Assembly: GCA_035606695.1 (NCBI GenBank)
Contig: DATNEW010000020.1
Span: 124,001-188,000 of the forward strand
Origin: Gemmatimonadaceae bacterium
Lineage (GTDB): Bacteria; Gemmatimonadota; Gemmatimonadetes; Gemmatimonadales; Gemmatimonadaceae
Length of the DNA stretch: 64,000 bases
Direction of reading: 5' to 3'
Part shown: piece after piece, positions 1-64,000 of the stretch
Position numbering within the stretch: position 1 is the first letter of the stretch
How the letters are laid out: each line of letters opens with the position of its first letter
Program-made: the position numbers and the translations under genes
Notes under the pieces: generated by a model
What the model saw: only the letters and a program-made list of their open reading frames with translations
What the model was told of the DNA's origin: nothing
Database searches by the model: none

Positions 1-39
1 AGTTGACCCCGCCGCCCGCCCGGCGTATGCTGCGCGCCA

Positions 40-1386
40 ATGACCGCATCCGCCGAGGAGACGCCGCTGGGCGCTGGACCAACGCTGGCGCGACGTCTGG
101 GTTTGTTCGACGCGACGATGATCGTGATGGGCGGCATCATCGGCGCCGGCATCTTCGTCAACCCCAGCGTCGTCGCGCGGCAGGTGCACACGCCCGGCCT
201 CGTCCTCGGCGCATGGATCATTGGCGGTGCGATCGCCTTGATCGGCGCGTTCGTGTATGCCGAGCTGGCGGCATTGCGCCCGCGCGTGGGCGGGCAGTAC
301 GCGTATCTGCGCGACGCATATCATCCCATCGTCGCCTTCCTATATGGTTGGACGTTGCTGCTGGTCGTGCAGACGGGCGGCATGGCCGGCGCCGCGATCA
401 TTTTCGGCCGCTATTTTCGCGATCTCACCGGCCTGGGCGTGCCCGAGCAAGTCCTGGCCGCATCCACGCTGGGCATTCTGACGATCATCAACTGCGTTGG
501 TGTGCGCGCGGGCAGCAACGTGCAGAGCGCGCTCATGCTGACCAAGCTCGCGGCGATCGGCATATTGATCGTCGTCGGGTTGTTTGGTGTGACGCACCCG
601 GTGACGACGACACGCGCGACCGCGAACGCGGGTGACTCGGGCGGCGCGATCGGTCTCGCTACCGCGATGGTACCGGTGCTGTTCGCGTACGGCGGGTGGC
701 AAACGGCCAGCTTCGTAAGCGGCGAGATGCGCGATCCACGCCGCGATCTGCCGCGCGGGCTGTTGATCGGGGTCATCGCCGTGATCGTGCTTTACTTGAG
801 CGTCACGTGGGTCTGCCTGAACGTGCTCGGCGTAGACGGGCTGGCGAGCACGAAGACGCCGGCGTCCGACGTGATGCGGATGGCGCTCGGCGAACGCGGC
901 GCGCGCGTCCTCGCGCTGGGCATCGCGATCTCGACGGTTGGGTTTCTCAGCCAGAGCATTCTGACCGCGCCGCGGGTCTACTACGCGATGGCCCGCGACG
1001 GCGTTTTCTTTAAGGTCGTCGGCACACTCGGCGAGCGGTCGCGCGTGCCTGTCGTTGCGATCGTACTGCAGGGCGTGTGGGCGGCGGCCATTGCGCTGAC
1101 GGGCAAGTACGATCAGATCCTGAATTACGTCGTGGCGATCGACGTCTTGTTCTTCGGGCTCACCGGTGCGTCGCTTATTGTGTTTCGGGCGCGCGAGGGA
1201 CCGCCGCGCGACGCGGTGCGCGTTCCGCTGCATCCGGTGACGACCGGGTTGTTCGTGCTCGCGTGCTGGGCGATCTCCGTGACGACTGTGCTGCACGATC
1301 CGGCCAACGCCGGAATTGGCGTCGGCATTCTCTTGATTGGAGTTTTGGTATACCAGTTCTGGAAAACGCGGCCTTCGGCGGCATGA
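40..1386 (+). CDS. APC-family amino acid permease
   Basis: This 448-residue protein is a polytopic inner-membrane transporter of the amino acid-polyamine-organocation family. It should move amino acids across the cytoplasmic membrane; the substrate cannot be told from sequence. About twelve hydrophobic segments run through the protein. The family signature GIIGAGIF lies in the first helix (about residues 32-39), followed by a conserved glycine-rich second helix and an R-V-G-G-x-Y motif near residue 86. Length is normal for the family. The ATG at 40 has no clear ribosome-binding site, and the window begins only 39 bases upstream, so a slightly different start cannot be excluded. The stop overlaps the next start (ATGA at 1383-1386), suggesting co-transcription with the lipoprotein gene that follows. 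Confidence 0.9.
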   Translation: MTASAEETPLGAGPTLARRLGLFDATMIVMGGIIGAGIFVNPSVVARQVHTPGLVLGAWIIGGAIALIGAFVYAELAALRPRVGGQYAYLRDAYHPIVAFLYGWTLLLVVQTGGMAGAAIIFGRYFRDLTGLGVPEQVLAASTLGILTIINCVGVRAGSNVQSALMLTKLAAIGILIVVGLFGVTHPVTTTRATANAGDSGGAIGLATAMVPVLFAYGGWQTASFVSGEMRDPRRDLPRGLLIGVIAVIVLYLSVTWVCLNVLGVDGLASTKTPASDVMRMALGERGARVLALGIAISTVGFLSQSILTAPRVYYAMARDGVFFKVVGTLGERSRVPVVAIVLQGVWAAAIALTGKYDQILNYVVAIDVLFFGLTGASLIVFRAREGPPRDAVRVPLHPVTTGLFVLACWAISVTTVLHDPANAGIGVGILLIGVLVYQFWKTRPSAA

Positions 1387-1964
1387 GTGCGACGTCGGCG
1401 AGAGCCGGCGTCCGCCGGCGCGTCTTCAGGTTTTCGGCCGTCGCGGCGTTTGCTGCCACCGCGTGCGAGAGCGGCGACACGAACTTTGTTCGCGGACACG
1501 GCCTCACGGTCGACACCCTCGCGGCGGCGGATCAGGCTCGCGTATACGAGGCGGCGGCGCGCGGCTCGTTCGACGTGGACAATACCTCGCTGCTCCTCGA
1601 TCGCCGGTTGCTGCCGCGCGAAACGGGACTCGCCGAAGCGGGTCGCGTGCCCGACGCCGTGGTGGCCGAGCTGCGGCGTCGCGGCACGATCAAGGGTACG
1701 TGCGAGCCGCCACTCACCGGAACGCGCGGCGCTCCGCGTTGCGCGGCCCAGTATCCCGGTTATGTCGTTCGCTACTCGCCGGTGTTCGCGATCGTACGAG
1801 ACTCTGTTCAGGTGTATCTCTACGCACAGAAGTACGACACCCCGGCGTCGGGCCATGCCGAGTCGTTGCGCTTCGAGCGCGCCTACCAAGTCGTGCGGCA
1901 CGGCGGCGAGTGGCGGGCGGCGCGCGAAGGACACGTTCCGAAAGACGTGCGCGGCGAGCGTTAG
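1383..1964 (+). CDS. Predicted lipoprotein of unknown function
   Basis: A 193-residue protein with no family that I recognise. The N-terminus has arginines (R11-R13), a hydrophobic stretch and a lipobox-like FAATAC ending at Cys28, so it is probably a lipoprotein. The start overlaps the stop of the permease by four bases. The only longer reading in this frame would run back through the permease gene, which is why I chose 1383. The gene is followed after ten bases by the triple-fusion gene, so the three are probably one transcription unit. The C-terminal half contains alternating polar and hydrophobic stretches compatible with a small beta domain (a Tyr-Val-Val-Arg-Tyr and a Val-Tyr-Leu-Tyr segment). 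No catalytic motif is visible. Confidence 0.7.
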   Translation: MSATSARAGVRRRVFRFSAVAAFAATACESGDTNFVRGHGLTVDTLAAADQARVYEAAARGSFDVDNTSLLLDRRLLPRETGLAEAGRVPDAVVAELRRRGTIKGTCEPPLTGTRGAPRCAAQYPGYVVRYSPVFAIVRDSVQVYLYAQKYDTPASGHAESLRFERAYQVVRHGGEWRAAREGHVPKDVRGER

Positions 1965-1974
1965 GAGATCGCGA

Positions 1975-4900
1975 ATGCTTGACCACGCACCGTCATTGTC
2001 GGCGGCCGACGCCGAGCGCATCGCACGCGACCACTATGGAGTGAACGGGAGAGCGCTGCCGCTGACCAGCGAGCGCGATCAAAATTTCCTCATTGAGGGC
2101 GGCGATGGCCGGCGGTTGGTGCTCAAGATCGCGAACGCGCTCGAGGATCGTGCGATGCTCGACGCTCAACAGCGCGCGCTCGACCATCTCGCGTCGCGTG
2201 GTGCTCCAACGCCGTCCGTTATTCCCACGGTGAACGGGGTTGAGCTGACCACGATTACGACGGCGCATCGCGAGCACGCCATCTGGGCGGTGAGTGTCCT
2301 GCCGGGCCGGCCGATGTCATCGATGGCAAATCGCCCGCAAGAGTTTCACTTCGACCTTGGCCGCGTCGTCGGCTCCCTTGGCGATGCGCTAGAGACCTTC
2401 GATCATCCAGCGGCACATCGCGAGTTCTATTGGGACGTCGCTCGGGCGCGTGCCATCGTCGAGGAGCATCAGCATCTCGTTGCCGACGAAGCGTTGCGGC
2501 GCACCCTCGCGAAGCTGACAGGCGAATTCGACACCCGTACGCGGCCGCTGCTCGACCATTTGCCGCTCGGCGTCGTTCACGGTGATTTGAATGACAATAA
2601 CATTCTCATCGCACGAGACAACGCGGCGTGCGCGGCACGCGTGAGCGGCATCGTCGACTTCGGCGACATGGTGTACACGTATCGCATCGCCGACCTCGCG
2701 ATCGCGATCGCGTACGCCATCCTCGGCAGCGACGACCCGCTGACGGTGGCCGCACATGTCGTTCGGGGATTCTCCAGTGTCCGACCTCCCAGTGACGATG
2801 ACCTGTCGACGCTCTTTGGTCTCGTCTGCATTCGATTATGCGCGAGCGTGTGCATCGCGGCCGACCAGCAGCGCCGGCGTCCCGACAACGCGTATCTCGG
2901 CGTGAGCCAGACCGCGATCGGCGCGATGCTGCCGCTGCTCGCTCGCATTCCGTTTCGGCTCGCCGAGTGCGTGTTCCGTGATGCGGCCGGTGGTGATCCG
3001 CTTCGGGCGTCGAGTGCCGTCGTGCAGTATTTGAAGCGCGCGACATTCGCGCCGGTGCTCGGAATCGATCTGCGAATCGAGCCGACGATCGTGCTCGATC
3101 TCGGAATAGCGAGTCCGATGTTGTCCGGAAACGTTGGCGAAAACAACGAGCCTTCGCTGACGTCGAACGTGTTTGGACTCATGGCGCGGGCGGGGGTGCG
3201 CGTGTCGATCGGCCAATACGACGAGCCGCGGCTGTTGTACGTCGCGCCGGAATTCGCACTCGGCCCGCGCCCGACCGATGAGCACCGCACAATTCATATC
3301 GGCCTGGATCTGTTCGCGCCGGCGGGTACGCCAGTCTTCGCGCCGCTCGACGGAGTCGTGCACGCATTTCATGACAACGCGACGCTGCTCGATTACGGAC
3401 CGGTCATCATTCTGCGTCACGCCACCGACGACGGGCAGGAATTCTTCACGCTTTACGGGCACCTGAGTCGTGAATCGCTGCGCGGTCTCGAAGCTGGAAA
3501 ACGCGTGCGGGCCGGCGAACGGATCGCGACCCTCGGGACGGCGAGCGAGAACGTCGGGTGGACGCCGCATCTGCATTTGCAGATCATCGTCGATCTGCTG
3601 GGACTCGAAACCGACTTTCCCGGCGTCGCGCGGCCGACGCAGCGCCGCGTCTGGACCAGCCTCTCACCCGACCCAAATCTGATCGTCGGGGTGCCGGCGT
3701 CGGCGTTTCCGAATGCACCGCCGCCGATATCCACCACACACTCCCGGCGGCGCGAACGCATCGGCGGCAATCTCAGCATTGCGTATCGCGAGCCGGTGCG
3801 CGTCGTGCGCGGCTGGATGCAGTATCTGTACGACGACGAAGGGCGATGCTTGCTCGATGCGTACAACAACGTCCCGCACGTTGGCCACTGTCATCCCCGC
3901 GTCGTCGAAGCCGGGACGGCGCAGATGCGTGTCCTCAATACGAACACGCGCTACCTCAACGATCTTCTCACGGAGTACGCGTCGAAGCTGCTCGCTACGC
4001 TGCCACCATCGCTCGAGGTTGCGTACTTCGTCAATTCGGCGAGCGAGGCGAACGAATTGGCGCTGCGTCTGGCTCGCGCCTATACGAAGCAACACGACAC
4101 GATCGTCCTCGAGGCAGCGTATCACGGCAACACGACGTCGCTCATCGACCTGAGCCCGTACAAACACGCCGGACCAGGCGGAGCCGGCGCGCCGGACTGG
4201 GTTCATGTCGCGCCGCTGCCCGACGTGTACCGCGGTCCGCACAAGGCGAACGATCCACAAGCCGGAGCGAAGTACGCCGAGCGTGTCGGAGCGATCGTCG
4301 ACGAGCTCGTGCGTCATGCTCTTCGGCCGGCGGCATTTATCGCCGAGACATGCCCAAGTGTGGGCGGCCAGATCGTGTTGCCGCCCGGATATCTGTCGAA
4401 CGTCTATGAGTATGTTCGAAAGCAGGGCGGCGTGTGCATCGCCGACGAAGTGCAGACCGGCTTGGGTCGCATGGGAACGAGCTTCTGGGCGTTTCAGGAT
4501 CAAGGTGTCGTGCCCGACATCGTCGTGATGGGCAAGCCACTGGGCAACGGACATCCGATCGGTGCGGTCGCCACCACGCGCGCGATCGCGGATGCGTTCG
4601 ACAACGGCATGGAGTATTTCAGTACGTTCGGCGGCAACACCGTGTCGTGCGCGGTAGGAATCGCGGTGCTCGACGTGGTAAACGACGAGCAGCTGCAACA
4701 GCACGCACGCCGCGTCGGCGACTATCTGCTCGACCGGCTGCGCCCGATGATTGACCGATACCCTGTCGTTGGCGACGTTCGCGGCTCGGGACTTTTTCTG
4801 GGCGTCGAGCTGGTGCGCGATCGCCAAACGCTCGAGCCGGCCGGAGCCGAGGCGTCGTGCGTCGCCAACCGCATGCGCGAGCAAGGCGTCCTGCTGGGAA

Positions 4901-5013
4901 CCGATGGTCCGTATCACAATGTCGTGAAGATTCGTCCACCGATGCCATTTCACGAGAGAGATGCCGACATCCTCATCGACGCACTCGTCCGATCGCTCGA
5001 CGAGTTACAATGA
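1975..5013 (+). CDS. Fused APH-type kinase / M23 domain / class III aminotransferase
   Basis: A 1012-residue protein with three domains. Residues about 1-400 are an aminoglycoside-phosphotransferase-like kinase with the catalytic HGDLND (near 201) and the metal-binding DFGD about 20 residues later. Residues about 420-560 are an M23 (LytM) domain with HIGLD (near 440), YGH and HLH (near 532). Residues about 585-1012 are a class III PLP-dependent aminotransferase with the Schiff-base lysine in [11 protein letters not shown] (near 854). Related separate proteins in animals are hydroxylysine kinase and the phospho-lyases acting on phosphoethanolamine or phosphohydroxylysine. By analogy the fusion may phosphorylate an amino alcohol and then eliminate phosphate; this is inference. 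There is no signal peptide, so the M23 domain is probably cytoplasmic and non-peptidase. AGGAG sits seven bases before the ATG. Confidence 0.88.
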
Positions 5014-5050
5014 TTCGGCCGTGAGCGCGCCTTCCATCGAGCGAGGCGGC

Positions 5051-7102
5051 ATGCCGCGCGCCGCGTACGGGCTCGCGATCTTTCTCAGCAGCGCGCTGCT
5101 GTTCTTCATCGAGCCCATCGCGGGAAAACGTGTGCTGCCGCTGCTCGGCGGCTCGGCCGCTGTGTGGACGGCGTGTCTCGTCTTCTTTCAGTCGGCGCTC
5201 TTGCTCGGCTATCTCGTCGCGCACTGGTTGACCACGCGCGCGCGGCCGCGCACGCAAGGCAACATTTATCTCGCGTTGCTCGCACTCTCGATCGTTCAGC
5301 TCGCGGCGACACTCGCCGCTCCGCTTCGCGCCGATCCAACGCGGCCGGTGTCGAGCGTGCTCGCCCTGCTCGCGCTGACGATTGGACTGCCGTTCGTCAC
5401 GCTGTCGATCTCCAGTCCGCTGCTGCAATCGTGGTTCGCACGCGCCGAGGTTTCGGCGCGGAGGGGCGGAGCGGGGAAGGCGTATCGGCTATATGCGATC
5501 TCTAATGTTGGTTCGCTGCTCGCGCTGCTCGTCTATCCGTGGCTGGTCGAACCGCGCGCGAGCCTGCGCAGCCAGATCGTGGTGCTGATCGTCGCCGTCG
5601 CGGTACTCGGCGGTCTGTGTGCGGCGATCGTCTGGTCGCAGCGCACCGTCACGTCGAATGCTGTGGGTGACCGCGTAGACGACGCGCCCCCCATCGCCGC
5701 GCGGACGCAGGTGCTGTGGATCGCACTCGCCGCGTGCGGCTCGCTGTTGTTGTGCGCGGTGACGAATCACATCAGTCAGAACGTCGCGACGATTCCGCTG
5801 CTGTGGATCGTGCCGCTGATCGCGTATCTGCTCAGCTTCGTCGTTGCGTTCAGCGGCGACGACTGGAACCCGCGTCCGTTGATCGTGGCGGTCGGCGGGA
5901 TCGGTGTCGCGCTCGCCAGCTATCGGCTGTACGAGGGTGATTTGCACACATCGGTGCTTGGCACGGTTGCCATCTACTGCGGGTCGCTCTTCGCCGTGTG
6001 TCTCTTCTGCCACTCCGAGCTCTATCGTCGTCGGCCGGCACCGGCCCGTCTGACGCGATTCTACTTCTGCCTTGCGGCGGGTGGCGCGCTTGGCGCGATC
6101 CTCGTTGGCATCGTCGCGCCGCTGGTGCTCACGGGAAGCTACGAGTTCTCGATCGGCTTGGGCCTGGCCGCGTTGCTCGGTGCGTTCGTGACGGCCGACG
6201 CCGGCGCGCTCGGACCGGTCACCGCGCTGGCCGGTCTGCTGTGGATCGCTACGCTGGTCGCGCGCGAAGTGAAGGCCGATCGGATCGGCACGGTGTATCG
6301 CGAGCGCAACTTCTACGGCACGCTGCACGTGACGCAGGAGCATGATGCCCACTATCACGCGACGGTGCGCACGTTGTATCACGGAATCATCGAGCACGGG
6401 CAGCAAGTATATCGCGCCGATCTCGACACGCTGCCGACGACGTATTACGGCCGTTCGTCGGGCGTGGGACTCGCCGTGGAACTGTGTTGCGGCCAGGGAC
6501 CACGGCGGATCGGCGTCATCGGGCTGGGGACCGGTACCATGGCCGCGTACGGACGACCGGGCGACGTCGTGCGGTTCTACGACATCAATCCGGCCGTCGA
6601 GCCGATCACACGCCACTACTTCACGTACGTCGGCAAGTCGCGCGGCCGGGTTGAAGTTGTGAATGGCGATGCGCGCCTGTCGCTCGAGGCCGAGGCGCCG
6701 CAGCGGTACGACGTGCTGGCGGTGGATGCGTTCTCGGGCGATGCGATTCCCGTGCATCTGATCACCAGCGAGGCGCTCGAGGTGTATCGCCGGCACCTGC
6801 AACCGGATGGCGTCGTCGCGTTCCACGTCTCGAACCGCTATCTCGACCTGGCGCCGGTGGTCAAGCAGCTGGCTGATCATGCCGGGATGAAGGCCGTGCT
6901 CATCTCGAACGGCGACGACACGACGCACGACGCGTTCAGCTCGGACTGGGTGCTGGTGACCAACAACCAGACGCTGATCGACGCATTACAGTTCTCGAAA
7001 GACCGCGAAGACATCAAGATGCCGTCGGGGCTCAAGCGCTGGACGGACGACTACAACAGCTTGTTGCCGATACTACGTACGAAGCGGCGGAATGACGATT
7101 AG
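5051..7102 (+). CDS. Membrane protein with C-terminal spermidine-synthase-like domain
   Basis: A 683-residue protein. The first 430 or so residues hold many hydrophobic helices in a transporter-like arrangement. The last 250 form a soluble SAM-dependent methyltransferase-fold domain of the spermidine synthase type, with the glycine-rich GVIGLGTGT (near 486) and the acidic VDAFSGDAIP (near 556). Such 'fused MFS/spermidine synthase' proteins are widespread, but their substrate is not established. Whether this one makes polyamines is open. The start is uncertain: ATG 5051 opens directly into the first hydrophobic helix, a GTG lies at 5021, and an in-frame ATG at 4961 would sit inside the previous gene. 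The stop overlaps the convergent gene on the other strand by four bases. Confidence 0.85.
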   Translation: MPRAAYGLAIFLSSALLFFIEPIAGKRVLPLLGGSAAVWTACLVFFQSALLLGYLVAHWLTTRARPRTQGNIYLALLALSIVQLAATLAAPLRADPTRPVSSVLALLALTIGLPFVTLSISSPLLQSWFARAEVSARRGGAGKAYRLYAISNVGSLLALLVYPWLVEPRASLRSQIVVLIVAVAVLGGLCAAIVWSQRTVTSNAVGDRVDDAPPIAARTQVLWIALAACGSLLLCAVTNHISQNVATIPLLWIVPLIAYLLSFVVAFSGDDWNPRPLIVAVGGIGVALASYRLYEGDLHTSVLGTVAIYCGSLFAVCLFCHSELYRRRPAPARLTRFYFCLAAGGALGAILVGIVAPLVLTGSYEFSIGLGLAALLGAFVTADAGALGPVTALAGLLWIATLVAREVKADRIGTVYRERNFYGTLHVTQEHDAHYHATVRTLYHGIIEHGQQVYRADLDTLPTTYYGRSSGVGLAVELCCGQGPRRIGVIGLGTGTMAAYGRPGDVVRFYDINPAVEPITRHYFTYVGKSRGRVEVVNGDARLSLEAEAPQRYDVLAVDAFSGDAIPVHLITSEALEVYRRHLQPDGVVAFHVSNRYLDLAPVVKQLADHAGMKAVLISNGDDTTHDAFSSDWVLVTNNQTLIDALQFSKDREDIKMPSGLKRWTDDYNSLLPILRTKRRNDD

Positions 7103-7752
7103 GGGCGAGGCGCGCTGACGCGCCACGATACGCCGGATCGTACGACAACGCCCGTTCGTGTTGTGGCCGAGCGGGCGTGGCGAACGATGAACGCAACGGT
7201 GTCGGCACCGCGCCATCGCGCGGCGGTCGGACCCCAGCCGGCGAAATGCGAACAATCCCATGGTCGCCAGCGAAGCTCGCGAACGGGTACGCTGTCGGTG
7301 AGCCGCCAGATCTCGAGACCTGGTCCATCGCCCTCGGTGCAGTTGTCCCACCCTTCGGCGGTTCCCGCGAAACGCAGCGCATCCGGTGACACGACGGGTT
7401 CGTACAATCCGTCGACGCGTCGGCCCGTCGAATCGTTCACGACGCTCCACGTCGGATACGTCTCGTGGCCCCAGCTCTCCACGAGCAGAAACCGCGAGCG
7501 ACCGAGACGGCCGTTGAAGTAGTATCCACCGTCGGCTTCGCGCGCCGTGTCGTCAATGAACCTGGCTTCACGGCCGCTGCGAAGGCGCAGGACCAGCGTG
7601 TGTCCCGCGCGCCGCGCCACGCCGTTCGCGCATGCAATCGCGCGGGATTCGACGCTATCTCGGCAGATGGGACGCGGAGCCTGCGCACTCGCTGCCCGAG
7701 CGCAGACGGCGACGAAGATCAGGTGCCGGCAATTCACGATCCAAGATGCCAC
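7099..7752 (-). CDS. Secreted protein of unknown function
   Basis: A 217-residue protein with a GTG start and an apparent signal peptide ending at ARAASAQ (about residue 24). It has several cysteines (about 30, 41, 137 and 165) that could form disulfides in the periplasm. I do not recognise the family. Tryptophan and glycine are frequent, as in small beta-rich domains. The gene lies downstream of ahcY on the same strand, and the ahcY terminator hairpin (7770-7800) ends only about 18 bases before the GTG. No Shine-Dalgarno sequence is visible, so either read-through supplies the message or a start further in is used. Its stop overlaps the end of the convergent membrane-protein gene. Confidence 0.6.
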   Translation of the reverse strand: MASWIVNCRHLIFVAVCARAASAQAPRPICRDSVESRAIACANGVARRAGHTLVLRLRSGREARFIDDTAREADGGYYFNGRLGRSRFLLVESWGHETYPTWSVVNDSTGRRVDGLYEPVVSPDALRFAGTAEGWDNCTEGDGPGLEIWRLTDSVPVRELRWRPWDCSHFAGWGPTAARWRGADTVAFIVRHARSATTRTGVVVRSGVSWRVSAPRP

Positions 7753-7769
7753 GTGAGGGGAACGCGCAA

Positions 7770-7800
7770 AAGAGGAGGTGCGTCAGGCGCACCTCCTCTT
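7770..7800 (-). terminator. Rho-independent terminator of ahcY
   Basis: A perfect 13-bp stem (AAGAGGAGGTGCG at 7770-7782 paired with 7788-7800) closes a five-base loop. Read on the minus strand, a short T-run (TTTT) follows. It lies 33 bases after the ahcY stop codon. Confidence 0.8.
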
Positions 7801-7832
7801 CGCGATCTTCGATTCCCGCTAGCCGCCGATCG

Positions 7833-10493
<2,661 letters not shown>

Positions 10494-10494
<1 letters not shown>

Positions 10495-10512
10495 ATATCC
10501 GTATATCCGGAT
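10494..10512. promoter_or_regulatory. Putative operator of the ArsR-methyltransferase gene
   Basis: Two tandem copies of TATATCCG (10494-10501 and 10502-10509) run into the palindrome ATCCGGAT (10505-10512). The block touches the ATG of the minus-strand regulator and lies in the 91-bp divergent region shared with the M23 gene. Autoregulation is an inference. Confidence 0.45.
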
Positions 10513-10571
10513 TAAAGGTGATAGCCCCGATTCCCTTCGTCAAGCCGCGCTGGCGCGTCACTCATCGGTTG

Positions 10572-10579
10572 TATACAAT
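10572..10579 (+). promoter_or_regulatory. Candidate -10 element of the M23 lipoprotein gene
   Basis: TATACAAT ends six bases before ATG 10586. No Shine-Dalgarno sequence is present, so transcription starting at or next to the A of the ATG would give a leaderless message. The -35 region is not recognisable. Confidence 0.35.
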
Positions 10580-10585
10580 TTGCCG

Positions 10586-11995
10586 ATGCGATTTCATAGC
10601 CGCCGCCTGCCCGCGATCCTGATCGCCGCCGCCACGCTTGCCTGCTCCGATTCGCCCGCCGCGACCACCAGCACGTCGACCGAGCCGCCGCCCGCGACCA
10701 CGATCACGGTACCGGTCGGTAGCGCCATCGCCTTCACAACCAGCGTGAACGGAATCGCCTTTCCGAGCGACAGCATCTCCTGGTCGTCGAGCGACTCGAT
10801 GGTCGCCGTCGTGCGGGCCGGCAAAGTGGTGGGCGTTGGGCCGGGTACCGCGCAGCTGCACGCCGCGCGGGGGCCGACGACAGCGACTGTCGCGATCAAC
10901 GTCCCGACCGACGCCGATACCGGCGCGTTCCGACCGCCGTTCGCCGGCAGCGTTTCGGTCAGCAACGTGTTCGACCACAATCTGCCATTCGAGTTCTCTG
11001 ATAACAACGGTTTCCTGCTCAGCTTCTGGGGCGAGAAAGTCGGCGGCATCGACGGTCACAACGGCTACGACTGGACCGTTCCGGAGGGGACGCCGGTGCT
11101 CGCGAGCGCGGCGGGGACGGTGACGTTCGCCGGCCTCGAGACTCCATTCGTGTGTACGCTGCTCAACAACTCCGTTGTCGCGGGCAACTGGATCTCGATC
11201 GAACATGGCGTCGCGACGCATCGACTCGTCTACACGCAGTACGGACATTTGAGTCGCATCGACGTGAGCGTCGGACAACGCGTGCAGGCAGGGCAACAGC
11301 TCGGACTCTCGGGCACCACAGGTTGCAGCACCGGCCCGCATTTGCACTTCAGCGCGTATCGAACGGATCATCCGGGTTCGTCTACCATCCCGGTGATGGA
11401 TCCCTACGGCTGGCAGAGCACGTCCGCCGATCCCTGGGCGGCCGATGCGCGCGGCACGACGAGCATCGCGATCTGGTCATCGCAGAATGCGCCGGAGGTG
11501 TACACGGAGTTCGCGACCAGCGGATCGTTTCCGAAACCGCGCGTCGCATCCGTGCCGCGGATTCGCATCATGGGAGTCGACGACGACCATCACCCGAACA
11601 ACGAATTCATCGACGTCGACATCAACCCTGACTTGACGAGCCTGGACCTCACGGGCTTCACCATCCTGAACGCGGCCGGCGCGGGATTCACCTTCCCCGC
11701 CGGATTCACCGCGCATGGCGGCGACACTGTTCGCGTCTTTTCCGGAAAGGGGACGAACACGGCGAAGACCTTGTTCATGGGTCGAGACACGCCGTTGTAC
11801 GGCGACCAAGCCGACTGCGCGGTTCTCTTCGATCAACTGCATCGGGCGCTCGGCGGCGCGATATGGCGCAGCTCGCCATGTGCGGTTGCGCAAACCGCGG
11901 CGACGAGTGCAAACTCGTTTATCCGCCCTGCACCGACGATGGATTTCGCGCCGAGCTCGGCAGGGGTGCAGCGGTTAGGCGTTCGGCAACGTTGA
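10586..11995 (+). CDS. M23-family metallopeptidase lipoprotein with Ig-like and C-terminal LTD-like domains
   Basis: A 469-residue envelope protein. A signal peptide ends in TLAC, with lipidation expected at Cys20. Residues about 38-108 resemble a bacterial Ig-like (Big_2) domain (IAFTTSVNG, then a WSSSD turn and AGKVVGVGPGTA). Residues about 140-265 are an M23 (LytM) peptidase domain with HNGYD (His near 157), YGHLS (near 219) and HLHF (near 252), so the zinc ligands are present. Residues about 330-430 resemble a lamin-tail-like beta sandwich (NNEFIDVD, LTGFTILNAAG). It probably cleaves peptidoglycan cross-bridges or a related peptide outside the cytoplasm. The frame is open from 10451, but the signal peptide sets the start at 10586. 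It is divergent from the ArsR-methyltransferase gene. Confidence 0.87.
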   Translation: MRFHSRRLPAILIAAATLACSDSPAATTSTSTEPPPATTITVPVGSAIAFTTSVNGIAFPSDSISWSSSDSMVAVVRAGKVVGVGPGTAQLHAARGPTTATVAINVPTDADTGAFRPPFAGSVSVSNVFDHNLPFEFSDNNGFLLSFWGEKVGGIDGHNGYDWTVPEGTPVLASAAGTVTFAGLETPFVCTLLNNSVVAGNWISIEHGVATHRLVYTQYGHLSRIDVSVGQRVQAGQQLGLSGTTGCSTGPHLHFSAYRTDHPGSSTIPVMDPYGWQSTSADPWAADARGTTSIAIWSSQNAPEVYTEFATSGSFPKPRVASVPRIRIMGVDDDHHPNNEFIDVDINPDLTSLDLTGFTILNAAGAGFTFPAGFTAHGGDTVRVFSGKGTNTAKTLFMGRDTPLYGDQADCAVLFDQLHRALGGAIWRSSPCAVAQTAATSANSFIRPAPTMDFAPSSAGVQRLGVRQR

Positions 11996-12049
11996 TTTTA
12001 TGATGGCACCGATGGGTGCCGATCGGTTGACCACAACCCAACCCACATC

Positions 12050-14146
12050 ATGAGAGCGACTTTTTCTCGACTCGCCGCGGTCGCGGCGATCTTCGCGTTG
12101 CCCGCGATGCCAACACTCGCGAGCGCGCAACAGCGTTCGCCCGTGTTCAACAAGGCGGACATGGACACCACGTGCGCCGCATGCACGGACTTCTACGAAT
12201 ACGCCAACGGCGGTTGGCTCAAGGCGCACCAGAACGCGATTCCCGCCGATCGCACCAGCATCTCGAGCTTCAGCACATTGTCGGAGCACAATACCGACGT
12301 CGCCCACAAAGTCATGCAGGATGACTCGGCCGCGGTGAAGTCAGGCAAAGCGAAAGCCGGCTCCGAGCAGTGGAAGGTCGGCACGTACTACACGGCGTGC
12401 ATGGATACCGCGACAATCGACGCGGTCGGCATCAAGCCGATCGAGCCGACGCTCGAGAAGATCAATGCGATCAACTCGTCGGCCGATCTCGTGCGTTCAT
12501 TCCATGAATTGCGCGGCGGCGCGGGCGGTGGTCGTGGCGGCGGCGGGTTGACGCCATTCGGCGTGCGTCCCAGCGCCGATCCGAAGAACAGCACCGAGAC
12601 GATCGTATCGGCGGGTCCGGGCGGACTCGGACTGCCCGAGCGCGAATATTATTTCCGCACCGACGCGCGCTCGGCGAACATTCGCAGCGAGTACGTCGCG
12701 CACATCGCGCGCACTCTCGAGCTGGCAGGCGAGCCGGCTGGTCAGGCGAAGAGCGACGCCGACAAGGCGATGGCGCTCGAGACAGAGCTTGCGCGCATCA
12801 CGGCGCCGCGCGCGCAGATGCGCGATCCGAACGCGTCGTATCACAAGATGACGATCGACGAATTCAACCAGATGACGCCGCACGTCAACTGGCGGACATA
12901 CATCAACGCGGTCGGCGGTGAAGGCGGCAAGAACGCGACGGTCATCAACGTCACGCAGCCGAACTACTTCAAGGGCCTGGACTCGCTCATCGCGAACGTG
13001 CCGATCGACCAATGGAAGGCGTTCCTTCGCTGGCATGCGGTCAGCGGCGCCGCGGGTCGCCTCGATGCACGCTTCGCGAACGAAGACTTCCGTTTTCAGA
13101 AAGTGATGTCGGGCGTGCAGCAACAGCAGCCGCGCTGGCGCACGTGCTACGCCGCGACCAACGGTGCGCTCGGCTGGGCGGTCGGCCACGAGTTCATCTC
13201 GCGCACGTTCACGGCGGCGGATCGCGAGCGCGCTCGGAAGGTGGTCGACAATCTCGTCAGCGCGCTGCATGATCGCATTCAGGGACTCGACTGGATGAGC
13301 GCGGCCACGAAGCGGGAAGCGACGACCAAGCTCGATGCATATCTCCGCAAGGTCGCCTACCCGGATAAGTGGACCGATTATTCCGCGCTTCAGATCAAGC
13401 CGGGCCAGTACTATCAGAACGGCGTCGCCGACGCCGAGTGGAATCAGAATCGTAGTTGGAACCGCGTCGGCAAGCCGGTGGACAAGACCGAGTGGAGCAT
13501 GACGCCGCCGACGGTGAATGCGTCGTACAGCCCATCGCTCAATCAAATTCAGTTTCCGGCCGGCATTCTCGCGCCGCCATTCTTCGATCCGAATGCCGAC
13601 GACGCGGTGAACTACGGCGCACTCGGCGCCGTGATCGGCCACGAGATGTCGCACGGTTTCGACGACCAGGGCCGTCAGTTCGACGCGAAGGGCAATCTGC
13701 GCGACTGGTGGACCGCCGAGGACGCCGCGAAGTACAAGGCGGCGACGCAGAAGATGATCGATCAGTACAACAGCTACACGGTCATCGACAGTGCGACGCA
13801 CGTGAACGGCCAGTCGACGTTGGGCGAAAACATCGGCGACTTCGGCGGGCTGACGGTAGCGTACGGCGCGTTGGAAAAGGCGCTCGACGCGAAGGGTCCG
13901 TCAGCGCGACGGAAGATCGACGGCTTCACGCCGGAGCAGCGCTTCTTCCTGAGTTGGGCGCGTGTGTGGCGCGAAGTGCAGCGGCCCGAAGCGGAGCGTT
14001 TGCAGGTGAACACGAATCCGCATTCGCCGGGCAAGTGGCGCGTGAACGGGCCGCTGTCGATCATGCCCGAGTTCGCGAAGGCGTGGGGCTGCAAGGAAGG
14101 CGATCCGATGGTGCGGCCCGAAAGCCAGCGGGCGCGTATCTGGTAG
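12050..14146 (+). CDS. M13-family zinc metallopeptidase (neprilysin/PepO type)
   Basis: A 698-residue secreted endopeptidase. Residues 1-27 are a signal peptide ending in ASAQ. The N-terminal region has the family's DMDTTCAACTDFYEYANGGW start. The zinc site is HEMSH (about 531-535) with the third ligand in GENIGD (about 593). NASY and the C-terminal W-R-V-N-G-P segment match the family, and the last residue is tryptophan as is common in M13 proteins. Length is typical (about 670-720). It probably degrades oligopeptides in the periplasm. A glycine-rich low-complexity segment sits near residue 160. No Shine-Dalgarno is visible; a small GGCACC/GGTGCC hairpin (12005-12020) lies in the leader. A second M13 gene is at 30164-32212. 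Confidence 0.95.
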   Translation: MRATFSRLAAVAAIFALPAMPTLASAQQRSPVFNKADMDTTCAACTDFYEYANGGWLKAHQNAIPADRTSISSFSTLSEHNTDVAHKVMQDDSAAVKSGKAKAGSEQWKVGTYYTACMDTATIDAVGIKPIEPTLEKINAINSSADLVRSFHELRGGAGGGRGGGGLTPFGVRPSADPKNSTETIVSAGPGGLGLPEREYYFRTDARSANIRSEYVAHIARTLELAGEPAGQAKSDADKAMALETELARITAPRAQMRDPNASYHKMTIDEFNQMTPHVNWRTYINAVGGEGGKNATVINVTQPNYFKGLDSLIANVPIDQWKAFLRWHAVSGAAGRLDARFANEDFRFQKVMSGVQQQQPRWRTCYAATNGALGWAVGHEFISRTFTAADRERARKVVDNLVSALHDRIQGLDWMSAATKREATTKLDAYLRKVAYPDKWTDYSALQIKPGQYYQNGVADAEWNQNRSWNRVGKPVDKTEWSMTPPTVNASYSPSLNQIQFPAGILAPPFFDPNADDAVNYGALGAVIGHEMSHGFDDQGRQFDAKGNLRDWWTAEDAAKYKAATQKMIDQYNSYTVIDSATHVNGQSTLGENIGDFGGLTVAYGALEKALDAKGPSARRKIDGFTPEQRFFLSWARVWREVQRPEAERLQVNTNPHSPGKWRVNGPLSIMPEFAKAWGCKEGDPMVRPESQRARIW

Positions 14147-14178
14147 CTGGATAAGATCTGACAAGAACTAGATACCAC

Positions 14179-14242
14179 GACAAGGTCAGACAAAATCTGA
14201 TAAAGTCTGAACGGACCTTATCAGATTTTGTCTGACCCTGTC
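14179..14242. repeat. Long inverted repeat between convergent genes
   Basis: Arms 14179-14207 and 14214-14242 are 29 bp each, differ at two positions and enclose only six bases; both contain GGTCAGACAAAATCTGATAA. Weaker pairing (CTAGA...ACGAC against GTCG...TCTAG) extends outward on both sides. The element fills most of the gap between the M13 gene and SusD, whose 3' ends face each other, and may act as a bidirectional terminator. Its A+T content is well above its surroundings. Confidence 0.85.
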
Positions 14243-14277
14243 GTTTGTCTAGCTGTTCAACGCCGCGACACTCTGTC

Positions 14278-15585
14278 TCACGAGTGCAACAGCGGGTTGT
14301 TCAAGATCTCGACTTGCGGCAGCGGCATGCACAACTGGTTGCCCTTGTCGGGACCGTACTGCTGTCCCCACGGCGTGCTGGCGCCGGCGGCCGGCGAGAG
14401 TGTGATGTTGTACCGAATGAGGTCGCCCAGGTGCGTTCCAGTAAGAAATAGCGCGCGCCGGCGTTGATCGATGATCTCGGCGAGATCGTCGGCCGCGGTC
14501 GTTCCGGTGTACGCCGGCTGATTTCCGGCGGCGCGCATCTGCGCGATGATCGCCAGCGTATTCGCACGGTTGGTGGCGATGTCCGCCTCGGCGATCAGCA
14601 ACTGCATCTCCGTTCCCGTCGCCACCGGAATCGGCGAAGTCACCGCCGTGTATTTCGACTGCGTCCAGAGCGGCACGTTCGTACCGTTCGAGAATTTTCC
14701 GGTGTTCTGCACCTTGATGCGCGGATCGCTGGTGTAACTCGCCTGTCGGTAGCGCGCTCCGACGGACGATGACGGAACGATGCCTGGGTTGTTCTCCTGG
14801 AACACGCGGTTCTGACGGCGTGTGTTGCTGTTCGACGCCGTCACGTTCCACACGAACGTTGCCGGAACGAGTACCGCGTCGGCGCGTGCGCCGGACAAGT
14901 CACCCTTGTCCTGCTTGGCGCGTGCCCGTCCGACGAGTGCGAAGAAGCGAATGCTGTCAGCTGTAACCCCTCCAGCGGCTTGCGCCACACTGATGGCATT
15001 GGTGAACGCGGCGATGGCCGTGTCCAACGCCTGCGCCCGCGTGATCTCGGTGCCGAAATTCACCGTCTCGCCGTGCACGGTCGAGAACACGGTCGAGCAA
15101 AACGCTTCCCCAATCAGAAGCTCCGACCATCCCTGATACGCGGACATGCGCGCGATGGCGACGTTGCGTCCCGGCACCTGCACGTCGGTCCAGCCCTCGA
15201 GCAGACCGCGAACGTTCGTCGCCGACACGCGCGCCGCCTGAAGCGGTTGATACACGCCGAGCGCCGTGCAGCCATTCTGTGAATAGCGCGCCTGGTTCGC
15301 CGACACCGTTCTCTGATCGTACGGCCAGCGATCGGCTGTTTGCAGCGCGTCCTCGAATTCTTCGCCGATCAGCGCGCTGACGACGACGTAGGAGTTGAAC
15401 GCGCAGTCGAAGTCCGACGCGGCTCCCGCGACGAGCAGTTGTGCGTTCTCGGGTTGCTCGAGCGAGTTCGCCGCAATGAGGTTGGCCGGCTGCACGCTCA
15501 GTGTCTTGCCCAGATCGCACGCCGCCATAGGAACGACGGCGAGAACGGAAGCCGCCACGAGCGCGCGCATGAGAGAGTTTTTCAT
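14278..15585 (-). CDS. SusD/RagB-family nutrient-binding lipoprotein
   Basis: A 435-residue outer-membrane lipoprotein with signal peptide and lipobox VPMAAC (Cys23). SusD-family proteins sit on the cell surface and deliver ligands to a paired SusC channel. The helical TPR-like body and the tail (LGDLIRYNITLSP, then a QQYGPDKGNQLCMPLPQVEILNNP close) match the family, in which the C-terminus reads as P-x-P-x-x-E-x-x-x-N-P. It is shorter than typical Bacteroidota SusD (about 500). The start is 15585, with GAGGG eight bases upstream; the frame is open to 15735. It follows SusC by ten bases on the same strand, so the two are co-transcribed. Substrate is unknown. Confidence 0.92.
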   Translation of the reverse strand: MKNSLMRALVAASVLAVVPMAACDLGKTLSVQPANLIAANSLEQPENAQLLVAGAASDFDCAFNSYVVVSALIGEEFEDALQTADRWPYDQRTVSANQARYSQNGCTALGVYQPLQAARVSATNVRGLLEGWTDVQVPGRNVAIARMSAYQGWSELLIGEAFCSTVFSTVHGETVNFGTEITRAQALDTAIAAFTNAISVAQAAGGVTADSIRFFALVGRARAKQDKGDLSGARADAVLVPATFVWNVTASNSNTRRQNRVFQENNPGIVPSSSVGARYRQASYTSDPRIKVQNTGKFSNGTNVPLWTQSKYTAVTSPIPVATGTEMQLLIAEADIATNRANTLAIIAQMRAAGNQPAYTGTTAADDLAEIIDQRRRALFLTGTHLGDLIRYNITLSPAAGASTPWGQQYGPDKGNQLCMPLPQVEILNNPLLHS

Positions 15586-15595
15586 ATGTGCGCCC

Positions 15596-18500
15596 TCAGA
15601 AAGACAGGTTGAGTGAGACGAGCCACGTGCGAAGCTGCGGCATCGTCGTTTGCTCCCATGCCGCGTTGCCGCCGCGAGATCCGCCCAGGAACATCGCTTC
15701 TGGTTCGAAGCCCTGATAACTCGTCCATAATCCAAGGTTGCGTCCCGATACGGCGATGTTCGCGCGGCTCGCGTTCGCCTTCGCGGCCCAGCGTTCCGGC
15801 ACGTCGAGCGTGAACGTCAGCTCGCGCCATCGCGCGTAGTTCGCCTTCGTCACGAGAAAGTCGACGAGGTTGCTGTTCGAGTTGGCCTCGGCGGCACGAA
15901 TCGAATCGACCGAGGCGGCGAACGTCGACAGGAAGTTCTCCTGGCAGCGCCCGAAGATGCCGCAGCGTACGCGCGTGTTGCCGTCGAGCTTCTTCTGGCC
16001 GTTCTTCACATCCATCATCGAGAAAATGTGAAGGTGATTGAAGAGCGTGAGGTTGCCGCTGAACGACATCTCGCGCGGCGGCACCGAGCGGCCGAGGAAC
16101 ACCATCGGTGCATCGTCGGCGGTTCCAAACTTTCCATCCGGGCCGGCGCACAGCCGCGGCTGGCCGCCTTCCTTGCCACCCGAACCAGGCAGCGTGTCGG
16201 AGCACATCACGTTGGTGATCTTGCCCGTCGAGCGATCGATCTGGGCCGAAACGACGCGCTTCTCATACCAGCTGAACGCCGGCTCCCCGACCTGATGCCG
16301 CAGGAAAGTGCCGGCGACGACGAAGTATTGCCCCGGAATGCCAATGTCGGTGACTTCGTTGTCGTTCGTCGAGAACTGGCCGGTCAGGTCGAGCGCGACA
16401 TTCTGACGCCGCAGCGGCGTACCGTGCACGCCGATCTCGATGCCCTTGTTCAGAATCCCGCCGATGTTGACCGGCTGCGTGCCGGCCTGACCCGACGACG
16501 GCGCGACGACTTTGTCGAGGATCGCGTCGACTGTTTTCTTATTGTAGTACGTAAATTCCGCGCCGAAGCGGTTCTGCCACGCGCTCATGTCGAACCCGAC
16601 CTCGAGCTCCTTGCCGCGCTCCGGCCCGAGATTCGGATTGCCGATCGTGTTCGGTGTTACCGCGGGCGCATCGCCCGGCCCCGAGGTCGGCGAATACGTC
16701 TTGATCGACGAGAACGCCACCGGCGCCTTGCCGGACTCGCCGTACGCACTGCGGAAGCGGAACTCGTCGAGATTGCTTCCAAGCAGCGGCACGTGGAACC
16801 ACGGCTCCTCGCTCAACACGTAGCTCAGTGAGAACTTCGGATAGATGACACGGTTGAACGATGCGCCGAACGCACTGTGATCGTCCGAGCGCAGTGCACC
16901 AGTCAGGAACAAACGATCGCGCCAGCCGATCTGCTCCTGCCCGTAAATGCCGAGCGATTTGTCGTCGGAAAACAGTTCGGTCGGTGGATTGCGATTCGTC
17001 GTCGAGCTCACCGATTCGAGACCCGGCGTCGGGAACACCGATCCGTTCACGTCTACGGAGTGCACGCTCTGCGTCCAGTACTGCGCGCCGAGCGACGTCG
17101 TCAGCTTGATCGACGGCCGGTAATTCCAGTTCGCGGTCGCCGAATAGTCGAGTGAACGATTGACGAGCGTGCGCTCGTTGTTGTCGCGAAAGCCGAGCGA
17201 GCCGAGCGAATCGACGCGCGGATCCCATTCGTTGTTGCCTTCGTCGGTCACGTCGCCGCCGAGCGTGAGGCGGTGAGACAGCCACGGCAACGGCTGGTGC
17301 TCGAGCCGAACGCTCGCCGTGGTGCGCGCGAGATCCTGCCACAGCACGACGGTTTGATCGTACTGATACGGCAAACTGCTGTGGAAGCCGTGACGCTGCG
17401 GCAAATTGTAATTGCTCGGCGTGGCCGACAGCGTCGTCCACGTGTACCCGCCGCAGCCGGCGTCGCACGGCAGATTCGTCGGGCCGGTCACATAGCCGAC
17501 ATTGGCCGAGATGTTAAACTTCTGTGATGGCGCGAGATTCACGTTCATGCGGCCGCCGTAGTTGCGCCGGCTCGAGCGCGGTTCGGCGCCCTGGTCGTCG
17601 AGGAGGTTGCCGCTGACGTAATAGGTCAGCGCGTTCGCACCGCCGCTCACGGCAATCTCCGTCTCCTGATGGCGCCCGTTTCGGTAGATGTCGCACTTCT
17701 TACCGAGGCGTGTGTCGATCGAGTCACCGCACGCGCCGACGAGGAGCGAATCAAAGTTCAGCGCCTCGACGGGTCCCGTCGCCGCGCCGCTCGGATTGTC
17801 CGTCGGCAAGCGCCGCGGGCCGTAGTTCACCGGGAACCGATCGCGATAATCGGCAAAGTAGTTCGCGCCTTGCCGAGTCGTGAAGTTCCAGCGCGTCCCG
17901 CGCGAGGAGCCCTTCTTCGTGATGATGTTGATCACGCCGTTCGCTGCCTCCGTGCCGTACAGCGTCGCGGCGCTCGGCCCCTTCAATACTTCGATCGACT
18001 CGATGTCGTCGGGATTGAAGTCGTTGAGACGTGAGATCGGCGACGAACCGAACGACTGGCTCACCGGCCCAGTCGCGGCTTCGTTGTTCACGCGTACGCC
18101 GTCGACGAACAGCAAGGGATTGTTGCCGAGCGACAGGCTGGCTTGGCCGCGAATGCGAATCTGAGAACCGGTGCCGACCTCGCCCGACGTGGGCAGCACG
18201 ACGAGACTTGGCGTGCGTCCGTTGAGCAGGCCCTGCATGTTGATGACAGGTGCTTCGGCGACGATGGCTGACGCGTCGATCTGTCCGACCGCGTTGCCAA
18301 TCTCGCGGCGGGCCGTGGCGCCCGGTTGTCCGGTGACGACGATGGCTTCGAGACTCGTGGGATTGCTGGTGAGTGACACTACGACATCCTGTTGTCCGAC
18401 GCGCGCGGTCACGCGTTCACTGCGATACCCGATGCGTCGCACGTCGAACGCGACGGTTGTCCCGGTGAGGCCGGTGATTCGGAATCGACCCTCGTCATCC

Positions 18501-18685
18501 GACACCGCGCGCTGTGTGCCGTTGGCGACGCTGATCTGTGCGCCGCCCAACGGTTCGTTGCTGCCGACCGCGCGAACGCGGCCCGCAACGGAGTTGTCTT
18601 GAGCGTGGAGAGTGGTGCCGCTCGCGGCGACTGCGAATGTCGCCAACGCGAGGGCAGCAAGACATCGAAGAGATCGAGCGAACAT
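15596..18685 (-). CDS. SusC/RagA-family TonB-dependent outer-membrane receptor
   Basis: A 1029-residue outer-membrane protein. It has a signal peptide (about 1-28, ending LHAQ), a carboxypeptidase-regulatory-like domain (about 31-105), then a plug domain starting at EAIVVTG (near 117) with PSAATLYGTEAANGVI in the usual plug position (near 230). A long beta-barrel follows and ends in a C-terminal phenylalanine, as outer-membrane insertion signals do. It imports a ligand bound by the adjacent SusD, driven by TonB. The start at 18685 has an AGGAAGGGG ribosome-binding site; the frame is open to 18748. Substrate is not evident: no glycosidase neighbours, but several peptidases lie nearby, so peptides are as likely as glycans (inference). 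Confidence 0.95.
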   Translation of the reverse strand: MFARSLRCLAALALATFAVAASGTTLHAQDNSVAGRVRAVGSNEPLGGAQISVANGTQRAVSDDEGRFRITGLTGTTVAFDVRRIGYRSERVTARVGQQDVVVSLTSNPTSLEAIVVTGQPGATARREIGNAVGQIDASAIVAEAPVINMQGLLNGRTPSLVVLPTSGEVGTGSQIRIRGQASLSLGNNPLLFVDGVRVNNEAATGPVSQSFGSSPISRLNDFNPDDIESIEVLKGPSAATLYGTEAANGVINIITKKGSSRGTRWNFTTRQGANYFADYRDRFPVNYGPRRLPTDNPSGAATGPVEALNFDSLLVGACGDSIDTRLGKKCDIYRNGRHQETEIAVSGGANALTYYVSGNLLDDQGAEPRSSRRNYGGRMNVNLAPSQKFNISANVGYVTGPTNLPCDAGCGGYTWTTLSATPSNYNLPQRHGFHSSLPYQYDQTVVLWQDLARTTASVRLEHQPLPWLSHRLTLGGDVTDEGNNEWDPRVDSLGSLGFRDNNERTLVNRSLDYSATANWNYRPSIKLTTSLGAQYWTQSVHSVDVNGSVFPTPGLESVSSTTNRNPPTELFSDDKSLGIYGQEQIGWRDRLFLTGALRSDDHSAFGASFNRVIYPKFSLSYVLSEEPWFHVPLLGSNLDEFRFRSAYGESGKAPVAFSSIKTYSPTSGPGDAPAVTPNTIGNPNLGPERGKELEVGFDMSAWQNRFGAEFTYYNKKTVDAILDKVVAPSSGQAGTQPVNIGGILNKGIEIGVHGTPLRRQNVALDLTGQFSTNDNEVTDIGIPGQYFVVAGTFLRHQVGEPAFSWYEKRVVSAQIDRSTGKITNVMCSDTLPGSGGKEGGQPRLCAGPDGKFGTADDAPMVFLGRSVPPREMSFSGNLTLFNHLHIFSMMDVKNGQKKLDGNTRVRCGIFGRCQENFLSTFAASVDSIRAAEANSNSNLVDFLVTKANYARWRELTFTLDVPERWAAKANASRANIAVSGRNLGLWTSYQGFEPEAMFLGGSRGGNAAWEQTTMPQLRTWLVSLNLSF

Positions 18686-18754
18686 GTTCCCCTTCCTAGT
18701 GGGAGGATGCAGGTGGCCAACTGTACCCGCTCCTGGAAGGGACATCAAGTGCGA

Positions 18755-19771
18755 TTATTCACGCATCGACTGTTCGAACTCTCTCAAGTCGTCGACGTGG
18801 GCGCCGATGCGCTGCACCGATCGTGCGAATCCGTACGGTCCATGCGCGAGCACGGGCTCGCGGAGAGTGATCATCGCATTCGGCGATGGCCCAATCCGGA
18901 CATACCCGGGCGTCCCCTTCGGCGGTTGCGAGATGCGCCCGTACTCGATCGTCGCGATGTTGTGTCTCGCGACGTCCACCGCCCATTGTAAACCCATTCG
19001 AAGCTGCAGCAGGTCACGTGTCAGGACGATGGGGCGCAATTGTACGGCGCGCGCAAAACCGAAGAGCCACACCACGGCGAATACATCGAACGCGAGCAGC
19101 ACGTTGGCGGCGAACGGGTGCCGAATGCGCACGACGAGATCGAGCATGAAGGTTTCGACCATGACGACGCCGACGAGTGCGTACAGTATCCCAGCGTACC
19201 CATTCTTTCGATGGTACGAATACCCCTCCGTGCCGCGCGGAACGAACGGTTGCCGGCGCCACGACGCGAACGCGTAGAACAAGATAGAGCATTCCATTGC
19301 AACGACATCGGCCACGCGCGATGCCACCAATCCGCTGAGCGCCGTGCGAATGCGCTCGGGCACGTCGAGCTCAGTGCCGGCGGCGGCGAGGCGGCGATTG
19401 GTGGCGCGCACGCCGGCGACCACGAGCCCAATGACCGCGAGCTCGAACGGAATCGACAAGTAGCGTAGATCGCGCAAAACGTCGCGATGGCCTGCGGGCA
19501 ACGTGACTGCCGCCGCCGCGATGCTCGCGACAAAGATCGGCAACGCAGTCCGCCGCACGGCGTGTCCCGGCTTCACGACCATGAACCAGTACGCCGCCGT
19601 CACACCGATCGTGAGATCGAAGCTCACCGCGGCGGACAGCAGGTCTGCACTCCGCGGGAACACCGACGAGTGAACGATGAGTCCATCGATCAGATAGAAA
19701 AGCAGCGCAACGAGCGCGAAGCCGAGCGGGGTGCGCGCGCTCTGATTGCGGAGCGCGAGTCGGGCGGCCAT
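18755..19771 (-). CDS. Integral membrane protein of unknown function
   Basis: A 338-residue protein with about six hydrophobic helices in the first 250 residues (for example FALVALLFYLIDGLIV, LLSAAVSFDLTIGVTAAYWF and VFAVVWLFGFARAV) and a soluble C-terminal 80 residues. I do not recognise the family. The soluble tail contains short beta-like segments (IATIEYGRIS, MITLREPVLAHGPYG) reminiscent of small PH-like folds, but this is speculative. The start at 19771 has a GGAGG ribosome-binding site; the frame is open to 19921. It lies 69 bases upstream of SusC on the same strand and could be the first gene of that operon. Confidence 0.7.
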   Translation of the reverse strand: MAARLALRNQSARTPLGFALVALLFYLIDGLIVHSSVFPRSADLLSAAVSFDLTIGVTAAYWFMVVKPGHAVRRTALPIFVASIAAAAVTLPAGHRDVLRDLRYLSIPFELAVIGLVVAGVRATNRRLAAAGTELDVPERIRTALSGLVASRVADVVAMECSILFYAFASWRRQPFVPRGTEGYSYHRKNGYAGILYALVGVVMVETFMLDLVVRIRHPFAANVLLAFDVFAVVWLFGFARAVQLRPIVLTRDLLQLRMGLQWAVDVARHNIATIEYGRISQPPKGTPGYVRIGPSPNAMITLREPVLAHGPYGFARSVQRIGAHVDDLREFEQSMRE

Positions 19772-19844
19772 GATCCCTCCATACACAAACCGAACAACAT
19801 GTGGCGGGGAGAGTTCCGTACAGTAGAAATATATGGCGCGCTGT

Positions 19845-19917
19845 GTCATCCTGAGCGATAACGCTGCGCTCGTGATCCTGAGCGGAGGCGCGAAGCGCCG
19901 GAGTCGAAGGACCCCCT
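19845..19917. repeat. Dispersed GTCATCCTGAGCG repeat
   Basis: GTCATCCTGAGCG at 19845-19857 is followed by a second partial copy (GATCCTGAGCG near 19874) and GTCGAAGGACCC near 19903. It lies in the divergent gap between the membrane protein and TldD genes. Confidence 0.75.
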
Positions 19918-19921
19918 TCAC

Positions 19922-19948
19922 TTGTTGTTCAGACGCTCATTCTATAAT
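19922..19948 (+). promoter_or_regulatory. Candidate promoter of the tldD-like operon
   Basis: A consensus TATAAT (19943-19948) has TTGTTG (19922-19927) 15 bases upstream. The -10 ends six bases before ATG 19955, and no ribosome-binding site is visible, so a leaderless transcript is likely. Confidence 0.5.
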
Positions 19949-19954
19949 CCTCAT

Positions 19955-21589
19955 ATGACGTCACGACGCGATTTTCTCAGAAAGACGGGATCCGCCGCCG
20001 CGATCGCCGCCGTCGGTGGAACCCTCCTCCCCGACTTCGCCAACGCGCTGTCCGCCGCTCCGGTCTATCCGCGCGGCGTGTCCGCGTTCGAGGAGCTTCC
20101 AATCAAGGAGCTTCTCATGGACGCCATCGCCGCCGCGAAGAGCGCCGGCGCCACGTTCGCTGACGCGCGCATCGGCCGCTATCGCCAGAACTTCGTCGGT
20201 ACGCGTGAGAAGCAGATCGTGCAGGTCGGCGACACCGACTCGATCGGCATCGGCGTTCGCGCGCTCGTCAACGGCGCGTGGGGATTCGCCGCGTCGCAGA
20301 ATCTCACCAAGGACGGCGTGGCTGCCGCGGCGCGCGAGGCGGCGACCATCGCGAAAGCGAATCGCCTTCCGGGCTCGGCGCCTGTCGTCCTCGCGCCCGC
20401 GCAGGCGTATCCGAACGCGACGTGGAAGAGCACCTACGAGATCGATCCGTTCACGATTCCCGTCGAACAGAAAGCACAACTCCTCATCGACGCGAACACC
20501 GAAGCGATGAAGGTCGCCAACGTGCGCTTCGTGAACAGCACGCTGTTCTTCGTTCGCGAAGACCGCAGCTACGCCAACACCGACGGCTCGTTCATTCAGC
20601 AAACTGTGATTCGCAGCTGGGCGCCGATGGGGATCACCGCGATCTCGTCGGACGGCAGCGATTTCCAGACCCGCGCCAACATGGTGCAGCCGGCCGGCCG
20701 CGGCTGGGAATTCGTGCTCGCCGCCGACCTCAAAGGGAACGCGCCGAAGTGGGGCGAGGAAGCCGCGGAGAAGCTCAAGGCAAAGCCGGTGGACGTCGGT
20801 CGCTACGATCTCGTGCTCCATCCGTCGCATTTGTGGCTCACCATCCACGAGTCGATCGGCCATCCGACCGAGCTCGATCGCGCGATGGGCTACGAGGCCA
20901 ACTACGCCGGCACGAGCTTTGTCGCGCCGCCCGAAAAGGTCCTTGGCACGCTCAAATACGGCCCCGAGTTCATGAACATCCAGGGCGACCGGGTGCAGGA
21001 AGGCGGCTGCGGCACGATCGGCTGGGACGACGACGGCGTGAAGGCAGAGTCGTTCCTCATCATCAGGAACGGCGTGTTCCACGACTATCAGACCAGTCGC
21101 GAGCAGGCGCCGTGGTTAGAGAGTTATTATAAGAAAAATGGTATGCCCGTGAAATCGCACGGGTGCTGCAACGCCGATAATTGGAGCAGCGTGCAGTTCC
21201 AGCGCATGCCGAACGTGTCGCTCCTGCCGGGCGAGAAGGATCTCAAGTGGGAGGACCTGATCGCGGCGACGGATCGCGGCATCGCCATCGTCGGCGACGG
21301 CTCGTACTCCATCGACCAGCAGCGCTACAACGCGCAGTTCGGCGGCCAGGTCTTCTACGAGATCAAGGGCGGCAAGATCACCGGGATGCTCAAGGACGTC
21401 GCTTATCAAATGAAGACGACGGAGTTCTGGAACTCCATGGACATGATCGGCGGCAAATCGGGCTACATGATGGGCGCCAGCTTCTTCGACGGGAAAGGGC
21501 AGCCGGGACAGGTCGGCGCCGTGAGCCACGGCTGCGTGCCGGCACGGTTTCGGAACGTGAACGTGATCAACACGGGGAGGAAAGCATGA
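19955..21589 (+). CDS. tldD: TldD-family metalloprotease with Tat signal peptide
   Basis: A 544-residue protein. The N-terminus SRRDFLRKTGSAAAIAAVGG is a twin-arginine signal peptide, so the folded protein should be exported through Tat. The TldD zinc-binding motif HESIGH is at residues 298-303, followed by the conserved ELDRA and G-x-x-Y-A-G-T-S-F segment. In Escherichia coli TldD pairs with TldE (PmbA) to form a protease that degrades unfolded peptides and matures microcin B17; there both are cytoplasmic, whereas this one looks exported. The start at 19955 is chosen from the Tat motif; the frame is open to 19922. It overlaps the next gene by four bases, and the two are surely co-expressed. 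Confidence 0.93.
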   Translation: MTSRRDFLRKTGSAAAIAAVGGTLLPDFANALSAAPVYPRGVSAFEELPIKELLMDAIAAAKSAGATFADARIGRYRQNFVGTREKQIVQVGDTDSIGIGVRALVNGAWGFAASQNLTKDGVAAAAREAATIAKANRLPGSAPVVLAPAQAYPNATWKSTYEIDPFTIPVEQKAQLLIDANTEAMKVANVRFVNSTLFFVREDRSYANTDGSFIQQTVIRSWAPMGITAISSDGSDFQTRANMVQPAGRGWEFVLAADLKGNAPKWGEEAAEKLKAKPVDVGRYDLVLHPSHLWLTIHESIGHPTELDRAMGYEANYAGTSFVAPPEKVLGTLKYGPEFMNIQGDRVQEGGCGTIGWDDDGVKAESFLIIRNGVFHDYQTSREQAPWLESYYKKNGMPVKSHGCCNADNWSSVQFQRMPNVSLLPGEKDLKWEDLIAATDRGIAIVGDGSYSIDQQRYNAQFGGQVFYEIKGGKITGMLKDVAYQMKTTEFWNSMDMIGGKSGYMMGASFFDGKGQPGQVGAVSHGCVPARFRNVNVINTGRKA

Positions 21590-22977
21590 GCGCCTGGCGT
21601 TGGGAGTTGGGCGATGGGCGGCCCCGCCTCCCCTCGGACGCGAGGGTTCTGACGCGCGAACAGTCGCAGGAGCTCATCGAGCGCGCTATAAAGTTCTCGA
21701 AAGCCGACTCCATCCAGGTGAACCTTGGCGGCGGATACGCGGCCAACGTTCGCTTTGCCGACAATCGCATTTCCACCGCCGGTGGCGTCGCGACCGCGAA
21801 CCTCACCATTCAGAGCTCGTTCGGCCCGAAGCACTCGGTCGTCTCGACGAACGACTTCACGGACGCGGGACTCGAGCGCGCGGTTCGCCAATCGGAGGCT
21901 CTCGCGAAACTCGCCCCCGACGATCCCGAGGCGATGCCGCCACTCGGTCCCCAGCAATACGAGAACGTCACCGCGTACTTCGACTCGACTGCGAACCTCG
22001 GCCCCGAGGGACGCGCGGAAGCGGCGCGCGTGGCGATCGATCCGTGCCGCGCGGCGGGCGATCTCAAGGCCGCCGGCTTTCTGCAAACCGGTATCGGCGC
22101 CGGCGCCGTCGGCAACAGCGCGGGGTTGTTCGCGTATCAATCGGGAACGTCGACGAACTATACGCTCACCGTACGCACCGCCGACGGCACAGGTTCAGGC
22201 TGGGCAGGCGCGGATCATCCCGACTGGTCGCAGCTCGATGTGAAAGGCGTCGCGCAACGCGCCATCGACAAAGCGCGCTCGTCGCGGAATCCCGTCGCGA
22301 TCGAACCCGGCCGCTACACCGTGATTCTCGAACCACAGGCGGTCGGCGATCTCGTGCAGTTGCTGGCCTTTTCACTCTCCGCGCGCGCCGCGGATGAGGG
22401 ACGAAGCGCCTTCTCGAAGCCGGGCGGCGGAACGAAGATCGGCGAGAAGATCACTGACGAGCGTGTCACACTCTTCGCCGATCCCGCCGATCCACAGTTG
22501 CTCAGCAACACGTTCGACGGACAGGGCCTGCCGTCTCACCGCGTCGTGTGGATCGAGAACGGCGTGCTGAAGCGCCTCACCTACGGGCGCTTCTGGGCAA
22601 AGAAGAAGAATCAGGAGCCGGATGCCGGCACGAACGCCGTGAAGCTCGCGGGCGGAACGCAAACGACCGAGGAGCTGATCGCGTCGACGCCGCGCGGCGT
22701 ACTCGTCACGCGCTTGTTCTACCTACGTCAGGTCGATCCACGCACCGTGCTCTACACCGGACTCACGCGCGACGGCACGTTCCTGATCGAAAACGGCAAA
22801 GTTTCCAAGTCGATCAAGAACTTCCGCTTCAACGAATCGCCGCTGCTCATGCTGAACAATCTCGAGGGGCTCGGCCGCGCCGAACGCGTCGCGGGAACGG
22901 AATCCGGCGGCGACGTCGTGATGCCGTCACTCAAGATTCGCGACTTCAATTTCACGAGCCTGTCCGACGCCGTTTGA
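21586..22977 (+). CDS. TldE/PmbA-family protein, partner of TldD
   Basis: A 463-residue protein of the PmbA/TldE type. It lacks the HExxxH zinc motif, as expected for the non-catalytic partner. Family features include the N-terminal VNLGGGYAANVRFADNRI, the central ADHPDW region and the C-terminal segment with NGKVSKSIKNFRF and LGRAERV. The ATG at 21586 has a GGGGAGG ribosome-binding site and overlaps the tldD stop. The first 20 or so residues (AWRWELGDGRPRLPS) are encoded by a copy of the dispersed GCGTTGGG...GGGCGATGGGCG repeat, so the extreme N-terminus is not original protein sequence. It has no signal peptide, so it either stays in the cytoplasm or is co-exported with its Tat-targeted partner. 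Confidence 0.9.
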   Translation: MSAWRWELGDGRPRLPSDARVLTREQSQELIERAIKFSKADSIQVNLGGGYAANVRFADNRISTAGGVATANLTIQSSFGPKHSVVSTNDFTDAGLERAVRQSEALAKLAPDDPEAMPPLGPQQYENVTAYFDSTANLGPEGRAEAARVAIDPCRAAGDLKAAGFLQTGIGAGAVGNSAGLFAYQSGTSTNYTLTVRTADGTGSGWAGADHPDWSQLDVKGVAQRAIDKARSSRNPVAIEPGRYTVILEPQAVGDLVQLLAFSLSARAADEGRSAFSKPGGGTKIGEKITDERVTLFADPADPQLLSNTFDGQGLPSHRVVWIENGVLKRLTYGRFWAKKKNQEPDAGTNAVKLAGGTQTTEELIASTPRGVLVTRLFYLRQVDPRTVLYTGLTRDGTFLIENGKVSKSIKNFRFNESPLLMLNNLEGLGRAERVAGTESGGDVVMPSLKIRDFNFTSLSDAV

Positions 22978-22995
22978 CGGCGTGAAACGCGACGG

Positions 22996-23451
22996 TCAGA
23001 CCAGCGCTTCGGTCTGGCCCTCGCTCTCGCCGAGCTCGCTTGCGTCGGGCTCGACGGAATGACGAGGCGTCTGAACGCCCAGCAGCCGCAGGTATGCATC
23101 GATGCGGCGCACGAGCTCTCTGGGGCTGATCGGCTTCAGCATATAGCCGTCGAAGCTCGCGTCGCCGCCCAGATCAGCGGTCGAATCGATCCGCGCCGAG
23201 AATGCCACGAGCGGAATGCGGTGCGTCGCGGGATCGGACTTGAGCATGCGGCTCGCTTGCCAACCGTCGAGTCCCGGCAGCCCAATGTCCATGAGTACCA
23301 GGCTGGGCTGACACTCCCGCGTCACGCGGACGGCCTCGACGCCGTTCGTCGCCTCTTTCACCTCGTAGCCGAAGTGCTGCAGGATCAAGCCGTAAACGCG
23401 GCGAGTATCCTCATTGTCTTCGGCGAGCACGACGAGCGGTCTGGAGCGCAT
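22996..23451 (-). CDS. Single-domain response regulator (CheY-like)
   Basis: A 151-residue protein that is almost entirely a receiver domain. Acidic residues EDNED (11-15), the phospho-acceptor Asp55 in VLMDIGLPG, and the conserved Lys106 in YMLKP are all present. There is no DNA-binding output domain; the last 25 residues are a short acidic tail. It probably transmits phosphate signals by protein contact. No histidine kinase is adjacent; the nearest is the MHYT kinase at 33251-34852. It lies tail-to-tail with the tldD/E operon, 18 bases away, and head-to-head with the sigma factor operon. The ATG at 23451 is preceded by a weak GAAGG. Confidence 0.92.
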   Translation of the reverse strand: MRSRPLVVLAEDNEDTRRVYGLILQHFGYEVKEATNGVEAVRVTRECQPSLVLMDIGLPGLDGWQASRMLKSDPATHRIPLVAFSARIDSTADLGGDASFDGYMLKPISPRELVRRIDAYLRLLGVQTPRHSVEPDASELGESEGQTEALV

Positions 23452-23695
23452 CCTTCTATCCCGTGACGGTGCAACTGTTTGCGATCCGGTCGTTGAGTAC
23501 TAAATGCACTTTCCAGACCCTCACGTACATTTCGCGAAGTGACCGCCGCATTTCGCGTCCGGTTAGGCCGACGTTAGCCCGCCCGAGGCCCTTCTGACCC
23601 CGCGTTTTCTGCCCAAGCCCGCCCAGGCCGCCGGCCTTGATTCCCGAACCATCGTCCGCGCCAAGCTCGGCGACATCGACGCGTTCACGGAGATC

Positions 23696-24181
23696 GTGGA
23701 CGCGTACTATGCGCGCTGTCTTCGTTTCGCGCGCGCCATGCTTCGAAATCCCGACGAAGCCGAGGATATGGTGCAGGACACGTTCGTGCGGCTGTATCGC
23801 GCGCTGCCGCGCTATGAGGAACGCCAACGGTTCGAGTCGTGGCTGTTTCAAATTCTTGGCAACTGCTGCCGCACGGCGAACACCGTGCAGCATCGCGAGA
23901 CGCGGCGTACCATCGCCGACGAGAATGCGGTGCTCCATCTGGCGGCGGACGACGACACGGCGCGCGCCGCGGAATCGGCGTGGAGCGATACGGTGCGCCG
24001 CGCGCTTGCCGAGCTTCCCGAATACAATCGAGAGATTTTTCTGCTGCACTACATCGAAGGATTCTCATACGAGGAGATCGCGCGCATGACCGGCGTGCGG
24101 CAGTCCGCGTTGAAGATGCGCGTGAAGCGCGCGAGCGATGCGCTGCGTTCGCGACTTGCCTCGTGGGCGGAGCGCGAATGA
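23696..24181 (+). CDS. ECF-type RNA polymerase sigma factor
   Basis: A sigma-70 family protein with region 2 (FARAMLRNPDEAEDMVQDTFVRLYRAL) and region 4 (LAELPEYNREIFLLHYIEGFSYEEIARMTGV, then a RVKRASDALRSRL helix). The GTG at 23696 gives 161 residues but cuts region 2.1 short. In-frame translation upstream gives a good region 2 start (AKLGDIDAFTEIVDAYY, from about 23660) but contains no ATG, GTG or TTG. CTG 23594 with GAGG five bases upstream, giving 195 residues, or CTG 23609 are the best true starts. It overlaps the next gene by four bases (ATGA), and that gene encodes its likely anti-sigma partner. Confidence 0.85.
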   Translation: MDAYYARCLRFARAMLRNPDEAEDMVQDTFVRLYRALPRYEERQRFESWLFQILGNCCRTANTVQHRETRRTIADENAVLHLAADDDTARAAESAWSDTVRRALAELPEYNREIFLLHYIEGFSYEEIARMTGVRQSALKMRVKRASDALRSRLASWAERE

Positions 24182-24780
24182 GCGACGATCAGGATCCGCT
24201 CGTTCTCCGGGCGATCGACGAGCTGCGCCGCTTGCCGTCCGTCGAGCGGTCGGCGGTCGAGCGCGTCGTCTCGGCCGCGGCCGCCGCGCGCGTCGCGCCG
24301 AGCGATGACGATATTGTCATCGCGCCGCCGCGTGGCCGTGGTGCACGCTGGTGGGTGACGGGTGCGATCGCCGCGGGCGCGGTCGTCGTGGGTTTCGTGT
24401 TGAATGAATCCGTGCGTCCCGCGTCGCGTGACGTCGCGCAGGCGCCGCCGGCGTCGCTGCAGAAGGGAGTCGTGTACGCCAACACCTCGCCGGCCGAGCG
24501 TGAGGCGATGCCCGTGCTGCAACAGTTCGTCTTCAACGATCGTTCGGCGCATCGCGTGTCGGTGGTGGGCGACTTCAACGAATGGGCGCCGACGGCGTCG
24601 CCAATGACGCGTTCGTCCGACGGCGACATGTGGTCGGTGACCGTACCCATTCTTCCGGGGCGGCATACCTTCGGATTCATGGTTGACGACTCGATCTTCG
24701 TGCTCGATCCGCGCTTCCCGAAAGTTCGCGATCCCGATCTCGGCACCGAGGAATCCGTCGTCATCGTCGGACGGCCATGA
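24178..24780 (+). CDS. Single-pass membrane protein with AMPK-type carbohydrate-binding (CBM48) domain; putative anti-sigma factor
   Basis: A 200-residue protein. Residues 1-50 are soluble and acidic, 58-77 are one transmembrane helix, and about 113-198 form an AMPK/isoamylase-type glycogen-binding domain outside the membrane, with VVGDFNEW (129-136), MWSV, LPGRHTFGFMVDD and a DPDLGTEESVV close, all typical of CBM48. It has no zinc anti-sigma motif (HxxxCxxC). Overlap with the sigma gene and the inside-out topology suggest that the short cytoplasmic part holds the sigma factor while the outer domain senses a glucan; this is inference. It also overlaps the next gene by four bases. Confidence 0.82.
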   Translation: MSDDQDPLVLRAIDELRRLPSVERSAVERVVSAAAAARVAPSDDDIVIAPPRGRGARWWVTGAIAAGAVVVGFVLNESVRPASRDVAQAPPASLQKGVVYANTSPAEREAMPVLQQFVFNDRSAHRVSVVGDFNEWAPTASPMTRSSDGDMWSVTVPILPGRHTFGFMVDDSIFVLDPRFPKVRDPDLGTEESVVIVGRP

Positions 24781-25481
24781 AAACGATGTGGCTCGCGTGC
24801 GTGCTCGTCGCCGCGGCGCTTCGCCCGGCGGCGGGTCAGGATATTCCCGCCGGCATCGACGCCCAGGCGACCGTGCAGCTCGAGCGCATCGTGCAGGATG
24901 CGCGTGCGCAGGGACTCCCCGCCGAGCGAATTCTGGCGAAGGTGCATCGCGGCGTGAACACGAAAGTGCCCTCGGCGCGCATCGTCACGGCGGCGCAGGC
25001 CGTCGCGGTGCGTTTGGTCCAGGCGCGCGATGCGCTCGCGCCGGCACCCACGGAGGCGGACATTCTCGCCGGCGAAGATGCGCTGAGCTTCGGCATTTCG
25101 ATGGCCGTACTGCGCACCGTTCGGCTCGCGAGCCCCGACCGTCCAGTTGCGGTGCCGCTCGGCGTCTTGACGCAACTCGTCGCGAATCACGTGTCGCCCG
25201 AGCGCGCGACGAGCATCGTCATCGACCTGATGCGCCGCGGCATTCCAGATGTTCAATTATCGCAGTTCATTCGCGATGTGAACCAGGACGTCGCGCTCGG
25301 AGGAGCGCCGGACAAATCGGTGGACATCCGGTGGCGCGGCCTGGTGCCGCAGATCGGACCGCCCGGCTCGTTCGGCATCGGCAGCGGAGACAAGGTGACC
25401 GTGCCGGCGGCGACCACGACGCCGGGACCGCCGGGGACGGGGCAGCCGGCGCCAAAACCGCCGCCGAAGAAGAAGCCATAG
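24777..25481 (+). CDS. Secreted protein of unknown function in the sigma/CBM48 operon
   Basis: A 234-residue protein with a short signal peptide ending RPAAGQ (about residue 21). The mature part is mostly helical, rich in alanine, valine and arginine (DAQATVQLERIVQDARAQGL, then several further helices). It ends in a proline- and lysine-rich low-complexity tail (last 20 residues: repeated PKPP-like text). I do not recognise the family. The start overlaps the previous stop, so it is translated with the sigma factor and the CBM48 membrane protein. Its periplasmic position suggests that it takes part in whatever the operon senses or builds. Confidence 0.7.
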   Translation: MKTMWLACVLVAAALRPAAGQDIPAGIDAQATVQLERIVQDARAQGLPAERILAKVHRGVNTKVPSARIVTAAQAVAVRLVQARDALAPAPTEADILAGEDALSFGISMAVLRTVRLASPDRPVAVPLGVLTQLVANHVSPERATSIVIDLMRRGIPDVQLSQFIRDVNQDVALGGAPDKSVDIRWRGLVPQIGPPGSFGIGSGDKVTVPAATTTPGPPGTGQPAPKPPPKKKP

Positions 25482-25506
25482 CGCTTGTACACAATTATGT
25501 TGGAGG

Positions 25507-26634
25507 ATGCGCCCTGGCCGGCTCGTCCTCCTTCTGCTCGCGGTTGCGTGCTCGTTCGCGCCTGCGCTCACCGGCGCGCAGACGCGAACGATCGATCTCG
25601 GCGTCTCGCATGTCAGTCAAACGAACATGGAGCCTGGCTCGGCACTGACGCTCGGCGGAACGTTCGACGCGACCCTGCCGCGCGGCTGGGTGCGATCGAG
25701 CGCACTCGCTGTACTCGGGTTGCAAGCGTCGGCGAGTGCGCAGTTCATGATCGCGGGGTCGGCCGACTTGCGATCGACGGGATCGATGCGGCCGTTCGTG
25801 TCGGCCAGCGGCGGCGCGTTCGCGGTGAACGGATCGGGCGCGTCGGCGAGCGGTGATCTTTCCGCCGGTGTTCGGTATGCCACGGGCCGATACGGCGTCT
25901 CGTTCTCGGGCGCGGGCGGCGCGATGTCGCACCAGAGCGCATCGAGCACTCTGCTGCGTGCGCAATCGGATGCGTGGGTCGCGATCGGTTACGAGCAGTT
26001 CGGCGCCGAGGCGTCGGTAACGTCGAGCGGTGCGCGATATGACCCGCTCGCGCATCTCAACGGGCAAGGAAGTGCGCAACAGTATTTCGACGCCGCTGGT
26101 TCGTGGCGTCACGAGCAGGGGCCGTTCGCGGTTGGCGTCGCGGTTGGTGCACGCAACGAGACCGTCGCGTTGCGGGGCGGCGTGTGGCATTCGGTCGACG
26201 CCGAGCTGTGGTTGAGGCCTGGACTGGCGCTCGTCGTGAGTGGGGCGAATACGCTGGCCGACGTACTGCGCGGCATTCCGCGCACCACGGTGACGACCGT
26301 GGCGTTCCGGTTTGCGTCGCGGCCGCACGTGGCGATCGCGAGGGCGTCGGCGCGTGACGGTCCGCGGATGTCGGTGTTGGTGAGCGGCGAGTCGCGGCGC
26401 ATTCAGGTGGCCGGCGTGCGTGCGGAGCGCGTGGAGCTGATGGCGGACTTCACGGAGTGGGATCCGGTGGTGCTCGATCGCGATGCGGCGGGGTGGCATC
26501 TGGATCGCGCGGTGGCGCCGGGCCCCCATCGCGTGGTAATCCGCGTGAACGGCGGCGACTGGATCGTCCCCGCGAACCTGCCGCGTGCCGAAGATGATTT
26601 CGGGGGCCAGGTCGGTTTAATTACAATTCCATAA
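25507..26634 (+). CDS. Putative outer-membrane beta-barrel with C-terminal CBM48-like domain
   Basis: A 375-residue secreted protein with a signal peptide ending TGAQ (about residue 25). Residues about 27-285 are glycine/serine/alanine-rich alternating strands typical of a beta-barrel (SASAQFMIAGSADLRSTG, then many similar hairpins). The last 75 residues repeat the pattern of the CBM48 domain of the gene two positions upstream: VELMADFTEWDP, then GWHLDRAVAPGPHRVVIRVNG and a DDFGGQ close. So two proteins of the operon carry the same kind of binding domain. The ATG has GGAGG directly against it, too close to work as a ribosome-binding site. An AT-rich hairpin covers the stop codon. Confidence 0.72.
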   Translation: MRPGRLVLLLLAVACSFAPALTGAQTRTIDLGVSHVSQTNMEPGSALTLGGTFDATLPRGWVRSSALAVLGLQASASAQFMIAGSADLRSTGSMRPFVSASGGAFAVNGSGASASGDLSAGVRYATGRYGVSFSGAGGAMSHQSASSTLLRAQSDAWVAIGYEQFGAEASVTSSGARYDPLAHLNGQGSAQQYFDAAGSWRHEQGPFAVGVAVGARNETVALRGGVWHSVDAELWLRPGLALVVSGANTLADVLRGIPRTTVTTVAFRFASRPHVAIARASARDGPRMSVLVSGESRRIQVAGVRAERVELMADFTEWDPVVLDRDAAGWHLDRAVAPGPHRVVIRVNGGDWIVPANLPRAEDDFGGQVGLITIP

Positions 26635-26642
26635 TTGTAATT
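26619..26642. repeat. AT-rich perfect hairpin over a stop codon
   Basis: AATTACAATT (26619-26628) pairs perfectly with AATTGTAATT (26633-26642) around the loop CCAT. It is A+T-rich in a G+C-rich region and overlaps the TAA stop of the beta-barrel/CBM48 gene. It could end transcription weakly or be a regulator site. Confidence 0.6.
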
Positions 26643-26683
26643 TGATCATAAGGCACTGGATGCGTCTGCCTTTGCACTCACGG

Positions 26684-26717
26684 CCAACGCCCATCGCCCA
26701 ACGCCCAGCGCCAACCC
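26684..26717. repeat. Dispersed AACGCCCATCGCCCAACGCCC repeat
   Basis: Tandem near-copies of CCAACGCCC/CCATCGCCC fill this stretch. The same family occurs at 21594-21620 (inverted, inside tldE) and 40240-40304. Confidence 0.75.
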
Positions 26718-26753
26718 CTTGACGCCCCGCGCCCCCGCGATACCTTCCACCGC

Positions 26754-26848
26754 ACGCGGCGATTTCTCCCGATTTGACGGGCCGCGTACCGAGGCCGCAG
26801 GCCTCGCGGACACCCGTCTAAGTCGTGGCTGATGCAACGGCCCGCGAC
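26754..26848 (+). promoter_or_regulatory. Structured metK leader, candidate SAM-sensing riboswitch
   Basis: ACGCGGC (26754-26760) can pair with GCCGCGT (26781-26787). GACGG (26776-26780), inside that loop, can pair with CCGTC (26814-26818) beyond it, forming an H-type pseudoknot. A GAGGCC-GCA-GGCCTC hairpin (26791-26805) stands in the third loop. GATTT follows the first strand directly (26761-26765) and GATTTGA recurs at 26771-26777, as in loop 1 of SAM-II riboswitches. The SAM-II GCTAAA element is not matched exactly (CTAAG at 26818-26822). GTCG (26822-26825) and GGC (26827-26829) can pair with CGAC (26845-26848) and GCC (26840-26842), which would break the terminator stem. The class is an inference. 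Confidence 0.5.
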
Positions 26849-26875
26849 GAACGAAGTCGGGGCCGTTTTCATTTT
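26836..26875 (+). terminator. Intrinsic terminator in the metK leader
   Basis: AACGGCCC (26836-26843) pairs with GGGCCGTT (26860-26867), and CGAC (26845-26848) with GTCG (26856-26859), with one bulged G. The stem is followed by TTTTCATTTTC. It ends about 35 bases before the metK start, so metK is probably controlled by attenuation. Confidence 0.75.
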
Positions 26876-26910
26876 CAGAGCGCTGGACTCAGCGCGGAGA
26901 GACCCTCGGT

Positions 26911-27996
26911 ATGAGCTCGTATACGTTCAGCTCGGAATCGGTCAGCGAAGGACACCCCGACAAGGTCTGCGACTTCATCGCCGACTCGATTCTCGACGCC
27001 CACCTCGCCGGTGATGCCAACAGCCGCGTCGCGTGCGAGGTGCTCTGCAAGAGTGGCCAGGTCGTGCTCGCCGGGGAGATCACGTCGCGCACCGACGTGG
27101 ACTACGAAAAGATCGCGCGCAACGCGATCCGCGAGATCGGCTACACCGATCCGAGTGAGGCGTTCAACGCCGACGGCGTGAAGGTGATTCAGTTCATCAG
27201 CAAGCAGTCGGGCGACATCGCGATGGGCGTGGACACCGGCGGCGCCGGCGACCAGGGCATCATGTTCGGCTACGCCAGCGACGAGACGCCCGAGCTCATG
27301 CCGCTGCCCGTACAGCTGGCGCATCGCCTCGCGCAGCGCATCTCAACCGGCCGCAAGAAGGGCGAGCGCACCTGGCTTCGCCCCGACTCAAAGACGCAGG
27401 TCAGCGTCCGCTACGAGAACAATCAGCCGGTGCGGGTCGAGACCGTGCTGGTGTCGACGCAGCACACCGCCGAGGCGTCGCAGTCGGAGATTCGCGATTA
27501 CGTCGCGAGCTGCCTCGCGCCCGAGGTGCTTGGGTCGTGGTTCGGCCCGCACGTCGAGATTCTCGTGAATCCCACAGGCCAGTTCATCGAAGGCGGCCCC
27601 TCGGCTGACTGTGGCGTGACGGGTCGCAAGATCATCGTCGACAGTTACGGCGGCATGGGCCGGCACGGCGGCGGCGCGTTCAGCGGTAAGGATCCGTCGA
27701 AGGTGGATCGGAGCGGCGCGTACTTTGGCCGCTTCGTCGCGCGGCAGGTCGTGAAGAACGGCTATGCGAAGCGCGCCGAAGTGCAGGTGGCGTACGCGAT
27801 CGGTCGTGCCGAGCCGGTGTCGGTGCGCGTGGATACGTTCGGGACAGGCGATGCGAGCGCGGCCGAGGAATTCATTCGGACGTTCGACTATCGCCCGGCG
27901 GCGATGATCGAGCGGCTCGAGCTGCGGAAGCCGATCTATCGCCAGACGACGAACTATGGTCACTTCGGCAAGCAGGGTTTGAGCTGGGAAGCGTAG
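26911..27996 (+). CDS. metK: S-adenosylmethionine synthetase
   Basis: A 361-residue cytoplasmic enzyme that makes S-adenosylmethionine from methionine and ATP. Visible motifs are SEGHPDK (ATP and methionine site), GAGDQGIMFGYA, the DSYGGMGRHGGGAFSGKDPSKVDRS block (split here as GGGAFSGKD, the P-loop-like signature) and the C-terminal YGHFGK. It is shorter than the usual 380-400 residues; the shortening is spread over surface loops and all active-site segments are present. GGAGAG stands nine bases upstream of the ATG. A structured leader with an intrinsic terminator precedes it and a strong terminator follows, so metK is probably monocistronic. It fits the methyl-cycle theme set by ahcY and the SahR-like regulator about 16 kb away. 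Confidence 0.97.
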   Translation: MSSYTFSSESVSEGHPDKVCDFIADSILDAHLAGDANSRVACEVLCKSGQVVLAGEITSRTDVDYEKIARNAIREIGYTDPSEAFNADGVKVIQFISKQSGDIAMGVDTGGAGDQGIMFGYASDETPELMPLPVQLAHRLAQRISTGRKKGERTWLRPDSKTQVSVRYENNQPVRVETVLVSTQHTAEASQSEIRDYVASCLAPEVLGSWFGPHVEILVNPTGQFIEGGPSADCGVTGRKIIVDSYGGMGRHGGGAFSGKDPSKVDRSGAYFGRFVARQVVKNGYAKRAEVQVAYAIGRAEPVSVRVDTFGTGDASAAEEFIRTFDYRPAAMIERLELRKPIYRQTTNYGHFGKQGLSWEA

Positions 27997-28016
27997 AATT
28001 CTTCACTCCACAAATG

Positions 28017-28048
28017 AACGGAGCCGCCAGCTGGCGGCTCCGTTTTTT
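28017..28048 (+). terminator. Rho-independent terminator of metK
   Basis: A perfect palindrome (arms AACGGAGCCGCC and GGCGGCTCCGTT, loop AGCT) is followed by six Ts on the plus strand. It lies 20 bases after the metK stop. On the minus strand no comparable T-run follows. Confidence 0.92.
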
Positions 28049-28053
28049 GCTTT

Positions 28054-28072
28054 CGCCCATACGCCCATACGC
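28054..28072. repeat. CGCCCATACGCCCATACGCC repeat
   Basis: Two tandem copies of CGCCCATA abut the stop codon of the minus-strand gene at 28073. Longer copies of the same family are at 58956-59017. Confidence 0.7.
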
Positions 28073-28960
28073 CTACTTCAACGCCCGAACCGCCGACAGC
28101 TTATTCGTCGCCTTGTCGAGTGTGTACTCGATGAGATTCCCCGCCTGATCCTTCACCTGCCGAACGACCTGGCCCGCCGCATTGGTCGTTTCCTTGAGCA
28201 CCGGGAGGTTGAGGATACTGCCGACGGTCTTCTGCGCGATCACTTTGCCGGCTGCCGACAACGTCTTGTCGACGAGTGAGCCCGTCGCCTGATCGACGAC
28301 ATGCTGAAGGACGTTGCCATTGGCGAGCTTCGTGGTGCTGAGCAACAAGCCTTGTACCGCACCGACGACGTTGCCGACCACGCCACCAACCGCGCCGCCC
28401 GCATTCGCGAGCGTACCAGTGAGCGCGGTGACCACCTCGGGGTGATTGTCCACGAACGTCAACGTTTGATCCACCACGTGCACCACGTCGTCGAGGTCCA
28501 CGAGGAGGAGCGCGCGGGCGCGTACATCCTGAATCGTGAGGTCGACGTTGCCGATCAACACGTCGGCGCCGGCCGATATGTGCAGGAGGTTCGACACCTG
28601 CGCATTCAGCGCGATGTGCGCCGTGACGCTATCCACCTTCAGAAAGATGCGCTCGACGCAGAGATTCGGGATGTCGAGCACCACGTCGAACTCGGGATAC
28701 TCGTGCGAGCGCGCGGTGCCGCCCGTGATCCGGTTGGCGGCCCCGCTCGCCGAGTCGAGTCCGACGGCGCGTTGGAACGTTCGCCCGCTGTCCGGCCCGA
28801 CACACGCCACGTGCATGTTTCGCGTGCCTTGCAACCGTTGAGTATTCTGTGAATTCGTCGCGGGCGTTTGCGAGTAGAGCGCGGTCGACGAGAGGGCGCC
28901 GGTCGCAATCGCGACGGTGCACGCTCTCAGGCATCGGGTGGAGACACGTGAGATACGCAT
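28073..28960 (-). CDS. Secreted protein of unknown function, paralogue of the 29619-30101 product
   Basis: A 295-residue protein with a signal peptide (about 1-31, ending LYSQ). Residues about 95-185 align without gaps to the product of 29619-30101, with about 37 identities over 88 positions by hand alignment (shared core DVVLDIPNL, AHIALN, ISAGADV, VDLDDVVHVVD). A glycine/valine-rich hydrophobic stretch (about 195-215) and a C-terminal part with repeated DKTLSAAGK, DKATNKLSA motifs follow. No known family. The start at 28960 has CGGGAG nine bases upstream. It is divergent from a lipoprotein gene, with only 53 bases between. Confidence 0.72.
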   Translation of the reverse strand: MRISRVSTRCLRACTVAIATGALSSTALYSQTPATNSQNTQRLQGTRNMHVACVGPDSGRTFQRAVGLDSASGAANRITGGTARSHEYPEFDVVLDIPNLCVERIFLKVDSVTAHIALNAQVSNLLHISAGADVLIGNVDLTIQDVRARALLLVDLDDVVHVVDQTLTFVDNHPEVVTALTGTLANAGGAVGGVVGNVVGAVQGLLLSTTKLANGNVLQHVVDQATGSLVDKTLSAAGKVIAQKTVGSILNLPVLKETTNAAGQVVRQVKDQAGNLIEYTLDKATNKLSAVRALK

Positions 28961-29013
28961 GACGCGGCTCCCGTTGCAGGAGTCGTGCGCGCACCGCGGA
29001 CAGGGCACGGAAG

Positions 29014-29622
29014 TTGACCGCACAACCGTCCGTGCAACACCGCATCGTTCATCGAACTCGGCCATTCTTCGTCGCGCTCGCGATCCTCTCATCGCTCGCA
29101 TCGCTCGCGTGTGATGCCTCGCGTCTCGCCGCCCAGCAACCAGCGGCGCGCGATTCAACTTTGTGTACCGCGCGGTTCGACTCGTCTGCCGGACGGACCG
29201 CGCCGTCTATCGCGCGGAATCCAACGACTTCCCCTCCGTCGTCAACGGCGCGCGACTCGAACAAGGCCGGACCGGTCGACGTCGTCATCTTCGCCGCCGC
29301 AACCGCGCGCGAAGTGACGTTCGCGTCGCAGCCCGACCTGCGAGTGCGTTTGTGCGGTGGGCTCGATTCGATTCACGTGCTCGAGCGGCGCAACCTGCCG
29401 TCGCCCGTCGTCGCGGGCACCACGTACCGCGATGTATACGTCGCCGTTCAGATCTTCGGGCGGCTCAACGCGGACTGCATCACTCGCACACTGACCGGCC
29501 GCGCCCCGCGCGACACGGCGAACGCCAAATCATCGCAGCTCGATTGCGCGTCGCTCGAGCTGCACGGCACGGCGTCACCCACCCGACCGCCGGCGGACAC
29601 CGGCCGACCACCACGGAGATGA
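29014..29622 (+). CDS. Predicted lipoprotein of unknown function
   Basis: A 202-residue protein beginning at TTG 29014. A hydrophobic signal segment (FFVALAILSSLASLAC) ends at a lipobox cysteine near residue 33. The middle is of low complexity (SSAGRTAPSIARNPTTSPPSS). A more ordered part from about 85 to 175 contains VDVVIFAAATAREVTF and YVAVQIFGRL, suggestive of a small beta domain, and the tail is proline/arginine-rich. Two cysteines in the ordered part may be disulfide-bonded. I do not recognise a family. Its stop overlaps the next gene by four bases, so it is co-transcribed with the short paralogue of the minus-strand gene on its other side. Confidence 0.62.
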   Translation: MTAQPSVQHRIVHRTRPFFVALAILSSLASLACDASRLAAQQPAARDSTLCTARFDSSAGRTAPSIARNPTTSPPSSTARDSNKAGPVDVVIFAAATAREVTFASQPDLRVRLCGGLDSIHVLERRNLPSPVVAGTTYRDVYVAVQIFGRLNADCITRTLTGRAPRDTANAKSSQLDCASLELHGTASPTRPPADTGRPPRR

Positions 29623-30101
29623 TCACTCGCATGCGACTGTCACACCTCACCGCGCTCGTCGTGCTCTGCGCCGCTGCCGTTCCCGCGCTCGCGCAGACGC
29701 GGCCCGACTCCGCGGCCACCCGACGCACCACGCCGGCGCAAGGTCGCGTGCAAGCAAGCACGCAGGGGCTCACGCCCAATCGCGATGTGATTCTCGAGGT
29801 GCCGGAGCTGTCGGTCGACTCGATCGGCTTGACGGTGTCGGACGTCAAAGCGCACGTGTCGCTCGATGCGAACGCGATGAATCTCGTGCAACTCAGCGCC
29901 GGCGTCGACGTCGGCATCAAGAAGGTGCAACTCGGCATCGTCGGCGTGTACGCCGAGGTGTATCTCTACGCGGATCTCGACAACGTGGCGCGCATCGTCG
30001 ATCGAGTCGTCGCGACGCTCGACCGCAATCCGAAGATTCTCACGCAAGTCCTGGCCGCGGTCGACACCACGGTCAACGCGGCGCTGCCGAGAAAGAAATA
30101 G
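29619..30101 (+). CDS. Small secreted protein, paralogue of the 28073-28960 product
   Basis: A 160-residue protein with a signal peptide ending VPALAQ (about residue 26). The rest is one domain of about 100 residues with alternating hydrophobic positions (DVILEVPELSVDSIGLTV, then LSAGVDVGIKKVQLGIVGVYAEVYLYADLDNV), matching the core of the longer divergent gene at 28073-28960. Such a pattern suggests stacked beta-strands. ATG 29619 overlaps the previous stop; ATG 29631 is an alternative with GGAG further upstream. A perfect hairpin follows the stop. No function can be assigned. Confidence 0.7.
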   Translation: MITRMRLSHLTALVVLCAAAVPALAQTRPDSAATRRTTPAQGRVQASTQGLTPNRDVILEVPELSVDSIGLTVSDVKAHVSLDANAMNLVQLSAGVDVGIKKVQLGIVGVYAEVYLYADLDNVARIVDRVVATLDRNPKILTQVLAAVDTTVNAALPRKK

Positions 30102-30103
30102 AA

Positions 30104-30155
30104 CGCGGTGTTCGACGTGCCGCGGTAGTGAACCGCCCGCGCGTCGAACACCGCG
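30104..30155. terminator. Hairpin between convergent genes, possible bidirectional terminator
   Basis: CGCGGTGTTCGACG (30104-30117) pairs perfectly with CGTCGAACACCGCG (30142-30155). Inside, GCGGT (30122-30126) pairs with ACCGC (30132-30136). No T-run follows on either strand. Confidence 0.6.
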
Positions 30156-30163
30156 ACGAACAA

Positions 30164-32212
30164 TTACCAAATCTGCGCGCGCAGATTCGCCGGACGCACC
30201 ATCGGATCGCCGTCTTTGCATCCGAACGCGCGCGCAAACTCCGGCATGTTCGACAACGGGCCGTTCACCCGCCACTTGGCCGGCGCGTGCGGATCGGTGT
30301 TCACCTGTGCCTTGGCCGACTCATCGCGCTGCAGCGTGCGCCACGCCTGAGCCCAACCAAGGAAGAAACGCTGCTCCGGTGTGAAGCCGTCGATCTTTCC
30401 CGGCCGGCCGTTTTTCGCCAACGCGCGTTCCATGGCGAGATACGCGATCTTCAATCCGCCCAGATCGCCGATGTTCTCGCCGAGCGTGAGCTTGCCGTTC
30501 ACGTGCGTCGTCGCGTCAACGACGGTGTACGCATTGAACTGATCGATCACGCGCTGCGCCTGGGCGTTGTACTTGTCGGCGTCCTCCTTCGTCCACCAGT
30601 CGCGCAGATTGCCTTGCGCGTCGAACCGGCGGCCTTGATCGTCGAAGCCGTGTGACATCTCGTGGCCGATCACCGCGCCCATCGCGCCGTAGTTCACGGC
30701 GTCGTCGGCGTCGGGATCATAGAACGGCGGCTGCAGAATTCCCGCGGGAAACACGATCTCGTTCCACAGTGGATTGTAGTACGCGTTCACCGCCGACGGC
30801 GTCATGCTCCACTCGCTGCGGTCGATCGGCTTGCCGACCTTGGCCCAGTTGCGAGCGCCGGCCCAGTCGCTCAGCCGCTTCATGTTGTCCGCGTACTCGC
30901 GCGGCCGCGCCTCGAGCTTCGAGTAGTCACGCCACTTGTCGGGATAGCCGATCTTGCGCGTGAACGCATCGAGCTTCTCCGTCGCCTGCCGCTTCGTCGA
31001 GTCGCTCATCCAGTCGAGCTGCTGAATGCGATCGTGCAGCACCGAGACCATGTTGTCGACGATCGTCTTCGCGCGTGCCTTCGCCGCGGGGCTGAACGTC
31101 CGCGAGACGTATTCCTGGCCCACGGCTTCACCGAGCGCGGCGTTGGTATTGCGCTCGCACGTCTGCCAGCGCGGCAACGGCTCTTTCTGGCCAGTGAACA
31201 CTTTGCTGAAGTTGAAATTCTCGTCGGCAAAGCGCTTGGGCAGGTACGACGCGGATGTGTTGAGCAGACGCCAGCGCAACAGCGTTTTCCAATCGTCGAT
31301 CGGGATGGACGACAGGAAGCCGTTCATCGCGCGGAAGAAGTCAGGCTGCGCGACGTTGATCTCCGCGATCCCGGCCGGCGCGCCCTGCGCCGCCATGAAC
31401 GATTCCCAATGGATGGACGGCGTGATCGTGTCGAATTGCGCGACCGTCATCAGGTGGTAGATCGCGTTCGGGTTCCGCATCGCCACCCGATCCATCGACG
31501 CCTCGGCGAACTTGGTCTCGACCGCCAGCACTGTGTGCGCGTGCGCGGCCGCGTCGTTCGGCGACTCGCCGGCAAGCTCGAACATTTTCGCCACGTGCGC
31601 CACGAACCGGTCGCGAATGCGCTGCATGCTCGTGTCGGAGGACGTATAGTAGTTTTTTTCGGGCAGGCTCAAGCCGCCCTGGCCGGCATTCGCGATCACG
31701 CGATTAGAGTTCTTTAAATCCTGTCCGGCCCCGACGCCGAACGGCGCCAGGCCGTTGGTGTGCTCGAGCTCCGCGAGCGCCGCGGGCAGGTCCGCCGACG
31801 ATTGAATGGCGGCGATGCGCGCCATCGCCGCGTCGATCGGCTTGGTGCCAAGCGCCTCGATCGCCGCGGTGTCCATGCACGCGCCGAAGAACGCACCGAT
31901 CTTGTAGCGATTCGTGCCCGGCTGCACGCGGCCGGCTTTCACGTCGGCCGCCGCGCGCTCCTCGACCTCGCGCACGATCGCTTCATTCTTGTCCTGAAGC
32001 TCCTCGAACGCGCCCCACTCGCTGTACTTCGCGGGAATGGTATTCCGCTTGAGCCAACCACCGTTGGCGAACGTGTAGAAGTCCGTGCACGCCGCGCACG
32101 TCGTATCGAGATTCGCGCGATCGACGGCGTGATTCGCCGGACGCTGCGCCGAAGCCACACCGGCAGCGCCGGCGAGCAGGCTCGCGAGTGCGAACCGCAG
32201 AGTTAGTCGCAT
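30164..32212 (-). CDS. M13-family zinc metallopeptidase (neprilysin/PepO type)
   Basis: A 682-residue secreted endopeptidase, a paralogue of the 12050-14146 product. It has a signal peptide ending VASAQ (about 22), the family start NLDTTCAACTDFYTFANGGW, the zinc site HEMSH near residue 520 and the third ligand in GENIGD near 580. The C-terminus again ends in tryptophan after a PMVRPANLRAQIW tail, closely matching the paralogue (PMVRPESQRARIW). The glycine-rich insert of the other copy is absent. The start at 32212 is set by the signal peptide (open to 32287); no clear ribosome-binding site is visible. Having two divergent copies suggests different peptide preferences, which is inference. Confidence 0.95.
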   Translation of the reverse strand: MRLTLRFALASLLAGAAGVASAQRPANHAVDRANLDTTCAACTDFYTFANGGWLKRNTIPAKYSEWGAFEELQDKNEAIVREVEERAAADVKAGRVQPGTNRYKIGAFFGACMDTAAIEALGTKPIDAAMARIAAIQSSADLPAALAELEHTNGLAPFGVGAGQDLKNSNRVIANAGQGGLSLPEKNYYTSSDTSMQRIRDRFVAHVAKMFELAGESPNDAAAHAHTVLAVETKFAEASMDRVAMRNPNAIYHLMTVAQFDTITPSIHWESFMAAQGAPAGIAEINVAQPDFFRAMNGFLSSIPIDDWKTLLRWRLLNTSASYLPKRFADENFNFSKVFTGQKEPLPRWQTCERNTNAALGEAVGQEYVSRTFSPAAKARAKTIVDNMVSVLHDRIQQLDWMSDSTKRQATEKLDAFTRKIGYPDKWRDYSKLEARPREYADNMKRLSDWAGARNWAKVGKPIDRSEWSMTPSAVNAYYNPLWNEIVFPAGILQPPFYDPDADDAVNYGAMGAVIGHEMSHGFDDQGRRFDAQGNLRDWWTKEDADKYNAQAQRVIDQFNAYTVVDATTHVNGKLTLGENIGDLGGLKIAYLAMERALAKNGRPGKIDGFTPEQRFFLGWAQAWRTLQRDESAKAQVNTDPHAPAKWRVNGPLSNMPEFARAFGCKDGDPMVRPANLRAQIW

Positions 32213-32280
32213 CTGTAGGAAGGGAAGGGGATTGGAGAATCGGCACGGTTGCGTCCGCTCCGGCGGCCGCGGTGCCACAG

Positions 32281-32377
32281 CTGTCATTCCGAGCGTAGCG
32301 AGAGATCTCGCTGATCGGTAGAGGGGCCCCCGCTCGACCGGTATGAGAGATTCCTCGCCTTCGGCTCGAAATGACAG
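32281..32377. repeat. Inverted CTGTCATTCCGAGCG...CTCGAAATGACAG repeat
   Basis: CTGTCATTCCGAGCG (32281-32295) and CTCGAAATGACAG (32365-32377) form the ends of a 97-bp element in the gap upstream of the M13 gene. It is a variant of the GTCATCCTGAGCG family. Confidence 0.75.
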
Positions 32378-32401
32378 GCGGTTCTACACCACTCCCCGCG
32401 A

Positions 32402-33145
32402 CTAGATGCCGATCTTCACTCCGACGCGGACCAGCAGCATCGGCGTTCTGCTCTCGAACGGCGTGATGGCGATCTGGCTGTTCGGGAGATCCTGAATGCT
32501 GCCAGGGTGGAGATACTGCGCCCGGCCGCCATCGAAGTACTGCGCGCCGAAGTCCAGCAGAACCTTCGTGGTCCGCTGATACAGCGGAACGAGCACGCCG
32601 CCGCCAAGGACCCACGCGGTTGTCGCGTCCGACTGGTTCGTCGTATTCGCGAAGTCGAAATGATCGTCGGTGCCGTCGACGTGGCTCTGCGTGAAAAAGA
32701 ATTGACCGCCGAACCCTGCGTTGGCGTATGGTCGCACCCACCCCGTCGGCGCGGTGAGTTGCAGGCCGATCGCAGTCGGCACCACATAGTTGCTCGTCGA
32801 GACGTCGACCTGCACGCGGCCGCCGATCGTTGGACTCAACGGAACGCGCTTCGATTCATGCCCGTATTGCAAGAACCCGAGGTCGGCCCGCAGCGCAACG
32901 ATGCCACGGCGGTCGAGCGAAAACAGGTACGCGCCAGTGGCGCCGTATCCGAGGCCGACATTGTCGCCGAATTGGCCCTGCGGCCGGCTTTGAATGATCG
33001 CGATCGTTCCTGAACTGCGGCGCTCGAACTCATTCGGTTCGTGGTTGCGCCGCGAGCAGACGCACGAGGTGGAATCCTGCGCAATGACGGGCGAGGTCGC
33101 GGCGGCCAGGAGCGCGGCGACGAAAGCAAGGCGAGCGGACGACAT
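32402..33145 (-). CDS. Outer-membrane beta-barrel protein
   Basis: A 247-residue protein with a signal peptide ending SPVIAQ (about residue 23), then a short cysteine pair (SCVCS) and a series of amphipathic strands separated by polar turns (GDNVGLGYGATGAYLFSLD, GIVALRADLGFLQYG, WVRPYANAGFGGQFFFTQS and so on). It ends LLVRVGVKIGI, a terminal strand closing on a hydrophobic residue, as expected for an OmpW/OprF-like eight-stranded barrel. No binding motif is seen, so a specific role cannot be given. The start at 33145 has a GGGG-rich upstream stretch; the frame is open to 33196. It lies upstream of the M13 gene on the same strand with a repeat in between. Confidence 0.78.
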   Translation of the reverse strand: MSSARLAFVAALLAAATSPVIAQDSTSCVCSRRNHEPNEFERRSSGTIAIIQSRPQGQFGDNVGLGYGATGAYLFSLDRRGIVALRADLGFLQYGHESKRVPLSPTIGGRVQVDVSTSNYVVPTAIGLQLTAPTGWVRPYANAGFGGQFFFTQSHVDGTDDHFDFANTTNQSDATTAWVLGGGVLVPLYQRTTKVLLDFGAQYFDGGRAQYLHPGSIQDLPNSQIAITPFESRTPMLLVRVGVKIGI

Positions 33146-33250
33146 GTGAACCCCGGGTGGAAAGGCTTCACTCTTCATTACGTAGCCGGGTTTCACGGCA
33201 GAGCGCGTACCTCCGCTCAGAACGCTCCGCTCACGCGTGCTATGTCGTTC

Positions 33251-34852
<1,602 letters not shown>

Positions 34853-34936
34853 CGCTGCATGATATCGCAGGGAGCGCGCCAAGCGAGCGGGGCGGGCACG
34901 AGCTTAACCTTCTCGAAACCGGCGCCGATACTCATC

Positions 34937-36406
34937 ATGAGTAACTCCCCTTTCCCGCCTCTCCGCATGTCCCGTCGACTACCCGGCATGATGGCTCGTC
35001 TCGCGGCCGTGATTGCCTGGCCGTTCGTTGCCGCTTTGCCGGCCGTGGCGCAACGCGCTCCGCTTCGGCCATTGAGCTACACGCGCTTCGTTCTGCCGAA
35101 CGGACTCGTCGCGTTGCTCAACGAGGATCACACCGCGCCTTCGGCCGTTGTCGACATCTGGTATCACATCGGTTCCAAGGACGACAAACCCGGTCGTACG
35201 GGCATGGCGCACTTGTGCGAGCACCTGTACAGCTTCCGGCCGCCGCATCTCACGCAGAACCTCGCGCTGTTCTACGTCTCGCTCGGCGCCGCGTCGACGC
35301 ACTTCGCGAATACGACGGAAGACATCACCCACTTTTACGTCACCCTTCCCTCGAATGTGCTCGAGACGGTGTTGTGGGCGGAAAGCGACCGGCTGGTGAG
35401 CCCATTTGGTCTCGTCGATTCGGCGCAGATGGCCTCGGTGCTCGGCGTCGTCGCGCGCGAGCGGCAGGCGAACTTCGAGGCCGTTCCGTATGGCGTGTTT
35501 CGCGAGCTGAACATCGCCGCGATCTATCCGCCGGGACATCCGTATCACTTCTCGCCGATTCCGCCGATGGCGGATCTCTACGCCGCGACGGTGTCGGATC
35601 TCCGGGAGCAGTGTCGTCCATACTACGCGCCGAACAACGCCGTGATCAGCATCAGCGGCGACTTCAATCCGGCGCAGGCGAAGGCGTGGATCACGAAATA
35701 CTTCGGTGGCATTCCGCGAACGGCGGTTCCGGCGCGCGTCGTGGTACCGCGCGTCACGCTCGCGAAGGAATCTCGGGTCGTGCTCGAGGACAGCCGCGTG
35801 AACGTGACTCGTCTGGCGATGTCGTGGCCCGGCGCCGCGTTCACGGATTCGTCGCGCGCCGCGCTGCGTGCCGTCGCGTATTTGTTGACGGCGCCGCGCT
35901 TCGGACGTTTGAGCAAGCTGGTCGTCGACGACCGCAAGCTCGCGACGAACGTCATCGCCGAAAATATCGATATGGAGAAAGGCGGCGTGTTTCAGATTCT
36001 TGCGTTCCCGCGTCCCGGCGTGTCGTTGACCGCGCTCGAGACCGTCGTGGACAGCGTCATCGCGGGACTCTCCACAGCGCCCTTCACGCAGCGCGACGTC
36101 GAACGCTTCAACGCGTACGACGGGATGCTGGCAACAGAGAGCCTGCAAAGCCGCTACGCCCGCGCCGACACACTTGCGCATGGCGAGATCTTCGCGGGCG
36201 ATCCGGTGGCCTACGCGAAGCAGACGAACGCGGCGCGCGCGTTGCGCCCCTCGGACTTGCAAGCGGCCGCAAAGCGCTATCTCACGCCCGGCCGCGTCGT
36301 GATGAGCATGGTACCCGCGGGCAAGCTCGATCTCGTGAGCAAGCCGAATCTGCCGTATGAAAACGTGACGCCGCCGAGCTCCGTGCAGCGGAAGACGACG
36401 CCATGA
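34937..36406 (+). CDS. M16-family metallopeptidase, catalytic subunit
   Basis: A 489-residue secreted protein of the pitrilysin family. A signal peptide covers about the first 40 residues (ends ALPAVAQ). The inverted zinc motif HLCEH is at about 92-96, with a conserved NTTEDITHFYVTLPSN segment after it, so this subunit is probably active. The rest follows the two-domain M16 layout (NNAVISISGDFNPAQAKAWITKYFG near 230). It overlaps the next gene by four bases; together they match the common pairing of an active and an inactive M16 subunit that form a clamshell peptidase. ATG 34937 has no clear ribosome-binding site; ATG 34967 is an alternative. Confidence 0.9.
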   Translation: MSNSPFPPLRMSRRLPGMMARLAAVIAWPFVAALPAVAQRAPLRPLSYTRFVLPNGLVALLNEDHTAPSAVVDIWYHIGSKDDKPGRTGMAHLCEHLYSFRPPHLTQNLALFYVSLGAASTHFANTTEDITHFYVTLPSNVLETVLWAESDRLVSPFGLVDSAQMASVLGVVARERQANFEAVPYGVFRELNIAAIYPPGHPYHFSPIPPMADLYAATVSDLREQCRPYYAPNNAVISISGDFNPAQAKAWITKYFGGIPRTAVPARVVVPRVTLAKESRVVLEDSRVNVTRLAMSWPGAAFTDSSRAALRAVAYLLTAPRFGRLSKLVVDDRKLATNVIAENIDMEKGGVFQILAFPRPGVSLTALETVVDSVIAGLSTAPFTQRDVERFNAYDGMLATESLQSRYARADTLAHGEIFAGDPVAYAKQTNAARALRPSDLQAAAKRYLTPGRVVMSMVPAGKLDLVSKPNLPYENVTPPSSVQRKTTP

Positions 36407-37821
36407 GAAAACTCATATTGGTGGTTTCGATAGCCGCGTTCGGCGCCGCCGCCACGCTCGAGGGGCAGGACATCGACCGCTCGAAGCGCCCCGACATTCC
36501 GCCGGCGGCGGCGTTTCACTTCCCCGCGGTGCATCACCACAAGCTGCCGAACGGGCTGCAGTTGTATGTCGTCGAGGACCACACCATCCCGCTCGTGGCC
36601 GCGCGCATCATTCTGCCTGATGCATCGCTCGACCCGGTCGGCAAGGAAGGTCTCGATTCGCTGACGATCGGTGTGCTGCGCGAAGGCACGACGACGAAAG
36701 GTGCGACAGAGCTCGCTGAAGCTTCGGCCGATCTCGGAACGACGGTGACACCGACGCGCTTTACGGTCACAAGCGACGAGGCGCGCGCCGCACTGAGTTT
36801 GGTCGGCGACATGCTCATGCACTCGCTGCTCGATTCCGGCGCGGTCGAACGCCGTCGCGCAGGCCAGGCGGCGCAGGCGCGCGGGAACATGCTCAATCCC
36901 AGCACGCCGGCGCGTCGCCTGTTTTACTCGTTGATCTATTCGCCGGACGATGACTTCGTGCGATCGCTCGCCGCAAACGACACTGTCGTCGGCCGCCTCA
37001 CGCGCGATGACGTCCTTCGTCACTACCAGCAGTACATCGGCCCGCGAACGACAGCGATCGTGCTCGTCGGCGACCTGACTGACGCCGCCGCGCTCTCGCT
37101 CGTGAAGAGCATCTTTGGTTCGTGGTCGTCACCCGCGACGCTGCCCGCGCGACGTGCCGCGGCATCCGTCGCGCCGCACCCGACGACCATTTACATCAGC
37201 GACGTACCGGCCTTCAGCGACGCGTACGTCTTCGTCGGCAACGCCATCGCGCCGCGACGCTCGACGCCCGATTTCTATGCGGCCGAGGTGGCCTCGATCG
37301 TCGCGCACTTGCGGATGCAGCTGGTGTTGCGCGAACAGCGATCGCTCATGTATTCCGGCAGCTCCGGCATCATCTGGTCGGTGCCGCCGCGTCCGTCGGT
37401 GTTCGTTGGCTCGACGCGGCTCAATGTCGCGAAGTCCGACACGGCGCTCGTCGCGTGGCTGGGCTTTCTTCGCGAGTTGCGTTCAGGCACCGCCAGCGCG
37501 CAGGACGTGGACGCCGCGCGCAAATACATCGTGGCGTTTCTCACGCAACGCATGGACGGTCCCGATCAAATCGCGGATCGCGTCGCGGACATGGTACGCG
37601 GCGAGATGCCGCTCGACTATTACGACCGATACATGGCGGGCATCGCCGCCGTAACGCCGGCCGAGGCGAATGCCGCGGCCGCGAAGATCTTCGATACCGA
37701 TCATTTCACCATCAGCATCTCGGGCCCGCGCGCGGCGCTCGAGCGCGTGCTGCGCGCGGCGAACATCGCGCCGGTCGTGGCCGTGGATGCGAACGGGCGG
37801 CCGATCGAATCGAAGAAGTAG
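36403..37821 (+). CDS. M16-family peptidase homologue, non-catalytic subunit
   Basis: A 472-residue secreted protein with a signal peptide (about 1-22, ending LEGQ). It has the M16 fold pattern (KLPNGLQLYVVEDHTIPLV near 46, later RTTAIVLVGDLTDAAALSLVKSIFG), but the zinc motif position reads GKEGLDSLTIGVL and lacks HxxEH. It is therefore expected to be inactive and to complete the substrate chamber with its upstream partner, as in mitochondrial processing peptidase. The start overlaps the previous stop. The convergent L,D-transpeptidase gene ends 33 bases beyond. Confidence 0.9.
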   Translation: MRKLILVVSIAAFGAAATLEGQDIDRSKRPDIPPAAAFHFPAVHHHKLPNGLQLYVVEDHTIPLVAARIILPDASLDPVGKEGLDSLTIGVLREGTTTKGATELAEASADLGTTVTPTRFTVTSDEARAALSLVGDMLMHSLLDSGAVERRRAGQAAQARGNMLNPSTPARRLFYSLIYSPDDDFVRSLAANDTVVGRLTRDDVLRHYQQYIGPRTTAIVLVGDLTDAAALSLVKSIFGSWSSPATLPARRAAASVAPHPTTIYISDVPAFSDAYVFVGNAIAPRRSTPDFYAAEVASIVAHLRMQLVLREQRSLMYSGSSGIIWSVPPRPSVFVGSTRLNVAKSDTALVAWLGFLRELRSGTASAQDVDAARKYIVAFLTQRMDGPDQIADRVADMVRGEMPLDYYDRYMAGIAAVTPAEANAAAAKIFDTDHFTISISGPRAALERVLRAANIAPVVAVDANGRPIESKK

Positions 37822-37854
37822 TCGGCCGCCGCGCCCGCGGATCGTGCCGTGCGC

Positions 37855-39057
37855 TCAGTCCACGAACTCGATGACCACGCCGGGCTTGATGGCGGCGGCG
37901 AGTCGCGCCGCATCCCAGTTCGTGAGGCGCACGCATCCGTGCGAGCTCGCGAGCCCGATCGTATGCGGCAGCGGGGTGCCGTGAATGCCGACGTGCTCCT
38001 TGCTCGTCGCGATCCAGACGATGCCCACCGGTGAGTTGGGTCCCGGCTCGAGCGTCGCACGCGGACGCGAATCCGGCACGTCGGAGTAGAGCGACGGGTC
38101 GTAGTGAAAGACCGGATGCCACTGCACGCCTTCCACGCGATATCGTCCGGACGGCGACGGGTCATACTCCGACCCAACGGTGGTCGGAAAGTGGTAGACG
38201 ATCGACCCGTCCGCCGCGAGCGCGTGCAGATACCGGCCGCTCTTGGCGACGTGAATCTTCACGATCGGTTTGACGGGCTCGCTGCGGTGAAGATGCTCGG
38301 CATCGAACGGCTCGACGTTTGGCACCCACAACGTCATGCCCGCCGCGAGATGATTGAAGTTGACCGTGGGATTCAGCTTGCGAAGCACGTCGGTGACTGT
38401 ATGAAAACGCTCATCGAGCATCTCGAGCGCCGACGCGTAGCACTCGCACGGCAGCTTTTCCTGATCGTACACGCTTGCGGGAATCCATAGGTACGGGCCT
38501 ATGATGTCGTCTTCGGTCAGCGTGTACTGCACCGCGCCGTCGATGCGTCCGACTTCGTCCACGAGCTTCGCGTACGTCGCCTGGTCGAGGCGGCCGGTCG
38601 CGGGAAGACCATTTTCCTGCTGATAGAAGAGCACGGCCTTGGACATGTTCTGTCCGGCTTTTCCGTTGAGCACTCCGCTCGAGAAATGCGCGCGGTCCAA
38701 CATGATCTGCGTGCGGAGCACCGCCGGCCCTTCATCGGCTTCGAGCGCGTCCGGCGACGGGTCTTCGTTGATGCTCGCCGGCGAAATCGCGGTCACAGCG
38801 GTTCCAGTGGATACCGCGGACACTGTCGTACGCGTCGTTACGACAGGCGCCGGCGCTACGACTGCCTGAACGCCATGCGAGTGCGTCTGCAGATCACTCA
38901 CCGCCGACGTCCGCCAACTGGTGTCGCCACGCGATGAGAGCGGTGTCAGATCCGCCGCGTCCCGGTCCATCTCGGGAGTGACCACCGAGACCGGCCGCGC
39001 CCGGCACGCCGCCCCCAACACCAACACCGCCAAAACCACGCTGCTCAACCGCCGCAT
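37855..39057 (-). CDS. L,D-transpeptidase (YkuD family) lipoprotein
   Basis: A 400-residue envelope protein. The signal peptide ends with lipobox LGAAC (Cys about 18). A helical peptidoglycan-binding-like domain (AVLFYQQENGLPATGRLDQATYAKLVDEVG) lies near 125-170, a LysM-like segment (HTVTDVLRKLNPTVNFNHLAAGMTLWVPN) near 225-255, and the YkuD catalytic domain near 270-398 with HGTPLP and the nucleophile in SSHGCVRL (Cys near 380). It forms 3-3 cross-links in peptidoglycan or attaches proteins to it. The start at 39057 has GGAGG five bases before the ATG; a TTG at 39069 is less likely. It is divergent from deoC. Confidence 0.93.
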   Translation of the reverse strand: MRRLSSVVLAVLVLGAACRARPVSVVTPEMDRDAADLTPLSSRGDTSWRTSAVSDLQTHSHGVQAVVAPAPVVTTRTTVSAVSTGTAVTAISPASINEDPSPDALEADEGPAVLRTQIMLDRAHFSSGVLNGKAGQNMSKAVLFYQQENGLPATGRLDQATYAKLVDEVGRIDGAVQYTLTEDDIIGPYLWIPASVYDQEKLPCECYASALEMLDERFHTVTDVLRKLNPTVNFNHLAAGMTLWVPNVEPFDAEHLHRSEPVKPIVKIHVAKSGRYLHALAADGSIVYHFPTTVGSEYDPSPSGRYRVEGVQWHPVFHYDPSLYSDVPDSRPRATLEPGPNSPVGIVWIATSKEHVGIHGTPLPHTIGLASSHGCVRLTNWDAARLAAAIKPGVVIEFVD

Positions 39058-39218
39058 CCAATCCTCCAAGCCGATACATGATTGGGTTTACATGATTCGT
39101 ACCCGAGGTCGCGCGCACTCTCGTCACCTCCCGTGCGATGCGGTACATTTGCGTGACGGGCAATTCCACTCACGAGCCCGATACTCCGCCTCGTTTCGGC
39201 GGCATTTTGGTGGCTCCG

Positions 39219-40226
39219 ATGACCGCTAAACCCAATCTCACGCTCGTCACATCGCCGCGGCCGCTTCCCGCCGACCACGTCGAGCGAAATCCGGGTACCG
39301 CGCTGGACCTCGACATCGTCCGCGCGATTCGCGTCAATCGCAGCGCCGTCGAACGACGCGCGGCGACGATCGGGACGCGACGCACGGTCAAAAAGGAGTG
39401 GCAGGCCGCGTGGCTGCTGCGCGCCGTCACGCTCATCGATCTCACGACGCTCTCCGGCGACGACACCGCGGGCAACGTGCGACGACTCTGCGCCAAAGCT
39501 CGCCACCCGCTCCGCGACGACCTCACCGACGCACTCGGCGTTCGCAAGCTGAACCTCAAGGTCGGTGCGGTGTGCGTGTACCATCAGCTGGTGCCGACGG
39601 CCGTCGAAGCGCTCGAAGGGTCCGGGATTCCCGTCGCCGCGGTATCGACCGGATTTCCCGCGGGCCTGAGTCCGATCGAACAGCGCATCGACGAGATCCG
39701 CGCAAGCGTGGACGCGGGCGCCAAGGAAATCGACATCGTCATCACGCGCGCGCACGTGCTCACCGGCAACTACGAGGCGCTGTATGACGAAGTGAAGCGC
39801 TTCCGCGAAGCCTGCGGCGATGCGCACATGAAAGCGATTCTCGCCACGGGCGAGCTCGCGACGCTCGGCAACGTCGCGCGCGCGAGCATGGTCGCGATGC
39901 AAGCCGGCGCCGACTTCATCAAGACGTCGACCGGCAAGGAAGGTGTCAACGCGACGATTCCGTTCGGCGTCGTGATGTGCCGGATGATTCGGGACTACTT
40001 CGACCAGACGGGCTACGCCGTTGGATTCAAACCCGCCGGCGGTATTCGCACCGCCAAGCAGGCGCTCGAGTTTCTGTATCTCATGAAGGAAGAGCTGGGC
40101 GATCGTTGGATGCGGCCCGACTTGTTCCGCTATGGCGCCAGCTCGCTCCTGACCGACATCGAGCGCCAGCTCGAGCACTTCGTGACCGGCCGCTATGCGG
40201 CGGCGCATCGTCATCCAATGCCCTGA
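39219..40226 (+). CDS. deoC: Deoxyribose-phosphate aldolase
   Basis: A 335-residue cytoplasmic enzyme that splits 2-deoxyribose-5-phosphate into acetaldehyde and glyceraldehyde-3-phosphate in deoxynucleoside breakdown. The Schiff-base lysine lies in FIKTSTGKEG and the second active-site lysine in GFKPAGGIR. An N-terminal extension of about 70 residues makes it longer than the short bacterial form (about 220-260) and like the animal form. ATG 39219 has GGTGG seven bases upstream; ATG 39138 (362 residues) is possible. It lies 80 bases upstream of an ALDH16-type aldehyde dehydrogenase, which could oxidise the acetaldehyde formed. The Ldt gene is divergent. Confidence 0.95.
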   Translation: MTAKPNLTLVTSPRPLPADHVERNPGTALDLDIVRAIRVNRSAVERRAATIGTRRTVKKEWQAAWLLRAVTLIDLTTLSGDDTAGNVRRLCAKARHPLRDDLTDALGVRKLNLKVGAVCVYHQLVPTAVEALEGSGIPVAAVSTGFPAGLSPIEQRIDEIRASVDAGAKEIDIVITRAHVLTGNYEALYDEVKRFREACGDAHMKAILATGELATLGNVARASMVAMQAGADFIKTSTGKEGVNATIPFGVVMCRMIRDYFDQTGYAVGFKPAGGIRTAKQALEFLYLMKEELGDRWMRPDLFRYGASSLLTDIERQLEHFVTGRYAAAHRHPMP

Positions 40227-40239
40227 CGCGACGGGCGGC

Positions 40240-40304
40240 GGGCGCTGGGCGATGGGCATGTGACTTCGCCGGTTTCCCAACGCTCAACGCCCAATGCCCA
40301 ACGC
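40240..40304. repeat. Inverted GGCGCTGGGCGATGGGC...GCCCAATGCCCAACGC repeat
   Basis: GGGCGCTGGGCGATGGGC at about 40240-40257 is mirrored by CCCAACGCTCAACGCCC and CAATGCCCAACGC at 40276-40304. It fills most of the gap between deoC and the ALDH gene and ends two bases before its ATG. Confidence 0.8.
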
Positions 40305-40306
40305 AA

Positions 40307-42718
40307 ATGCCCACTGTCGCCGAAATCTTTAGAACAATGGAATACGGCCCGGCCCCCGAGAGCGACAAGGACGCGCTCGCGTGGCTCGGCAAACACGAGC
40401 GCGTCTTCGGGCACTACATCAATGGTGCGTGGACCGAGCCCGGCGACACGTTCGACGTCATCAATCCGGCAACGAGCAAGGTCATCGCGCGGGTCACCGA
40501 CGGTACAAAGGACGACGTCGACGCCGCCGTCGACGCGGCTCGCGCCGCACTGCCCGCCTGGAAAGCGCTGTTGCCGCACGCGCGGGCCCGCTACCTCTAC
40601 GCGCTCGCGCGCGGCGTGCAAAAACATTCGCGCCTGCTCGCCGTGCTCGAGAGCATGGACAACGGCAAGTCGATCCGCGAAACGCGCGACATCGACATTC
40701 CGCTGGTCGCGCGGCACTTCTATCACCACGCGGGCTGGGCGCAGCTCCTCGACACCGAATTCTCCGGCTACGAAGCGATCGGCGTCGTCGGCCAGATCAT
40801 CCCCTGGAACTTCCCGCTGCTCATGCTCGCGTGGAAGATCGCGCCGGCATTAGCAGCCGGTAATACTCTGATTCTAAAGCCGGCCGAATTCACGCCGATG
40901 ACCGCGCTCTGCTTCGCCGAGATCGTCGACGAGATCGGCCTGCCGCCCGGCGTGGTCAACATCGTCAACGGCCACGGCCCGACCGGCGCCGCGATCGTCG
41001 AGCATCCCGACGTCGACAAGATCGCGTTCACGGGCTCCACGGAAGTCGGACGCATCATTCGCAAAGCCACCGCCGGCTCCGGCAAGAAGCTGAGTCTCGA
41101 GCTGGGCGGCAAGAGTCCGTTCATCGTCTACGACGACGCGGATCTCGACAGCGTCGTCGAAGGCGTCGTCGACGCGATCTGGTTCAATCAGGGCCAGGTC
41201 TGCTGCGCCGGCTCGCGCTTGCTCGTCCAGGAAGGCGTCGCGGACAAGCTCGTGGCGAAGCTACGCGCTCGCATGGAAAAGCTGCGCCTCGGCTCTCCGC
41301 TCGACAAAGCCGTGGATATGGGCGCGATCGTCGCGCCGGTACAGCTCGAGCGCATCAGGGACCTCGTGCAGCAAGGTGTCGATGAAGGAGCAACCATGTG
41401 GCAGCCGTCGTGGGCGTGCCCGACCGAAGGCTGCTTCTACCCACCGACTCTGTTCACCGGCGTGCAGCCGTCCTCCACCATCGCGCAGGTCGAGATCTTC
41501 GGCCCGGTGCTCGTGAGCATGACGTTCCGGACGCCCGAAGAATCCGTGGCGCTCGCGAACAACACGCCGTACGGGCTCGCGGCCAGCGTCTGGACCGAAA
41601 GCATCAACCTCGCGCTCGACATCGCGCCCAAGATCAAAGCGGGCGTCGTGTGGATCAACTCGACCAATCTGTTCGATGCCGCGGCAGGCTTCGGCGGCTA
41701 TCGCGAGAGTGGCTTTGGCCGCGAGGGCGGCCGCGAAGGGATGTGGGAGTATTTGACGAGGCGGAACGCGGGATCGGGAAAGAAGGAATCGGCAAAACAG
41801 CGCGCTTCTCTTTCTTCGCAGATCCCGGCTCCCGGTTCTCGCCCCACGGCTCCGGCTCGTGGAGAAATTCCCGCCATCGACCGCACACCGAAGCTCTTCA
41901 TCGGCGGCAAACAAGCGCGCCCTGACGGCGCGTACACACGCCGCATCTTGTCGCCGAGCGGAGTACAGGTCGGCGAGGCGCCGGAAGGCAATCGCAAAGA
42001 CATTCGCAACGCCGTCGAAGCCGCGCACGCGGCTGCCAAGAGCTGGGCTCGTTCGACGGGGCACAGCCGCGCGCAGATCCTGTATTACATCGCCGAGAAT
42101 CTGTCGGTCCGCGCTGACGAGTTCGCGCGGCGCATCGACGCGTTGACCGAATGCGGCGCGCGACGCGCGCGGCAGGAAGTCGAAGCGTCGATCGAGCGCT
42201 TGTTCACCTACGGCGCATGGGCGGACAAGTACGACGGGGCGGTGCACAGCGTGCCCATCCGTGGCGTTGCGATCGCGATGAACGAGGCGATCGGCGTGAT
42301 GGGGCTGATTTGCGATGATAAACATCCGTTGCTCGGGCTTATCTCGCTCGTCGCTCCCACGATCGCCATGGGCAATACCACCATCGTCGTGCCGTCGGCC
42401 GAACGTCCACTGGCGGCCACGGATTTCTATTCCGTACTTGAGACGTCCGACGTACCTGCCGGGGTCGTCAACATCGTCACCGGTGAAAAGGACGCGCTCG
42501 CCAAGGTCCTCGCGGAACACGACGATGTCGAATCGGTTTGGTATTTCGGCAGCCGCGACGGTGTCCGCGCCGTCGAGCTCGCGTCAGCCGCGAACATGAA
42601 GCGGACGTGGGCAACGTGGCACGAGCGCGATTGGCTGGATCGCTCGCAGGGTGAAGGACGCGAGTTCCTGCGCGCGGCCACGCACGTCAAGAATATCTGG
42701 GTTCCGTACGGCGAGTAG
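40307..42718 (+). CDS. ALDH16-type aldehyde dehydrogenase with two ALDH domains
   Basis: An 803-residue protein made of two tandem aldehyde dehydrogenase domains. The first (about 25-480) is complete: PWNFPLLMLAWKIAPALAAGN cofactor region, catalytic Glu in LELGGKSP, catalytic Cys in NQGQVCCAGSR (near 302). A proline/serine-rich linker (about 495-520) leads to a second domain (about 525-800) that keeps IGVMGL and VVNIVTGEKDAL but has no catalytic cysteine motif. This is the layout of ALDH16, where the second domain has a structural role; in bacterial members the first domain is active. It probably oxidises acetaldehyde from DeoC (inference). The ATG has no ribosome-binding site and sits at the edge of a repeat; ATG 40337 is an alternative. 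Confidence 0.92.
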   Translation: MPTVAEIFRTMEYGPAPESDKDALAWLGKHERVFGHYINGAWTEPGDTFDVINPATSKVIARVTDGTKDDVDAAVDAARAALPAWKALLPHARARYLYALARGVQKHSRLLAVLESMDNGKSIRETRDIDIPLVARHFYHHAGWAQLLDTEFSGYEAIGVVGQIIPWNFPLLMLAWKIAPALAAGNTLILKPAEFTPMTALCFAEIVDEIGLPPGVVNIVNGHGPTGAAIVEHPDVDKIAFTGSTEVGRIIRKATAGSGKKLSLELGGKSPFIVYDDADLDSVVEGVVDAIWFNQGQVCCAGSRLLVQEGVADKLVAKLRARMEKLRLGSPLDKAVDMGAIVAPVQLERIRDLVQQGVDEGATMWQPSWACPTEGCFYPPTLFTGVQPSSTIAQVEIFGPVLVSMTFRTPEESVALANNTPYGLAASVWTESINLALDIAPKIKAGVVWINSTNLFDAAAGFGGYRESGFGREGGREGMWEYLTRRNAGSGKKESAKQRASLSSQIPAPGSRPTAPARGEIPAIDRTPKLFIGGKQARPDGAYTRRILSPSGVQVGEAPEGNRKDIRNAVEAAHAAAKSWARSTGHSRAQILYYIAENLSVRADEFARRIDALTECGARRARQEVEASIERLFTYGAWADKYDGAVHSVPIRGVAIAMNEAIGVMGLICDDKHPLLGLISLVAPTIAMGNTTIVVPSAERPLAATDFYSVLETSDVPAGVVNIVTGEKDALAKVLAEHDDVESVWYFGSRDGVRAVELASAANMKRTWATWHERDWLDRSQGEGREFLRAATHVKNIWVPYGE

Positions 42719-42766
42719 CATCTCCCAAACCTTCTCCCGCTTTTCCCCTTTCGCTGGTCCCTCCCG

Positions 42767-45376
42767 ATGCGTCTCCGCTCCGCGTCCGTCATTGCTTTGC
42801 TTGCCGCGGCCGCTGCCGCTGCGTGCAAGGAACAGTCGCCCGTCCCGCACACACCGAATCACATCGTCGTCGTCTCCGGCGCGAATCAATCCGGAAACAC
42901 CTCGGCGGCGCTCGATTCGGCGCTCGTCGTTCAAGTGCTCGACGGCGCCGGCCGCTCAGTGTCCGGTGTGACGCTGACGTGGACTGTCGTCGGCGGTGGT
43001 TCGTTGTCCGCAACGTCGACCGTGACCGACAACGACGGCAAGTCGAAGGTTACGTGGACGCTCGCGCCAACCGCCGGCACGCAGGTCGTGACCGTGACGA
43101 GCGCCAACATTTCGGGCGCGTCGGTGTCGTTCGTCGCCAACAATGGCGCGACGATCAGCGGCGTCGTCACACCGGCGAACACGAACATCTTCGGCGCGAC
43201 GTTCTCGCGCTCTCCGGCGCGATCGCTCGGCATCGGCAGCCAGCGCACCGTCACGCGCCGCCCGATGTCGAATCGCATCGTGGTTGGTTTCCGCAACGAC
43301 AAGCTCGGTGTCGCCGCGGCGGGTTCGGGCGCGTATCGCTCCATGTCCGTCGCGCGCAACGCGATGTTGCAATTGCAGAGTCGCGCCGCGTCGCTGGCCG
43401 CGTCGCACCCGTTGCGCAACGCGCGCGTCTCGCCCGCCATGCTCGCCACACGCTTCGAGGTCACGGACACCACGCAGATCGACGCCGTGATGGCGTCGTT
43501 GCGCACGGATCCCAACGTCGCGTGGGTCGAGCGCGACGAGATCGTGTCGATTCGCGGCGGCCTTGCGCCGCGTCCGCAATCGGCGGCGTTCGCGATGTCC
43601 TTCGATGGTGCGACGACGCCGGCGAGCGAGCCCGCGCGCAACATCGTCGGCAAGTTTCCGAATGACCCGTTCCTGCTCGATCAACTCTGGACCGCGAACA
43701 TGGTCGACTTGCCGCGCGCGTGGTCGATCACCACTGGCAGCAAGAATGTGGTCGTGGCCGTCGTGGATATGGGCATTCGTTTCGACCATCCGAACATCAC
43801 GGCCAATCTCACCAGCGACGGCTACGACTTCGTCGATCAGGTGGGCTTCGGCGACACGGAATCCATCTGCGACGGGACCACGTTCACGACAATCGATGGC
43901 GACGGCGACGGGCCCGACGCCGATCCGACCGATCCCGACGATCTCGAGTTCGACGACGCGGACGGGTGCTGGCAGCACAACGATCTTGGCGACCACGGCC
44001 TGTGGACCGCCGGTATCATCGGCGACGTGGGCAACCAAGCGCTCGGCGTCGCGGGCGTGAATTGGAACGTGAAGATTCGCCCCATTCGCGTCCTTGGTAT
44101 CACCGGCGACGGAACCAACTTCGACATCGCGCAGGGCGTGCTGTACGCCGCGGGACTGCCCGCCGCGGGCGCGAACAACGCGCTCGTACAAGCGCCGTCA
44201 CGCGCGCAGATCATCAACATGAGTCTGGGCGGAGGCGCATCGAGCAACACGTTGGCGAGCGCCGTCGCCGCCGCGAGCAACGCGGGTTCGCTGCTCGTCG
44301 CGTCGGCGGGCAACGATGGACTCGATTTGCAGACGTTTCCCGCCGCGCTGCCGAACGTGATGGGCGTCGCCGCGGTCGGCATGGACGGCGCGCTCGCGAC
44401 GTACTCGAACGCGGGGACGTTCATCTCCGTGTCGGCGCCGGGCGGCGATTTCCGCCTCGACGACAACGGCGGCGGCGGCGTGCTCGGACCAGGATGGGAC
44501 TTCACGCGCAACCGCTCGACGTACTTGTTCGGCTACGGCACCTCGGCGTCCGCGCCGTTCGTGTCCGGCATCGCCGCGCTGCTGCTCGCGCAGGATCCTT
44601 CACTCACCGCGACGCAACTACGCTCACGCATCGAGCAATACGCCACGCGCGGTACCGGTCTGTCGCGCAGTGACGTCTATGGCTGGGGCATCGTGAACGC
44701 GTACAACTCGCTCACGCAACAAAACGGCCCGCCGCGCAGCACGATCGCACAGTTGGTCGACGCCACGACGGGAACGGTCGCGCGCTCCACCACGGTTGCA
44801 ACCAACGGAAACTTCGTGTTCACGAAACTCTCCACCGGCACATACTACCTGCGCGTCGGCGACGACGAGAGCAGCGATGGTGTCATCGGCACGCCCGGCC
44901 GCCGCTTCGCGATGGCCGGCGGCCTCGGTGCGCCGACGGTGTTCAACGTGAACGGAAGCTCGCAGTCGGCGGCGATCGTGCTCGGGTTACCAATGGAAGT
45001 GGAGCCCAATGACGATATGGCGCACGCGAACACGCTCACCGTCGGGAGTTATGTGGTCGGCACGATCACCACGCCCGACGTGCGCGACATGTACGCCGTG
45101 CAAATTCCGACGCTCGGCACCTACACGTTCGAGACGTCCGGCCTGGTCGGCGCGTGCGGGCTCGGCATCGAGCTCGATACGTTCCTCTCGCTCTCATCGT
45201 CGGCGGGCACCGTCGTCGCCACGAACGACAACTTTACCTCGCCGACGGCACAGCGCTGCTCGCGCATTCAGACCACCCTCGGACCGGGGATCTACTATGT
45301 CTCCGTGACCGCGGCCAGCGGAACGCGCTTCGCGACGCACGGCCGCTATCGCCTGGAGGTTCGCTCGGGGCAGTAA
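42767..45376 (+). CDS. Subtilisin-like S8 serine protease, lipoprotein
   Basis: An 869-residue secreted protease. The signal peptide ends with AAAAAC (Cys near 20). An Ig-like (Big_1-like) domain follows (about 30-125), then an inhibitor-I9-like propeptide region (about 165-260) with VAWVERDE. The catalytic domain has Asp in AVVDMGIRFDHP (near 332), His in DHGLWTAG (near 410) and Ser in GYGTSASAPFVSG (near 591). Between Asp and His is an Asp/Gly-rich stretch (DGDGDGPDADPTDPDD) likely to bind calcium. The C-terminal part has two beta domains, the last resembling a pre-peptidase C-terminal domain (EPNDDMAHANTL). The Ser motif is GTSAS rather than GTSMA, still compatible with activity. No ribosome-binding site is evident. 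Confidence 0.92.
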   Translation: MRLRSASVIALLAAAAAAACKEQSPVPHTPNHIVVVSGANQSGNTSAALDSALVVQVLDGAGRSVSGVTLTWTVVGGGSLSATSTVTDNDGKSKVTWTLAPTAGTQVVTVTSANISGASVSFVANNGATISGVVTPANTNIFGATFSRSPARSLGIGSQRTVTRRPMSNRIVVGFRNDKLGVAAAGSGAYRSMSVARNAMLQLQSRAASLAASHPLRNARVSPAMLATRFEVTDTTQIDAVMASLRTDPNVAWVERDEIVSIRGGLAPRPQSAAFAMSFDGATTPASEPARNIVGKFPNDPFLLDQLWTANMVDLPRAWSITTGSKNVVVAVVDMGIRFDHPNITANLTSDGYDFVDQVGFGDTESICDGTTFTTIDGDGDGPDADPTDPDDLEFDDADGCWQHNDLGDHGLWTAGIIGDVGNQALGVAGVNWNVKIRPIRVLGITGDGTNFDIAQGVLYAAGLPAAGANNALVQAPSRAQIINMSLGGGASSNTLASAVAAASNAGSLLVASAGNDGLDLQTFPAALPNVMGVAAVGMDGALATYSNAGTFISVSAPGGDFRLDDNGGGGVLGPGWDFTRNRSTYLFGYGTSASAPFVSGIAALLLAQDPSLTATQLRSRIEQYATRGTGLSRSDVYGWGIVNAYNSLTQQNGPPRSTIAQLVDATTGTVARSTTVATNGNFVFTKLSTGTYYLRVGDDESSDGVIGTPGRRFAMAGGLGAPTVFNVNGSSQSAAIVLGLPMEVEPNDDMAHANTLTVGSYVVGTITTPDVRDMYAVQIPTLGTYTFETSGLVGACGLGIELDTFLSLSSSAGTVVATNDNFTSPTAQRCSRIQTTLGPGIYYVSVTAASGTRFATHGRYRLEVRSGQ

Positions 45377-46437
45377 TGCTTCAGAAAACCGCTCACCCTC
45401 CGATAATGAGAATCGAGGGAGGGAGCCGGCAACGCGATTGCGAAAGCCACGCGCGGCCGGTCGAGCGAAGCGAGAAGAGCGAAGAGAGCAAGGAGAGAAC
45501 GCAACGATACGAGCGGCAACCCATCGGGCTGCCGCTCGTTCGTGTTTTCGCGCGCGTGGCGGTCGTCATATGGCTCGCGGCGTGCCGAAGCCGCGTGACG
45601 GCGCTGGCCACGCCGCCGGCACCAGGCAGCCGGTGCGCCGTCACGTACGCCACGCCCGACTCGTCGCACGTCGTCACGAGCGACGTCACGCTGTTCTGGC
45701 GCGTATTCGACGAGCCGAGTGAGTTGAATCTGCAGGCGTATCTGGATCGGGGATCAGTCGGGCTGCACGATGCGGCGGCTACGCGCATCGGCTCGGCGCG
45801 CGATTTGGTGATGCAGATCCAGACCGACCACGCGCGCTACGAACGCGTGCGCGCCGCTACACTCCGAGCCGGCGAGGCCGAGCCCGCGATTCGCGCGTCG
45901 TTTAGAAAACTCGAATCACTGTATGCCGGCGCGCGCTTCGCGGACGTGTATTTCGTGATTGGCCGCTTCATCGTCGGCGGCGTCGCGCTGCCGCACGGCA
46001 TCGTCGTTGGGGCGGAGATGTATTCCGATCCGAAACAATTGCCGGCGATCGTCGCCCACGAGCTGGTGCACTGCCAGCAGACGGCCTCGCCCGACGGCCA
46101 AACCCTGCTCGCTCGCGCGTTCAACGAGGGAAGCGCCGACTTCGTCGGCGAGCTGATCTCGGGCGCGCAGATCAACTCCGCGGCACATGCATACGGCCTG
46201 GCCCACGAGCACGCGCTGTGGAGCGAGTTCAAACAGCATCGGCACGACACGGCGTACTATCCGTGGATGTACGGTCCTCGCGCGGACGGACTTCCAAACG
46301 ATCTCGGATACTTCATCGGCTATCGCATCGCGCAGGCGTACTACGACCGCGCGCGAGACAAGCGCGCCGCCGTTCGTGAGATCATTCGCACGAACTACGT
46401 CGATCGCCTGCTGCGCGCGAGCGGCTACGACCCCTGA
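45376..46437 (+). CDS. Putative zinc-dependent protease (DUF2268-like)
   Basis: Up to 353 residues from ATG 45376, which overlaps the S8 stop (TAATG). The first 60 or so residues are low-complexity and charged (ERSEKSEESKERTQRYER) and unlikely to be natural protein; the real start may be later, near a hydrophobic segment with lipobox VIWLAAC (about 45560-45590). The zinc motif HELVHCQQ is near residue 229, followed by FNEGSADFVGELISG, as in DUF2268-type predicted proteases, where the Glu of NEGxAD is the third ligand. It is probably an exported peptidase or chaperone-like protein. A CCCTCCGAT/ATCGAGGG hairpin lies in the doubtful 5' part (45393-45421), which may instead be the S8 terminator. 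Confidence 0.72.
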   Translation: MLQKTAHPPIMRIEGGSRQRDCESHARPVERSEKSEESKERTQRYERQPIGLPLVRVFARVAVVIWLAACRSRVTALATPPAPGSRCAVTYATPDSSHVVTSDVTLFWRVFDEPSELNLQAYLDRGSVGLHDAAATRIGSARDLVMQIQTDHARYERVRAATLRAGEAEPAIRASFRKLESLYAGARFADVYFVIGRFIVGGVALPHGIVVGAEMYSDPKQLPAIVAHELVHCQQTASPDGQTLLARAFNEGSADFVGELISGAQINSAAHAYGLAHEHALWSEFKQHRHDTAYYPWMYGPRADGLPNDLGYFIGYRIAQAYYDRARDKRAAVREIIRTNYVDRLLRASGYDP

Positions 46438-46450
46438 GCGTTAATGAGCG

Positions 46451-48553
46451 TTACGCCTTGGGCTTTCCTTCGAGGTACTTCTCGAACCAGGCCTGCTCTC
46501 CGTTCCACCAGAGCCGCTGATTCTGTGGCTTGAGCACCCAATGCCCTTCGTCCGGGAAGATCACCAACCGGCTGGGTACGTGCATGCGCTGCAGCGCCGT
46601 GAACATCGACAGGTCTTCGGTATACGGCACCCGGTAATCGAGCTCGCCGCCGGTCACGAGCGTCGGGGTCTTGAAGTTCTTCACGTACAGGTGCGGCGAG
46701 TACACGCGATACTGCGTCGCCATCGCCTTCGGATTCCAGATCCCGCCGCCGTACTCCCAATCAGGGAACCACAGCTCTTCGGTCGCGAGCGACATGTTCT
46801 CGAGATTGAACGGCCCGGCGTGCGACGCGAGCGCCTTGAAACGGTCCGTGTGGCCGGCGATCCAATCCACCATGTACCCGCCGAACGATCCACCCGCCGC
46901 GCCGAGCGCGTTGCGATCCATCCATGGGTTTTCGGCGAGCGCGGCGTCGAGCCCGTTCATCAAATCGGTGTAGACCTTCCCGCCCCAATCCTTCGACACT
47001 TCGTCGACGAACTTCTGTCCGTAGCCGGTCGAACCGCGCGGATTGATGATCACGAGCGCCGCGCCTGTCGCCGCGAACATCTGATAGTTCCAGCGACTGT
47101 GCCACTGATCGAGCCATGCGCCCTGCGGTCCGCCGTGGATGAGCAGAATCGTCGGGTACTTCTTTCCCGCTTGCCAGTTCGGCGGCTTGACGACGAATCC
47201 CTGCACACGCGCGCCATTCGCGCCCGTGAACCAGAAATCCTCCGCGGGATTGAGCGCGAGCTGCGAGATCAATCGATCGTTCTCGTGCGTGACCTGACGC
47301 GCCGCGGGCTTCATGTCGCCAAGGTCCATGGTCCAGACTTCCGCCGGCCGCTCGGTGGCGTCGCGCACCCAGACGAGCGTGCGTCCATCGCGCGACGCCG
47401 CGAACGACATGTTGTTGTGCTCCGTCGGCACGGCTTCAGGGATCGCGGCTTGCGCGCGGCCCGATCGTCCCGAGATCACGCCGGGTCGCGCCATGTACAA
47501 CTTCTCACGACCCGCGTCTGTCGTCTGAATGCACAACACGCCGTCGGACTTGAAAAAGTACGAATCGGCATTGCGATCCCACGTCGGAAAGAGTTCGCGC
47601 GAGGTCTTTGATGAGCGATCGTACAACATCATCCGCCAGCGATCCGACTCGAACCCCGCCCGCGCCTGCGACGCGTACGCGATGTACTTGCCATCCGGCG
47701 AGTACACCGGGTTCTGATCCGCGCCCTTGTTCGCCGCCGTGATCACGACCGGCGCGCCGCCATCCAATTCCACGGTGTAGAGATTCACGTCGGTGCTGAT
47801 CGCGTCGTTTCGTCCCTGGTCCTTCGCCGTGTAGGCCATCTCCCGGCCGTCGGGAGACCAATCATATCCCTCGCTGCCGCCAAAGGGCCCGGGCGGCACG
47901 TCATAGCGCACACCCGGCGTCAAATCGCGCGGCGTGCCGCCATCCAGCGCCACAACGAACAGATGCGAGCGCTGTCCTTCATCCCAGGCGGTCCAGTGCC
48001 GATACATCAATTGATCGGCGATGTGAGCCTTCACCTGGTTGTCCGCCGCGGCCTTCTCGCGCGACGCGTTGCACGCGTCGCTCGTGCAGTCGGGGTAGAC
48101 CGATGAGGTGAACGCGATGCGATCGCCGACCGGCGACCAGACCGGTCCGGTCGCGCCGCCGTTGAGATGCGTGAGCTGGCGAGGATTGCCGCCGTTGGCG
48201 TCGGCAACCCAAAGCTGTCCGCCGGCGATGTACGCGACACGTCCACCATCCGGCGACCACCGCGCTTCCGTCGCGTTGACCGCCGCGGCGGGAAAGACCT
48301 GCGGCGTTCCGCCGCTCGTCGGCACGAGGAACGTCTGCGCGATGCGGCGGTTCGCCGCCACGTCCGTCGTACGCACGTTGTACAGCACCATCCGGCCATC
48401 GGGCGAGGCTTGAGGATCGCTCACCGCGCGTACGGCCGCGAAGTCTTCGTAGGTGAGAACGCGTTTCTGCGCCGCCACGGATTTCACGACGGTCGCGGAA
48501 GCAAGAAGCACGGTCGCCGCGGCAAACAGGGCTCGTTGACGCATCTGATGCAT
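46451..48553 (-). CDS. S9-family prolyl oligopeptidase-type serine peptidase
   Basis: A 700-residue secreted peptidase. The signal peptide (about 1-28) ends VKSVAAQ. Residues about 30-430 form a beta-propeller with repeated PD40/TolB-like motifs (ARWSPDGGRVAYIA, PVWSPVGDRIAFTS, YDWSPDGREMAYTA, PVYSPDGKYIAYAS). The alpha/beta-hydrolase domain has the nucleophile in GGSFGGYM (near 557), Asp in GGELDYRVP (near 635) and His in DEGHWV (near 670). Such dipeptidyl- or acylaminoacyl-peptidases trim peptides in the periplasm. ATG 48553 or 48544 are both possible; the longer open frame to 49327 is antisense to the next gene. It is convergent with the HELVH gene, 13 bases apart. Confidence 0.95.
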   Translation of the reverse strand: MHQMRQRALFAAATVLLASATVVKSVAAQKRVLTYEDFAAVRAVSDPQASPDGRMVLYNVRTTDVAANRRIAQTFLVPTSGGTPQVFPAAAVNATEARWSPDGGRVAYIAGGQLWVADANGGNPRQLTHLNGGATGPVWSPVGDRIAFTSSVYPDCTSDACNASREKAAADNQVKAHIADQLMYRHWTAWDEGQRSHLFVVALDGGTPRDLTPGVRYDVPPGPFGGSEGYDWSPDGREMAYTAKDQGRNDAISTDVNLYTVELDGGAPVVITAANKGADQNPVYSPDGKYIAYASQARAGFESDRWRMMLYDRSSKTSRELFPTWDRNADSYFFKSDGVLCIQTTDAGREKLYMARPGVISGRSGRAQAAIPEAVPTEHNNMSFAASRDGRTLVWVRDATERPAEVWTMDLGDMKPAARQVTHENDRLISQLALNPAEDFWFTGANGARVQGFVVKPPNWQAGKKYPTILLIHGGPQGAWLDQWHSRWNYQMFAATGAALVIINPRGSTGYGQKFVDEVSKDWGGKVYTDLMNGLDAALAENPWMDRNALGAAGGSFGGYMVDWIAGHTDRFKALASHAGPFNLENMSLATEELWFPDWEYGGGIWNPKAMATQYRVYSPHLYVKNFKTPTLVTGGELDYRVPYTEDLSMFTALQRMHVPSRLVIFPDEGHWVLKPQNQRLWWNGEQAWFEKYLEGKPKA

Positions 48554-48601
48554 GTGATCCGGGTGTGAGGGTATGCTGAACAGTACAGCGAGAATCGGTC
48601 G

Positions 48602-49624
48602 ATGATCCAGCGGTTCATCCTCTCCGCATCCCTCCTCGGATGTGCGGCGGTGCTCGGCTGCGCCGGCGATTCTCCGTCGGAGGTGGCCTCGGGGCTTCCG
48701 CCGGGCGACGGTGTATTCACCGCGTCGCCGCTCGACACGATCGTTCAGATCGCGCCGTTGGGCGGCCTCACACCGCCCGCGCAGACGATTCCGGCGAACC
48801 ACATCTATCTGGCGGCGGTCCCGACCTCCGCCGAGTGTCCGCCCACCTGCGATCTTACCCCGCGGCGGATTTACGCGCCCGGCGGCGGCACGGTCGAACG
48901 CATCGAGACCTACAATCCGGACAGCAAGATCACCGTCCGGATGACGTCGACGTTCAGCTACTACATCGATCACATCGTGCTCGATCCCGCGATCGCGGAG
49001 CGCGCGGTCGTCACGGCGGGACAGAAACTCGGTACAACGTTGTCGAACGGCTACGGGCTCGACCTGGGCGTCGTGAACGAGAATCACGTGAACGCCGGAT
49101 TCGTCGCGCCGAATCGCTACCCGCAGGAAACGCTGGACGCGGACGCGCCGCTCAAGTACTTCGTCGAACCGCTGCGCACCCACCTGTATGCGCACGTCCT
49201 GCGACTCGGCTCCGATCTTGACGGTCGCATCGACTACGACGTGCGCGGCCGCCTCAGCGGAAACTGGTTTCTCGACGGTATGGCGACGGACGCGTCGAGC
49301 AGCGCGCCGGAGCAGGGTGATAAACAACTCTCATTCGCGTTCGATGCCTACGATCCGTCGCAGGCGCGCATCTCGGTCGGCGGCCAGCTCGCGCAGTCCG
49401 GCGTGTTCGGCATCGCGGCGGGCGATCCTTCCTTTGGCAGCATCGCGGTCGGTCAGGGCATCACGACGCTTCACCTGACGCGCCAGGGCGGGGGCGGCAC
49501 GCTGGTCAACGCCGGCGTGTTGATGGTCGACCTCCTGGCCGAGGATCGCGTGCGGGTGGAAATGTTCCCGAACGCGACGAGCCGCCAGGACTTCACCGCG
49601 GCCGCCCGGTTCTATCGCAGGTAG
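48602..49624 (+). CDS. Lipoprotein with degenerate M23-like domain
   Basis: A 340-residue lipoprotein with lipobox AVLGCAG (Cys near 20). Residues about 55-160 have the strand order of an M23/LytM domain (RRIYAPGGGTVERIETY, then YYIDHIVLDPAIAERAVVTAGQKLGTTLSNGYGLDLGVVN), but the zinc-binding HxxxD and HxH motifs are absent, so it cannot be an active peptidase of that type. Two cysteines (ECPPTC near 76-80) may pair. The C-terminal 130 residues are beta-rich without a recognised family. The ATG at 48602 is 48 bases from the divergent S9 peptidase gene, so they may share a promoter region. A degenerate LytM domain may bind rather than cut its target; this is inference. Confidence 0.75.
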   Translation: MIQRFILSASLLGCAAVLGCAGDSPSEVASGLPPGDGVFTASPLDTIVQIAPLGGLTPPAQTIPANHIYLAAVPTSAECPPTCDLTPRRIYAPGGGTVERIETYNPDSKITVRMTSTFSYYIDHIVLDPAIAERAVVTAGQKLGTTLSNGYGLDLGVVNENHVNAGFVAPNRYPQETLDADAPLKYFVEPLRTHLYAHVLRLGSDLDGRIDYDVRGRLSGNWFLDGMATDASSSAPEQGDKQLSFAFDAYDPSQARISVGGQLAQSGVFGIAAGDPSFGSIAVGQGITTLHLTRQGGGGTLVNAGVLMVDLLAEDRVRVEMFPNATSRQDFTAAARFYRR

Positions 49625-49713
49625 TAGAGGCACTAGAGGAAGTAGAGGCACCGACGCAACGCCCACCGCTCGCTGGTGTACTACATCCCAGCGACAACCG
49701 AGGGAGGTCTCAC

Positions 49714-49944
49714 ATGTCAAAGTTTCGTTTTTCCGTGAATGGGATCGATTCCCGTCAGGAAGGAATCATCGAGAGCGAGTCGTTTACGGCCGCGGTCGAC
49801 GCACTCGGCCAGCACGTGTCCGTTCAAACGGGTGACATGCTCGAGATTGGCGTCCACGGTTTTCCTCCGATGCGGTACGAATGCGTCGGCGAGATCATGG
49901 CCGGCCATCCGGTCTGGCGTCCGTCGCGGCAGCTGGCGGCGTAG
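49714..49944 (+). CDS. Small protein of unknown function (76 aa)
   Basis: A 76-residue soluble protein without signal peptide or membrane segment. A strong ribosome-binding site (GGGAGG, seven bases before the ATG) and sensible composition support a real gene. It begins KFRFSVNGIDSRQEGIIESE and contains an alternating pattern compatible with a small beta-alpha-beta fold, ending VWRPSRQLAA. I do not recognise the family. It stands alone between the lipoprotein gene (90 bases upstream) and the convergent DUF72 gene, with a short dispersed repeat after its stop. Confidence 0.72.
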   Translation: MSKFRFSVNGIDSRQEGIIESESFTAAVDALGQHVSVQTGDMLEIGVHGFPPMRYECVGEIMAGHPVWRPSRQLAA

Positions 49945-49954
49945 CCGACCCCGT

Positions 49955-49980
49955 GCCATCCTTGGCTCGCTCAGGATGAC
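49955..49980. repeat. Short copy of the GCTCAGGATGAC repeat
   Basis: GCCATCCTTGGCTCGCTCAGGATGAC is a compact member of the dispersed family. Read on the minus strand it contains TCATCCTGA, which supplies the last two codons and the stop of the DUF72 gene. Only the pieces quoted here were compared by eye. Confidence 0.75.
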
Positions 49981-50963
49981 GTTGCAATGAGACCCGCCAT
50001 CTCCAGCGCGTTCACGGCCCCGTAGTTCGCATAACAATTGTTGAACACCACGTGCACGCGCTCGGCTTCTTCAGCGAGCTCGAGAATGAGTGACAGCCAC
50101 TCCTCGAGCTCGCTGTCGTCGTAGAGATACCTGTACTTCTCCGCGACGGTCGCCTCGCGCGCGCCCCACAGCTCACTCCGGCGACCATGCAGCCGCACGA
50201 GTGCTAGCTCCGGATTGGTGATCGCCGGAGCGATCGGCATGCTCGTCGGCGTCCCGGGAGGCGTGTCGGCGACGACGTAAGTCATTTCGAGATCGCTCAA
50301 CAACGACCACAATCGTTCGCGGAGCCGAGTCTCGAGCCATGACGGATGCCGAAACTCGATGGCGATCGGCAAGTCGCCCAGGTGTTCGCGAACTCGCGCG
50401 AGCATCGCCGGCGTGGACTTGTTCGGTTGAATCCAGGGCGCGAACTGCAGCAGGACCGCGCCCAGCTTGCCCGATTCGTCGAGGGGTTCGATCGCGCGCC
50501 GAAACTGGCGCCACACTTCGTCGCGCAGCTCCCTGGGCAAATCCTTCGCGTACACGCGAGTGGACGCCGCGAGCGCGGGCGGAAGCTCATCGCGAATCGA
50601 TCGCGGAAGCCGTGCGACGTCCGTCGCATGGCCGGTCATGAGCGCGTGTGCCTTCACGTTGAACACGAAATCGCGCGGTGTGCGCTCGACCCAGTTCTCG
50701 ACGACGCGCACGTCGGGAATGGCGTAGAAGCCCATGTCGGCTTCGACCAGCGAAAACTGCGAGGCGTAATGTTTGAGTCGCGCTTCGGGAGTCTTTGCGT
50801 CGGCGGGATAGAAGACGCCCGCCGCGGTGAGCGTCTTGTCGGTCCAGCCGGCGGTCCCGACGCGGATCTCCGCGCCGCGGCGCCGGAGCGGCTCGGCGGC
50901 GCCGTGCACGGGCCGCCGGGCCACCGCGGCCAGCGCGCCGGGGTCGTGCGTCACGTCGGTCAT
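49971..50963 (-). CDS. DUF72 (YecE-like) protein
   Basis: A 330-residue cytoplasmic protein of the DUF72 family, a TIM-barrel family of unknown function. Typical features are IRVGTAGWTDKTL at the start of the domain (near 33), LKHYASQFSLVEADMGFYAIP (near 65), LGAVLLQFAPW (near 165), IAIEFRHPSW (near 200) and the C-terminal VFNNCYANYGAVNALEM. The first 30 residues are an arginine-rich extension not usual for the family, so the true start may lie further in. The stop codon comes from a dispersed repeat. The divergent PadR gene is 81 bases away, across a long palindrome. Confidence 0.9.
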   Translation of the reverse strand: MTDVTHDPGALAAVARRPVHGAAEPLRRRGAEIRVGTAGWTDKTLTAAGVFYPADAKTPEARLKHYASQFSLVEADMGFYAIPDVRVVENWVERTPRDFVFNVKAHALMTGHATDVARLPRSIRDELPPALAASTRVYAKDLPRELRDEVWRQFRRAIEPLDESGKLGAVLLQFAPWIQPNKSTPAMLARVREHLGDLPIAIEFRHPSWLETRLRERLWSLLSDLEMTYVVADTPPGTPTSMPIAPAITNPELALVRLHGRRSELWGAREATVAEKYRYLYDDSELEEWLSLILELAEEAERVHVVFNNCYANYGAVNALEMAGLIATSS

Positions 50964-50993
50964 GCAACTCTCTGGGCATTGGCGGTGTCGAAG

Positions 50994-51023
50994 CCTAAGA
51001 ACCTTAGACCTAAGGTTCTTAGG
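50994..51023. promoter_or_regulatory. 30-bp palindrome upstream of padR, candidate operator
   Basis: CCTAAGAACCTTAG (50994-51007) and its exact inverted copy (51010-51023) flank a two-base centre. Each arm itself holds a CCTAAG/CTTAGG pair. The palindrome ends 21 bases before the PadR ATG and lies in the divergent gap with DUF72. It is the natural candidate for the PadR binding site. Confidence 0.65.
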
Positions 51024-51044
51024 TTAACCCTGACCGGACCGCCC

Positions 51045-51401
51045 ATGGCCGCCTCCGACGTCGATCTCGTTCGCGGAACGCTCGACCTTCTCATCCTCAA
51101 GACGCTCTCCTGGGGACCGATGCACGGCCTCGCCGTGCTGCGCTGGATCGAGAACGTCACGCGCGATCAGCTCCAGATCGAAGAAGGCGCGCTGTATCCC
51201 GCGCTGCACCGCATGGAAGAAAAAGGGTGGCTCGACGCCGATTGGGGCTACACCGAGCGCAATCGCAAGGCCAAGTTCTATCGCCTCACCGCCCGCGGAC
51301 GCAAGCACCTCGCCGACGAACTCACGCGCTGGCAGCGATACACCAGCGTCGTTGGACTCATCATCGCCGCGCGCGGGGCCGGCGCGGGCGCCGCGCGATG
51401 A
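51045..51401 (+). CDS. PadR-family transcriptional regulator
   Basis: A 118-residue winged-helix protein. The PadR signature runs through LVRGTLDLLILKTLSWGPMHGLAV (near 7-30), IEEGALYPALHRMEEKGWLDADW (near 46-68) and FYRLTARGRKHLADEL (near 80-95). PadR proteins of this short type commonly precede ADOP permeases in Acidobacteriota and Gemmatimonadota and are thought to regulate them. ATG 51045 is chosen because the domain begins a few residues later; no strong ribosome-binding site is visible. Its stop overlaps the ADOP start by four bases, and a 30-bp palindrome stands just upstream, suggesting autoregulation of the two-gene operon. Confidence 0.95.
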   Translation: MAASDVDLVRGTLDLLILKTLSWGPMHGLAVLRWIENVTRDQLQIEEGALYPALHRMEEKGWLDADWGYTERNRKAKFYRLTARGRKHLADELTRWQRYTSVVGLIIAARGAGAGAAR

Positions 51402-54106
51402 AACGCGTCTTCCGGCTGCCCGGCTCCCGCGGGCGCATCGAGCACGAGCTCGACGACGAGCTGCACTTCCATCTCGAGGGCCGCGTCGAGGAGCTCATGG
51501 AGCGCGAGCACCTCTCTCGCGACGAAGCGGAACGCGAAGCCCGCCGCCGCTTCGGCGACTACGACACCTACCGCCGCGAAGCCCGCGACATCGACGAACG
51601 CACACAACGGGGACGAAATCGGATGGAGCTCTTCGACACGTTTCGCCGCGAGATTCCGCACGCCGCCCGCGTGCTCATTCGCAACCCGGCCTTCTCGCTC
51701 ATCGCCTTCATCACGCTCGCCGTCGGCATCGGCGCGACGACCGCGATCTACACGGTACTCGACGCCGTCGCGCTGCGGCCGCTCGCCTATCGTGACGCCG
51801 ATCGGCTCGTGTCCGTGCTGCATCCCGTCACCGTGCCCGGCAACGGTGAATCGACGTGGGGACTGTCGGCCGGCGGCTACTTCTTTTTCCGTTCTCGCAA
51901 CCATTCGTTCGAGAACCTCGGCGTGTACAACACCGGCGACGTGATCGTTGCCGACGGCAATAGCGACCCCGCACCGGCACGTGCCGCCTGGGCCACCGCG
52001 ACGTTGTTTCCAACGCTGCGCGCGCACGCCGCGCTCGGACACCTCATCGATTCCACCGACGACGTTCCCGGCGCCCCGCCGGTCGTCGTGCTCAGTAACG
52101 AATACTGGCAGCGTCACTTCGGCGGCGACCGCTCCATCATTGGCCGCATGTTCCAGATTGGACTCACGAGTTATCAAATCGTCGGCGTGGCCGAGCCGGG
52201 GCTGTCGCTGCCAAAGCCTGGCGCGTTTGGTTCGACCAACGATCTCGCGTCGTTCGGCGTCGATCTCTGGTTCCCCGAGCAGCTGCATCCGAACGGGCCA
52301 TTTTACAATTCGCATCCCTACTCCGGCATCGCCCGGCTCAAGCCCGGCGCGACCGTCGAGTCGGCGCAGCGCGATCTCGTTACGCTCATGCGCGAATTTC
52401 CCCAGCGCATGCCGCTGGCGTACAAAGATGGGTTCATCAAGCGCTTCAACTTCCGCGTGAGTGTGAAGCCGCTGCGCGACGAGATGCTCGGTCCGACGCT
52501 CGCGCGCACGTTGTGGGTGCTGTTCGCCGCGGTGGGCGTCGTCCTGCTCATCGCGTGCGCCAACGTCGCCAATCTCTTTCTCGTTCGCATCGAGTCGCGC
52601 CGGCGCGAATCCGCGATCCGCACCGCGCTCGGCGCCGACCGCGCGCACATGGCCGTGCATTACCTGAGCGAGAGCTTGCTGTTGTCCCTTGCCGCCGGTG
52701 TCGCCGGAATTCTGATCGCACGCGTTGCCCTCGGTGCGCTGCTCGCTATCGCGCCAACGAGCGTTCCACGGCTTGCGACCGTGCACGTGGATCCGGCCTC
52801 CGTGCTCATCGCGCTCGCGTTGTCGCTGACTGCGGGTTTGGTCTTCGGTTTGATCCCGATCGGGCGTACGACCCTCGACGTCAGCACGCTGCGCGACGGT
52901 GCACGAGGCGCGACCGCGTCGCCGACGCAACGGACCATTCGCGACGCGCTCGTCGTCACGCAGACGGCACTGGCGCTCGTGCTACTCGCCGCGGCGGGCC
53001 TGATGCTGCGCAGCTTCACGAATCTGCGTCATGTGAAATCGGGCCTCGATCCCAACGGTGTGCTGACGTTCACCACCGTGCTTCCGCGATCGCAATACGA
53101 CTCGCTCAGCAAGGTTGAGGCGTTTCAGCGCGAGTTCTACGACCGCGTGGCCGCGATACCGGGAGTGAAGACCGTCGGCACCGTCACCGATCTTCCGCTG
53201 CAAGACTACGGCGTGGGATGCACGAGCGTCGTGGCCGAGGGAAAATCGTATGCGGAAGACGACAAGCCGCCGTGCGTACCGACGCCGTACGTCGGCCCCG
53301 GCTTCTTCGAGTCGATGAGCATTCGCGTCCGCGGTCATGCGCCGCAGTGGAGCGACTTTGCCGGCATCTACGATCGACCCACCGTCGCGGTCGTAACGCA
53401 GGCGCTCGCGAATCGCCTGTGGCCGGGCGAAGATCCAATCGGCAAGGGGATCGCGATCGGCAACGCGCGTGCCGGCTACTATCGCGTGGTCGGCGTCGCG
53501 CCCGAGCTTCGCGCGCACGGCCTGGATCAGCCGCCGAGTGAGATCGTGTTCGCGTCGCGCGTCGGCTCGAGCATGACGTTCACCGTGAAGACGACGAGCG
53601 CGAACCCCAACGAGCTTTTGCCCGCGATTCGCCGCGTGCTGGCCGACATGAATCCGCGCGTCCCAATCCTGGATGTGCGCGACATGCAGTCGGTCGTGGA
53701 CCGTTCGACGTCGCGCACGTCATTCATCATGACGCTGCTCGCGATCGCGGGTTCGCTCGCGTTGCTGCTGAGCGCGGTGGGGATTTACGGCGTCATCTCA
53801 TATCTCGTCGCGCAACGGCGCTCCGAGATCGGCGTGCGCATGGCACTCGGCGCGCGTGTGCCACAGGTTGCCGCGCTCGTACTGGGCCAGTCGATGCGCC
53901 TCGCGGGATTGGGTGTCGCGATCGGGCTGCTCGCTGCACTCGCTGGAACGCGTGCGCTGCGATCGTTGCTGTTCGACGTCAGCCCCACGGATCCGGTCGT
54001 GCTCCTTGGAACGGCCGCAGTGCTGGTGACGATCGCCGCGATCGCGACACTGGCTCCGACGCGGCGGGCGGCGAAGATAGATCCGGTGGAGGCTATGAGG
54101 GCCTAA
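51398..54106 (+). CDS. ADOP-type MacB/FtsX permease with N-terminal regulatory segment
   Basis: A 902-residue membrane protein of the duplicated orphan permease type. The first 95 or so residues are a charged soluble segment (ELDDELHFHLEGRVEELM, DEAEREARRRFGD) found in PadR-linked members. Then come two MacB-like units, each a transmembrane segment, a periplasmic domain and an FtsX core (AFSLIAFITLAVGIGATTAIYTVL near 110; LLSAVGIYGVISYLVAQRRSEIGVRMALG near 790). There is no ATPase in the protein or next to it, hence 'orphan'. Substrate is unknown; MacB relatives export peptides, lipoproteins or antimicrobials. It is convergent with a second ADOP gene across a 214-bp inverted repeat. Confidence 0.92.
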   Translation: MKRVFRLPGSRGRIEHELDDELHFHLEGRVEELMEREHLSRDEAEREARRRFGDYDTYRREARDIDERTQRGRNRMELFDTFRREIPHAARVLIRNPAFSLIAFITLAVGIGATTAIYTVLDAVALRPLAYRDADRLVSVLHPVTVPGNGESTWGLSAGGYFFFRSRNHSFENLGVYNTGDVIVADGNSDPAPARAAWATATLFPTLRAHAALGHLIDSTDDVPGAPPVVVLSNEYWQRHFGGDRSIIGRMFQIGLTSYQIVGVAEPGLSLPKPGAFGSTNDLASFGVDLWFPEQLHPNGPFYNSHPYSGIARLKPGATVESAQRDLVTLMREFPQRMPLAYKDGFIKRFNFRVSVKPLRDEMLGPTLARTLWVLFAAVGVVLLIACANVANLFLVRIESRRRESAIRTALGADRAHMAVHYLSESLLLSLAAGVAGILIARVALGALLAIAPTSVPRLATVHVDPASVLIALALSLTAGLVFGLIPIGRTTLDVSTLRDGARGATASPTQRTIRDALVVTQTALALVLLAAAGLMLRSFTNLRHVKSGLDPNGVLTFTTVLPRSQYDSLSKVEAFQREFYDRVAAIPGVKTVGTVTDLPLQDYGVGCTSVVAEGKSYAEDDKPPCVPTPYVGPGFFESMSIRVRGHAPQWSDFAGIYDRPTVAVVTQALANRLWPGEDPIGKGIAIGNARAGYYRVVGVAPELRAHGLDQPPSEIVFASRVGSSMTFTVKTTSANPNELLPAIRRVLADMNPRVPILDVRDMQSVVDRSTSRTSFIMTLLAIAGSLALLLSAVGIYGVISYLVAQRRSEIGVRMALGARVPQVAALVLGQSMRLAGLGVAIGLLAALAGTRALRSLLFDVSPTDPVVLLGTAAVLVTIAAIATLAPTRRAAKIDPVEAMRA

Positions 54107-54111
54107 ACGGT

Positions 54112-54325
54112 ACCACGGAACACTTCTGACGTACACGGACCGGCACGGAGACGGCGTTTGAACTGTGAGTACCGACGTTTCAATTCGAATGCCTTTTAGA
54201 ACACCCGGGATGTTCCGCGAATCGAAGCATCCCAAGGGTGTTCTAAGAAAGTCATTAAACAGCAGTCAACTGCCGTTCACGCCGTCTCCGTGCCGGTCCG
54301 CACTTGTCCGACGTCCGTCCGTGGT
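54112..54325. repeat. Nested long inverted repeat between two ADOP genes
   Basis: The outer ends ACCACGGA (54112-54119) and TCCGTGGT (54318-54325) are exact inverses. CGGACCGGCACGGAGACGGC (from 54136, 21 bp) is matched exactly at 54280-54300. Inside, TAGAACACCC (54197-54206) pairs with GGGTGTTCTA (54236-54245) and GGGATG (54207-54212) with CATCCC (54228-54233). It fills almost the whole gap between the two convergent permease genes. Confidence 0.88.
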
Positions 54326-54332
54326 AAGCTCT

Positions 54333-56786
54333 TTACTCGGCTCTCAGCGCAACGAGCGGATCTACGTGCGCCGCCCGCAGTGCCGGAACCCAACTCGCGA
54401 GAGACGCTACTACGAGCAGCACAACGGCGACAACCGTGTAAGTCAGCGGGTCCGATGACGTCACGCCGTAGAGCACACCCTGCATCAAGCGCGTGAGTAT
54501 CAGTGCGCCCACAAGGCCCACCACCACGCCAACACTGGCCAACGTCAGTCCGCGTCCAACCACCATCCCCAGCACATCACGAGACTGCGCCCCGAGCGCC
54601 ACGCGCACTCCAATCTCGCGCGTCCGCTGATTCACGAGATACGACAGCACGCCGTACAACCCGAGCGCGCCGAGCACGAGTCCGATCGCGCCGAAGATGC
54701 CCAGCAACACGGTCAACAGTCGTGGCCGTGCGACCGCGACGCCAATTGCTTCGTCCATCGTGAACGCGCTCGTGAACGTCTGCTGTGGATCGACCGTGCG
54801 AATGGCGTCCTCGACGCGCTTGATCATCGCCGCGGGATCGCCCTGCGTGCGCACGACGAGATTGGTCTTCACACGAAAGACCTGATACACACTCGCGTAG
54901 ATGCGCGGTGTCGGTGTCTCATCCACGGATTCCTGCCGCACGTCGCCAACGACACCGACGATCGCATAGTGTGACGAGTCGCCGAACGAGACCATCTGCC
55001 CAATCGGATTCGCGCCGCCGAGATACTTCTTCGCGAACGCCTGATTCACCACGAACACCACCGGCGCTCCCGCGCGATCCTGCTGCGACAGATCGCGTCC
55101 GGCGATGAGCGGAATGCCCATCGCGTTGAAGAAGCCGTCGCTCGTGAACATCATCGTTGCCGAGGGACGCTTGTCGGCCGGTACGCCGCTCATCCCCGGC
55201 GGGACGAGCGGGACCGTCTCGCCGTCGCCGTGAAACGGCAAATCGCGAACGGCGCCCGCGGCGATCACACCAGGAACGCCGCGCACCTTCTCGAGCATTT
55301 GCCGATATGTCTCTCGCATGTCAGGTCCTGTCGCGTGCCGCGCGGTGTTGATGCTGTAATTGAGCGCGACGCGATGGTCCGGATGAAATCCGAGATCGAT
55401 CCGCAACAGCTTGACGAAACTCCGCGTCATCAGCCCCGCGCCGCACACGAGAATCATCGCAAGCGCCACTTCGGCCACGACGAGTGTGTTGCGTAACCCG
55501 CCGCCCGCGCTGGTGCTGCCGCGCGTACCTTCGCGCAGCGATTGCTGAAGCTCCGGTGACGACGCGCGAATCGCCGGCACCAGACCGAATGCGATACCCG
55601 TCACGATCGACAATCCAAACGTGAATGCAAGGACGCGAGCATCGAGGCCGACGTCTTCGGCGCGCGGCAACTGGCCCGACGCGAGTTGCACGAGCAATCT
55701 TCCGCCAACCTGCGCGATGATCACGCCGAGCACACCGCCGATGAGCGCCAGGACCAGGCTCTCGGTGAAGAGTTGCCCCACGATTCGCCCGCGCTCGGCG
55801 CCGAGTGCGGAGCGAATGGCGATCTCTCGCTCACGTGTCGTCGCGCGCGCGAGCATCAAGCTCGCGAGGTTGACCGCGGTGATGAGCAGCACGAAGCCGA
55901 CCGCGCCGAGCAGCACGAGGAGCGTCGTGCGCACTTTGCCGACGAGCGAGTCCCGCAGCGGAGCGACGTCCGCCGCGCCGAGATTCTTGTTCTCGGGATA
56001 CTGCTCGGCCAAGCCGCGCGTGATCGCGTTCATTTCGGCGTACGCCTGAGCCACGGTTTGGCCAGGCCCGAGCCGCGCGACGACGTTGAGTGTTCGCACG
56101 GGACGTATGCGTGGAATCGCGTCGTCGGGAATGGTCGAGAACGGAATGAACATCTCGACCTGCGGCGCGGGAAAACGAAATGTCGGCGGCATCACGCCGA
56201 CGATCTCGTACGAATGGCCGCCGAGTGTAACGCGTCGCCCGACGACCGCGCGGTCGCCGCCAAACTCTCGCTTCCAGAAATCGTTGCTGAGCACCACGAG
56301 GCGGTCGTTCGCGCCGCGCACCATCTCGTCGTCGCGCGGTACGCGGCCGAGTTGCGGCGCAACGCCGAGTGTTGCCCAGAAGCCGGGCGTGATGAACGCG
56401 GCGTCGATGCGCTGCGGCGCGCCGATGCCCGTGAGATCGGTGCCACTCATGCCTTCGGCGTAGAAGTAGCCGCCCATGTCGGTAATGGATCGACGGCGGG
56501 CGCGCCAATCGTCGAGGTTCACGGCCGACACGACGCCGCGCTCGGGCGTACCGTCCGAGTTGTACACCTGCCACACGCGAACCAGGCGTTCGGGATCTCT
56601 GAATGGCAGTGGCTTGAGTAGGACGCCGTTCACGACGCTGAAGATCGCGCTGTTCATGCCGATGCCGATCGCGAGCGTCAATACAGCGACCAACGTGAAT
56701 GCGGGGTTCTTCCGCAGCGTGCGCATCGCGAACTTCACATCCTGCCCGAAGGCCTCGGCTCGGTTGTGCCACGTCGGTTGATGCAT
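54333..56786 (-). CDS. ADOP-type MacB/FtsX permease without N-terminal extension
   Basis: An 817-residue membrane protein with two MacB-like units (FAMRTLRKNPAFTLVAVLTLAIGIGMNSAIFSVV near 17-50; FtsX core with LMLARATTREREIAIRSALGAERGRIVGQLF near 310-340; second FtsX core near 700-800 with YGVLSYLVNQRTREIGVRVALG). It is related to the convergent gene but lacks the charged N-terminal segment, and no PadR gene is adjacent. There is no ATPase partner in the window. The ATG at 56786 has GGGGA five bases upstream; a TTG at 56801 is possible. Upstream lies a 13-bp inverted repeat around an AT-rich -10-like region, a likely regulator site. Confidence 0.92.
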   Translation of the reverse strand: MHQPTWHNRAEAFGQDVKFAMRTLRKNPAFTLVAVLTLAIGIGMNSAIFSVVNGVLLKPLPFRDPERLVRVWQVYNSDGTPERGVVSAVNLDDWRARRRSITDMGGYFYAEGMSGTDLTGIGAPQRIDAAFITPGFWATLGVAPQLGRVPRDDEMVRGANDRLVVLSNDFWKREFGGDRAVVGRRVTLGGHSYEIVGVMPPTFRFPAPQVEMFIPFSTIPDDAIPRIRPVRTLNVVARLGPGQTVAQAYAEMNAITRGLAEQYPENKNLGAADVAPLRDSLVGKVRTTLLVLLGAVGFVLLITAVNLASLMLARATTREREIAIRSALGAERGRIVGQLFTESLVLALIGGVLGVIIAQVGGRLLVQLASGQLPRAEDVGLDARVLAFTFGLSIVTGIAFGLVPAIRASSPELQQSLREGTRGSTSAGGGLRNTLVVAEVALAMILVCGAGLMTRSFVKLLRIDLGFHPDHRVALNYSINTARHATGPDMRETYRQMLEKVRGVPGVIAAGAVRDLPFHGDGETVPLVPPGMSGVPADKRPSATMMFTSDGFFNAMGIPLIAGRDLSQQDRAGAPVVFVVNQAFAKKYLGGANPIGQMVSFGDSSHYAIVGVVGDVRQESVDETPTPRIYASVYQVFRVKTNLVVRTQGDPAAMIKRVEDAIRTVDPQQTFTSAFTMDEAIGVAVARPRLLTVLLGIFGAIGLVLGALGLYGVLSYLVNQRTREIGVRVALGAQSRDVLGMVVGRGLTLASVGVVVGLVGALILTRLMQGVLYGVTSSDPLTYTVVAVVLLVVASLASWVPALRAAHVDPLVALRAE

Positions 56787-56807
56787 TGCGTCCCCGCTCA
56801 ATGTTGA

Positions 56808-56849
56808 AATTTCAGCATGCCTCCATAATATGGCGCGCGTGCTGAAATT
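56808..56849 (-). promoter_or_regulatory. Inverted repeat around a putative promoter of the second ADOP gene
   Basis: AATTTCAGCATGC (56808-56820) and GCGTGCTGAAATT (56837-56849) are inverted copies with one mismatch. The spacer contains CCATATTATGG on the minus strand, with TATTAT as a possible -10, about 40 bases before the ATG. Confidence 0.5.
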
Positions 56850-56885
56850 ACCGCATCAATACATGTAAGGGATTTGTATGGTCAC

Positions 56886-57797
56886 TCAGCCGATCCAGGC
56901 CAGCGTCGCGAAGAACAACACCAGCTTGAACCCGACTACCGCGTAGATGAACGTCGCCGCGGCGACGACACTTCGCACCAGCGCCGGCACTGGCCGCGAA
57001 CGGTAAAACTCCCGCTGCGCCATGAACACGTACAGCGCCACGAGCACCTGGAACGCGTTGAACATGATCGTCGGGCGAACGGTGTGGCCGGTGACACGCG
57101 TGAGGATCATCGCGTAGCCGGCGACTGACAGCACCGCCGCCGGCAACGCCAGAAGAAAGAAGCTCATGTAGTGCGTCGCGAACACCACATGCTCGACGAA
57201 GTAGTGCCTCGTTCCCACGAACATCGCCGCAAAGAGCAGCGCGTAGACGGGAATGAGGACCACGAGAATCGTCTTCCCGAGCTCTTCGGTGGCCGAGTCG
57301 AAACGCGCTTCGAGGCTGGGGGGAATGCGTTTCGCGACGTCGGCACGTTTGGCGCCTGGCCGCAACGGCGCCAGATGATAACGGTGTTCGAGCACCGGCC
57401 ACGTCATGTTGTGGTACACCATTTCGCCGACCTGCAGTCTCAAGGGCGCGGTGAGCACCGTCGACTGATACTGGGTGGCGAAGATGAAGTACACCACGTT
57501 GCAGAGCAGGAATACGCGCAACGGCGGCAGATAGCGGTGGCGGTCGCCGTGGAGGTACTCGGTCGACAGTCGGCCGGGCTTGGTCAACAGCGTTCGAAAC
57601 GAGGCGATGAGGGCCGAGTCGACATCGGTGATCGCCGCCAGGGCCTCGCGCAAGAAATGTTTGACCGACAGGTCGCGCGCGTGGCTGAGCCGTGTCCCGC
57701 AGTTCGAGCAAAACTTGCCGTCCGTCTCGACGCCGCACCGCGGACACGCGACTTCGGTCGTGAACTCCCTCGTGTCGATCGCTTCGGCGACTGTCAT
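56886..57797 (-). CDS. DUF3667 membrane protein with N-terminal zinc ribbon
   Basis: A 303-residue protein. The N-terminus has a zinc-ribbon pattern, CPRCG (near 18) and CSNCG (near 30). The following ELSVKHFLREALAAI-like stretch (here DLSVKHFLREALAAITDVDSALIASFRTLLTKPG) and DRHRYLPPLRVFLLCNVVYFIF match DUF3667. About five transmembrane helices fill the rest. Function is unknown. The ATG at 57797 has GGAGGAG upstream and overlaps the ada stop by four bases, so it is translationally coupled to ada; the link to alkylation repair is unclear. Confidence 0.88.
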   Translation of the reverse strand: MTVAEAIDTREFTTEVACPRCGVETDGKFCSNCGTRLSHARDLSVKHFLREALAAITDVDSALIASFRTLLTKPGRLSTEYLHGDRHRYLPPLRVFLLCNVVYFIFATQYQSTVLTAPLRLQVGEMVYHNMTWPVLEHRYHLAPLRPGAKRADVAKRIPPSLEARFDSATEELGKTILVVLIPVYALLFAAMFVGTRHYFVEHVVFATHYMSFFLLALPAAVLSVAGYAMILTRVTGHTVRPTIMFNAFQVLVALYVFMAQREFYRSRPVPALVRSVVAAATFIYAVVGFKLVLFFATLAWIG

Positions 57798-58876
57798 CCG
57801 CTCTCCTCCTCGAGAAGGCGCGCCTTGCGCTCGGCGCCCCATTTGTAGCCCGCGAGCTCGCCCGAACCTCGCACGACACGGTGGCAAGGGATGACGACGG
57901 CGATGCGATTCGTGGCGCACGCGCGCGCGACGGCTCGCGACGCAGTTGGCTGACCGATTGCCTCGGCCACTTCGCCGTACGTGCGGCGCTCGCCGGCCGG
58001 AATCTGTTGCAGCGCCTCCCACACTTTGAGCTGAAACGCGGTCCCGCTCACGTCGAGCGGAACGCGGTGCGACGCGCGGGATGCGGGTTTGCGCACGCGA
58101 TCGAGCACGGCGCGGACCCACGTCGCGTGCGCGGCGTCGTCGCGTTCGATCGTCGCGTTCGGAAAGTCATGCCGCAGCGCGCGCTCGACGTCGGTGTTCG
58201 TCGCGCCGATCTCGACGGCGCAGACGCCGCGGTCCGTCGTCGCGACGAGCACGCGGCCGATGGGCGCGTCGACGATCGTGTAGGCGATCCGCACCCCGGC
58301 GCCGCCGCGGCGGAACGATGCGGGCGTCATCCCCAGCACGTCATTAGATTTCTCATATACCCGGCTGCTCGACCCGAAGCCTGCTTCGTACGTGGCGCGG
58401 CTCACGGTGTCGCCGGCGCGGAGCCGCGACTTGAAGCGCGCGACGCGCTGGGCCTGGCTGTACTGCCTGGGCGAGACGCCGACGATGCGCTTGAACGATC
58501 GCTGGAGATGGGACGCGCTCAACGCCGCCAGAGTCGCCAGCTCGCTCAACGGCACGGCGCGATCGGGGTTGGCATCCAGATACGCGCGCGCCGCTTCGAC
58601 GCCGCGCGCCGTTGCCGACGCGTCGTCCGCCGATCGCGGCTTGCAGCGCAGACACGCACGATATCCGGCTCGCTCGGCGTCCTCGGGCGAATCGAAGAAC
58701 GCGACGTTCTCACGCAGCGGCCGGCGCGACGCGCAGCTCGGCTTACAGTAGACGTGCGTCGAACGAACGGCATACACGAAACGGCCGTCATACTCGGCGT
58801 TGCGCTCCTGGACTGCGCGCCACGCCATTCCCGGATTCACCATATCCTGCTCGCGCTCGGCCACCATGGTCGCCAT
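57794..58876 (-). CDS. ada: Ada: methylphosphotriester/O6-methylguanine-DNA methyltransferase and transcriptional activator
   Basis: A 360-residue bifunctional protein. Residues about 17-80 form the zinc N-domain with cysteines in VYCKPSCASRRP and CLRCKP (four ligands, one of which accepts methyl groups from phosphotriesters). Residues about 92-185 are the AraC-type DNA-binding domain (LSASHLQRSFKRIVGVSPRQYSQAQR). Residues about 195-355 are the methyltransferase domain with acceptor Cys in IPCHRVV (near 326). It repairs alkylated DNA and, once methylated, activates alkylation-response genes. Length and order match Escherichia coli Ada (354). It is the first gene of a pair with DUF3667. The start at 58876 could be replaced by the internal Met residues at 4 or 12. 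Confidence 0.95.
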   Translation of the reverse strand: MATMVAEREQDMVNPGMAWRAVQERNAEYDGRFVYAVRSTHVYCKPSCASRRPLRENVAFFDSPEDAERAGYRACLRCKPRSADDASATARGVEAARAYLDANPDRAVPLSELATLAALSASHLQRSFKRIVGVSPRQYSQAQRVARFKSRLRAGDTVSRATYEAGFGSSSRVYEKSNDVLGMTPASFRRGGAGVRIAYTIVDAPIGRVLVATTDRGVCAVEIGATNTDVERALRHDFPNATIERDDAAHATWVRAVLDRVRKPASRASHRVPLDVSGTAFQLKVWEALQQIPAGERRTYGEVAEAIGQPTASRAVARACATNRIAVVIPCHRVVRGSGELAGYKWGAERKARLLEEESG

Positions 58877-58955
58877 GAAATGCTCTCTGTGAGGGGCGAC
58901 CGCAAGCTATGATCGACAATTTGTTGGGGATATCCGAGTCTTGTGCTCGAAGTGC

Positions 58956-59002
58956 GGGCGTATGGGCGTATGAAGTTCAGCTTGTCATACGCCCATGCGC
59001 CC
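58956..59002. repeat. GGGCGTATGGGCGTATGA hairpin repeat
   Basis: GGGCGTATGGGCGTATGA (58956-58973) pairs with 58985-59002 with one G-T mismatch around an 11-base loop. More CGCCCAT units follow to about 59017. It lies just past the pntB stop and may serve as the pnt terminator. It is related to 28054-28072. Confidence 0.75.
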
Positions 59003-59022
59003 ATGCCGCCATACGCCCGCCT

Positions 59023-60411
59023 CTAAACGTTCTTGATCTCCCCCACGAGCCCCGTGAGCGACGTCTTCGCATCGCCAAACAACATCGACGTCCGCTTGTC
59101 GTAGAACAGCTCGTTCTCGATGCCCGCGAACCCGGCCGACATGCCGCGCTTGAGCACGATCACGGACTTGGCGTGATCGGCGTTGAGAATCGGCATACCG
59201 TAGATCGGCGACGACTTGTCCGTGCGCGCCGCGGGATTCACCACGTCGTTCGCGCCGATCACGAGTGCCACGTCGGCGCGATCGAATTCGCCGTTGATCT
59301 CGTCCATGTCGTACAACTTGTCGTAGGGCACGTTCGCTTCGGCGAGCAGCACGTTCATGTGTCCCGGCATGCGTCCCGCCACGGGATGCACCGCGAACTT
59401 CACCTCGCCGCCGCGCTTCTCGATCAACTCGGCCAGCTCGCGCACGGTGTGCTGCGCCTGCGCGACCGCCATACCGTAGCCCGGGATCACGATCACGAGT
59501 TGCGCATAGGCGAGTTGAATCGCCGCGTCCTCGACGCCGATCGAGCGCACCGACAACCCCGCCGCCGACTTGGTGGCTACGGCCGCCGTTTCGCTGCCGA
59601 ACGCGCCGAAGAGCACGTTCGTGAACGAGCGGTTCATCGCCTTGGACATCAGGATCGACAGAATGAATCCCGACGAGCCGTCGAGCGAGCCGCTGATGAT
59701 GAGGATGACGTTGCCAATCGCGAATCCGGTCGCGCACGATGCGAGGCCGGAGTACGAATTGAGCAGCGCGACGACGACCGGCATGTCGGCGCCGCCGATC
59801 GGCAGCACCAGCATGATGCCCAACAGCAGCGCGACGCCGATCATCGTGTAGAACGCCCACTGCTTGGTGGGATCCAGGATCACCGATACGAGCAGGAACA
59901 GAATGAACGCGAACACCAGGCCGTTCAATAGATTCTGGCCTTTGTAAGTCAGCGGCTTGGAGGGCAGCCATTCCTGCAGCTTGCCCGCGGCGACGATCGT
60001 GCCGCCCACGGTGATGCAACCGAGCATGATCTCGAAGCCGAGCGCCGTCATCGTGACACGATCGGGCGGCAGGCCCGCGTTCATGCGCGTGTAGTACTCG
60101 GCGATGCCCACGAGCGTCGCCGCGAACGCGCTCAGCGTGAGCGAGAGCGCAATTCGCTGCGGCATCGCGGTCATCGACACGCGCGTACCCATCGGGTAGC
60201 CGATGACGGTGCCGAGTATCAGTCCGGCGACGATCCAGCGATAGTCGACGATCGTTTCATTGAGCAGCGTGCCCACGATCGCGAACAGCATGCCGACCGC
60301 GGCGAGCTGCATGCCGCGCCGCGCCTTGTCCGGGCGCGTGAGCATGCGAAGACCGAGAATGAACGAGATCGACGCCGCGAGATAACTGCCTTGAATGAAG
60401 TACTCGCGCAT
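59023..60411 (-). CDS. pntB: NAD(P) transhydrogenase subunit beta
   Basis: A 462-residue inner-membrane protein. Nine or so helices occupy residues 1-260, and the NADP-binding domain III the last 180, with GYGMAVAQAQ (near 313), VHPVAGRMPGHMNVLLAEA (near 350) and the DVALVIGANDVVNPAA motif (near 390). With the alpha subunits it couples proton movement to hydride transfer from NADH to NADP. It is the last gene of a three-gene operon; its ATG overlaps the stop of pntAB (TGATG). The C-terminal GDAKTSLTGLVGEI is the usual ending. Confidence 0.97.
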   Translation of the reverse strand: MREYFIQGSYLAASISFILGLRMLTRPDKARRGMQLAAVGMLFAIVGTLLNETIVDYRWIVAGLILGTVIGYPMGTRVSMTAMPQRIALSLTLSAFAATLVGIAEYYTRMNAGLPPDRVTMTALGFEIMLGCITVGGTIVAAGKLQEWLPSKPLTYKGQNLLNGLVFAFILFLLVSVILDPTKQWAFYTMIGVALLLGIMLVLPIGGADMPVVVALLNSYSGLASCATGFAIGNVILIISGSLDGSSGFILSILMSKAMNRSFTNVLFGAFGSETAAVATKSAAGLSVRSIGVEDAAIQLAYAQLVIVIPGYGMAVAQAQHTVRELAELIEKRGGEVKFAVHPVAGRMPGHMNVLLAEANVPYDKLYDMDEINGEFDRADVALVIGANDVVNPAARTDKSSPIYGMPILNADHAKSVIVLKRGMSAGFAGIENELFYDKRTSMLFGDAKTSLTGLVGEIKNV

Positions 60412-60695
60412 CAGTTCTTGTCTCGCTTGAACATCTTGAGCATTCGATCGACGATGATGAATCCTCCGACGATGTTGCTCGTCGCGGCGACGACGGCGAC
60501 GAAGCCGAGGATCGTCGCGACGCGATTGGCGGCGGCGCCCGCGGCGATCAGCGAGCCGACGAGTGAGATGCCGGCGATGGCGTTCGTCGCCGCCATCAGC
60601 GGCGTATGCAAGAGGGGCGGCACACGCGAGATGACCATGTATCCCGTGAACGCGGCCAGCACGAAGACGTAGAGCTCGAGGAGATGAGTACTCAT
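60411..60695 (-). CDS. pntAB: NAD(P) transhydrogenase subunit alpha part 2 (membrane part)
   Basis: A 94-residue protein with three hydrophobic helices (LLELYVFVLAAFTGYMVIS, PLMAATNAIAGISLVGSLIAAG, ILGFVAVVAATSNIVGGFII). It is the membrane part of the alpha subunit, separate here from the NAD-binding part, as in Rhodospirillum and many other bacteria, whereas Escherichia coli has both parts in one chain. Start and stop overlap both neighbours (TAATG at 60693-60697; TGATG at the pntB start), so translation is coupled. Confidence 0.95.
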   Translation of the reverse strand: MSTHLLELYVFVLAAFTGYMVISRVPPLLHTPLMAATNAIAGISLVGSLIAAGAAANRVATILGFVAVVAATSNIVGGFIIVDRMLKMFKRDKN

Positions 60696-61804
60696 TATCG
60701 AAGCACCTGTCCGTTGTGTGTCATCATCATTGCGCCGACGATCTCGGCGGTCGAGTCGAGCTGGAGCGCGTCTTCCTTCACCAGCTCCTTGCACAGCTCG
60801 AAGACATTGCGACTGAACATCTGGCTGGCGTGAAACGGCACCGTGCTGGGCACGTTGAGCGGCGCGATGATCGTCACATCGTGCTCGACCACGGTTTCGC
60901 CGGGCTTCGACAACGCGCAGTTGCCGCCCGTCTCCGCGGCGAGATCCACGATCACGGATCCCGCCCGCATGGTCTCGACCATTGCCGCGGTGATCAGCTT
61001 GGGCGCCGGTCTGCCCGGGATCGCCGCGGTCGTGATGACGAGATCCATGTCCTTGATGTGGTTCGCCATCGCCTCGAGCGTCCTCGCTTTCTCTTCCTCG
61101 GTCTGTTCGCGCGCGTAGCCGCCCGCCGTCTGCGCCGTGTCGCTCACGACGTCGCTCTGCACGAACGTGGCGCCGAGGCTGAGCACTTGCTCCCGTGCAG
61201 CGGGGCGCACGTCGAAGCCCGAGACGACGGCGCCGAGTCGTCGCGCGGTGGCAATCGCTTGCAATCCGGCAACGCCGGCGCCGATCACGAAGCACTTGGC
61301 GGGCGAGATGTTGCCGGCGGCCGTCGTGAGCATCGGCAGGAACTTGGGCAGCGCCGCCGCGCCGATGAGCACACCCTTGTAGCCCGACACGGTGCTTTGC
61401 GATGACAGGACGTCCATCGACTGCGCGCGCGTGATGCGCGGCACCAGCTCCAACGCAAGCGATGTGAGCTTTCGCTGCGTCATCGACTCGACGACGTCGG
61501 CGCTCTGGCCGGGCCGCATGAGCGAGATCACCGTCGCACCCTCGGGGATCATCGCGATCTCCTCGGGTGTCGGCGGCTGGACCTTCGCGATCAATGTCGC
61601 GTCGCGGTAAAGCGTTGCTGCGCCCTGAACGACCGTGGCGCCGGCCGCGGCATAGGCATCGTCGCGAAAACCGGCCCTGAGGCCGGCCCCGCTCTGAATG
61701 ACGACGTCGATTTTTTGCTGCTTGATCAATCGGCCGACGATGTCGGGAGTAATCGCGACGCGCAGCTCCCGCGCGGCGATCTCCGATGGTACGCTGATTT
61801 TCAT
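60695..61804 (-). CDS. pntAA: NAD(P) transhydrogenase subunit alpha part 1 (NAD-binding)
   Basis: A 369-residue soluble subunit carrying NAD-binding domain I. It has the alanine-dehydrogenase-like fold: N-terminal ELRVAITPDIV, the RQD-loop-like segment near residue 125, and the Rossmann motif VIGAGVAGLQAIATARRLGA (near 175) with GFDVRPAAREQ after it. It delivers hydride from NADH to domain III in PntB. It is the first gene of the operon pntAA-pntAB-pntB. The 249-bp gap to the divergent M28 gene should hold its promoter; I see no clear -10/-35 pair there. Confidence 0.96.
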   Translation of the reverse strand: MKISVPSEIAARELRVAITPDIVGRLIKQQKIDVVIQSGAGLRAGFRDDAYAAAGATVVQGAATLYRDATLIAKVQPPTPEEIAMIPEGATVISLMRPGQSADVVESMTQRKLTSLALELVPRITRAQSMDVLSSQSTVSGYKGVLIGAAALPKFLPMLTTAAGNISPAKCFVIGAGVAGLQAIATARRLGAVVSGFDVRPAAREQVLSLGATFVQSDVVSDTAQTAGGYAREQTEEEKARTLEAMANHIKDMDLVITTAAIPGRPAPKLITAAMVETMRAGSVIVDLAAETGGNCALSKPGETVVEHDVTIIAPLNVPSTVPFHASQMFSRNVFELCKELVKEDALQLDSTAEIVGAMMMTHNGQVLR

Positions 61805-62053
61805 TCAGATTCGGTGGGAGGCACGTAAGCGAGCTTGTCCACTAACGCGCCAAGTCGGGGAAATGCTGACGCGCGTTGAACCTACGCCCGGGCGAACCAA
61901 GCGCAAATCAGGGGATCTCGCGCGCGGCGTCCGGCATAGTCCGACATACGGCCTTGCCGAACGCGAAACCGTTGCGTTGGATTCGCCGAAGAAACTTACA
62001 GTTCTCGTACCGCGCGACTGCCCGAGCGCCGCACGCCAACATTAGCTATCTCC

Positions 62054-63787
62054 ATGAGCACCCGACGTTTCCCGATTTCACGAGGCTCAATGCGATCCCT
62101 TCTCCTCGTCGTCGCTGCCACCGCCGCGGCCGGCGCCGCCGCCGCCGCACAGCAGGCAAAATTGCCCCTCAAGCATACGCCGCAGCCAACCACGCCGGCG
62201 ATTTCGCAAGCGGATCTGATGACGCGGCTCTACATCTACGCGGACGATTCGCTGATGGGCCGCGAGGTCGGCACGCCGTACCATCTCAAGGCAACGGCGT
62301 ACATCGAGCGCGAAGTGCGGCGGCTCGGGCTCGAGCCCGGCGGCGATAGCGGCACCTACTTTCAGAATATTCCCGTCTTCAATGAGACGGTGTCCAATGC
62401 GCCGGCGTTGAGCGTCGAAGGCCGAAGCTTCAGCGGACTTACGGATTTCATCCCACGCGACAACGCGGTGTTCGGCGCGCCGGTGCGGCCGCTCGACGGC
62501 GTTCAAACGGTCTACGGAGGCACCTTCAGCCCGTCGGGCGACACGAGCATGATGATCTCGCCGGCCGCCGCGCTCGGAAAGTTCGTCGTGATCTCGGTGC
62601 CGAATGGCCCCGACGGCAAACCGGCATGGAGCGGCAATCGACAGCCGCTGACCATCCGTTATCTGCTGTCCGCCGGCATCGGCGTTGTCGGTCTCGACGC
62701 GGTTCCGGATTCAGAACGACCGTCGCTGCTCGAGCCGACGCTCACATTCAAGAACGGTGATGGCGATCCCCCGCAGCTCCCCGCGTTCATGTACATGTCG
62801 AACGCGATGGCCCAGGCGATCATGGGCGCACCCGTGGCCGGACTCTCGCGCGGAGCGGCGGGAAAGACGCTGCACGGCGCGATCAAGTGGAACCTCGCGC
62901 CGGCACCGGGTCGCAACGTCGTCGCGATTCTTCCGGGCAGCGATCCAAAGCTCAAGGGGGAATACGTCGCGATCGGCGCGCACAACGATCACATCGGCTT
63001 CAATCACGAACCGGTCGATCACGATTCGCTGCGCGCGTTCAACACGGTGGTCCGCCCTCACGGGGCCGACGATCCGGAACGCGAAGCGAGCCCCGAGGAG
63101 CAGACGCGCATTCGCGGGATTCTCGACAGTCTTCGCAAAGTCAACACGCCGCGGAAGGATTCGATCGACAACGGCGCCGACGATGATGGCAGCGGCACCG
63201 TCGCCGCGCTCGAGATCGCCGAGGCGTTCGCCGCTGCTCCGACGAAGCCCAAGCGTTCGCTGGTCTTCGTGTGGCACGCCGGCGAGGAGAAGGGGCTGTG
63301 GGGATCAGAGTACTTCACCGACCACCCAACGGTTCCGCGCGATTCGATCGTGGCGCAACTCAACATGGACATGATCGGCCGCGGCGGCCCGCAAGACGAG
63401 AAAAACGGTGGTCCCGGCTACCTGCAGCTCATCGGCTCCAAGCGCCTCTCCACGGAGCTCGGTGACATCGTCGAAGCGGTGGGAAAGACGGAACCCTCGC
63501 CATTCCACTTCGATTACTCGTACGATGCAAACGGGCATCCGCAGCAGTACTACTGCCGCAGCGATCACTACGAGTATGCGCGCTACGGCATTCCGATCAC
63601 GTTCTTCTCCACCGGCGGCCACCGCGACTACCACCAGGTGACGGACGAGCCGCAGTACATCGACTACGCGCAGCTCGCGCGCGTGGCGAATCTCGTTCAC
63701 GACGTCGCGGCGCGGGTGGCGAATCTCGATCATCGGGTCGTGGTGGATCACCAGAAGCCCGATCCGCATGGGCAGTGCAGGCAGTGA
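62054..63787 (+). CDS. M28-family zinc aminopeptidase
   Basis: A 577-residue secreted peptidase with an inserted PA-like domain (about 130-270). The signal peptide ends AAAAAQ (about 33). Zinc ligands are His in AIGAHNDHIG (near 309), Asp in GADDDGSG (near 375), Glu in HAGEEKGLWGS (near 406), Asp in LNMDMIG (near 437) and His in DYHQVTDEP (near 530). A non-standard insert (about 325-365, rich in Arg, Glu and Asp) separates the first two ligands. It releases N-terminal amino acids from peptides. ATG 62054 has no ribosome-binding site; ATG 62090 with GAGG four bases before it is an alternative that keeps the signal peptide. Confidence 0.94.
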   Translation: MSTRRFPISRGSMRSLLLVVAATAAAGAAAAAQQAKLPLKHTPQPTTPAISQADLMTRLYIYADDSLMGREVGTPYHLKATAYIEREVRRLGLEPGGDSGTYFQNIPVFNETVSNAPALSVEGRSFSGLTDFIPRDNAVFGAPVRPLDGVQTVYGGTFSPSGDTSMMISPAAALGKFVVISVPNGPDGKPAWSGNRQPLTIRYLLSAGIGVVGLDAVPDSERPSLLEPTLTFKNGDGDPPQLPAFMYMSNAMAQAIMGAPVAGLSRGAAGKTLHGAIKWNLAPAPGRNVVAILPGSDPKLKGEYVAIGAHNDHIGFNHEPVDHDSLRAFNTVVRPHGADDPEREASPEEQTRIRGILDSLRKVNTPRKDSIDNGADDDGSGTVAALEIAEAFAAAPTKPKRSLVFVWHAGEEKGLWGSEYFTDHPTVPRDSIVAQLNMDMIGRGGPQDEKNGGPGYLQLIGSKRLSTELGDIVEAVGKTEPSPFHFDYSYDANGHPQQYYCRSDHYEYARYGIPITFFSTGGHRDYHQVTDEPQYIDYAQLARVANLVHDVAARVANLDHRVVVDHQKPDPHGQCRQ

Positions 63788-63817
63788 TGATCAGCCTGCG
63801 TGGGCGAGGGTGCGCCC

Positions 63818-63920
63818 GCTGTCATCCTGAGGCGCGGAGCGCCGAAAGGATCTCATCCGCGTCCCGGTTTCTGGATCGTCCAACCGGATGAGATCCTTTC
63901 GCTGCGCTCAGGATGACAGC
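63818..63920. repeat. Long inverted GCTGTCATCCTGA...TCAGGATGACAGC element
   Basis: The ends GCTGTCATCCTGA (63818-63830) and TCAGGATGACAGC (63908-63920) are exact inverses. Inside, AAAGGATCTCATCCG is mirrored by CGGATGAGATCCTTT. Arms are about 40 bp with small mismatches. This is the longest member of the GTCATCCTGAGCG family in the window. Confidence 0.88.
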
Positions 63921-63932
63921 AAGTTTGCTATC

Positions 63933-64000
63933 ATGCGCCTCGCCGTCATCGCGCTCCTGTTCCTCAGCGCCTGCTCGCACGTCTCCATCCGCAGCCCGAT
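63933..64000 (+). CDS. Start of a predicted lipoprotein gene (partial)
   Basis: The reading frame runs from ATG 63933 to the window end. Its first 22 residues, beginning MRLAVIALLFLSACSHVSIR, form a lipoprotein signal peptide with lipobox LSAC (Cys14). The rest is outside the window, so no function can be given. No ribosome-binding site is visible; the start lies 12 bases after the dispersed inverted repeat. Confidence 0.65.
   Translation, partial: MRLAVIALLFLSACSHVSIRSP

Follow-up and report, generated by a model that had tools for sequence, protein, structure and literature searches.

The SAM-II riboswitch (RF00521) is an H-type pseudoknot with a bulged U in the 3' strand of P2 and GGYGAUUU at the junction of P1 and L1, and it acts mainly at transcription on methionine and SAM genes. 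Its completely conserved pocket positions are U10-12, U20, U21, G22, C23, G42, C43, U44, A45, A46, and A47, the last of which contacts the amino and carboxylate groups of methionine (PMC3764141). SAM-V (RF01826) has a P3 hairpin between P1 and the 3' strand of P2, and its A50 binds the amino-acid end of SAM; inosine at this position severely weakened SAM binding (PMC6061858). SAM-V is translational, with a Shine-Dalgarno sequence in P2a, and is known from marine bacteria. SAM-II long loops (RF01726) is a variant of SAM-II whose name refers to its longer loops (PMC2864571), and it was described from Bacteroidetes and marine sequences. In known tandem arrangements, two different SAM aptamers stand in series before methionine genes (PMC9481103).

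We analyzed a 64,000-nucleotide stretch of a Gemmatimonadaceae genome (hereafter, the window), in which a metK gene is preceded by a leader with SAM-II/SAM-V-group architecture. With a probability of roughly 0.75, we interpret this leader as a SAM-responsive transcriptional OFF riboswitch. The structure, its conservation, the promoter, the competing helices and their exclusivity, and the gene context are observed, while the SAM ligand and OFF polarity are inferred, in the absence of binding or termination data. The features of the leader, in window numbering, are as follows.

26719-26746, forward strand: sigma-70-type promoter (TTGACG at 26719-26724, 16 nt, TACCTT at 26741-26746).
26754-26760, forward strand: P1 5' strand, ACGCGGC, pairing with 26781-26787.
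26761-26769, forward strand: L1, GATTTCTCC, predicted third strand of a triplex; GAUUU at 26761-26765 corresponds to G8-U12 of SAM-II.
26770-26780, forward strand: P2 5' strand, CGATTTGACGG, placed by pair coordinates and covariation.
26781-26787, forward strand: P1 3' strand, GCCGCGT, supported by covariation.
About 26789-26808, forward strand: P3 hairpin, supported by folding of 55 leaders against shuffles.
26814-26825, forward strand: P2 3' strand, CCGTC-T-AAGTCG; the bulged T26819 corresponds to U44 of SAM-II and U47 of SAM-V.
26822-26848, forward strand: antiterminator, GTCGTGGC (26822-26829) with GCCCGCGAC (26840-26848), which cannot coexist with P2 or with the terminator.
26836-26875, forward strand: intrinsic terminator, with stem 26836-26867 and a T-rich tail to 26875.
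26911-27996, forward strand: metK, methionine adenosyltransferase, 361 aa (TIGR01034, 485.9 bits).

The region 26754-26825 thus forms an H-type pseudoknot of P1 and P2, with P3 inserted before the 3' strand of P2. A first-pass annotation of this DNA had placed P1 exactly as we find it and had pointed to the inserted hairpin and to GATTT following the first P1 strand as in SAM-II, all of which hold. Its P2 (26776-26780 with 26814-26818) consists of real pairs but is only the lower half of the helix, which continues past the bulged U26819 with 26770-26775 pairing with 26820-26825, for 11 pairs in total. The annotation was also right that there is no exact GCTAAA; TCTAAG, with the bulged U and two A residues, stands at the equivalent place. 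As annotated, the terminator with its T-run leaves 35 nt to the metK ATG at 26911, and the leader alone folds with z = -3.2. A simple promoter and terminator scan of the window picked up neither the leader promoter, because its -10 box is weak, nor the terminator, because its stem has a mismatch.

To place this element, we collected relatives in several ways. BLAST against 98 related genomes yielded approximately 16 conserved homologs of the leader. A pattern scan of 84,980 species gave 61 matches, of which about 50 are real, and about ten that lacked the 3' half were dropped as chance. With two MAG labels reconsidered, the real matches all fall in Gemmatimonadota and Acidobacteriota; for one match (L071), the "Kuenenia" label seems to be a mistake of naming or binning. 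With a covariance model (R2), the element turned up in 57 of 395 Gemmatimonadota and in 15 of 396 Acidobacteriota. In its own genome, the element is single copy (R2; window 26752-26827, 70.5 bits, E 1.4e-12), and the next match has 25.5 bits. This E-value is not independent because the training relatives include this leader; unlike it, the BLAST homologs are independent evidence.

The resulting alignment comprises 86 distinct relatives from these two phyla. Some of them were collected with patterns in which certain bases of P2 and of the P1 3' strand are fixed; variants found by BLAST and the covariance model are free of this constraint. Three degraded or diverged copies (L142, L227, and L241) were retained in the counts. 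One of these, L142 (genome G030), scores 38.9 bits and has CUGUC where others have CUAAGUC, so it may be degraded or altered in specificity. L072/L242 was excluded from the alignment for an insertion between CTAAG and GTCGCG, which is an inverted repeat with an apparent duplication of CTAAG.

The P1 and P2 pseudoknot is supported by covariation, which the first-pass annotation had set beforehand as a test of its proposal. Across the 86 sequences, 98.3% of pair cells are standard (97.3% in P1 and 98.9% in P2), there are 70 compensatory cells, and both sides change at 11 of 18 pairs, including all seven of P1 and four with compensatory changes in P2. The P2 pairs take the forms GACGG/CCGUC, GAUGG/CYAUC, GGUGG/CCACC, GGCGG/CCGCC, GAAGG/CCUUC, and GUUGG/CCAAC. 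None of 500 shuffles matched the observed values on any of five measures, and controls with slid partners paired in only 28-49% of cells. P3 is conserved as a hairpin and not in sequence: it beats its own shuffles in 52 of 55 leaders, with a mean of -10.3 kcal/mol compared with -5.5 for shuffles (median z -2.1). GAUUU, in turn, is nearly invariant.

Conservation centers on the nucleotides that build the SAM pocket in SAM-II and SAM-V. In the window, U10-12 map to 26763-26765; U20, U21, G22, and C23 to 26774, 26775, 26776, and 26777; and G42, C43, U44, A45, A46, and A47 to 26817, 26818, 26819, 26820, 26821, and 26822. Ten of these 13 positions are kept (U10-U12, U20, U21, G22, C43, U44, A45, and A46), including the contacts to the sulfonium (U11/U21) and to the adenine (U44). 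The three that differ are A47, C23, and G42. G26822 occupies the position of A47 in SAM-II and A50 in SAM-V, and this position is G, paired with a pyrimidine, in 85 of the 86 relatives (alignment pair 24-128), whereas it is A in all 30 SAM-II riboswitches from the same phylum. The G follows in part from collecting patterns that required CTAAG; all 16 BLAST-found leaders, which were not so constrained, also have it. The equivalent of C23-G42 (alignment pair 28-123) is A-U in 76 relatives, G-U in six, G-C in three, and U-A in one.

No Rfam 15 family matches the element in scans at gathering and permissive thresholds; a single microRNA match was rejected as noise. RF00521 does not match it even at E 10 in its own genome, where two ordinary SAM-II riboswitches (40.5 and 37.3 bits) pass the gathering threshold, one of them before a gene that reads as metH-like from sequence. 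Likewise, at E 10, RF01726 gave no match in the same genome and RF01826 gave none in 12 motif-bearing genomes. The element nevertheless shares with SAM-II the pseudoknot, the bulged U, GGYGAUUU, UUG (U20 U21 G22), C43 through A46, a mainly transcriptional platform, methionine and SAM genes downstream, and occurrence in the same genomes. It differs from SAM-II in having P3 within L3, in the change of A47 to G and of C23-G42 mostly to A-U, and in continuous pairing where SAM-II has an A-rich unpaired stretch between P2 and P2a. With SAM-V it shares the core and the position of P3, but it has G in place of A50 and a long P2a, and instead of translational control through a Shine-Dalgarno sequence in P2a it has a terminator platform in the window and in most leaders (L222 being one possible exception).

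These shared motifs raise the question of whether the element is simply a diverged SAM-II that needs no separate name, a reading that overlaps ours, as mechanism and ligand would be the same and only the filing would differ. A model built only from SAM-II of the same phylum (35 sequences) does find the metK leader as its best match in the 64-kb window (13.6 bits, E 0.12), in register over P1, GAUUU, and UUG, and it likewise matched about 15 motif copies in 19 loci. However, a true SAM-II scores 71.9 bits with this model, the reverse search of SAM-II with R2 gave weak scores at most, and the silence of RF00521 in a genome with two real SAM-II speaks against membership in that family, as do the added P3 and the changed pocket. 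Both forms also coexist in one genome and even in one leader. We therefore regard this reading as possible but unlikely; the element and SAM-II are alike in design and separate as families, and common descent is possible. The first-pass annotation had left the choice between a long-loop SAM-II variant and an undescribed class. The former finds no support from the long-loop model, and an undescribed variant of the SAM-II/SAM-V kind fits better because none of the three Rfam models (SAM-II, SAM-II long loops, and SAM-V) recognizes the element. Thus, our best reading is an unlisted variant of the SAM-II/SAM-V kind, with the ligand inferred. We found no description of it in the searchable open literature, a scope that does not include subscription papers or the 224-motif list of 2017; a prior description in that 2017 paper cannot be excluded.

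The leader also carries the parts expected of a transcriptional switch. The first-pass annotation had named a metK transcript starting downstream of 26875 as a refutation; instead, a conserved promoter lies upstream of the element. At least 7 of 12 promoter positions match in 94% of 70 leaders, compared with 16% of shuffles, and the gap from promoter to P1 is mostly 6-8 nt in Gemmatimonadota and 12-14 nt in most Acidobacteriota. With the promoter at this near-fixed distance, the aptamer should be the first part of the transcript. The annotated second pairing (26822-26829 with 26840-26848) exists and competes with both P2 and the 5' arm of the terminator. An equivalent helix (AAGUCGYGG/CCGCGAC or a local equivalent) that overlaps both the 3' strand of P2 and the terminator's 5' arm occurs in 50 of 55 leaders, and a GC-rich hairpin similar to that of the terminator, in most cases with a T-run, is present in nearly all of the 55. 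Computed energies, which ignore the pseudoknot, favor the P2 state by about 4 kcal/mol; therefore, the decision during transcription is probably kinetic. One metK leader (L222, genome G022) keeps the core and the G at the pocket position but has a different platform, with CC/GG in P2a instead of CGAY/GUCG and a GC-rich hairpin adjoining the GTG start codon; this platform may be translational.

The layout of antiterminator and terminator predicts that ligand binding turns metK OFF, a polarity that is itself inferred. In the proposed mechanism, transcription would start at the foot of P1. When abundant, SAM would insert into the major groove of P2, amid U26763-U26765 of the third strand, the U-A pairs, and the bulged U26819, and lock P2. 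Locked P2 would hold AAGUCG (26820-26825), so that the antiterminator GUCGUGGC/GCCCGCGAC is blocked, the terminator forms, and transcription stops short of metK. With little SAM, P2 would open, the antiterminator would form, and metK would be read through. The earlier proposal of a SAM-responsive attenuator agrees with this comparative evidence, though the response to ligand is only inferred.

The genes downstream are largely those of SAM and methionine synthesis. In 55 distinct loci, metK lies directly downstream in 30, including all 17 from Acidobacteriota, and metY and/or a metX homolog in 11. In two loci (L051 and L064), metY is separated from the element by an OsmC-like gene. Another 14 copies precede genes without a demonstrable SAM link, such as helicase-like proteins, an M16 peptidase, and unknown proteins. 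Seven loci (L133, L134, L136, L138, L139, L141, and L044) have a recurring unknown protein just downstream, which is roughly 170-265 aa long and carries a GEYLPPYxPGExEIARLVL-like motif; no Pfam or NCBIfam family was found for the copies tested. In L044, a SAM-I-like aptamer lies in between.

At nine metY/metX loci, an Rfam-verified SAM-II riboswitch stands between the element and the gene. SAM-I-like aptamers also occur downstream of the element, at 48.5 bits in L014 (above the gathering threshold) and 37.7 bits in L011 (below it). In six Gemmatimonadota loci (L088, L092, L067, L044, L028, and L140), the element and its terminator are followed by a SAM-I-like aptamer, and the genes beyond it have no Pfam match where tested. 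In one relative (G025), an ordinary SAM-II riboswitch lies immediately before a metK. Unlike known tandems, those described here begin with the new element and continue with SAM-II or a SAM-I-like aptamer. In related Gemmatimonadota, an element followed by a second, known SAM riboswitch before metY/metX would amount to two SAM checks in series.

Points against SAM as the ligand are the three changed pocket positions, among them A47/A50, by analogy with the effect of inosine in SAM-V (PMC6061858), the 14 copies before genes with no evident SAM link, and the tandems, in which the partners could sense different ligands. The same fold and mechanism might then serve another SAM-related ligand, such as SAH, decarboxylated SAM, or another adenosyl sulfonium, with the A47-to-G change marking altered specificity. 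The uniformity of the pocket changes (G at the aminoacyl-contact position, usually A-U for C23-G42), the continuous helix in place of the A-rich region, and the frequent pairing with a real SAM-II or SAM-I are all consistent with this, and spermidine-binding SAM-I variants offer a precedent (PMC10853860). However, the adenine and sulfonium contacts are kept, the genes downstream make SAM and methionine, tandems of different SAM aptamers with the same ligand are known (PMC9481103), and SAH and decarboxylated SAM would be a poor fit to feedback on metK. We consider a different ligand improbable. A protein-binding or purely structural leader, such as the target of an RNA-binding metK autoregulator or a ligand-free constitutive attenuator, would suit a compact, strongly conserved element without ligand-binding data, but given that conservation centers on SAM-pocket nucleotides and that the element precedes metK, metY, and other genes in two phyla, it merits very little credence.

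Under the preferred reading of a SAM-responsive OFF riboswitch, the element would be an unlisted variant of SAM riboswitch from two large soil phyla that have been little studied. It would also offer a natural test of how the SAM pocket tolerates replacement of the amino-acid-binding adenine, because the SAM-II form (A) and the element (G) share one leader. It is possible, though unlikely, that the element is instead a separate class whose pocket, with G for A47/A50 and a closed P2a, no longer recognizes SAM as SAM-II does, through either a new mode of binding the methionine end or the sensing of another adenosyl metabolite; in the latter case, the tandems with SAM-II or SAM-I would be two-input gates.

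The genome has another metK (G000:C21:55900-56964, L220), a housekeeping copy 56% identical to the MetK of the window and with no riboswitch upstream, and all six genomes searched in the genus have two metK matches. The metK of the window would thus be an extra, riboswitch-controlled SAM synthetase. Altogether, this would be a second metK with a riboswitch beside a housekeeping copy that lacks one and, in relatives, a new type of tandem SAM control.
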